A program made the translations under genes and the position numbers. A DNA stretch of 34,547 bases from Bacillota bacterium (GTDB lineage: Bacteria; Bacillota; Sulfobacillia; Sulfobacillales; Sulfobacillaceae), in NCBI GenBank assembly GCA_021792935.1, contig JAJYTS010000011.1:1-34547 (forward strand). The letters run 5' to 3'. Position 1 is the stretch's first letter, and the number at the start of each line of letters is the position of its first letter. Below the pieces are notes generated by a model that searched no databases, was not told the origin of the DNA, and saw nothing but the letters and a program-made list of their open reading frames with translations. Positions 1-34,547 of this stretch are shown here, piece by piece.

Positions 1-1
1 C

Positions 2-292
2 GATCTCGCCAGTCCCGTGGTTTTGCTAACTTATCAAACGGCGAATCAAAGTGTGCTTGTCGTTACGGAATCTAAACGGAAGACATTCAAGCCTCCCGCC
101 CGGCTGACGATGATAACCGAGATGGCGGGTACATTGCACGTTCAAGTGGGGACGATGCCAGATGGTCAAGAACTGGCAGCTTTGACTCTAGGCAAAACCG
201 CTTTAGTGGTGGAAGGGCCGGTTAATGGTGTGGATGCTCTCATTAATGGGTGGGCAAATGCCAATGAGGCCTCGCTATCGCCTTCCCCATGA
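2..292 (+). CDS. Unknown protein, 3' end only
   Basis: The reading frame is open to the left edge of the window and ends at a TGA just before the GHMP kinase gene. A GTG at 17 could be a start, but no ribosome site precedes it, so this is more likely the tail of a longer gene. The visible part (about 96 residues) has no membrane segment or motif I recognise; it alternates short hydrophobic and polar stretches as a small beta-rich domain would. Its stop lies 17 bases before the likely start of the kinase, so the two are probably co-transcribed. No function can be given. Confidence 0.5.
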   Translation, partial: DLASPVVLLTYQTANQSVLVVTESKRKTFKPPARLTMITEMAGTLHVQVGTMPDGQELAALTLGKTALVVEGPVNGVDALINGWANANEASLSPSP

Positions 293-309
293 TTGATGGG
301 GGGATGAGA

Positions 310-1206
310 ATGGCACGATTAGCCTGGGGATTTGCCACGGGGACGTTCGGTGAACTGGTGCAGGGGCAGATTGGTCCTGATCCATTTTTAATTACGCTTC
401 CGATTCCGTGGGGTGCGCGCGCCGCGTATTGTCATGTACCTGGACAGCCTCTGCAGGTGTGGCCGGAGCATCGCGTCAAAGCGCTTGGCGCGGCAAAGAC
501 GCTACTGGAATCTTGGGGAAAGAGTCTTGAGGGTGTTCTAATCATTTACTCCACTCTCCCTATCGGTAAAGGCATGGCTTCCAGTTCGGCTGACATTGTA
601 GCGGTCTGTCGAGCACTGGCGGCTTTTTTTGGAAGGGAGATACCGGCGGGGGACATCGCCCGGGTCGCGTCCGCGATTGAGCCCACCGACGGCATTATGT
701 TTCCCGGGGTTGTGGCGTTTAATCCGCTACGGGGAGTGTTGCTGGAGCGCTTAGGTATGGCTCCTCCCGCAACCATTGTGGGGGTATTGGGGTTTGGCGG
801 CGTCAATACGGTCGACCGCCACGAATCGCGCCAAGAGTACAGTGTTATTCACCAACAGCGGCTTCGCCAAGCGCTGGGCTACGTGCGCCAAGGGGTGGAA
901 AGGCGGGATGTGCGTCTATTGGGACTTGCTGGCCGCATATCCGCAGAAGTTGACTACGAGCGGGGAGCCGATGCCTCTGTTGCCGACCTCATTTGTCTGG
1001 GAGAGTCGGAAGGGGCAGGGGTCATTATCGCGCATAGCGGCACTGTTCGCGGTTTATTATTGCCTGGTTCCACTCCGGCAGGCACGGTGCGGCGTTTGCG
1101 GCAAAAGCTCTGGGCGTTGGATGCGGGGCCGGTGTACCGAATTCCAGTTCTTACCGCGCCGCTTTACACACTATCCGGCCGAGGAGACGCAATCCAAGAA
1201 ATTTAA
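310..1206 (+). CDS. GHMP kinase, PduX-like (L-threonine kinase type)
   Basis: This is a GHMP-superfamily small-molecule kinase of about 298 residues. It has the N-terminal substrate motif WGFATGTFGELVQGQ and the glycine/serine-rich ATP loop PIGKGMASSSADI, both very close to PduX, which phosphorylates L-threonine for the aminopropanol arm of cobalamin synthesis. The C-terminal half holds the expected GVIIAHSGTVRGLL stretch. I chose ATG 310 because a run of six G at 298-303 sits at good ribosome-site distance; in-frame ATGs at 289 and 304 are alternatives. No other cobalamin gene is visible here, so the threonine substrate is inferred from family resemblance only. Confidence 0.8.
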   Translation: MARLAWGFATGTFGELVQGQIGPDPFLITLPIPWGARAAYCHVPGQPLQVWPEHRVKALGAAKTLLESWGKSLEGVLIIYSTLPIGKGMASSSADIVAVCRALAAFFGREIPAGDIARVASAIEPTDGIMFPGVVAFNPLRGVLLERLGMAPPATIVGVLGFGGVNTVDRHESRQEYSVIHQQRLRQALGYVRQGVERRDVRLLGLAGRISAEVDYERGADASVADLICLGESEGAGVIIAHSGTVRGLLLPGSTPAGTVRRLRQKLWALDAGPVYRIPVLTAPLYTLSGRGDAIQEI

Positions 1207-1388
1207 GCGGACGCCCGCCCAAGGCCATGCCACACCGCGGCCGGTTTGGATGGCGTTGTGAGGACCATGGAGGCGGGCTGGTGCAAGTTTCCAGTGCTGG
1301 GGGAGGATTTTTAGCGTATGCTGTCGAAATTGGCTCGTTAAAGGATGATGTGGAACGCGATTCATGGCCGCGACCGGGAGGGAAATTG

Positions 1389-2729
1389 GTGAAACGGGGT
1401 TGGAAGATTGCTTTGCTGGCGGCTGCTGGAGTGGCAACAGCCGGTCCGCTTACATACGCCTCCACGCTACAGCAGCTTCAGCAACAGGAACAGCAGGCTC
1501 AGCAGCAATTAGCGGCTGAGCAGCAAAAGTATAATCAAACGCAGAAAGCCATTGGTCAGACAGAGAGTGCAATGAATCAGTTGAATCAAGACCTGGCGTC
1601 CGCCAAAGCGCAAATTGGTTCTACCAGCGCTCAAATTCAGTCAACCCAGGCTCACATTCACACTACCCAAAGCTTATTGCACAGTACCGAGTCCCAACTT
1701 TCCCGGACCGAGGCTCAGTTGGCCACAACAATGCGCGATTATCGCCAAACGACAACGCTACTAATTAAGACGAAAAAAAATTTGGCCTACGAGGGGCAGT
1801 TGTTGTCGGGCCAGTTGCAGCTCATTGAGGAGCGCGGGTCAATCGGGTATCTTGACGTCGTGTTAGGAGCTCATTCATTTTCCGACTTTATAAGCCGCGC
1901 CCAGCTGCTGGGTCAGGTTGCTTCGGCCGCAGCGCATGAAGTGCAGATTATTAAAGGGGAAGAATCGGCCTATTCCCTGGAACAAAGCAATTTAAATCGA
2001 GAAAAGGTTTTCTTGAATGATGCTCGGCGTTCCATTCTACAACACAAGAATCTTCTTGCCAGCGAACAGGGACTCCTGGTGCGGGAACATCAACATGCTG
2101 TTGTTTTGCAGGCGCAGGCTGTTCAGGAGGCCTCGACGGTGTCGTCCGGGTTGGCACAGCGGCAGCAACTCATGACCCAACTTCAGCAGCAGCGCGGTCA
2201 ACTTGCCTCGGGAATGTCCCGTCTGCAATCGCGAATCGCGGGATTGGTGTCCCAGATTCAATCCTTATTGGGCCAATTTAATTCGGGCGGATTAACCCGA
2301 CAGGCTTTGTACAAGGCTTTAGTTCCCTTGGTGACGCCTATCGCGCAACAATGGAATGTGCCCGTGCCTTTGGTTATTGCCGTAATTACTGTGGAATCAG
2401 GAGGCAACTCACAAGTGGTGAGCAGCGCGGGCGCCATTGGCCTTATGCAGGTGGAACCCGCTACCGCTCAAGATATCGCGGCGGCCGTTGGCTTATCCCC
2501 AGCGACGGTGATGCAGGATCTCTACAACCCCTCCGACAATGTGGAGCTGGGGACGTACTATTTGCATTATTGTCTTGGCTTATTTGGAGGCAATGACGCC
2601 TTGGCGGCTGCCGCTTATAATGCCGGTCCTGGGGCCGTGGACAAGTACGGCGGCATCCCGCCGTATCCTGAAACACAGCAATATGTGGCGGACGTGATGT
2701 CTCTCTACAGGCTGTATTCTACCTATTAG
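1389..2729 (+). CDS. Secreted lytic transglycosylase with N-terminal coiled coil
   Basis: The protein (about 446 residues) starts with a signal peptide (KRGWKIALLAAAGVATAGPLTYAS). A long glutamine-rich coiled coil follows, to roughly residue 320, like the N-terminal part of EnvC/CwlO-type cell-wall proteins. The C-terminal 120 residues form an SLT goose-lysozyme-like domain: VITVESGGNSQVVSSAGAIGL with the catalytic Glu in VESGG, then GLMQVEP and AAYNAGPGAV. It should cleave peptidoglycan glycan strands outside the membrane. GTG 1389 is chosen because GGGAGG lies just upstream and the signal peptide begins there; the open frame back to 1227 has no such support. Its 3' end overlaps the convergent membrane-protein gene by about 11 bases. 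Confidence 0.85.
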   Translation: MKRGWKIALLAAAGVATAGPLTYASTLQQLQQQEQQAQQQLAAEQQKYNQTQKAIGQTESAMNQLNQDLASAKAQIGSTSAQIQSTQAHIHTTQSLLHSTESQLSRTEAQLATTMRDYRQTTTLLIKTKKNLAYEGQLLSGQLQLIEERGSIGYLDVVLGAHSFSDFISRAQLLGQVASAAAHEVQIIKGEESAYSLEQSNLNREKVFLNDARRSILQHKNLLASEQGLLVREHQHAVVLQAQAVQEASTVSSGLAQRQQLMTQLQQQRGQLASGMSRLQSRIAGLVSQIQSLLGQFNSGGLTRQALYKALVPLVTPIAQQWNVPVPLVIAVITVESGGNSQVVSSAGAIGLMQVEPATAQDIAAAVGLSPATVMQDLYNPSDNVELGTYYLHYCLGLFGGNDALAAAAYNAGPGAVDKYGGIPPYPETQQYVADVMSLYRLYSTY

Positions 2730-3312
2730 GAGATTGTGGGCGGCCTAGCAGCACGCTTGTGAGAAACAGAAAAAGCGCTTCGACCAAAGCCCATTTCGAG
2801 GCGGCCGCGAATGCCAGCAGCAGGGACACCGCGGAAAGAATCTCCACTCCTGGCGCCCGCTTGTCGCTGAGATTGTGGGATGCATAAATGGCGGCGGCCA
2901 ATGACAGGGCGGCTGCCAGCCAGCGTTCCATGAGGATGATGTGGTATGAGGGCGGCAGATAGTGCATAAGGTAGACGCTATTCAAGGCTATTCCCGCCGC
3001 GGAAAGAATTATGGGGAATAACCGCTGTTTATGCATGGCGGTTGCTGCCAAGCTTAGGAATGAGAATAACGCGGGGAGAAGCAGCGCCGCCCAAATTCGG
3101 TTCCACAGGTAGTGATGTCCCAGTAATCCTGGAATGGGCAATTCATGAGATAAGCGGGGAACGGCCACCCAAAACTGCACCCAGGTAAAGACCATGAGAG
3201 GCAGGCGCAAGTCTAAAGGCCGCTTCGTGTTCCTCAGTCCTTTCATAGGCTGGATGTCGCTAGTTTCCCCGCCTCTTTCCCGCGTAAGACCGAGGATGAC
3301 TCTTTTTTGCAA
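2719..3312 (-). CDS. Multi-pass membrane protein of unknown function
   Basis: About 197 residues with some five hydrophobic spans (for example IWAALLLPALFSFLSLAATAM and LFPIILSAAGIALNSVYLMHYL) and short loops. No conserved catalytic motif is visible and I do not recognise the family. The TTG at 3312 is the outermost start and has no clear ribosome site; an ATG at 3246 is an alternative that removes a charged 22-residue leader. The gene is divergent from ftsH and convergent with the lytic transglycosylase, so it is transcribed alone. Confidence 0.6.
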   Translation of the reverse strand: MQKRVILGLTRERGGETSDIQPMKGLRNTKRPLDLRLPLMVFTWVQFWVAVPRLSHELPIPGLLGHHYLWNRIWAALLLPALFSFLSLAATAMHKQRLFPIILSAAGIALNSVYLMHYLPPSYHIILMERWLAAALSLAAAIYASHNLSDKRAPGVEILSAVSLLLAFAAASKWALVEALFLFLTSVLLGRPQSPNR

Positions 3313-3357
3313 ATTTACGTTACACTGTCATTAGAATAGGGCTATGGAGAGGACGGT

Positions 3358-5166
3358 TTGGTCATGCAGAATCGGTGGCTTCGGGGGCTCTTGACCATCG
3401 TGTTTGTGGTATTGGTTGTCTCGCTGCTGATGGAGTTTTTTAACGCTCCTAGTCAATCTGTCAGCCAGACGCCGTACAGCACATTGGTCCATGCCATCGA
3501 TAAGCATCAGGTTTCGTCGGCAACGGTGGACCCGTCAACCTACAATGTATTCTGGGTGTCCAAAAGCGGGGGCCATTATGCCACGGTATACAGCCCTGGT
3601 TCCACCAGTGCCGTTAGTCAGCGGTTAAACACCCATGGTGCCGTCGTCAGCATCAATAAGCCGGCCGGATCAGGTATATGGCTCACTGTCGTCGGTGATG
3701 TGCTTCCTCTTATTTTAGTGGTCGGACTGCTTTATTTCTGGATGCGGCAAAGTCAAGGTGGAAACCGGATGATGTCTTTTGGCCGCTCACAGGCGCGATT
3801 GGTGGCGGATAATCAGGCGCGGGTCACCTTCAAGGATGTAGCCGGCGTCGAAGAAGAAAAGCAGGAATTAGAAGAAGTGGTGGACTTCCTGCGCAATCCT
3901 AAGCGCTATTTAGAGATGGGAGCACGCATTCCCAAAGGAATTTTGCTGTTTGGCCCCCCCGGAACTGGGAAAACGCTACTAGCCCGGGCGGTGGCTGGAG
4001 AGGCGGGCGTGCCGTTTTTCACGGAGAGCGGTTCGGGCTTCGTGGAAATGTTTGTGGGCGTGGGTGCGTCGCGCGTTCGTGATTTGTTTGATCAAGCCAA
4101 GAAAAACGCTCCCTGCATTGTTTTTATTGATGAGCTGGATGCGGTGGGGCGCATGCGGGGAGCCGGCTATGGCGGCGGCAACGATGAGCGTGAGCAGACC
4201 CTGAACCAGCTTTTGGTGGAAATGGACGGTTTCGGCGTTAATGAGGGCATTATCCTGATGGCGGCTACCAATCGCCCGGATGTGCTTGATCCGGCTTTAT
4301 TGCGTCCAGGACGGTTCGATCGGCAAATTGTGGTGCACCCCCCCGACTTGGCTGGACGTGAGCAGATATTGCGGGTGCATATCGAGAACAAGCCGTTGGA
4401 TAAGGATGTGGAGCTTGGAGTAATCGCGAAGCGTACGCCAGGGTTCACGGGGGCTGACCTAGCCAATTTGGCCAATGAATCCGCGTTGTTAGCGGCTCGC
4501 AACCGGCAGCGCCGCATCACCATGGCTAATCTGATTGAAGCCACAGAGCGGGTTATGGCTGGACCTCAAAAGAAAAGCCGGGTGATTACAGATTTTGAAA
4601 AGCGCGTGGTGGCTTTTCATGAATCTGGCCATACCTTGGTGGGCATGTTAGTCTCTCATGGCGATCCCATTCATAAAGTGACCATTGTCCCGCGCGGCAT
4701 GGCGATGGGGTATACCTTGCCGGTTCCGGAAGAGGACCGCTACCGGATAACGCGTGAGCAATTTTTGGATAAGGTGGCTATGTCGCTGGGTGGACGGGCG
4801 GCAGAACAAATTGTTTTCGGGGAGATTTCCACTGGGGCTAGCGATGATTTGGAAAAGTCGACCAAGATGGTGCGGCAAATGATTATGGAGTATGGCATGA
4901 GTGAAGAGCTGGGCCCCTTAACGTACGGGCGGCGTCAGGATGCGGTTTTTCTAGGTCGGGAATTGATGCGCTCACGCGACTACAGTGATGAGGTCGCTTC
5001 AAAAATAGACCGGGCCATCCGGCATGTCATCATGGAGCAATATGAGCGGGCCAAGAGCATATTGCTGCAGCATCGGCAGGTATTGAACCGCATTGCCCTG
5101 ACACTGATTGAAAAGGAGACGCTGGAATCGGATGAATTGCAAGCTATCTTGCGAGCGGCGACATAA
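3358..5166 (+). CDS. ftsH: ATP-dependent zinc metalloprotease FtsH
   Basis: This membrane-anchored AAA+ protease degrades unassembled or regulatory membrane and cytosolic proteins. Two N-terminal membrane segments (about residues 9-26 and 110-127) bracket an extracytoplasmic domain. The AAA module follows, with Walker A GPPGTGKT (K205), Walker B FIDELD (D258, E259) and the second region of homology ending LLRPGRFDR. The zinc site is HESGH (H421, H425), with D497 in the GASDDLE motif as third ligand. Length (602) is normal. Walker B reads DELD where DEID is usual, and HESGH replaces the common HEAGH; both are mild. The start is TTG 3358 or ATG 3364, both downstream of GGAGAGGA at 3346-3353. 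Confidence 0.97.
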
Positions 5167-5174
5167 GCGTAACG

Positions 5175-5204
5175 AAAGCGGCCCCGAAATTGGAGCCGCT
5201 TTTC
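5175..5204. terminator. Bidirectional intrinsic terminator
   Basis: An eight-base arm AAAGCGGC (5175-5182) pairs exactly with GCCGCTTT (5195-5202), with extra CC/GG pairing inside. The T run serves ftsH and the A run serves the convergent gene, whose stop codon lies at the edge of the hairpin. Confidence 0.85.
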
Positions 5205-5488
5205 TATTTGGGCCACACTAAGCCTAAATTGTAGGGCGTGATAAGCCGAATGCCGTCTTTGCTGTTGGGCAGAGGCATCCGCTTCAATGCCCGTTCGCAC
5301 AAAATATCCAAGATTACTTCGGGCGGCCTTGGATCGTCTTCAATAATGGATTTCAAGGCTTCTCGGTTAACCGATACGATAGCCTCGCCGCAACTTGCTT
5401 GATCCACGTCCACGGTGATCCATTCGTCGTTCGGGGCGGTTGGCTGAACTCTTATCGCCACGAGCATCCCCCATCCGGTTGCGCTCAA
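5204..5488 (-). CDS. Small protein of unknown function
   Basis: About 94 residues, soluble, acidic in the middle, with no membrane segment or cysteine cluster; I do not recognise it. The context favours a real gene: it converges on ftsH and shares the bidirectional terminator at 5175-5204. The start is uncertain. ATG 5488 opens the frame, while ATG 5467 would begin at MLVAIRVQP, where a beta strand appears to start. The C-terminal LITPYNLGLVWPK is the most hydrophobic part. Confidence 0.55.
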   Translation of the reverse strand: MSATGWGMLVAIRVQPTAPNDEWITVDVDQASCGEAIVSVNREALKSIIEDDPRPPEVILDILCERALKRMPLPNSKDGIRLITPYNLGLVWPK

Positions 5489-5587
5489 TTTCCGCTAATA
5501 GACTATGCTCATTTTCCGAGTCTGGCAATGGGCAAATAGGTAAAAACCCCTGGGTACTTTGGGAGCCGTCTTAAGGGACATCCATGG

Positions 5588-5593
5588 TATAAT
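5588..5593 (+). promoter_or_regulatory. Candidate -10 box for the amino-sugar/glycan genes
   Basis: A perfect TATAAT lies 35 bases upstream of the TTG start at 5629. No good -35 box is present at 16-18 bases (GCCGTC at 17), so the promoter may be activator-dependent or of another type. Confidence 0.45.
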
Positions 5594-5628
5594 CGGGGCG
5601 CCGAGAGAACGCGAAATGAGGGGTTCGA

Positions 5629-7530
5629 TTGGTTAAACGGATTTATGTCTATCTTAAAATGCTTTTCTCCATGGTTATCGACGCGGCCCTCATTAATGTT
5701 TCCGTTTATTTGGCTTTATATTTGCGATTTAATACGCCTAAGATTCCTGCCCACGATATCGCCGCCTATTTTCACGTGGCGCCATGGTTTACTATCGGAA
5801 GCATTTCCATCTTTTGGTTTACCCGCATTTATCATCGCATGTGGCGATATGCCTCGGCTCGTGACGCCCAGGTGTTGGTATTCGCTATTTTGTCGTCCAC
5901 GCTAATTTTGGGGATTTCGCTGTTTCTCACCAAGACGGCTGATTATTCCCGGGCCACCTATCTGCTTTACACCGTTATTGCCATCGCCTTTATTGGCGGG
6001 TGGCGCTTTTTATTGCGGTCGTTCTACGATGTGCATTGGACATCCGTTCCTCGTGCCCAGCAGCGGGTGCTCATTGTCGGGGCGGGACAGGCCGGTCAGA
6101 TGGTGGCGCAAGAATTGTCACGGCATCCGGAAATGGGAGTGGCGGTTGGCTTTTTGGATGACGATGTGGAAAAGGTGGGGATGCAGGTTGCATCTCTTAA
6201 GGTGTTGGGCACCACGGCGGAAATTCGCACCATCAGCCGTGGCCAAGATGTTGATCAAGTGTTGTTGGCTATGCCGTCGGCGTCCGGCCAGGTTATACGC
6301 CCGCTGGTGGAGCAGTGTCGGGATATCGGGATTAAAGTCCGGACCTTGCCGGCTTTAAACCAAATGATCGGAGGACAAGTTTCCGTTCATCAAATTCGCG
6401 ATGTGGAGATACAGGACTTGCTGCAGCGGGAGCCCGCCGACGTAGATTTGGGGGAAATTGTCGGCTATCTAACGGGACGAACTGTCATGGTGACAGGAGC
6501 CGGGGGTACCATTGGCTCAGAATTGGTGCGGCAAGTGTCGCCGTTTGGGCCTAAAACGTTGTTGCTGGTGGGGATCGACGAAACTGATATTTTTGAGATA
6601 GATCGGGAAGTGCATAGACGGTTTCCGGATATTCCGACGGTGCCGCTTGTGGCGGATCTTCGTGATCGCGTCCGTCTGGCCAAAATTTTTTCCCGTTACA
6701 AGCCTCAGGTTGTCTTTCATGCGGCGGCTCATAAACACGTCCCTTTAATGGAGTCGCAGCCGGATGAAGTCATTTATAACAACGTGGGGGCATTATGGCA
6801 ATTGCTGGACCTGTCCAAGCGCTCCCAGGTGGAGACGTTTGTATTTGTGTCCAGTGATAAGGCCGTTAATCCCACCAGCGTATACGGAGCCACCAAGCGT
6901 GCCGGAGAGTTGTTGGTCCGCGCCTATGCCACTCATTCCGCCACCCGGTTTGTGACGGTGCGTTTTGGCAATGTGTTGGGCAGCCGCGGCAGTGTCGTGC
7001 CCATTTTCCAGCGGCAAATTCGCGCTGGCGGACCGGTGACCATTACCCATCCCGATATGATGCGTTATTTTATGACTGCCACGGAAGCTTGTCAGCTAGT
7101 CATTCAGGCGGGCTCTATGGGAAAGGGTGGGGAGGTTTTTGTTCTGGACATGGGCGACCCCATTAAAATTCTTGATTTGGCCAACAATTTGATACGATTG
7201 TCGGGCCTTCGCCCAGGCATGGATATAGAGATTGCTTTTACCGGTGTTAGGCCGGGCGAAAAGCTTTGTGAAGAACTTTTAACAGTGGAAGACCGCACTC
7301 GCGCCACGCATCATGAGCGCATCTTCGTGCATAACGAGGGAGCTTTTGACGGCCGTGCTGTTTTTAGCGCGCTGGAGGAACTCATCACCCGTGTGGAGAC
7401 AGCCTCCCCCGCTGAACTTAAGGCCTTGTTGAAAGCGGTGGTGCCGGAATATCAACCCAGCACCCCCGCCCCGGTTTTGCAGTCGGAACGTTGGCGCCCG
7501 TCGGAAAGGTCACGAGTTTTGCCGCGTTAG
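5629..7530 (+). CDS. Membrane nucleotide-sugar 4,6-dehydratase (PglF/CapD/EpsC-like)
   Basis: At 633 residues this matches the long membrane form of the FlaA1/CapD family, which converts UDP-GlcNAc to the 4-keto-6-deoxy sugar. It has four N-terminal membrane segments, a first Rossmann domain (VLIVGAGQAGQMVAQEL) and a second one with VTGAGGTIGSELV. The catalytic region is SSDK (S409, D410, K411) followed by VYGATKR (Y419, K423). PglF-type enzymes usually carry Met where Y419 sits, so this copy looks like a classical YxxxK enzyme. The TTG start follows GAGGGG at proper distance. An aminotransferase and a phosphoglycosyl transferase follow, which fits production of an amino-deoxy sugar for a lipid-linked glycan. 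Confidence 0.9.
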   Translation: MVKRIYVYLKMLFSMVIDAALINVSVYLALYLRFNTPKIPAHDIAAYFHVAPWFTIGSISIFWFTRIYHRMWRYASARDAQVLVFAILSSTLILGISLFLTKTADYSRATYLLYTVIAIAFIGGWRFLLRSFYDVHWTSVPRAQQRVLIVGAGQAGQMVAQELSRHPEMGVAVGFLDDDVEKVGMQVASLKVLGTTAEIRTISRGQDVDQVLLAMPSASGQVIRPLVEQCRDIGIKVRTLPALNQMIGGQVSVHQIRDVEIQDLLQREPADVDLGEIVGYLTGRTVMVTGAGGTIGSELVRQVSPFGPKTLLLVGIDETDIFEIDREVHRRFPDIPTVPLVADLRDRVRLAKIFSRYKPQVVFHAAAHKHVPLMESQPDEVIYNNVGALWQLLDLSKRSQVETFVFVSSDKAVNPTSVYGATKRAGELLVRAYATHSATRFVTVRFGNVLGSRGSVVPIFQRQIRAGGPVTITHPDMMRYFMTATEACQLVIQAGSMGKGGEVFVLDMGDPIKILDLANNLIRLSGLRPGMDIEIAFTGVRPGEKLCEELLTVEDRTRATHHERIFVHNEGAFDGRAVFSALEELITRVETASPAELKALLKAVVPEYQPSTPAPVLQSERWRPSERSRVLPR

Positions 7531-7714
7531 GCATCGTGGAGGACCTGGGCACTCGCGCGGCAAAAGGTCTTTCCCGGACGGGAAGTGGATACGTTAAATA
7601 GGGATCCGGCTATGGCATCGGCTATGTCACCCCCCGGCAGAGGCGATGCGGCCGGTCCTTATTTTCTTCGTTTCATTAGACGACGGTATGGTACCGTAAT
7701 GGGGGAGGGGTATC

Positions 7715-8866
7715 ATGACACGGTCGCGATTTTTGCCCTACAATCAACCCGAAGTGGGTGAAGAAGAGGCTCAAGCCGTGTCTGCGGTTATTCAATCGCG
7801 ATGGCTTACCCATGGGGATGTGACTCGGCGGTTTGAAGAGGCATTGGCGGCCCGGGTGGGGGTTTCTTCAGTGGTTGCTCTGTCATCCTGCACGGCGGCT
7901 CTTCACTTGGCACTTCTTGGCTATCATATTGGGGAAGGCGACGAAGTAATTACCACGCCAATGACGTTTGTCGCCTCCGTCAATGCCGTGATTCAAACAG
8001 GTGCCACCCCGGTTCTGGTGGATATCGATCCGGTTAGCGGCAATATCGACTTGAACGCAGTGGCCGAGGCTATTAATTCCAGAACCCGAGCCATTCTTCC
8101 CGTGCATTACGGAGGGCACCCGGTGGATATGGCCCAATTGAATGGTATCCGGGACACTTATCATTTGGCGGTGGTGGAAGATGCCGCCCATGGGCTGGGC
8201 AGCTTTTCTGGCGGTCAACCTCTCGGCAGCTTTGGCAACCTTACCGCCTTTTCGTTTTATGCCACCAAAAATTTAACCACCGCGGAAGGCGGCGCCCTGT
8301 GTGTGGAAAATGCCGAAGTGGAGCAAGAGGTTCGTGCGCTCTCTTTGCATGGAATGACCCGCAACAGTTGGAATCGCTATCAGCGGGGCGGTTCCTGGCA
8401 GTATGACGTGACGGCCCTGGGCTACAAATACAATATGAGTGATGTGCAGGCGGCCTTGGGGCTCGTGCAATTAAAAAAGCTCACCGCTATGCAGTCCAAA
8501 CGCGCGGCGTTGGCGCAGCGTTATCAGGAGAAGCTTTCATGCCTACCCCTTCAGCTTCCAGGCACAGAGGGGCATTCCTGGCATCTTTATTCTGTAGGTC
8601 TTGACCTTAAACGGATTCGCGGTGATCGCAATGATGTGATCGACGACCTGCGTCAGGCAAACATTGGCACTTCCGTGCATTTTATTCCTATTTATCGCCA
8701 TACTTATTATCGGTCGCGCTTTGGTTGGGGCGCAAATGATTTTCCCCATACGGAAGCGTTCTTTCAGGGCCGTATTTCTCTCCCCTTATATCCCTCAATG
8801 ACGATCGAGGATGTGGACGATGTCGCGCACGCGCTGGATGACAGCTTGAGCGCCCGCCGGGTGTGA
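7715..8866 (+). CDS. PLP-dependent sugar aminotransferase (DegT/DnrJ/EryC1 family)
   Basis: The product (383 residues) should transfer an amino group to a keto-sugar nucleotide, the natural next step after the dehydratase upstream. It shows the family pattern SSCTAALHLALL near residue 58, the cofactor-ring motif VVEDAAHGLGS, and the PLP lysine K185 in FYATKNLTTAEGG. Length and order match PglE/PseC-type enzymes. ATG 7715 is preceded by GGGGGAGGGG. The stop is four bases before the next start, so translation with the phosphoglycosyl transferase is probably coupled. The exact sugar cannot be told from sequence alone. Confidence 0.93.
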   Translation: MTRSRFLPYNQPEVGEEEAQAVSAVIQSRWLTHGDVTRRFEEALAARVGVSSVVALSSCTAALHLALLGYHIGEGDEVITTPMTFVASVNAVIQTGATPVLVDIDPVSGNIDLNAVAEAINSRTRAILPVHYGGHPVDMAQLNGIRDTYHLAVVEDAAHGLGSFSGGQPLGSFGNLTAFSFYATKNLTTAEGGALCVENAEVEQEVRALSLHGMTRNSWNRYQRGGSWQYDVTALGYKYNMSDVQAALGLVQLKKLTAMQSKRAALAQRYQEKLSCLPLQLPGTEGHSWHLYSVGLDLKRIRGDRNDVIDDLRQANIGTSVHFIPIYRHTYYRSRFGWGANDFPHTEAFFQGRISLPLYPSMTIEDVDDVAHALDDSLSARRV

Positions 8867-8870
8867 GGCG

Positions 8871-9464
8871 ATGGGACTGGCAAGGGTGGTCAAGCGGTTT
8901 TTTGACATTGTGGGGGCGGCCGCTTTATTGATTCTTTTTTCGCCTTTGTTGGCATTGGTGATAATCGTGGTGCGTCGCGACTCGCCGGGACCGGCAATTT
9001 TTCGTCAAACGCGAATTGGCCTCCATGGGGCGCCCTTTCAACTCTTTAAAATTCGCACCATGCGATTAGGGGCCGAGTCCGCGTGGGCAGCCCCGGACCC
9101 CCATAATTTTTCCCGCTATGTCTTTCAAGTCCCGCACGATGCCCGAATCACGAAGCTTGGTGGATTCTTGCGGGCGACATCCATTGACGAGTTGCCTCAG
9201 TTGGTGAATGTTCTTAAAGGCGAGATGTCCTTAGTTGGTCCACGGCCGGAGATTCCAGGGATGGTGGCCCTTTACACGCCCGAGATGCATCGCCGTCATG
9301 ACATGCGGCCAGGAATGACGGGATTGGCTCAGATTTCCGGGCGGGGCGCACTAACTACGGGCGAAATATTGTCTTATGACCTCCAGTATTGCCAGTCATG
9401 GACCCTTAAGTTAGATTTCTGGATTTTATGGCGAACAATGTGCCAGATATTTAGGGGACAATAG
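8871..9464 (+). CDS. Small phosphoglycosyl transferase (PglC-like sugar transferase)
   Basis: This 197-residue protein is a minimal monotopic phosphoglycosyl transferase that moves a phospho-sugar to polyprenyl phosphate on the inner membrane face. One N-terminal re-entrant hydrophobic segment is followed by DSPGPAIFRQTRIG, the catalytic Asp-Glu pair in IDELPQLVN, and MSLVGPRPE, all hallmark motifs. With the dehydratase and aminotransferase it makes a PglF-PglE-PglC-like set; an acetyltransferase like PglD is not seen nearby. A second, larger enzyme of this kind is at 21387-22790. Confidence 0.93.
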   Translation: MGLARVVKRFFDIVGAAALLILFSPLLALVIIVVRRDSPGPAIFRQTRIGLHGAPFQLFKIRTMRLGAESAWAAPDPHNFSRYVFQVPHDARITKLGGFLRATSIDELPQLVNVLKGEMSLVGPRPEIPGMVALYTPEMHRRHDMRPGMTGLAQISGRGALTTGEILSYDLQYCQSWTLKLDFWILWRTMCQIFRGQ

Positions 9465-9477
9465 AGGATTTAACCCG

Positions 9478-10365
9478 TTAGCGCCGCCAGGATTCCAGGC
9501 TTCGACCGATGAGACGTTCCGTCACGGCGATGTCATCGCCATATCGTTCGTTGAGTTGATCGCGGGTGTTCTGAGACAATTGCGGCGGTTCCTGGGTAAG
9601 AAGTCGACGAAAGCCTTTTCGAGCGGAACGCGGAAGAAGACGTCTTCCCAACTCCCGAAGCGGATTCCGGTTTTTCAAAATCCAACTCGCAAAAAGATTT
9701 TTACTCACCCCGGATTGATTGACATGGTCAAGGTTCTTCACCTGCCATTTCTCGTCTACGCCGAGAAAGCGAAAGACGCCCTGAAAAAGCTGATCGGGAG
9801 TTTCGATGTCTTCATGCAAAAGAATTAACAGTCTCTCCCGCCCAAAGATTTCTATATAATTTTGCAGGTGTTTTCCGTAGTACCCGGTTTCGAGATACCG
9901 CCACTGAATATTCCACCCCTTTCTCTGCCGGTTGGGTTCATCGGCGATGGCCTCTTCAAAGCTCGCGCACGGCTCTACATTTAACATGCGATGATATAAG
10001 TAATGGGAATAGGCGCGATTGATGGGATTTCGCAAGACGGCGACGAGATGCGGCGACCCGCCAATCCGGGTTTTAATGCGCGAGGCGGCGTAACCATCGG
10101 CCAAATAAGCGGTCGAGGCTTCCCCGCGGATGGGGTACTCGTCAGTCCCGGCAAATAAGTTCTGGTAGTCCTCCCAGGTCAGGTTGTTGGGACGGGTATT
10201 TTGTGGGGTGATCCATTTTGGTTCGCGTTCGTCATAGGAAAAAAAGCTTGGTTCTTTAACGGCACTCATAAAAATTTGAGGGTGCTGCGCAAGTGCTCGG
10301 TATAAAAAGGTGGTGGCGGAGCGGGGCGTTCCCAGGATAAATAAATTAGGCTTGCTCACAACCAC
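9478..10365 (-). CDS. Sulfotransferase (PAPS-dependent)
   Basis: About 295 residues of the Sulfotransfer family, which moves sulfate from PAPS to a hydroxyl or amine of a sugar or lipid. The 5'-phosphosulfate loop is GTPRSATTFLYRAL near residue 12, and the 3'-phosphate motif is VLRNPINRAYSHYLYH. I moved the start inward from ATG 10407 to GTG 10365 (or GTG 10359), because AAGGAGGAGG lies immediately before it. The gene faces the glycan genes and ends 13 bases from the phosphoglycosyl transferase stop. Its place inside a polysaccharide locus suggests a sulfated surface glycan, which is inference. Confidence 0.9.
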   Translation of the reverse strand: MVVSKPNLFILGTPRSATTFLYRALAQHPQIFMSAVKEPSFFSYDEREPKWITPQNTRPNNLTWEDYQNLFAGTDEYPIRGEASTAYLADGYAASRIKTRIGGSPHLVAVLRNPINRAYSHYLYHRMLNVEPCASFEEAIADEPNRQRKGWNIQWRYLETGYYGKHLQNYIEIFGRERLLILLHEDIETPDQLFQGVFRFLGVDEKWQVKNLDHVNQSGVSKNLFASWILKNRNPLRELGRRLLPRSARKGFRRLLTQEPPQLSQNTRDQLNERYGDDIAVTERLIGRSLESWRR

Positions 10366-10410
10366 ATCCTCCTCCTTGGGGATAAGGAACGTGAAGAATT
10401 GTAACATATT

Positions 10411-10439
10411 TTGATTTCTCGCCGCGCTAATCCTATTAT
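10411..10439 (+). promoter_or_regulatory. Sigma-A-type promoter for the methyltransferase
   Basis: TTGATT (10411-10416) and TATTAT (10434-10439) are separated by exactly 17 bases in the AT-rich gap between divergent genes, about 55 bases before the GTG start at 10495. Confidence 0.55.
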
Positions 10440-10494
10440 CTTAAGTGCTCTTCCACGGTAGTTCCAAAAAATGCAATTCTGGGGAGTGTTTGAG

Positions 10495-11148
10495 GTGGCT
10501 AATAAAGGGTACAAAGGACTTGTGGTGAATGGCGTGATCGCGCGATGGTACGCCAACATTACCGGACACGACTTGTTGGAATATCAAGCGTTGGCGCGCG
10601 CGATTAAAGAAAATCTTACGGGACCACAGACCATCTTGGAGGTGGCTTCGGGGCCGGGATATCTATCCTTGGAATTAGCCAAAGAGCCTCAATTTGATGT
10701 GGTGGGGCTGGATGTCAGCAACTCCTTTACAGAGATTGCTCGCCACAAGGCTCTAGAACGGCATGTATCGGCTAACTTTGTTCGGGGCGATGCCGCCGCC
10801 ATGCCATTTGATGATGGCATGTTTGACTTTGTTGTGTGTCGTGCCGCGTTTAAGAATTTTTCTGATCCGGTGCAGTGTTTAAATGAGATGCATCGGGTTT
10901 TGCGGGCTGGTGGCGCCGCTCTCATCGTGGATTTGCGGAAGGGTGTTACGGGCTCAGCGGTTGACGCGTATGTAAAAAAGATGGGTTTGCCCATGGTTAA
11001 CGCTTTATTTGTGGCGGCGGGACTCAAGCGGTTCCGTAGGTGGGCTTATTCTGTTGACCAGATGGAACACGTGGCTAAAAAGAGTCGCTTTTCCACCTAC
11101 CACGTCGACACTACGCCCATGGATTTCCGCCTTTCGTTGCGCAAATAG
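10495..11148 (+). CDS. Class I SAM-dependent methyltransferase
   Basis: About 217 residues with the Methyltransf_11/25 pattern. Motif I is ILEVASGPGYLSLELA, an acidic residue ends strand 2 (VVGLDVS), then come GDAAAMPFDDGMFDFVV and the post-motif MHRVLRAGGAALIVD. It should methylate a small molecule or a sugar using SAM; nothing in the sequence fixes the substrate. GTG 10495 is preferred over ATG 10471 because GGGGAG lies at ribosome-site distance. It has its own promoter, is divergent from the sulfotransferase, and is followed by a decayed 580-base stretch. Confidence 0.85.
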   Translation: MANKGYKGLVVNGVIARWYANITGHDLLEYQALARAIKENLTGPQTILEVASGPGYLSLELAKEPQFDVVGLDVSNSFTEIARHKALERHVSANFVRGDAAAMPFDDGMFDFVVCRAAFKNFSDPVQCLNEMHRVLRAGGAALIVDLRKGVTGSAVDAYVKKMGLPMVNALFVAAGLKRFRRWAYSVDQMEHVAKKSRFSTYHVDTTPMDFRLSLRK

Positions 11149-11727
11149 TCCAGCCTATCACGGCGGCCGTGGTTAATGCGCGCGAAGCCGGGTTAGACCG
11201 GGGAAAAAATTACCGTAGACCTATTTAACTTTCTAAGTCCAAGAATCCCCGGAAAGGTCCGCGTACGGTATTTATCTAACTTTTGCTGCGTTTTTAGTCC
11301 GCAAGCCTACCAGATGGGCCCGCGGTGACAGTGGACCGTAATTGCACCATTCTGCCAACTAACCCAGGCAATGGTCCGGCGCTCATGACGGATTGATACG
11401 GTAATGGTTTCCCGGCTTATGGCGCGCGTTTCAATCGAGCAATCTCAACGACGCTGGGCCCCTGTGTTCGCTCCTTGCGCTCGGCATTGGGTGTGTTTTA
11501 CGGGATCGGGGCTCTGGTGAGAGTTGCCATTGGTCTCATGATCGCCAGCAATAAGAACTTTGTAACTGAACCGGTATAGTGCTTTTGGGTCGGGCAGAAT
11601 GATGTCTAAACCAGGCCCGAGGTGCCGAGCACGTCGTCGATATTACCCTGTCCCCGTCAGCATCACCGGTCATACGTGCCACCATCTGCTCTGGCGTGGG
11701 GGGTGGCGGCCGGGACGGGCGGCTAAT
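11149..11727. other. Long gap with probable gene debris
   Basis: No intact gene is visible on either strand. The frame 11397-11579 (described separately) looks like a coding remnant. The rest has short frames broken by stops and no convincing promoter, terminator or repeat. Confidence 0.5.
11397..11579 (+). pseudogene. Possible remnant of a lost gene
   Basis: Between a TGA at 11394 and a TAG at 11577 a 60-codon frame reads smoothly. It has a sensible mix of residues and one hydrophobic span (ALVRVAIGLMIAS). There is no start codon with a ribosome site and the frame is closed on both sides. It could be the leftover of a glycan-locus membrane protein, but I cannot name a family, and chance is not excluded. 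Confidence 0.25.
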
Positions 11728-11895
11728 TTATGGCTTATTTAGAAATCTCAAATAGAAGGCGATGAACACCAATACTATGCCGATGTTTACCATGAGCCGT
11801 TGCCACAAGTGATGCCTAAAGAATAGCAAATCAACACTAACGATAGCGGCTATCATCACTATCAGGTAAAGTACGCTCCACGTGTTCTTACCCAT
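11728..11895 (-). CDS. 55-residue two-span membrane protein
   Basis: From ATG 11895 the product is a compact membrane protein with two hydrophobic helices (SVLYLIVMIAAIVSVDLLF and VNIGIVLVFIAFYLRFL) joined by a short charged loop FRHHLWQR. A longer frame starts at 12018, but its extra 41 residues are polar and lack a helix, and a GGAG lies upstream of the shorter start. No family is recognised. Such small membrane proteins often act as partners or regulators of larger ones, but nothing here shows that. Confidence 0.6.
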   Translation of the reverse strand: MGKNTWSVLYLIVMIAAIVSVDLLFFRHHLWQRLMVNIGIVLVFIAFYLRFLNKP

Positions 11896-12071
11896 TTTAA
11901 TCACCCACTCCAGTATATCAACAGCTCGTGTCGACTTACTCACGAAATCTCCCAAAGGGGCTTTTAAATTCCAGCAGTCGGGGAGAGTGTGTACCGGTCC
12001 TGTGCTGAAGATTGGCATTTCAGTCCGTTTTCAGCTTTAAGGATTACAATCAACGAGCAGGAGGAATCATC

Positions 12072-12827
12072 GTGGGTTTATTGAAGGTTTTGTCTTCCTT
12101 GAGCGGTAATCCGAAACATTTGGGGGCAGTGGCACATACGACTGTTCGAGCGCTTTTCGGCATGCCCGGGGTATTTCTGGTCGCGGTCACGGCGATCTTC
12201 ACCCTTTCATCCCTTTTTCCCCGTCCGGTGCCCGTCGTACTGATTGGAGGGTCGGCGGTAGCGGGCTGGCACGACTCCAGCCATCAAGGCTACGTTGTTC
12301 GTGCCATCCGCCGCTATAGCAAATCCACCGGTGTTCATTTCGCGGTTGCTAATCACGCCATCCCCGGCGCGCGAGTGATAAATCCTACTGTCGCGAGCAA
12401 TTTTGACCGATGGATGATGAATACTCGCGGCGGGGTGGTGGTGATCGCCTGGGGGCTCAATGATATTCGCCTCCATACGCCCCTCCCAGTCATTTTGCAA
12501 ATCATACGGCAGGAAATTACCGATGCTCTTAACACCGGACATAGGGTATGGATAATAAGCCCTCCCGCAACCACGCCCTCCACCACGTTTGACCATACCG
12601 CGGCGAAAAATCTCTGGAACCACATTGCTGCGCTTGGCCTAAGTTTCCATAGCCGGGCGGTGCGGCTGGCCAACGTGATGGGCCCAATGGAATCGCTTGT
12701 CCACAAGCGTCATCAGCCGATTAACCACTACATGCAAGGCGAATGGGACCCGAATACCCGCGGTCACAAACTGGCGGCGCGGATTCTTGTTAGGGAACTG
12801 GAAAAACGGAGACGCGGAAAGGTATAG
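12072..12827 (+). CDS. Divergent SGNH/GDSL-hydrolase-like protein
   Basis: About 251 residues: an N-terminal membrane anchor (GVFLVAVTAIFTLSSLF, about residues 33-50), then an SGNH-like fold outside the membrane. Block I reads VVLIGGSAVAGW, keeping the Ser (S61) but with Gly for the Asp of GDS. Block III is GLNDI with the oxyanion Asn (N130). Block V should read like DxxHPN but here is EWDPNTRGH, so the usual catalytic Asp and His appear replaced. Active proteins of this type add or remove acyl groups on glycans, so the context fits. GTG 12072 is chosen for AGGAGG at 12059-12064; the frame opens earlier at 12012. Confidence 0.7.
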   Translation: MGLLKVLSSLSGNPKHLGAVAHTTVRALFGMPGVFLVAVTAIFTLSSLFPRPVPVVLIGGSAVAGWHDSSHQGYVVRAIRRYSKSTGVHFAVANHAIPGARVINPTVASNFDRWMMNTRGGVVVIAWGLNDIRLHTPLPVILQIIRQEITDALNTGHRVWIISPPATTPSTTFDHTAAKNLWNHIAALGLSFHSRAVRLANVMGPMESLVHKRHQPINHYMQGEWDPNTRGHKLAARILVRELEKRRRGKV

Positions 12828-12871
12828 CTGTTCTGGGAGTTTCCTACTAATGGTCCTGGTGGGTAAAGTAG

Positions 12872-13126
12872 GAGATCCGCCGCTACGCGGAGACTCTCTT
12901 CATCGCTATCTTATCCGCCATCAATGGTCCTACGGCGCCCATTTTAGAGTCATTGCCTCGCTTGGCCTTCGCGTCCCGTGCCGTCGCCAACTCGGGAATT
13001 TCCGTCATGATTAAGAGCGGCAGCTATGCGGTCTATTGATGCGCGGCGTTTACGGCAATCGGGGTAATAATGGCCCTGGGGTATGCGTTATTACAGCGAA
13101 AGCCTAGTGTCTCACGTCGCGATTGA
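12872..13126 (+). pseudogene. C-terminal remnant of an MFS-like transporter
   Basis: One frame reads as the end of a multi-span transporter. It has a hydrophobic span (TLFIAILSAINGPTAPIL), a loop rich in PRLAFASRAVANSG, an in-frame TGA at 13037-13039, then a last span (AAFTAIGVIMALGYALLQ) and a basic tail ending at TGA 13124. Further stops lie just upstream (12869 and 12848). The residue pattern is typical of real coding sequence, while the stops show it is broken. The MFS assignment rests on general resemblance. The rest of this gap, to 13169, holds only the ribosome site of the next gene. Confidence 0.6.
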
Positions 13127-13169
13127 CGGAGCCCCTTAAAATTCCTTAAGTTAGGATGGATCGGGGGGA

Positions 13170-14114
13170 ATGGACGTGCTTTCGGTAAGCGTGGTGGTGC
13201 CGGTATACAATCAGGCTGATTTGATTGGGCGCACAATTGCGGCGGTGTGTGAAAATGTTTACCGGCCACAGGAAATTATTGTGGTGAATGATGGATCGAC
13301 TGACAATATACATGAGTCTATAGGGCAGGCCCTGTCATCTCTCGGATCGCCCAATGTTCGGGTTTTGGACGTGCCGCATGGAGGGCCGGGGCTTGCGCGC
13401 GATGCGGGGTGGCGCGCCGCTCAGGGTGATGTGGTGGCTTTCACGGACGCGGATGCCATTCCTGATAAAGAGTGGATTGGTGCGGCGATCGCCCGGTTCG
13501 CCTCAGAGCGCATTGGCGCGGTGGAAGGCAAGGTTATCGCGGCGGGCGTACCCAAGGCTTTTACCCATCAGGTGAAAAATTTGGGGGGCGGGCGTTTTAT
13601 GACCGCTAACATGTTTTATCGTCGATCGGTAATCGCGGAGGTCGGGGGATTCAAATCTCGTTACCGTGAGGACTCAGACCTAGCTTTTTCCGTTCTGGAA
13701 AAGGGGTACGACATTGTGTTTGAACCAGAGTCCGTCGTTTCGCACCCGCCCCGCGAGGAGCATTGGAATTTTTACTTTAAAAAGGCGAACCGCAAACGTT
13801 TTGAGGCCTTGCTGTTCCGCAACCATCCGCGTACGGCGCCTCAATATCTTCCGCGGTTTCAGCCTACCGAGCTCTTGGTGATAGGCGGGGAGTTGCTTTG
13901 TATTTTAACGGTTGTTTTGGGGTTGTGGAGCTTGGTGGCGGGGTTGATTCTGTTGCTGCTGGGACTCCCAAAGCGGATAGCAGCGCGGCTTGACGGTCGG
14001 GTGTACAGCGGCCGCGATTATTTGGCCATATGGCTCTTGACCCTGGTCTTAGTGCCGGTCGAGGCCTATTATCATTGGACGGGGATTTTAAAGCCCCCAA
14101 CGCTAAACAAATAA
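13170..14114 (+). CDS. Family 2 glycosyltransferase with C-terminal membrane helices
   Basis: About 314 residues. The GT-A fold starts SVVVPVYNQADLIGRTI, with the nucleotide motif VVNDGSTD and the metal motif FTDADAIP (DAD). The acceptor-side EDSDLAF matches the ED motif of GT2 inverting enzymes. Two hydrophobic helices close to the C terminus anchor it to the inner membrane face. It adds one sugar to a lipid-linked glycan; donor and linkage cannot be read. ATG 13170 sits just after GGGGGG; GTG 13176 is an alternative with better spacing. It heads a run of seven same-strand glycan genes to 20484. Confidence 0.92.
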   Translation: MDVLSVSVVVPVYNQADLIGRTIAAVCENVYRPQEIIVVNDGSTDNIHESIGQALSSLGSPNVRVLDVPHGGPGLARDAGWRAAQGDVVAFTDADAIPDKEWIGAAIARFASERIGAVEGKVIAAGVPKAFTHQVKNLGGGRFMTANMFYRRSVIAEVGGFKSRYREDSDLAFSVLEKGYDIVFEPESVVSHPPREEHWNFYFKKANRKRFEALLFRNHPRTAPQYLPRFQPTELLVIGGELLCILTVVLGLWSLVAGLILLLLGLPKRIAARLDGRVYSGRDYLAIWLLTLVLVPVEAYYHWTGILKPPTLNK

Positions 14115-14139
14115 TTCGATAACTTGCGAGGGACGATGG

Positions 14140-14748
14140 ATGTCTATGAAGTCGGTTGCCGTGACCATTCCAACTCTAGGGGCCAGCCATTTGCTGGATA
14201 CGTTGAGCAGCCTTCCGGTTGGATTGCCGCTTTACCTGAGAGATAATCGAGTGGATAATTGGGGAGTTGCCAGGAGTTGGAATTGGGGAATTCGGCAAGC
14301 CTTGGCGGATGGGGCCCAATATGTACTGGTTCTCAACGATGATGTGCAGCTCCGTGGCGACGACTTCATTGACCGTCTAGTCAGCGACTTGGACAAAGAC
14401 GGGGTGATATTGGTGAGCGGGCGCCCGGATCACGTTAATCCCGGACCTTCGGATGCACGCCTGGCGATGAGCGCCTTTTTATGTGATGAACGGCTTTTTC
14501 GGGAAATTGGACCATTTGACGAACAATTTTTCCCGGCATATTTTGAAGATGCGGATATGTTGCACCGTATTCAGCGGAGTAGTTGGCGCACCTATCTTGA
14601 TAGCGAGGCCGTTTTTCATCACTGGGTTAGTTCGACCCGCAACGAAATTTTGGGTGCACGCCGGACCGGGCATAGTTACAAAGTTAATCGTGAACGCTTC
14701 TTCAAAAAGTGGGGCTTTTATCCCGACGTTAATAAGAAGAAGTCATAG
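14140..14748 (+). CDS. Short family 2 glycosyltransferase (rhamnosyltransferase-like)
   Basis: At 202 residues this is a minimal GT2-type enzyme. It has VAVTIPTLGASHLL at the N terminus, the ARSWNWGIRQAL helix seen in rhamnosyltransferase-like members, the metal motif VLNDDVQL, and the acceptor motif FEDADMLHRI. It is shorter than most of the family and has no membrane segment. GAGGGA lies just before ATG 14140. The stop overlaps the ribosome site (AGGA) of the next gene, so the two are likely coupled. Confidence 0.85.
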   Translation: MSMKSVAVTIPTLGASHLLDTLSSLPVGLPLYLRDNRVDNWGVARSWNWGIRQALADGAQYVLVLNDDVQLRGDDFIDRLVSDLDKDGVILVSGRPDHVNPGPSDARLAMSAFLCDERLFREIGPFDEQFFPAYFEDADMLHRIQRSSWRTYLDSEAVFHHWVSSTRNEILGARRTGHSYKVNRERFFKKWGFYPDVNKKKS

Positions 14749-14756
14749 GAATCAAT

Positions 14757-15857
14757 GTGGGGGTGGGAAGACTGCGCATTTGCGTCGATGCTCTGATGCT
14801 GGACCAAGAGGCGACTGGTATCGGGCAATACATCCGCTCCCTTTTTGAGGCTTACTGTGTTCAGTACCCTGATGACAGGGTTTGGGGATTTTTTCAGCCT
14901 GGCGTAGAAATCGCTGGTGTGGCGGCCGAGATCGCAGCACGAGGGGTGCAAGGCGGGCGCAGGCTCTGGTACGAACAATGGGGCGTTCCGTCGCGATTGC
15001 GTCATGCCGCGTATGACGTGGTTCATTTTCCTGATTATCGGGTGCCATTATGGCGTTCGCCGCCGCGCAGCGTCATGACCGTGCATGATTTGGCCGCCTT
15101 TGTTATGCCGCACGTCTTTCCGCGGTCCAAAACCCCGGTAAAACGCTGGCTGATGCGGCAGTCGGTCAAGCGCGCGTCCCGCATCATCGTCCCATCCCAG
15201 GCTACACGAAATGACCTGCTTAATATTTTAAACGTGCCATCAGAAAAAGTTCACGTAATACCCCATGGCGTCAAGCGAAGCGCTCAGCCCTTGCCCACGC
15301 GGGTTCATGACCGGCCCTATTTTTTAGCGGTCGGTACTATTGAGCCACGAAAAAACTTTGATGGATTGATACGGGCCTACCATCTTTTGCATCAAGATCG
15401 GGCAGACGTCCCCGATTTGGTTATTGCGGGAAGACTTGGCTGGATGTATGATTCGACCCTGGCGCTTCCGCAACAACTCGGGGTTGCGGAGAAGGTCAAG
15501 TTTCTTCACTATGTTTCTGAAGCGACATTGGCGACCTTATACCGTGATGCGGTTTGTATGGTGTATCCTAGTTTCTATGAAGGGTTTGGACTTCCGGTAG
15601 TCGAGGCGATGCTGGCCAATATCCCTGTGGTGACTTCGTCTCAAGGAGCGCTGGCAGAGTTGGGTGGGCAGTTCCTGTGGCGGGCGGATCCGTACGACAT
15701 TGGTGCCATTGCCACACAAATGGGTATGATTTTAGATGGCGGAATTGACGTAAGAGTTCGGGCGCAATCAGCCCAAGAGTGGGCTTCACGGCTAACCTGG
15801 CAGATTGCGGCGCGTCAAACGCGCAAGGTGTATGACGAAGTAGCCCAAGGAGGTTGA
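14757..15857 (+). CDS. Family 4 glycosyltransferase
   Basis: A GT-B fold enzyme of 366 residues. The N-terminal domain has ICVDALMLDQEATGIGQYIRSL, and VVHFPDY and TVHDLAAFVMP are typical of mannosyltransferase-like members. The donor domain starts FLAVGTIEPRKN and ends with YPSFYEGFGLPVVEAM, holding the EX7E glutamates. GTG 14757 follows AGGA in the stop region of the gene before. It is part of the run 13170-20484 and should extend the glycan repeat in the cytoplasm. Confidence 0.92.
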   Translation: MGVGRLRICVDALMLDQEATGIGQYIRSLFEAYCVQYPDDRVWGFFQPGVEIAGVAAEIAARGVQGGRRLWYEQWGVPSRLRHAAYDVVHFPDYRVPLWRSPPRSVMTVHDLAAFVMPHVFPRSKTPVKRWLMRQSVKRASRIIVPSQATRNDLLNILNVPSEKVHVIPHGVKRSAQPLPTRVHDRPYFLAVGTIEPRKNFDGLIRAYHLLHQDRADVPDLVIAGRLGWMYDSTLALPQQLGVAEKVKFLHYVSEATLATLYRDAVCMVYPSFYEGFGLPVVEAMLANIPVVTSSQGALAELGGQFLWRADPYDIGAIATQMGMILDGGIDVRVRAQSAQEWASRLTWQIAARQTRKVYDEVAQGG

Positions 15858-15860
15858 ACG

Positions 15861-17324
15861 ATGCAGCAGCGACTACGGCGGCCTGCATCCGCGGAATCGA
15901 AAGGGTGGCGGCCACTTTTTTTGCCGTTGTTGGTGATTGCGGTCGGGGTAGCCTTGTTTTTCGATTCCGCCTTGCTGGGTGGAGTAGTGATGGCAATTGG
16001 CTATATATGGCTGGCTACGCTTTCTCTTCCTCTCGCATTGGCCGTTTATGTGGTTTTGTCTCCTTTTCCGTTAGGAATAATTGTCTATCATCATAAGCTC
16101 GACGTATCGGACTTTATGGCTTTGGTAATGGCGTTGCGCTTAGTCGCCCTCTCCCGCAAGAAGGAGGCCGAATCCTTGTGGGGACGGTTTATGGGCAGTC
16201 CTTTTTGGCGACCGCTCGCTTTTTTGCTCATTTTGTCCGTTCTTTCCCTTGCCACGGCCTTGTCCCACAGCACCACGGTGATAAAGATTTTGGAATACGT
16301 GGAGTTTTTTGTGGTCATTGTGGCGGTGGCGCGCCACGCCAAATTGGACGAGCAGCAGTGGAAGCCTGTTATTGCGGGGCTTTTTGGCATTGCCAGCGTA
16401 CTGGCGCTTTATGGATTTTACCAATTTCTTTTTCAGGTGGGGCCGGCTTCCCATGTGGTGGACGCGCATCATATACGGGCCGACGCCGTATTTGGACAAC
16501 CGAACGCGTTTGGGGGCTACGAAGCGCTTGTCTTCCCCTTGGTGCTGGCGTTGCTGGCCTACGGCCCCGCCTGGACCAAGCGCTGGTGGGCTTGGGTGAC
16601 CACTTTCTTAGTGGCTTTATCCATAATTGATTCCTTTTCCCGTGGCGCCTGGGTGGGTTCGGTTTTTGCCGTGGCCGCCATGGGGGCGGTGGCTTGGGTG
16701 GCTCGAGGACGTCAAATGATTCATCGCCGATTTGTGATACCGGGAATTTTAATTCCTGTGGTGGTGTTTCTCTTTATCGATGTGTTGGGTAAAACTAATT
16801 TAAGCCATTCGGCGTGGGTGCTGTCCAATTCGACTGGTGGCGAGATATCCTCGACGGTTGGTTCCGTCCTTAACCCTAAAGGTAATTTCGACACCCGCCA
16901 ACGCCTTCTCATTTGGAAAGCTGCTTTGGCCGCTTTACGGCATCATCCGTTTCTCGGGGTAGGATTAGGCGGCTTTCAGCACTATTTGGTCTTGCATCCG
17001 CAGCCAAGGCTTAGGGCTGTGCCCACCGCTCATAATCTTTATTTGGAGTGGGGCGCCGATCTCGGGGTGTTGGGCATTTTGGCGGCTGTATGGCTGGAGT
17101 GGTCGTGGCTGAAAAATGCCGTGGGCGGTGTGGTCGCCCGCGCTCGTTCGCTCAGTGCTTTTGAATTTGCGATGGGAATTGGAGCTTTGGGTGCCATCGT
17201 TTCCTTTATCGTCCATAACTGGGTGGATGTTCTCATTGATCATGGTGTGGTGGTGCCTTTGCTGTTGGCGCTGGCTGTGGTGTGGGCGCTGCGAAGCCGA
17301 AATGACACGCGGAGTGACCGTTAG
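15861..17324 (+). CDS. O-antigen ligase/polymerase-type membrane protein (Wzy_C)
   Basis: About 487 residues with some ten to twelve membrane spans and the O-antigen ligase family region. That region has FGQPNAFGGYEALVFPLVLALL and DSFSRGAWVGSVF, then the long outside loop with HHPFLGVGLGGFQHYL and PTAHNLYLEWGADLGVLG. In Gram-positives such proteins most often polymerise glycan repeats or attach glycans to acceptors outside the membrane. The AAGGAGG ribosome site before ATG 15861 is excellent and sits in the end of the preceding gene. The stop overlaps the start of the next gene. Confidence 0.9.
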   Translation: MQQRLRRPASAESKGWRPLFLPLLVIAVGVALFFDSALLGGVVMAIGYIWLATLSLPLALAVYVVLSPFPLGIIVYHHKLDVSDFMALVMALRLVALSRKKEAESLWGRFMGSPFWRPLAFLLILSVLSLATALSHSTTVIKILEYVEFFVVIVAVARHAKLDEQQWKPVIAGLFGIASVLALYGFYQFLFQVGPASHVVDAHHIRADAVFGQPNAFGGYEALVFPLVLALLAYGPAWTKRWWAWVTTFLVALSIIDSFSRGAWVGSVFAVAAMGAVAWVARGRQMIHRRFVIPGILIPVVVFLFIDVLGKTNLSHSAWVLSNSTGGEISSTVGSVLNPKGNFDTRQRLLIWKAALAALRHHPFLGVGLGGFQHYLVLHPQPRLRAVPTAHNLYLEWGADLGVLGILAAVWLEWSWLKNAVGGVVARARSLSAFEFAMGIGALGAIVSFIVHNWVDVLIDHGVVVPLLLALAVVWALRSRNDTRSDR

Positions 17325-18415
17325 TGCGTGTTGCGTTAGTTCATGATTGGCTGGTGACAATGGGGGGCGCGGAACGGGTTCTGGAAGAGATTTCCACGCT
17401 ATTCCCCGATGCACCAATATATACAGGAGTTGTCAACCGTTCCCGGCTATCGCCGTTCTTGCGGCAACGCACCATTATCCCCTCTTTTGTGCAGGCGCTT
17501 CCGTACGCGGTTCGTTGGTACAACCGCTATCTGCCGTTTCTCATGTATGGGATGGAACAGTTTGACTTATCCTCTTATGACTTGGTGATATCCTCCTCGT
17601 CAGCGGTGGCTAAGGGTGTATTGACGCCTGCTGGCACTTGTCATGTTTCTTATGTGCATTCGCCCATGCGCTACGCCTGGGATTTGTATCATGAGTATCG
17701 TGATCGCGAAGCAAAAGGCATCACCCGCCATATCATGGGCCCTGTTTTTCACTATCTGCGCATGTGGGACCGCTTGAGCGCGGATCGGGTGGATGTCATG
17801 CTCACCAATTCCACGGCCGTGAAACGGCGTATTCAAAAACATTATCGCCGTGACGCGGAAGTAATTTTTCCTCCGGTGGCGGTGGAGCGGTTTCAGGTGT
17901 CCCCGGAACCCGGTTCTTACTATTTGGTGCTATCACGGCTCGTTCCGTATAAGCGGTTTGATTTGGCGGTGGAGGCGGCCAACCGCTTAAAAATTCCGCT
18001 AATTGTCGCGGGGGAAGGCCCCGCGCGAGGGTCGCTGGAGAAGATGGCGGGCCCCACGGTGAAGTTTTTGGGGTGGGTTAGTGACGATCAAGCCGCGCGG
18101 TTGTTGAGTGAGGCCAAAGCATTAATTTTTCCCGGAGAAGAGGACTTCGGCATTATACCCGTAGAAGCCCAAGCGTCGGGTCGGCCCGTTATCGCCTTTG
18201 GACGCGGCGGGGTGTTGGATAGTGTGGTTCATCAAGAGACCGGTTGGCTATTTGAGGAACAGACGGTGGATGCCTTAGTTAAGGCGATTGAGGAAGCACG
18301 AGATTATCATTGGGATCCAGCGCGGATTCGGGAAAACGCGGAACGTTTTCGTGGCGATATCTTTCGCGAGCGGTTCCAAGCCGCAATACTCGCGGCCTTA
18401 ACGAAATTGCGTTAG
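17324..18415 (+). CDS. Family 4 glycosyltransferase
   Basis: 363 residues of GT-B fold. The acceptor domain has VALVHDWLVTMGGAERVLEEI, typical of WbaZ-like and related GT4 enzymes. The donor domain has LSRLVPYKRFDLAVEAANRL, IVAGEGP and FPGEEDFGIIPVEAQASGRP, with both EX7E glutamates. The GTG start at 17324 overlaps the last base of the previous stop codon (TAGTG), so translation is coupled to the ligase/polymerase. The specific sugar is unknown. Confidence 0.92.
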   Translation: MRVALVHDWLVTMGGAERVLEEISTLFPDAPIYTGVVNRSRLSPFLRQRTIIPSFVQALPYAVRWYNRYLPFLMYGMEQFDLSSYDLVISSSSAVAKGVLTPAGTCHVSYVHSPMRYAWDLYHEYRDREAKGITRHIMGPVFHYLRMWDRLSADRVDVMLTNSTAVKRRIQKHYRRDAEVIFPPVAVERFQVSPEPGSYYLVLSRLVPYKRFDLAVEAANRLKIPLIVAGEGPARGSLEKMAGPTVKFLGWVSDDQAARLLSEAKALIFPGEEDFGIIPVEAQASGRPVIAFGRGGVLDSVVHQETGWLFEEQTVDALVKAIEEARDYHWDPARIRENAERFRGDIFRERFQAAILAALTKLR

Positions 18416-18454
18416 AATGAGCGCAAAAAAGAGTCAGGGGGTCTATGGCACCTG

Positions 18455-19561
18455 ATGAATATTGCTATCGACATGTCTATTACGGCCGGTTTTCGCACCG
18501 GAACTGAAGAATATATTGAAGGATTGGTTTATGGTCTTTGCCAATCAGGCATCGGTGTGGTGGCGGTGGGGCGCCCCCACGGCGAGCTTAGCCCAGGCCG
18601 ACCCAACTTGGGACTTGAGACGCGCCGCTCTCCGTCGCCCATCGCTAAGTGGTGGTGGGAATATTATGGTGCGCGTCGGACGCCTCCTGGGGTGGAGTTG
18701 CTGCATATTCCCTTTATGGCCCACCCTGAAGCGCGACTGGCGGTTCCTTCGGTGGTGACGGTCCACGATTTAATTCCGTACCGCCTTAACGCATACCGCC
18801 GCGGCGTTAAAGAACAGAGGTATTTTTCCCATATTGAAAAGGCCTTGCCTTATGCCGATCGATTAGTGTCCATTTCCCAAGCGACTTTTGCTGATATTGA
18901 GGAATTTTTCCCTCACCTGGCGGCAAAGACCACCGTCATCCCTAATGGAGTTCATCCCGATTTTTTCCAAGAGCCAACTGGCGAGCGCATTAGTCAGACG
19001 GCCCGACGTTATGGGCTTCGCAGACGGCCTCGAGTGCTTTATGTGGGGGGATACGATGAGCGCAAAAACGTGGGAACGCTGTTAAAGGCTATGCGCGAAG
19101 TGTTCCGCGTCCATCGCGGTGGCGAGTTGGTTTTGGTGGGTGCCCAAGATAACTTGTTGGTGCGGCGCCAAGTAGCTCAGGGAGGAATTGACGCGCGCGT
19201 GGTGGTGACTCCTTTTGTGTCGCGGTCTGACTTGGTGGACTTGTACAATGATGCCGATGTCTTCGTATATCCGTCGCGTTATGAGGGGTTTGGCCTGCCA
19301 CCGGCACAGGCCCTGGCAGCGGGAGTTCCGGTGGTGGCCAGCGACATTGCGCCAATTCGGGAAGTGGTGGGGAAACATGGCATTTTAGTTGCGTCGGAGT
19401 TGGTGGAGGAATGGACGACAGCCATTAACATGGTGTTGGATTCCGATAGTTTGGCGCAAAAACTGGCAGAGTCCGGCCAGGGATACGCGGAGATCTTTTC
19501 CTGGCCTCGCATTGCCCAGGAATATATCAACGTATACCGAGAGGCGATAGGGGGACGGTAG
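18455..19561 (+). CDS. Family 4 glycosyltransferase with altered EX7E motif
   Basis: 368 residues, same GT-B family as its two neighbours: VVTVHDLIPYRL in the acceptor domain, VLYVGGYDERKNVGTLLKAM and YPSRYEGFGLPPAQALAAG in the donor domain. The second Glu of the EX7E signature is Gln here (codon CAG). In this family that residue contacts the donor, so activity may be changed. An in-frame TGA lies directly before ATG 18455, which fixes the earliest start; the only nearby G run is about 14 bases upstream, so initiation may be weak. Confidence 0.9.
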   Translation: MNIAIDMSITAGFRTGTEEYIEGLVYGLCQSGIGVVAVGRPHGELSPGRPNLGLETRRSPSPIAKWWWEYYGARRTPPGVELLHIPFMAHPEARLAVPSVVTVHDLIPYRLNAYRRGVKEQRYFSHIEKALPYADRLVSISQATFADIEEFFPHLAAKTTVIPNGVHPDFFQEPTGERISQTARRYGLRRRPRVLYVGGYDERKNVGTLLKAMREVFRVHRGGELVLVGAQDNLLVRRQVAQGGIDARVVVTPFVSRSDLVDLYNDADVFVYPSRYEGFGLPPAQALAAGVPVVASDIAPIREVVGKHGILVASELVEEWTTAINMVLDSDSLAQKLAESGQGYAEIFSWPRIAQEYINVYREAIGGR

Positions 19562-19566
19562 GGGAT

Positions 19567-20484
19567 ATGCGGGTTTTGGTGACGGGGGGCGCCGGATTTG
19601 TGGGCTCCCATGTGGTGGATTGTCTTCTCACCAATGGGGCGGATGTCGTGGTGGTTGACAACCTGTCCCACGGCCTGAAATCCCAGGTCTCGCCTCAAGC
19701 CGGGTTTATTCAAGGAGACGTGCTTAAAAGCGGCGAATGGCTGCCGCGGGTAGGTCGGGTGGATGCTCTAATTCATTTAGCCGCCCAAATCAATGTGTCG
19801 CGCTCCGAGCAATATCCTCAAGATGACGTGCGCCTAAACGTGTTGGGCACGGTGGAAATGCTGCAGGCCGCCCGCGGGCTGGGCTGCCGGGAATTTCGGT
19901 TCGCGTCTTCGGCGGCGGTCTATGGGGATAATCCACGGGTGCCCCTCGACGAGGCGGAGGTTCCTGCCCCCCTTTCGTATTATGGGCTGGATAAGTGGGT
20001 GGCGGAAAGTTACGTGCGGCATGAGGATGAGTCAGGCCGACTATCGGGGACCATTTTGCGCCTTGCCAATGTCTATGGACCACGACAGCGAACCCAGGGT
20101 GAAGGGGGGGTGGTGGCCATATTTTCCCAAGCATTAACGGCGGGTGAAATTCCCATTATGGATGGAGATGGCCGACAAACTCGCGATTTCATATCCGTTC
20201 GCGATGTGGCGCGCGCATTTTGTCATCGTTTGGGTGAGTCGGGGCACGGCGGTCTATATAACATTGGCACCCAAACGGCTACAAGCGTTAGCGAGCTTTG
20301 GCGCAGGTTGGCGATAGAAGCGGCAGTCCCGACTGACAAGATAAAGACGGGTCCGCCCCGCGCAGGGGACATTCGCCACAGCCGTCTTAAGATCCAGCGG
20401 GCGGAACGGTGGGGATTTCATCCTCAGGTATCCTTGAGGCAGGGACTTCGAGAGACGTTGAGCTGGTTTCGCGATCACGGTTAA
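19567..20484 (+). CDS. NAD-dependent nucleotide-sugar epimerase (GalE-like)
   Basis: 305 residues of the extended short-chain dehydrogenase type. The NAD loop is VTGGAGFVGSHV, the serine region FASSAAVYGD, the catalytic YxxxK is in YYGLDK, and RLANVYGPRQR follows. It should interconvert a UDP- or dTDP-sugar that feeds the glycosyltransferases upstream. The start is six bases after the preceding stop, behind AGGGGA. It closes the same-strand run; the next gene converges on it with a gap of only about 16 bases and no terminator that I can see. Confidence 0.92.
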   Translation: MRVLVTGGAGFVGSHVVDCLLTNGADVVVVDNLSHGLKSQVSPQAGFIQGDVLKSGEWLPRVGRVDALIHLAAQINVSRSEQYPQDDVRLNVLGTVEMLQAARGLGCREFRFASSAAVYGDNPRVPLDEAEVPAPLSYYGLDKWVAESYVRHEDESGRLSGTILRLANVYGPRQRTQGEGGVVAIFSQALTAGEIPIMDGDGRQTRDFISVRDVARAFCHRLGESGHGGLYNIGTQTATSVSELWRRLAIEAAVPTDKIKTGPPRAGDIRHSRLKIQRAERWGFHPQVSLRQGLRETLSWFRDHG

Positions 20485-20500
20485 ATGTTTTTCCGCATGA

Positions 20501-20947
20501 CTAGGCGATGTCCGAATCACGAGGGCGGTCTTTTACACTCACTCCACCAATACTTCCCACGATGAGGCTAATCACGGAAAACGCGATCATGGCGGTTAGC
20601 ATCGCCGCGATATGTCCGCCGGGGGAATTGGCCCAGGCCAGAAGCTTTAGCCGTACGGCGGTGTGGGCGGGTACATTGATGTCCTGCAGCGTGTCGCGAA
20701 TAAGGAAGGATCCTAGTCCGGCGATAATGCCGAAAAGAGAGCCCATGGCACCGGTGTAAAGAGCTGGGCGGCGACGCTTGCAGCGTGCCCAACGGCCCGC
20801 GAAAAACACCAGGACCAATAAGGATACATACAGCCCAATGGCGATGGCGGTGGAGACAGCATAGTGCCGCAGCCAAACGACATTTAAAAGCGCCAAAACT
20901 CCTAGCAGGGCCGAAGCCGGGAAATAGGGTGCACGGAAAAAGCACAT
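20501..20947 (-). CDS. Four-span membrane protein of unknown function
   Basis: About 148 residues with four hydrophobic helices: SALLGVLALLNVVWL, STAIAIGLYVSLLVLVFFAG, AMGSLFGIIAGLGSFLI and MLTAMIAFSVISLIVGSIGG. A basic loop RWARCKRRR after helix 2 suggests that loop faces the cytoplasm. ATG 20947 is chosen because AGGAGGG stands seven bases before it; the longer frame from 21004 would begin on the likely -35 box. No family is recognised. It sits between the two glycan transcription units on the opposite strand. Confidence 0.65.
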   Translation of the reverse strand: MCFFRAPYFPASALLGVLALLNVVWLRHYAVSTAIAIGLYVSLLVLVFFAGRWARCKRRRPALYTGAMGSLFGIIAGLGSFLIRDTLQDINVPAHTAVRLKLLAWANSPGGHIAAMLTAMIAFSVISLIVGSIGGVSVKDRPRDSDIA

Positions 20948-20977
20948 GGCCCATCCCTCCTGGTCATCACCCTGATC

Positions 20978-21004
20978 ATGATACGGGCCATGCCACATTG
21001 TCAA
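20978..21004 (-). promoter_or_regulatory. Candidate promoter of the four-span membrane protein
   Basis: On the minus strand a perfect TTGACA (20999-21004) is followed by TATCAT (20978-20983). The spacer is 15 bases, shorter than usual. It lies about 30 bases before the ATG at 20947. Confidence 0.45.
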
Positions 21005-21332
21005 ATAATGAGGAATTCCGTGGTGCGCTTCTTATCCGGTCCGGCTCATTCCTCCCGTTATTGGTATTCGCGTTTTAAATGGTGATTCCGTTCCCAAAGC
21101 AGCGAAGGCCTTGTCCGGCGGGGATGCTTTCTTCTGATATCCTTGGAAAGCCGAACGCCGCCTTCCGGTAGTTTATGGAGAATTTAAGTCTAGGGCAGCA
21201 TCGGGCACATGGTCCTTTCGCCGTCTCACGCACGCGACTGGGCGACAACACCATCCGCACGTGCGCCTCCTCCTATCAATGCAAGAATACTCCGCGAAAT
21301 ATAAACAATTACTTCCAAGAAACATTCTTAAC
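21005..21332. other. Intergenic stretch without recognised features
   Basis: Divergent spacer between the minus-strand membrane protein and the second phosphoglycosyl transferase. I see no gene, repeat or strong hairpin in it; promoters lie at its two edges. Confidence 0.5.
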
Positions 21333-21361
21333 CTGACGAAACAATTGGCCCAGGTTATAAT
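21333..21361 (+). promoter_or_regulatory. Sigma-A-type promoter of the second phosphoglycosyl transferase
   Basis: CTGACG (21333-21338) and a perfect TATAAT (21356-21361) are 17 bases apart. The expected start of transcription is near 21368, just before GGGGAGGA (21371-21378), giving a very short leader. Confidence 0.65.
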
Positions 21362-21386
21362 GAAGGATGTGGGGAGGAATGTGCGG

Positions 21387-22790
21387 ATGTTTCGCGGGCG
21401 CACCAATCGGTGGGATGAATTAGCGGTATTTGTAGACACCGCCGCGGCCTATGTGGCCTATTTGTTTGTTGTCCATGCTTATTTGGCTTGGTACAATCCC
21501 AGGGTTGCCACGGTTCATTTAATTTCCGCATACTTTTCATTTTCCGTTTTTGTTTTGGCTATTTCTTGGCTCGCCTTAAAACTTAATTTCCGTGGCTATT
21601 CGCGGCGGTGGAATCAATTGCCCGTGGAAATGGGCATGCTAGCTCTGGCTTGTGTGGAAACTGGAGTGGCAATGGCCTTGGTGATTTTCGTTTTAAAGGC
21701 CACATGGTTTTCCCGGGCGATCTTTCTTATTTTCCCGTTGGTTGCATGGGCTTTTCAAACGGTGGTTCACTCGGTGATAAAGTTGTCCATGGGACATTTC
21801 CGCTTAAGCGGTCGTGATCAGCGCCGACTGGTCGTGGTGGGCTACCCTAAGCGGGTGGGAATTTTTAGTCAAACGGTGACAAGCGTGCCGGAAGCCGGCA
21901 TGCAGGTTGTCGATGTGTTGCCCGTTGAATTGGGCTCGGACGGGGCGGCCCATTCGGCAGTGATTCGTTTGAGTCATCTATTCGCCTCAACCGTGGTGGA
22001 CACCTTGGTGATTGCCATGCCGGTGGCGGAGGAGCTTTTGATGCCGGCGATTCAAATGGCTCGTCAGCAAGGGAAAGAAGTTCGTTTGGTTCTCGATGAG
22101 ATAGGAGTGCTGGCACACCGATCGCGACTTTATGATTTTTACGGCAATTCCGTGTTGGTCGTTGACTCCTCTTTGGCGCACCAAACCTCCCGCTCGTTAA
22201 TCAAAAGAACTTTGGACATTATTGTCGCCTTCATCGCGATTATTGTGACTTCGCCAGTGATGGTGGCGGCGGCCATTGCTTTGAAGCTCGATGATTCCCA
22301 GGGTTCGGTATTGTTTGTGCAGCATCGGGTTGGTCTCAATGGGCGTCAGTTTCCTTGTCTTAAATTCCGGACAATGGTTCCGAATGCCGAACAGTTGCGG
22401 GCTCAGATTGCCCATCTGAATGTGATGTCGGGTCCGGTGTTTAAAATTCCTGATGACCCGCGCGTCACCAGGGTGGGAAAGTGGCTGCGCAAGTCGAGTA
22501 TTGACGAGTTGCCGCAGTTGTTTAACGTTTTGGTGGGGCACATGAGTATGGTGGGGCCGCGGCCGGCATTGCCTAGTGAAGTGAAATTGTATGGCCCTGA
22601 CTACCGCAAACGTCTTTCAGTTCGTCCGGGAATCACCTGCTTATGGCAAATTTCCGGTCGCAGCGAGATCGATTTTCAAGACTGGATGCGGTTGGATATG
22701 GAATATATTGATAGCTGGTCTTTGGCGCTGGATTTAAAAATTATGGCGAAGACAATTCCCGCCGTATTGCAACAGAAAGGCGCCCATTAA
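21387..22790 (+). CDS. Polyprenyl-phosphate sugar phosphotransferase (WbaP/CpsE-like)
   Basis: About 467 residues. Four or five N-terminal membrane spans are followed by a Rossmann-like CoA-binding-type domain (RRLVVVGYPKRVGIF). The C-terminal bacterial sugar transferase domain has DDSQGSVLFVQHRVG, KFRTM, the Asp-Glu pair in IDELPQLFNVL, MSMVGPRPA and WQISGRS. It starts a glycan by placing phospho-sugar on the lipid carrier. ATG 21387 is favoured over 21261 because promoter and ribosome site lie directly upstream and inside the longer frame. It is the second such enzyme in the window after 8871-9464, so two glycans or two branches may be started here. Confidence 0.93.
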   Translation: MFRGRTNRWDELAVFVDTAAAYVAYLFVVHAYLAWYNPRVATVHLISAYFSFSVFVLAISWLALKLNFRGYSRRWNQLPVEMGMLALACVETGVAMALVIFVLKATWFSRAIFLIFPLVAWAFQTVVHSVIKLSMGHFRLSGRDQRRLVVVGYPKRVGIFSQTVTSVPEAGMQVVDVLPVELGSDGAAHSAVIRLSHLFASTVVDTLVIAMPVAEELLMPAIQMARQQGKEVRLVLDEIGVLAHRSRLYDFYGNSVLVVDSSLAHQTSRSLIKRTLDIIVAFIAIIVTSPVMVAAAIALKLDDSQGSVLFVQHRVGLNGRQFPCLKFRTMVPNAEQLRAQIAHLNVMSGPVFKIPDDPRVTRVGKWLRKSSIDELPQLFNVLVGHMSMVGPRPALPSEVKLYGPDYRKRLSVRPGITCLWQISGRSEIDFQDWMRLDMEYIDSWSLALDLKIMAKTIPAVLQQKGAH

Positions 22791-22796
22791 GGGGGA

Positions 22797-23273
22797 TTGG
22801 AATTGCCGCGAATCGATTTGTTGCATCATCTGGGCGATGCCCCAGAGGGCCCTTGGGCCATTTTTTCTTTACCGGGGGGCGATGGAACCGATATGATTTC
22901 TGTTGTCGCGCCTCGCTCGCTATGGCACATGTTAACCCAGTCTCATCCGTTTGAAAGTGAAATCTCGTTGTTTGAGCGGGTAGGCCGGGCTGTTATTGAA
23001 CGCGCCCTTCGCCAGGGCATCAGTACTGGCCCGTTGTTTGTGGAAAGCCAGGATGCCGGAAATTTGCTGCCGCAGGCGTCGCTGCCCTGGTTTAAAGCCT
23101 TGCGTGTGTGTGGAGTGTGTGGAGAGGAAGTCCCCCCCGGGGAGGTGTCGGAAGGGCTCTCCAATGCCTTGCCGCCCGATTCGCGGGGGCGCATCAGCTT
23201 AAAAGTACTATGCCCCAAATGTCTGGTTCAAACCCCTCATCAATTAACCCTCTGGGGAATTCCGGAAAAATAG
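22797..23273 (+). CDS. Unknown protein with zinc-ribbon-like cysteines
   Basis: About 158 residues, soluble. The C-terminal third carries two Cys pairs, CGVC (in RVCGVCGEEV) and CPKC (in LCPKCLV), about 40 residues apart, a layout that commonly binds zinc. The N-terminal part has no motif I recognise. TTG 22797 or 22803 follows a GGGGG run six bases after the preceding stop, so it is probably read from the same message as the sugar phosphotransferase. Function unknown. Confidence 0.65.
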   Translation: MELPRIDLLHHLGDAPEGPWAIFSLPGGDGTDMISVVAPRSLWHMLTQSHPFESEISLFERVGRAVIERALRQGISTGPLFVESQDAGNLLPQASLPWFKALRVCGVCGEEVPPGEVSEGLSNALPPDSRGRISLKVLCPKCLVQTPHQLTLWGIPEK

Positions 23274-23332
23274 TAGAATAAGTTAGGCATTACCATAAGA
23301 TGGAGCATCTCACATCCAAAGGCGGTGATGAT

Positions 23333-24904
23333 ATGCGGCTATCAGGTCATTTGCTACCATCCATCCAAACTCAAGGCTGGACCCCGGCTCTTATTGGCGT
23401 GAATCACATAGAACTGGCCGTGGTACTGCGATTGCACAATGAGGAGCAAACTTTTGCTGAATCGCGTCGGCGCGGTCGCCCCTGGCAGGCAGAGGAGTTG
23501 GCTGTCGCATGTGGGATTGCGGAACCTGACCGCAAGAAACTTGTGGACTGGCTCACCTCAAAAGGATTGGCGCTGATGCGCCAAAGTCCCTTTGTTCTTT
23601 GGCTTGAAGGGACGTTTGAAGAAGCGGCCGCGACACTGGGAATCGGCTTTGACTTTCGTTCTCATGGGAAAATAAGGCTTTTTCGGCTCAATCGGGAGCC
23701 TATGGTGCCGGATTGGGCAGCCGCAGGCATTTCTGGGATCGTGGGCCTGGAAAACGTCGTGCGCCATCGATCAAAATGGCGTGAGCCGCGCCGAACAGAT
23801 TTTCTTGCTAATCAGGGCCAAGGCTTTTTCCCGGGTGATTTGGAAAAGGCTTATCAGTTTCCCTGGCAATTTGATGGCCATGGTCAAACCCTAGGCCTGC
23901 TGGAGTTTTCCAGTGGCTATAGTGTTGAGGACGCGCAGAATTTTTGGAAGGCCATGAATGTGCCCATTCCCTCGCTGCAGTGGGTATCCGTTGACAATAT
24001 ACCGAATGATGGTGGAGTGAATCCCAACGACCTGGAAGCGACTCTAGACGTTGAATGGGCAGGCGCGATGGCGCCCGGTGCTCGGCTGGTGGTCTACGGC
24101 GCTGGTGCCGGGACGAGTGACCAATCATTTGGCATGTCTATGTTGAAAGCCTTAGATTACGCTTACCATGATCAGGGGCATCACCCTCAGGTGTTGTCCA
24201 TTAGCTACGGAGACGCCGAAACCCGCTTTCCCGCCGCCGAACTTATGGCATGGGACACCCTCATGGCGGAAGGGGGGCTGTTGGGAGTCACCACCTATAT
24301 CGCCTCCGGGGATGAAGGCGCTTACGGTGTTGATGGCGTCGGTCCGCGCATTTGTCATGTGGATGCTCCCGCATGCTGTCCCCATGCGGTATCGGTGGGC
24401 GGGACCCGCCTAATCTTGAATTCTAACGGCAGCATTAAATCAGAGACAGGTTGGACGGATACCAACAATAACGGGGCGTCCGGGGGTGGAATTAGTCAGG
24501 TGTTCAAACTGCCATCCTATCAGTCCGCCATTTCCTTACCCCTTAAAGCCGATGAAAAAGAAGGGCGCGCTGTCCCTGACGTGTCGGCCAATGCCGATCC
24601 TGACACCGGCTATGCCGTATATTTCCAGGGGGCTATGACGGTGGTGGGAGGCACTTCCGCCGCTACCCCATTGTGGGCAGCCTTGGGGGCTCGATTGAAT
24701 CAGGCTCGAGCGCAAAACAAAAAAGGCGCGATAGGGTTTTTGAACGGGGATCTGTATAATTTGGGCGGCGGCGTGATGCGTGATATTACCGAAGGAAACA
24801 ACAATTATGCTGGCGTGGTCGGATATCGATGCACGCCGGGGTGGGACGCCGTTACCGGATGGGGAAGTCCAGTGGCTTCGGCGCTCATTAAGGCATTAAC
24901 GTAA
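23333..24904 (+). CDS. Sedolisin (S53) protease, kumamolisin-like
   Basis: An acid-active serine-carboxyl endopeptidase of about 523 residues. The first 155 or so form the self-cleaved pro-domain (Pro-kuma type). The catalytic set is complete: E235 and D239 in NDLEATLDVEW, oxyanion D327 in ASGDEG, and S442 in VGGTSAATP. The C-terminal calcium site is in RDITEGNNNY and GWDAVTGWGSP. No classical signal peptide is seen, so the export route is unclear. ATG 23333 fits the AAAGGCGG site; ATG 23300 lacks one. Such enzymes suit acidic habitats, where they digest external protein. Confidence 0.95.
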   Translation: MRLSGHLLPSIQTQGWTPALIGVNHIELAVVLRLHNEEQTFAESRRRGRPWQAEELAVACGIAEPDRKKLVDWLTSKGLALMRQSPFVLWLEGTFEEAAATLGIGFDFRSHGKIRLFRLNREPMVPDWAAAGISGIVGLENVVRHRSKWREPRRTDFLANQGQGFFPGDLEKAYQFPWQFDGHGQTLGLLEFSSGYSVEDAQNFWKAMNVPIPSLQWVSVDNIPNDGGVNPNDLEATLDVEWAGAMAPGARLVVYGAGAGTSDQSFGMSMLKALDYAYHDQGHHPQVLSISYGDAETRFPAAELMAWDTLMAEGGLLGVTTYIASGDEGAYGVDGVGPRICHVDAPACCPHAVSVGGTRLILNSNGSIKSETGWTDTNNNGASGGGISQVFKLPSYQSAISLPLKADEKEGRAVPDVSANADPDTGYAVYFQGAMTVVGGTSAATPLWAALGARLNQARAQNKKGAIGFLNGDLYNLGGGVMRDITEGNNNYAGVVGYRCTPGWDAVTGWGSPVASALIKALT

Positions 24905-24928
24905 CCGGGAGAGGAATTCTCTCCCGGT
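24904..24928. terminator. Strong bidirectional terminator hairpin
   Basis: Ten-base arms ACCGGGAGAG (24904-24913) and CTCTCCCGGT (24919-24928) pair perfectly around a five-base loop, between the convergent sedolisin and aminopeptidase genes. A long T run is absent, so efficiency is not certain. Confidence 0.8.
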
Positions 24929-26731
24929 CTATTCGTTGTTTGCTTTGTCCCAATGCGTGTTGAGCCATGTTTCATAGAGCGTTTTTTGCTCGGGCGTGGC
25001 TTCGGGTTGAGCGATAATCCGGACCACATCCGGGGGGGCGGCCGTCAGAGGAACGGTGACGGTGAGGAGTTGACCCTGTCGGAAAAGAGAGACCTCCACC
25101 GTGTCGCCGATGGAGAAATCTTGGGAGATGCGGTCTTTGAGCTGTTCTAGGGTGCTGACTTGGAATCCGTTTAGGGCCAGCAAATGGTCGCTTGGATTCA
25201 GTAGAGCGACCGCAGGTCCATCCGTGTAGGCGTGTTGCACCACTAAATCGCCATTGTCACGTGTTTTGGCGTCGATTCCCAGCCAAGCTACCGGTTCGGT
25301 TTGGTCCAAATTCTCGGGCGCGTGCTCCTCGTCCGTATCCGGGTTCTTATATTGGCGGATTATTGAAAGACCCGCATACCCTAAAAACTGCTCAAAGGGG
25401 ATGGGGTCTGTTCCTTCGATATAGCGTTGGAAAAACTCTTGCAACGATGACCCGGCCACTTCTTCCGCCGTTTCCTGGTAGACCGATTCCGGAAAGCCGA
25501 TCCCATGCGCGGCGTAACGATCGTAGAGGCGGCGCAGCACTTCGTCTAATCCGAATTGGTTATGGGTGCGCTGTCGAATCTCCAAATCCAGACACATTCC
25601 CACCAAGTCGCCTTTTAGGTAATAGGAGATGGTGCGGTTGGGAGAATCGGCGTCCGGTTTATAGAGCTTAATCCAGGTGTCAAAACTGGATTCCGCCAGA
25701 CTTTGCACGAGCCGGCCAGGCTTTTTCTCATAAGCTTTAATATTGTCGGCCAGATTATCCAGATATTCTTTCGGGGTAAAGAGATTGGCGTGGCGGAGCG
25801 TCAAGGTGGCAAAGTAGTCGGTAAACCCCTCCATGGCCCATAATAAGTGCGTGTAAACTTCTTGATTATAGTCAAAAGGACCGAGCATATCGGGGTGGAT
25901 GCGCTTCACATTCCATAGGTGAAAAAATTCGTGGGAGATAAGTTGCAAAACCCGGCGGTACTTTTTTCGGGATTTGTATGAGAAGCGCCGGGTGCCGCAG
26001 GTGGTGGAATTTAAGTGCTCCAATCCGCCGGTGGATCGGTTCGAGAGATGGAGAATAAATGTGTAATGTTGATAGGGCAAAGTCCGAAAAATATCTCGTT
26101 GAGCTTCCACAATGGCTTGAATATCAGCTTTTAGTACGTGCCTGTCTTCGTTGCCGTGTCCCCACACCGCGATTTGGTGGGGTTTCCCGTCGACAAAAAA
26201 GGACTCGATCGGGTGCGTCCCAATTTCTGCGGGCGAGTCAATAAGAATGTCGTAATTGTTTGCTTGAAAGCGATACGGGTCATCATCGCGGCGGTCCAGT
26301 CCAGTGGAGACTTCCCAACCAGGTGGAGCGTCAATAGTGACGCTAATAGGCTGCTCTTTATACTGGTCGACTAAAAAGAAGAGCTGCGCGCCATTGAAAT
26401 ATGCGTGCGATTGGTCAAGGTGACTCGTGGATACACCCAGTTCCAGGGCCCAGACTTTATAGCGGATGACGACTGAGCCAATGTCATGAGTGTCAAATCC
26501 CCACTGATTTTTCTTGAGATGGTATGTTTCCAAGGGATGGCCATCAGCCTCTATGGTGAGGTCAAAAACGTGTCGGGCAAAGTCGGCGATTTCATAGGAT
26601 CCGGGAGTCCAGGACGGAAGCGTTAGGGTATGGCGGGCGGCGGGAAGATTGCCAATCTCCAACGCAACGCGGTACACGTGTTCTCCTGGCTCACGACAAT
26701 CCACGATATAATGTAGGACGGGTTCGGCCAT
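24929..26731 (-). CDS. M61 glycyl-aminopeptidase-like metalloprotease with PDZ domain
   Basis: About 600 residues. An N-terminal beta domain (YIVDCREPGEHVYRV, WTPGSYEIADFARHV) is followed by the zinc domain with SHEFFHLWNVKRI (H267, E268, H271) and the distal glutamate in WAMEGFTDYFATL. A C-terminal PDZ domain has LLALNGFQVSTLEQL. These are M61 family features; members remove N-terminal residues, often Gly or Ala, from peptides. ATG 26731 is chosen because AGGAGG stands seven bases before it; the frame opens upstream to 26881 without support. No signal peptide is seen, suggesting a cytoplasmic role, perhaps finishing peptides taken up after sedolisin digestion. Confidence 0.93.
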   Translation of the reverse strand: MAEPVLHYIVDCREPGEHVYRVALEIGNLPAARHTLTLPSWTPGSYEIADFARHVFDLTIEADGHPLETYHLKKNQWGFDTHDIGSVVIRYKVWALELGVSTSHLDQSHAYFNGAQLFFLVDQYKEQPISVTIDAPPGWEVSTGLDRRDDDPYRFQANNYDILIDSPAEIGTHPIESFFVDGKPHQIAVWGHGNEDRHVLKADIQAIVEAQRDIFRTLPYQHYTFILHLSNRSTGGLEHLNSTTCGTRRFSYKSRKKYRRVLQLISHEFFHLWNVKRIHPDMLGPFDYNQEVYTHLLWAMEGFTDYFATLTLRHANLFTPKEYLDNLADNIKAYEKKPGRLVQSLAESSFDTWIKLYKPDADSPNRTISYYLKGDLVGMCLDLEIRQRTHNQFGLDEVLRRLYDRYAAHGIGFPESVYQETAEEVAGSSLQEFFQRYIEGTDPIPFEQFLGYAGLSIIRQYKNPDTDEEHAPENLDQTEPVAWLGIDAKTRDNGDLVVQHAYTDGPAVALLNPSDHLLALNGFQVSTLEQLKDRISQDFSIGDTVEVSLFRQGQLLTVTVPLTAAPPDVVRIIAQPEATPEQKTLYETWLNTHWDKANNE

Positions 26732-26892
26732 GACAGTCCTCCTAGTGGTATTTGTTCCCGGTGCCACCATGCCGCCAGGCGCGAAACGGTCATGATGAGG
26801 CATATTCGCCTTTACCAAGATTACTTTATCGCACTCTTTGGGCCATGGGGCAAGTGGCTGAGAGCGGTTCCATCCACTCATGGCAGGACTAA

Positions 26893-26920
26893 TTAAAAGG
26901 TCGGGGAACTCCCCCCGTTT
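26893..26920 (-). terminator. Candidate terminator of the methionine salvage operon
   Basis: On the minus strand CGGGG and CCCCG arms (26913-26917 and 26902-26906) enclose a six-base loop and are followed closely by a TTTT tract (26895-26898). It lies about 200 bases beyond the mtnE stop. Confidence 0.45.
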
Positions 26921-26963
26921 ATCCGATAGGGCCGCCCCTTATTCACGAAAGCTGGCGTAATTA

Positions 26964-27020
26964 TTTGATGGCCGCGATGAGACCCTGATTTCCATGCACA
27001 TGCAGGGTCGCCACATCAAA
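26964..27020. repeat. Imperfect long inverted repeat
   Basis: Outer arms TTTGATG (26964-26970) and CATCAAA (27014-27020) and inner arms GACCCTG (26981-26987) and CAGGGTC (27003-27009) are nested, with unpaired bases between. It lies about 100 bases past the mtnE stop. It may be an RNA structure protecting the 3' end or a dispersed repeat unit. Confidence 0.5.
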
Positions 27021-27118
27021 TCAGCACTCCTGCAACCACGCCATTCGGACCCGACTCCGGAACGGCACGAATGGCCATAGCCTTACGGCGTGGGCATACC
27101 GTTGCGATTCCGTGCGTT

Positions 27119-28312
27119 CTATTGCCTGTCGCCGCTTTTGGAACTTATCGGGGTATTAACCGCTTCAGTCAACGCCGTGCCGATGCGGCGTGCTGCTTCC
27201 TTTAACCGAGATTCCGATTCCGTAAGCGCTATTCGCACATATCCTTCTCCGCTGGGGCCAAATCCGGTGCCGGGGGCCACCAACACCCCCGTGTTTTCAA
27301 GAAGTTGCCGGGTCCATTCTACTGCTGTAAGAACTTGGGGCAGGGGGCACCACAAAAAAATGGATCCCTGGCTTCTTGGCACTGGCCATTGCGCGGTCGC
27401 GGCCGCATCAATAAAGGCGTCTTGTCGCCGTTGATATTGTTCGCGAGCGTTGTCCGCAACGTCGTCAGGACCGCCAAGAGCAGTGATGGCCGCTTCCTGG
27501 ATGGCCCCCCATTGGCTGCAATGGAGATGGTCTTGCAAGAGTTCCAGACCGCTGATGACTTCCGGGTTGCCGGCCGCGAATCCCAGGCGCCAGCCCGCCA
27601 TATTATATGACTTGGACAGGGTGGTGAACTCGATTCCCGCGTCAATGCCTCCGGGGCGGCTCAGCAAGCTGGTGGCTTTTATCCCGTCATAGGTAATATC
27701 TCCATAGGCTAGGTCATGGGCCAAGATGGTGCCGCGCTCCAGGGCCTGCGCTATTATGGCGTCGTAGAATGAGGGCGGTGCGACTTTTCCGGTAGGGTTA
27801 TTGGGGTAGTTGATAAAGGCTAGCCGGACCCGGTCTGGCCAGTCGTGCAGGCTCGGCAAAAAGCTATTCTCGGCCAAGAGAGGCCAGGGAATGAGTTCTC
27901 CACCCGCCAGCGCGATGCCCGATAAATAGTCTGGGTATCCAGGGTCTGGAGCCAGCACCCTATCTCCGTGGTTGACCAGCACTAGTGAAATTTCCTCGAG
28001 CCCAATTTTGCTGCCGATTAAAATGGCTACATGCCGCGAGGGGTCTAGTTGCACCCGGTGGCGGCGCCAATACCATTCGGCCACGGCCTCCTTCAGCGTT
28101 GCCAGTCCGCGGAAGGGGATATAGCGGTGGTATGTGGGATTGCCCGCCGCCTTTCGCAGGGATTCTACAATATGGCCGGGGGTCGGTTGGTCAGGATTGC
28201 CCTGGCCCAGATTAATAATGTCAATGCCTTGGCGCCTCTTTTCTTCCGCTTGGCGGACCAATTCGGCAAAAAATTGGGCCGGCAGCCGTTCCATGCGATT
28301 AGCGAGTTTCAC
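27119..28312 (-). CDS. mtnE: Methionine salvage aminotransferase MtnE
   Basis: A fold-type I PLP aminotransferase of about 397 residues. It has NLGQGNPDQPTP at the substrate side, PNNPTG, AYGDITYDG and the PLP lysine K234 in TLSKSYNMAGWRLG; the conserved Arg is in GYVRIALTE. In this operon it should convert 2-keto-4-methylthiobutyrate to methionine, the last salvage step. Sequence alone would also allow other class I substrates. GTG 28312 is chosen because AAGGAGG lies nine bases upstream; it overlaps the end of mtnD by 14 bases, so the two are coupled. Confidence 0.9.
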   Translation of the reverse strand: MKLANRMERLPAQFFAELVRQAEEKRRQGIDIINLGQGNPDQPTPGHIVESLRKAAGNPTYHRYIPFRGLATLKEAVAEWYWRRHRVQLDPSRHVAILIGSKIGLEEISLVLVNHGDRVLAPDPGYPDYLSGIALAGGELIPWPLLAENSFLPSLHDWPDRVRLAFINYPNNPTGKVAPPSFYDAIIAQALERGTILAHDLAYGDITYDGIKATSLLSRPGGIDAGIEFTTLSKSYNMAGWRLGFAAGNPEVISGLELLQDHLHCSQWGAIQEAAITALGGPDDVADNAREQYQRRQDAFIDAAATAQWPVPRSQGSIFLWCPLPQVLTAVEWTRQLLENTGVLVAPGTGFGPSGEGYVRIALTESESRLKEAARRIGTALTEAVNTPISSKSGDRQ

Positions 28313-28835
28313 CGGAAGGATCCTCCTTGTAGATGGCGACCCAGCCATCTTTGGTTTGAAATAACCGGATCGCTTTAACATTGCGTGTTTCGGTGAGGGT
28401 AAAATAATGCTCGGTGCCGGCAGGAACGAAGATTAAATCGCCAGGCGTTACCGTCACGCTAAAAGTGTCGTCCCCGCGGGTGAGGGTGAAAATGCCTTCC
28501 CCGTCCACAATGAACCGGACTTCGTCTTCGGCATGTTGATGAACGCGCTCAAAGTTGCCCAGCAGTTCCCGCAGATTTGGGGTGCTCTCCTCGTTAAGGA
28601 CGACCAAGTCGTGGGAAATAAAGTGATGCTGTTTTGAGAGGCGTTCAATCTCGTCGCTGAATGCTTCCAGCAAATCTTTTTGCTCAGCTTCGGTGAGCAC
28701 GCTTTTTTGGCGAAGTTCCGCCGCCGCCCTCTCAACCGGCAAAAATTCATAATGAATGTCGTGGGATAACAGGTAAGGAAGGATTTCCTCGGCGGGAAGC
28801 TCCTGCTGGCGGGAATGATCAGAAACTTTTGGCAC
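28299..28835 (-). CDS. mtnD: Acireductone dioxygenase MtnD
   Basis: A cupin of 178 residues, the usual size. The metal ligands are all present: H99, H101 and E105 in VHQHAEDEVRF, and H143 in GTEHYF. With iron it cleaves acireductone to the keto acid precursor of methionine and formate; with nickel the family makes a non-productive product. GTG 28835 follows AAGGAG. It lies between mtnB and mtnE on the minus strand, in the same order as the Bacillus pathway genes. Confidence 0.96.
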   Translation of the reverse strand: MPKVSDHSRQQELPAEEILPYLLSHDIHYEFLPVERAAAELRQKSVLTEAEQKDLLEAFSDEIERLSKQHHFISHDLVVLNEESTPNLRELLGNFERVHQHAEDEVRFIVDGEGIFTLTRGDDTFSVTVTPGDLIFVPAGTEHYFTLTETRNVKAIRLFQTKDGWVAIYKEDPSGETR

Positions 28836-28863
28836 GATGCACGCTCCTTTTGAATTGTCTCGC

Positions 28864-29517
28864 CTAAGCGAGGTATTTCGTGGTATTAGGATTAGGGGAG
28901 TTTTGCGATAAGGCGCCCGTTAATCGCGCCAGACACAGCCATTCAAAGAGAAATTCCAACGCCTCTAGATGCCGGAGCGCGTCGTCGGCGGTTTTGCCAA
29001 ACGCGTAGACGCCGTGGCGCTCGAGAAGAATGGCTGGCACCAAGGGGTTAATCACCCGCGAAATAATGTCCGCCACGCGGTTAATATCGCGGTGGTTGGG
29101 GACCACCGGTATGGCGACCAGGGCATCTTCATCCCAATGCCCGAGAGCCTTCAGCATTTCATGGCCCTGGAAAATTAGTTCGTGGTTATTGGCATACTGA
29201 GTGGCCACATTGTTGTAGACGCTGTGGACGTGGAACACGGCGCCAGCATCGGTGGTTTGATAGATGGTACGATGAATGGCTGTTTCAAAAGAAGGCTTGC
29301 CTTCCCCGGATATTACCGCACCCTCGGGATTAAGGCTGATAACATCAGCAGGTGCTAGCCGCTCTTTATTGACACCGCTTTTGGTGATATAAATAATTCC
29401 CGTCCCTGGTTCTCGCAGGGAAAGATTCCCCGAGGTAGCCCGCAGCCATCCCCGCGGTGTGATCTCGCGGCTGATTTCCAACAGTGTGAGGGCGGCCTTG
29501 GCATGGTTGTCATTCAC
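28864..29517 (-). CDS. mtnB: Methylthioribulose-1-phosphate dehydratase MtnB
   Basis: About 217 residues of the class II aldolase/adducin family. The phosphate-binding GWLRATSGNLSLRE, the zinc ligands in FHVHSVYNN, and the later histidine in LLERHGVYAFG are present. It removes water from methylthioribulose-1-phosphate to give the diketo compound used by MtnW. GTG 29517 is favoured because GGAGGAGG lies just before it; it overlaps the mtnX stop by eight bases. The frame extends upstream to 29574, inside mtnX, which is unlikely to be translated from there. Confidence 0.95.
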   Translation of the reverse strand: MNDNHAKAALTLLEISREITPRGWLRATSGNLSLREPGTGIIYITKSGVNKERLAPADVISLNPEGAVISGEGKPSFETAIHRTIYQTTDAGAVFHVHSVYNNVATQYANNHELIFQGHEMLKALGHWDEDALVAIPVVPNHRDINRVADIISRVINPLVPAILLERHGVYAFGKTADDALRHLEALEFLFEWLCLARLTGALSQNSPNPNTTKYLA

Positions 29518-30187
29518 CGTCCAGCGCCTCCTCCGTCGAGAATAGGTCGCCGAGAATATCGTAAAATGTGTCAAATGCGGTATATCGCAGCCCCTCGTTA
29601 TTTAAAATTTGGGCTAAGGTGCCGCGGGCGTAGATGCGGTCGGCATTTTTGGCACCGTTAATATCCGTAATTCCGTCGCCAATATAAACCACGGGTGCTT
29701 GATGTCGCTCTCGCAAGAGCGAAACCACCGCATGCTTGCAAAGACCGCACCCCCCAGGACAGGGATCGGTGCAGGGATATTGCCACTCAATGGTGATGTG
29801 CGGTTGGTCAAACCGCGCCTTGTTGCTTATGCAGTGAGTCGTCGTCTCTTCGGCTGTGTAGTTAATTACGGCCTCCAGCATGAAATCCAGCCCGTTTGAT
29901 ACGATATAAAACGGGATTTTTGCGGTGGTCAAAGCGGCGCGGAATGGTTGGTATCCGGAGCGGAAGCGGGCCAAATGCCGCAGCTCTTCTTCATATAGCG
30001 GCCGATCTTGGCTGCGAAGACGCGAAAAAAGCACGTTTAATCCCGTCTTTAGGTCTAATTCGCGCCGGTTAATTCTGTTCACGACATCCCGGTTTTCTTC
30101 CGCGACGCGAGTGGTTAGTGCTTCGACTAAGTCTTGTGTGGTGATAGTGCCGTCAAAATCAGAAATGACAATGAAGGGAGGCTTCAT
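29510..30187 (-). CDS. mtnX: HAD phosphatase MtnX
   Basis: 225 residues of the haloacid dehalogenase superfamily, the normal size for the hydroxyketo-methylthiopentenyl-phosphate phosphatase. The nucleophile motif is SDFDGT (D10, D12), motif II is YIVSNG, and motif IV is YIGDGITD. A small cysteine group (CTDPCPGGCGLCK) is typical of this family's cap. It makes acireductone from the MtnW product. Its ATG overlaps the mtnW stop (ATGA), with AGGAGG inside the end of mtnW. Confidence 0.95.
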   Translation of the reverse strand: MKPPFIVISDFDGTITTQDLVEALTTRVAEENRDVVNRINRRELDLKTGLNVLFSRLRSQDRPLYEEELRHLARFRSGYQPFRAALTTAKIPFYIVSNGLDFMLEAVINYTAEETTTHCISNKARFDQPHITIEWQYPCTDPCPGGCGLCKHAVVSLLRERHQAPVVYIGDGITDINGAKNADRIYARGTLAQILNNEGLRYTAFDTFYDILGDLFSTEEALDGE

Positions 30188-31308
30188 AATTCGCGCACCT
30201 CCTCAAAGCGGGAGGCCGCATCGGCTAAAATGCGGGCGCCGTGACGCGCGCCTTGGGGATGGCCGTGGATGGCTCCGCCGGCATTAATGACAATGTCTGG
30301 TCCGAAGTCGCGAAAGAGTTGCGGCAAGATTCCGGCGTGAATTCCCGCTGATGGGCCCGGTAGCGCCGAGCGCAGGCGGGAGGGTTCGCGAAGGGCGTTC
30401 GCCACTTCCAGCGATTGCTCTTGGGGCATGGCCACCGAACCATAGGGCGAGGGGTATAGCACAATGTCGGCCCCTGCTAGCCGCGGTAGTTGGCCCAGAA
30501 GAATGCGGGGGTGCACCCCGTGCGTGCCGCTATTTATTTGGCCCCCGACAAAGGCGGGATGAAGGATGATGGGGACGGTGATTCCTTGGCGGCGAAGGTC
30601 TACCAATACATCTAATCCCGTGGTGTAGGCCGCGATGAGAAACCCGTTGGCTCCTGCCTCCAGCGCTTTGTCGGCATGCTCCAGCATTTGCCGCGGGGTA
30701 CCGGATAGCGTGGGAAAGTAGAGGCCTTTCTGGCCGGTTTGAGCTTCACGAAGTTGGCATGCCTCATGCGCGGCACGAATGCGCGCCAAGAGAGGGGCAT
30801 CTTCGTCCGCCATAAAAATTTCGTCGTCCTTCACCAAATCGACGCCGCCCAATAGCTGCTCATACAGGGCATCTTCAAATTCGGCCAGGGTTCGGCCGTT
30901 TTCACTTTTGAATATGGACATGACTAAGGGACGCTGACCCGCATGCAGCATAAGGCGCATCCCTTTAATGCCGTGGGGAGGTCCGGGAAATAGACGGGTA
31001 AAGCTTTCCGGCAGGGTTAGCCCGTGGAGTTGTATGGCTCCATCGAGGGAGAGCTTTCCAAATATCACCGTGAGCAGGGAACTAATGGAGTCGCGAACCG
31101 TTTCCAGCGGATAGAGAATGTCAAAAAGCCCAACGTCACCGTCGCGCCTAATTTCGCCGACCTCCCCAAGGTAGCGGCGTAAATGAGGTTTTCGACTATC
31201 CGGTAAATCTGTCCACGATCCCACGGTCATACCAATGGCGATGGCTTGGGCGCGTTCTGTGATGTGTTCAGTCCAGGGAATGCGATATCGCGCGGTGATG
31301 TATTCCAT
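30184..31308 (-). CDS. mtnW: RuBisCO-like diketo-methylthiopentyl-phosphate enolase MtnW
   Basis: About 374 residues of the RuBisCO-like protein class. The lysine that is carbamylated, K160, stands in GGVDLVKDDE, and GTHGVHP and NAGGAIHGHP are the C-terminal barrel motifs. It enolises 2,3-diketo-5-methylthiopentyl-1-phosphate in methionine salvage and is not a carbon-fixing enzyme; the neighbours mtnX, mtnB and mtnD settle this. ATG 31308 follows GGAAGGGG; the TTG at 31326 is inside the predicted terminator stem. It is the first gene of the operon and lies directly behind the SAM-I riboswitch. Confidence 0.95.
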   Translation of the reverse strand: MEYITARYRIPWTEHITERAQAIAIGMTVGSWTDLPDSRKPHLRRYLGEVGEIRRDGDVGLFDILYPLETVRDSISSLLTVIFGKLSLDGAIQLHGLTLPESFTRLFPGPPHGIKGMRLMLHAGQRPLVMSIFKSENGRTLAEFEDALYEQLLGGVDLVKDDEIFMADEDAPLLARIRAAHEACQLREAQTGQKGLYFPTLSGTPRQMLEHADKALEAGANGFLIAAYTTGLDVLVDLRRQGITVPIILHPAFVGGQINSGTHGVHPRILLGQLPRLAGADIVLYPSPYGSVAMPQEQSLEVANALREPSRLRSALPGPSAGIHAGILPQLFRDFGPDIVINAGGAIHGHPQGARHGARILADAASRFEEVREL

Positions 31309-31310
31309 AT

Positions 31311-31342
31311 AAAAAGCCCCTTCCAAACGGATGAAAGAGGGC
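31311..31342 (-). terminator. Riboswitch-controlled terminator overlapping the mtnW ribosome site
   Basis: On the minus strand GCCCTCTT (31335-31342) pairs with AAGGGGC (31316-31322), one T bulged, and is followed by TTTTT (31311-31315). Its 3' arm includes the ribosome-site Gs of mtnW. An alternative hairpin pairs 31352-31361 with 31330-31339. Confidence 0.7.
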
Positions 31343-31351
31343 GGATCCGCG

Positions 31352-31460
31352 CTCTCTCATCTCTCGGCTGCGCCGTCGGAGTTGGCACCGCATCCTCCCG
31401 GGGGAGGCCGGTTGCCCAGGTTTCATCGGGCCGATCCCTCTACCTGTCTCGATAAGAGAA
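31352..31460 (-). promoter_or_regulatory. SAM-I (S-box) riboswitch
   Basis: Read on the minus strand, this leader matches the S-box core: CTCTTATCGAGA at the 5' side of P1, GAGGGATCGGCCCGATGAAA, CCTGGGCAACCGG, GGTGCCAACTCC, and GAGAGATGAGAG at the 3' side. P1 pairs CTCTTATC (31451-31458) with GATGAGAG. The 3' strand of P1 can instead pair with CTCTTTCATC just downstream. SAM binding should keep P1 closed and let the terminator form, lowering mtnW-E when SAM is plentiful. The aptamer signature is strong; the switching model is inference from base pairing. Confidence 0.95.
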
Positions 31461-31482
31461 GAAACCTATTTAATTGATGAAT

Positions 31483-31511
31483 ACATTACTGGTGATTCAT
31501 AAATCTGTCAA
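31483..31511 (-). promoter_or_regulatory. Promoter of the mtn operon
   Basis: On the minus strand TTGACA (31506-31511) stands 17 bases before TAATGT (31483-31488). The -35 is perfect and the -10 weak. Expected transcription start is near 31476, about 18 bases before the riboswitch. Confidence 0.6.
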
Positions 31512-31733
31512 CGCGGCCATCAATTTACGGCTAAGGTGATAGTTCTCCAACGGGTATAGTATGGCACGCTAACCGGCGAACTCGTCCGCCTAGCCTCCCG
31601 CCGTAATGCATCCCCTTCATGACGCATCTCTCTCTTGACGGTTGGCTGCTATATGGGCCACTGCACCGATATCGCTCGGAATTGAACCATCCCTAACCAT
31701 AAAAGATATCGAGGAGATTGGACTCAGGACGCA

Positions 31734-31761
31734 TTGAGACCTATTATGTATAAAGTATACT
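31734..31761 (+). promoter_or_regulatory. Promoter of the accessory cassette, overlapped by the operator
   Basis: TTGAGA (31734-31739) and TATACT (31756-31761) are 16 bases apart, each one base off consensus. The -10 box overlaps the first arm of the palindrome, a typical place for a repressor site. The rest of the gap 31512-31892 shows no gene. Confidence 0.6.
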
Positions 31762-31837
31762 TGTGGTATACTTTATGTATACAATTAACTATGAACGGCG
31801 GGTACGGAGCCGTGCCATATATATGATAACAGTATAC
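31750..31837. promoter_or_regulatory. GTATAC operator array (palindrome plus phased copies)
   Basis: Eleven-base arms ATAAAGTATAC (31750-31760) and GTATACTTTAT (31766-31776) form a perfect palindrome with a five-base centre. GTATAC occurs at 31755, 31766, 31777 and 31832, spaced 11, 11 and 55 bases, so all copies are on one helix face. A TetR-type gene starts at 34320, so it is the likely partner; this link is inference. Confidence 0.65.
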
Positions 31838-31892
31838 TTTTTTGGGAAATCCAAACCCACCTTTATTTTCAGCAGGAGAGGATGAGCACAGC

Positions 31893-32534
31893 ATGAACCA
31901 CCCATCTGACTTCGGTACATTCGGGCGCTTCACCGAAACTCCAGTCGATCATATGCCCCCTGACATGAAAGCCGCGTACGATTTTACCCGTGGTCTCCGC
32001 GGACTTGTTCCCGGTCCACACAAGATCTGGCTGGCCAATCCCCGCTTATCGCGAACGATTGTACCAACCGGCGCTTACTTCCAAAAGGAATCAACACTCA
32101 CGAAAGCGGAGATCGAAATCGTCACTAATCTGATCAATGGTCACTGGCGAACGGCCTACGCCAACTACGAACACGAGATCATTGGAGAGAAATTTGGCCA
32201 TCTCGATCCACTGAAGGTACAAGCGATGATCGCTGGATTGCCGACCTCGTTTGACGATCCACGCCAGCAGGTCATCTATGAGCTGACATCGACTCTGGTC
32301 GCAAGCCGAGTGGTGCCTCTGGGGATGTATCGGCGGGCCAAAGCGCTGTTGGGTGAAGCCGGGATCGTCGACGTGACCGTGCTGCTGGGTTGGTTTACCG
32401 CGGTATCGCTGACTCTGGCAGCCTTCGACGTACCCGCGAATGCTGTTGGCTTGGAACCATTGCCGGAAAACTGGTCCGACACAGACTCCTCCACCTGGCA
32501 GCGGTCCCACCCAGAGGAGGAGAATGATGTCTGA
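31893..32534 (+). CDS. Carboxymuconolactone decarboxylase-like protein, cysteine-less (first copy)
   Basis: About 213 residues, all-helical, of the carboxymuconolactone decarboxylase/AhpD-like superfamily. The core helix pair reads LTKAEIEIVTNLINGHWRTA followed by YANYEHEI, where AhpD would have a CxxC pair; here there are Tyr residues and a conserved His. It is therefore unlikely to be a thiol peroxidase. ATG 31893 follows AGGAGAGG; the frame opens at 31842 without support. It is the first gene after the operator, and its stop overlaps the start of the second copy. Substrate unknown; wording and codon use differ from the neighbouring core genes. Confidence 0.75.
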   Translation: MNHPSDFGTFGRFTETPVDHMPPDMKAAYDFTRGLRGLVPGPHKIWLANPRLSRTIVPTGAYFQKESTLTKAEIEIVTNLINGHWRTAYANYEHEIIGEKFGHLDPLKVQAMIAGLPTSFDDPRQQVIYELTSTLVASRVVPLGMYRRAKALLGEAGIVDVTVLLGWFTAVSLTLAAFDVPANAVGLEPLPENWSDTDSSTWQRSHPEEENDV

Positions 32535-33123
32535 TAGTCGCGAGAAGCTCGGTGGTCGACTGCCGCTCGCTAAGTACTCAGCGCTGACGGCAGCACAAAA
32601 GCAACTCTTTGATCAGTTGATTGACACGTGGGTTCCGTGGGCCGAGTCATCAGGCTTTCAAGCGCGAAGTGATGACGGGAGGCTAATCGGTCCATTCAAC
32701 CCTGCGCTGCTGCATCCAGAGATTAGCGGCAGCTTTCTACAACTACAGTCCGCGGAGCACCTGTCCACGTCACTGCCCGAGCGCGTCCGACAGGTCGTCA
32801 TCCTCACTGTCGGGGCCGTGTGGCGGGCGGAATACGAGCTCTACGCGCACTCAGCCGTCGCCCGCAAGGCTGGCCTGCCGGATGGCTCGATCCAGGCGCT
32901 CGCCAACGGCAGCCTTCCCGACGATCTGAGCGATCAGGAGAAGGTGGCTCATAACGTCGCGCGGCAGCTTTTAGTGGAGCATCAACTGGACGAAGAGCTC
33001 TACCGAAAAGCTGAGCGGCTGTTCGGATCGTCAGGAGTATTGGACGTTGTGCTCCTTACTGGCATTTATTGCACGGTCTGTGCCTTGCTGAATGCGTTTG
33101 ACATCCCGGCTCCGCACCACTAG
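32527..33123 (+). CDS. Carboxymuconolactone decarboxylase-like protein, cysteine-less (second copy)
   Basis: About 198 residues of the same fold as the protein before it but clearly diverged. The core is LPERVRQVVILTVGAVWRAEYELYAHSAVARKAGL, quoted here in two parts: the helix LPERVRQVVILTVGAV and the site YELYAH. Again the CxxC is replaced by YxxY with the His kept. A GAGGAGGAG ribosome site precedes ATG 32524/32527, and the gene overlaps the first copy by eight bases, so the two are coupled and may form a heteromer. Function unknown beyond the superfamily. Confidence 0.75.
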   Translation: MSDSREKLGGRLPLAKYSALTAAQKQLFDQLIDTWVPWAESSGFQARSDDGRLIGPFNPALLHPEISGSFLQLQSAEHLSTSLPERVRQVVILTVGAVWRAEYELYAHSAVARKAGLPDGSIQALANGSLPDDLSDQEKVAHNVARQLLVEHQLDEELYRKAERLFGSSGVLDVVLLTGIYCTVCALLNAFDIPAPHH

Positions 33124-33208
33124 CCAGGCCGCCGAACCGTTGTTGCGATTCCGCTCGTACCTTTTGTATTCACAAGCACTCACATACCTGAAAGAGGGGA
33201 AAGAAGCC

Positions 33209-34192
33209 ATGTCATCGCAACGTTCGACTAAATTGACACCTGTCGCATTTTTTCCAAAGGGCTCGTTCGTAGAAAACCTCGTGGTTCGCCGCGACGGTTC
33301 GATACTTGTCACGATTCTCAGCAGCAAAGAGCTTTGGTATGTCCCCGCGCCGCAGGACAATCTCCCCGTTGAGCCGATACCTATGTACAAGTTTCCCTAC
33401 AGGACGATGGGAATCGTGGAGACTGAGCCCGACATTTTCTATCTCTGTACGTCGGAGATATATACCACCCATGAGTCTACGCTTGAGCGGCTTGACCTTC
33501 GCGGCTGGAAACCCGGCGACGAGATACACCCTAAGCGCGTCCTGGAATTCGGTGAGCCGGTGGGGGCGCTGAACGGTGCTTGCCTGGTGGCGCCGGGTGT
33601 GATTCTAATCGCTGACGCCAGGGCGGGCTTGATCTGGCGTGTCGACCTTACTGAGGACGGCATGACCGGAACCGCTCGGGTGTGGCTTCAGCACGAAAGT
33701 ATGGCCATAGATCCGAACAACGCACTAATTCCACCGCAGCCTGGGATCAATGGAGTACGCTACGACTCCACGACAGGGTTCCTCTACTACACCTCGACCC
33801 AGCGTCAGTTGTTCATGCGTGTACGGGTCGATTCAGACACTCAGAACCCGGTCGGATCTCCCGAATTTGTTGCCGGAGGAACGATGGCCGATGACTTTCT
33901 CATTGACGAGAAGGCCGGAGTGGCATATGTCACCACCCATCGCGAGAATACTATCGATTGTATCGTGTTGAAAGCCAATGGGGACAACCCTCCTCGAGAC
34001 ATCATCGCCGGAGAACCGTTTGACGAGAAGGTCGTCGGCCCGACAAGCGGGGCATGGCGGCGAGGTCCTGGTGATTACGGACGCGTTGCGTACTTCACCA
34101 CCGATGGAGGCACAGCGGCCCCGCTACCCGACGGAATCGTCCGCCCGGCCGCGCTCCTGCGGGTTGAATTTTTGCCGGACCTCGAAGCCTAA
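33209..34192 (+). CDS. SMP-30/gluconolactonase-like beta-propeller
   Basis: About 327 residues with repeated four-stranded blades. Candidate metal ligands follow the SMP-30 pattern: E22 in FVENLVV, N122 in ALNGACL, N181 in GINGVRY and D228/D229 in MADDFLI. Proteins of this kind hydrolyse lactones or related esters using a divalent metal. No signal peptide is seen. ATG 33209 follows AGAGGGG; the frame opens at 33092 inside the previous gene. Its position behind two decarboxylase-fold genes suggests a joint pathway on a ring or lactone compound, but the substrate cannot be named. Confidence 0.75.
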   Translation: MSSQRSTKLTPVAFFPKGSFVENLVVRRDGSILVTILSSKELWYVPAPQDNLPVEPIPMYKFPYRTMGIVETEPDIFYLCTSEIYTTHESTLERLDLRGWKPGDEIHPKRVLEFGEPVGALNGACLVAPGVILIADARAGLIWRVDLTEDGMTGTARVWLQHESMAIDPNNALIPPQPGINGVRYDSTTGFLYYTSTQRQLFMRVRVDSDTQNPVGSPEFVAGGTMADDFLIDEKAGVAYVTTHRENTIDCIVLKANGDNPPRDIIAGEPFDEKVVGPTSGAWRRGPGDYGRVAYFTTDGGTAAPLPDGIVRPAALLRVEFLPDLEA

Positions 34193-34262
34193 CAAGGTCT
34201 TCATCTTTTCCGCTGGAGGTCAGGGTTCATCAGAGTATATAGTATTGCGTAGGCGCATCAAT

Positions 34263-34293
34263 CTACGGAGATGTTTCGACAACATCTCCGTAG
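34263..34293. repeat. Perfect inverted repeat before the TetR gene
   Basis: Thirteen-base arms CTACGGAGATGTT (34263-34275) and AACATCTCCGTAG (34281-34293) enclose five bases. No T run follows, so it is not a usual terminator. It lies 70 bases after the propeller stop and 26 before the TetR start, where an operator or RNA hairpin could act. Confidence 0.7.
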
Positions 34294-34319
34294 CTGCTGA
34301 ATCGGGGTGGAAGAATTAC

Positions 34320-34547
34320 ATGTCAAGAGAATACAACAAGAGAGTAATGAAAATACGGATTGAGCAAGTCGCCTTGGCATTGCTGAAAGAGAAGTCTTAT
34401 TCACTGGTGTCTATGGATGAAATCGCAAAGCATTCAAACATCACGAAGCGAACGTTGTATCAGTACTTTCCGTCAAAATCCACTCTATTTGTCAGCTTAT
34501 TTGAGAATTACTTAAAAAGGTTGCACGCGGAGATAGCAAAAGTAATG
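34320..34547 (+). CDS. TetR-family transcription regulator, 5' part
   Basis: Only the first 76 codons are inside the window. They hold the TetR DNA-binding domain: the first helix (RIEQVALALLKEKSY), then MDEIAKHSNITKRTLYQYF with the helix-turn-helix, then PSKSTLFVSLF. ATG 34320 follows GGGGTGGAAG. The ligand-binding half lies beyond the edge. On the same strand and directly behind the cassette, it probably regulates it through the GTATAC array or the inverted repeat at 34263-34293; which one is not shown by sequence. Confidence 0.9.
   Translation, partial: MSREYNKRVMKIRIEQVALALLKEKSYSLVSMDEIAKHSNITKRTLYQYFPSKSTLFVSLFENYLKRLHAEIAKVM

Follow-up and report, generated by a model that had tools for sequence, protein, structure and literature searches.

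The mtnW gene is preceded by a complete SAM-I (S-box) aptamer and a short platform with two competing helices; one of them overlaps the ribosome site, and the layout is conserved in relatives. We consider it likely that this leader works as an OFF riboswitch of the SAM-I type, whose dual platform ends transcription and, on those transcripts that escape, also hides the ribosome site. By sequence-level criteria, its fit to dual transcription and translation attenuation, a kind already known, is well supported.

Architecture of the mtnW leader

The window, i.e., the whole stretch of 34,547 nucleotides that was analyzed, has on its minus strand a probable promoter, the SAM-I aptamer, a short platform, mtnW, an mtnX-like gene, and mtnB, in this order (table 1). 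Methionine salvage genes are a usual target of SAM-I riboswitches. The match of mtnW to NF007095 (E value of 3.9e-119, 397.8 bits) is slightly below the cut-off of 409. The mtnX-like phosphatase scores below the cut-offs of two mtnX equivalogs and above the cut-off for its subfamily alone; judged from coordinates, its ATG overlaps the stop codon of mtnW (ATGA). The start of mtnB (29517) is given as scanned, and the mechanical open reading frame starts at 29574. Proteins of relatives align with MtnW from residue 1, i.e., from the ATG at 31308–31306. An in-frame TTG upstream (31326) was rejected as the start codon on the strength of this alignment and because no ribosome site is seen before it.

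Leaders L039 and L041 of the survey described below are also preceded by a layout like TTGACA, 17 nt, and TAATGT. The promoter at 31483–31511 was not reported by a consensus scan (0 promoters) because TAATGT agrees with TATAAT at just three of six positions. Between divergent genes, positions 31744–31785 of the minus strand are AT-rich and have repeated GTATAC-like motifs which, by eye, are possibly operator sites. On the plus strand, two adjacent open reading frames of 230 and 227 amino acids (31842–33123) are alike; we take them to resemble carboxymuconolactone-decarboxylase-like proteins, and neither has an NCBIfam match at E 0.001.

Table 1. Features of the mtnW leader and the genes that follow it (positions in the window)
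Feature	Coordinates	Strand	Details and basis
Probable promoter	31483–31511	-	TTGACA 31511–31506, 17 nt, TAATGT 31488–31483; read by eye
SAM-I (S-box) aptamer	31354–31458	-	P1 strands 31458–31451 and 31361–31354; RF00162
Antiterminator	31330–31361	-	31361–31352 with 31339–31330, apical stem 31350–31348 with 31343–31341; folding
Terminator hairpin	31316–31342	-	31342–31339 with 31319–31316, 31337–31332 with 31325–31320, U31338 bulged; folding
Probable ribosome site GGAAGGGG	31317–31324	-	Within terminator 3' arm 31325–31316
Terminator U tract, U5	31311–31315	-	Sequence and consensus scan
mtnW, 2,3-diketo-5-methylthiopentyl-1-phosphate enolase (RuBisCO-like)	30184–31308	-	ATG start; NF007095
mtnX-like phosphatase	29510–30187	-	TIGR01489, 99.4 bits, above cut-off
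mtnB, methylthioribulose-1-phosphate dehydratase	28864–29517	-	TIGR03328, 181.5 bits, above cut-off

The aptamer, which is the window's sole Rfam match at the gathering threshold, matches RF00162 in sequence and structure over the full model (1–108; gathering score of 44.4, match score of 81.6 bits, E value of 5.9e-18). This bears out the original prediction that the leader is of the SAM-I riboswitch type. Downstream, GATGAGAGAG (31361–31352) pairs with CTCTTTCATC (31339–31330) around a small apical stem, forming an antiterminator of -17.7 kcal/mol. Positions 31361–31354 are the 3' strand of P1 and are common to both structures; thus P1 competes with the downstream helix. The terminator hairpin (-13.2 kcal/mol) was recovered by a separate consensus scan and shares positions 31339–31332 with the antiterminator, making the two mutually exclusive. 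With U5 behind it, this hairpin is a predicted intrinsic terminator. After the U tract there are two bases (31310–31309) and then the start codon, a distance of 7 nt between hairpin and start. The probable ribosome site has a calculated anti-Shine-Dalgarno duplex of -7.7 kcal/mol, weaker than those of leaders L038–L042 (-11.0 to -11.7 kcal/mol). It had been predicted that the U tract stops two bases ahead of the ATG, that the terminator 3' arm contains the Gs of the ribosome site, and that the competing hairpin uses the 3' strand of P1; all three hold, the first exactly to the base.

Across dinucleotide shuffles, a hairpin as strong ending at the U tract was found in 29 of 1,000 and an antiterminator as strong in 1 of 1,000. 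The 161-nt stretch from 31460 to 31300 folds no better than shuffles (z of -0.68), while its 3' part alone folds better (z of -3.10). A chance hairpin was rejected on the basis of the shuffles and the orthologues; the 29 shuffles that equalled the hairpin still count against the dual reading.

We infer the following course from SAM binding to termination, translational block, and coupling of mtnX. At low SAM, the 3' strand of P1 (31361–31354, extended to 31352) would pair with 31339–31330 and thereby occupy the terminator's 5' arm; the polymerase would continue into the gene, with the ribosome-site Gs outside the terminator stem. At high SAM, P1 would be held closed, the hairpin with U5 behind it would form, and transcription would end near 31311, ahead of the start codon. 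In transcripts that escape, the ribosome site would be in the 3' arm of the hairpin and translation of mtnW would fall too; given the overlap of start and stop codons, mtnX may fall along with mtnW.

Modelled folding with and without SAM

Equilibrium folding was computed at successive 3' ends, with SAM modelled as an assumed bonus of -6 kcal/mol on P1. Without SAM, P1 is lost by the 3' end 31330, and the antiterminator has a probability of 0.87–0.97 at 3' ends 31317–31306. With the bonus, P1 is at 1.00 and the probability of the terminator climbs along these 3' ends, from 0.50 to 0.82, so that the model gives a SAM-dependent switch for this leader. In this range, the probability that the ribosome site is unpaired is 0.17–0.36 without SAM versus 0.00–0.01 with the bonus. 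The modelled ON state is therefore not wide open: the ribosome site is largely paired even without SAM, and this is a weakness of the dual reading.

Extension into the coding region changes the outcome. The SAM-free RNA is antiterminated up to the 3' end 31295 and flips to the OFF fold at 31290, with or without SAM, as the spacer GCGCGG (31352–31347) pairs with the coding CCGCGC (31295–31290). This pairing was scored in each leader as a possible third lock, using the mean probability with which bases 1–8 of the spacer pair with bases 1–25 of the coding region. Scores are 0.75 in this leader, 0.69 in L040, 0.27 in L038, and at most 0.13 in the other five mtnW-type leaders; a conserved third lock is neither supported nor excluded by this rough score.

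Folding of the eight mtnW-type leaders up to the start codon gives a mixed picture. Without SAM, the antiterminator exceeds 0.9 in L002 (the leader described here), L003, and L041, and P1 and the terminator lead in the other five, L038, L039, L040, L042, and, less so, L137. With the bonus on P1, the terminator is at least 0.81 in all eight. Among nine other fused leaders (defined below), it is at least 0.83 with the bonus in seven; L072 (0.26) and L121 (0.45) hardly respond. Because the SAM-free RNA flips to OFF at 31290 and five of eight mtnW-type leaders favor the OFF fold without SAM, equilibrium folding is ambiguous on whether both locks operate. A leader whose fate is settled while it is being transcribed may look unswitched in an equilibrium calculation; even so, the folding results provide no support. 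The original prediction of a double lock stands in part: sequence, folding, and relatives support one hairpin as terminator and cover of the ribosome site, in competition with an antiterminator that takes the 3' strand of P1. The SAM-free OFF folds, here at 31290 and in five of eight leaders, count against the dual reading.

Fused terminators among relatives

MtnW is present in 18 of 61 genomes searched, our genome counted. The eight mtnW-type leaders compared are L002, L003 from the same assembly, five from the same genus (Sulfobacillus harzensis is one genome of that genus), and L042, whose genus is a different one within the family. All eight have an identical P1 strand and an identical CCCTCTTTC. 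The antiterminator is present in each; its apical part varies among them but pairs nonetheless. At one position of the terminator stem, four leaders have an A-U pair, two have G-C, and the pair does not form in the other two. Pairs were read from individual folds because MAFFT misplaces the loop gap in genomes G002 and G006. The gap between U tract and start codon is 2 bases in L002, 0 in L038, 0 in L039, 1 in L041, and 2 in L042. L040 starts with UUG, the UU of which closes a run of nine U. The gap is 4 in L137 and L003, which are ahead of broken or shortened genes. L003 (G000:C29:1750-1856) is a fused-type SAM-I leader before an mtnW-like gene that matches in pieces and in three frames, and L137 (G001:C60:30191-30297) is a fused-type SAM-I leader before one of which residues 1–62 and 285–372 match in one frame. 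The hairpin is 20–22 nt from the start in L046, L047, L052, and L053, which are mtnW leaders of greater evolutionary distance. L048, before mtnW in a more distant genus, has a distance of 9 nt via a long hairpin in one measurement and is not within 15 nt in the survey.

The survey covers 135 SAM-I leaders among the matches listed: 101 from the family and 28 from the rest of the order (genomes G000–G041), and 6 of those listed from the rest of the class. Distance was measured from hairpin end to start codon, and leaders with at most 15 nt were called fused. Start codons were called by length of open reading frame and pairing of the ribosome site, and some are wrong by eye, e.g., those of L030, L063, L076, L081, L100, and L133. 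Within the family, a terminator could be called in 94 of 101 leaders among the matches listed, with a median distance of 36.5 nt, and 17 of the 101 are fused (14 at ≤10 nt and 3 at 11–15 nt). In the rest of the order, 24 of 28 leaders among the matches listed have a terminator and one is at ≤10 nt (L126, 2 nt); L126 was rejected as a miscall because its metE-like start is, by eye, further downstream. In the rest of the class, 4 of the 6 leaders among the matches listed have a terminator and 0 are at ≤15 nt. The phylum was represented by a nonrandom sample, the best 70 leaders of its listing; the median is 46 nt and 0 of 70 are at ≤15 nt. In that sample, the expectation that most S-box terminators end well upstream is confirmed.

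Among the matches listed, eight of the 17 fused leaders are mtnW-type, seven precede a cystathionine-synthase/sulfhydrylase-like gene, and two precede an O-acetylhomoserine-sulfhydrylase-like gene. Of the nine proteins downstream of non-mtnW fused leaders, five (partial) were scanned, and the other four were assigned to groups from their N-terminal sequences. Because they belong to three leader families, the 17 are not independent, and the Fisher p of 4.4e-5 from the leader survey, which counts orthologues as independent, overstates the significance. A T run of at least five in the last 12 nt is found in 16 of 17 fused leaders versus 0 of 83 other family leaders among the matches listed, a contrast that is partly built in because fused leaders were chosen by a U run near the start. 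This shows that such a run is not ordinary spacer in the family. As compared by sequence and predicted fold, the relatives argue against an accidental layout.

These patterns bear on whether the hairpin terminates at all. A switch acting on translation only, with a hairpin that conceals the ribosome site and a U run that serves as a mere spacer without termination, would be consistent with a hairpin that is modest and bulged (-13.2 kcal/mol) and a U run that is short (U5). But the restriction of T runs to fused leaders, even if partly built in, and the terminators in most family SAM-I leaders (94 of 101 among the matches listed) make this explanation very improbable.

Five SAM-I leaders, L125 (G017:C7:11874-11979), L107, L111, L115, and L117, have a hairpin at the ribosome site, and our script found no terminator in them; judged from sequence, they are probably translational only. 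The converse alternative to a dual platform is an attenuator of transcription only, in a compact leader where the terminator does everything and its overlap with the ribosome site simply follows from the leader being short, with no effect of its own. Both terminator and antiterminator are there, RNA polymerase decides at the U tract, earlier than the ribosome site is used, and early work on pT181, as related in excerpts of a 2017 paper (PMC5435934), held transcription to be the primary level. Against this, any read-through RNA in the OFF fold is predicted to have its ribosome site necessarily covered by the same hairpin. L125, an ortholog leader of the sulfhydrylase-like group, has a hairpin at the ribosome site but no clear terminator, an indication that the family also uses concealment of the site by itself. 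We regard control of transcription only as unlikely, and the dual platform as the preferred reading.

The fused habit may not be confined to SAM-I leaders in the genus, though it is rare. Two of 17 TPP leaders are fused, both at 7 nt, and 12 have a terminator; two of 30 T-box leaders, examined from a longer list, are at ≤15 nt, and 27 have a terminator (starts were called by script in both classes). In the TPP leaders L255 (G004:C155) and L257 (G003:C85), the hairpin carries GGAGG in one arm, is accompanied by a U run, and ends 7 nt from the called start.

Known dual platforms and implications for the family

Barrick and Breaker 2007 (PMC2258182) define the dual class by terminators placed so near the gene that their 3' side includes the ribosome site, with a limit of 10 nt. 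The mtnW leader, whose hairpin is 7 nt from the start, shows no essential difference from that description; its spacer is the U tract itself, a feature retained by relatives. Excerpts of a 2010 paper (PMC2965389) name bifunctional terminators and state that no case had been experimentally demonstrated. The principle was shown, according to excerpts of the 2017 paper (PMC5435934), with an engineered dual-control pT181 attenuator in which repression went from 85% to 98%. As described there, the pT181 repC attenuator, like the mtnW leader, carries its ribosome site in the terminator's 3' half and has an antiterminator that takes the 5' part, but it is controlled by antisense RNA rather than SAM, and the dual effect was measured. 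Ordinary Bacillota S-box terminators share the aptamer, the antiterminator using P1, the terminator, and the OFF logic, but have the terminator apart from the start (median of 46 nt in the best 70 phylum leaders). A search of the literature on Sulfobacillus riboswitches found nothing relevant by title, and absence from print is not claimed.

A single such leader would be expected by a specialist; clustering in one bacterial family is mildly surprising and is the main interest, and comparative support is better than one sequence alone gives. Our tentative suggestion, which we consider doubtful, is that three SAM-I leader families of this bacterial family, with perhaps a few of its TPP and T-box leaders, came to use the terminator U tract as the spacer; in L040 the tract also supplies part of the start codon. 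The lineage would then have repeatedly turned terminators into SAM-controlled locks on the ribosome site, which continue to act on finished mRNAs once transcription has escaped. The relatives form a natural series: some leaders have fused terminators, others have the terminator apart from the start, and L125 has a hairpin at the ribosome site but no clear terminator. Such a series would allow the two locks to be measured apart in natural sequences.
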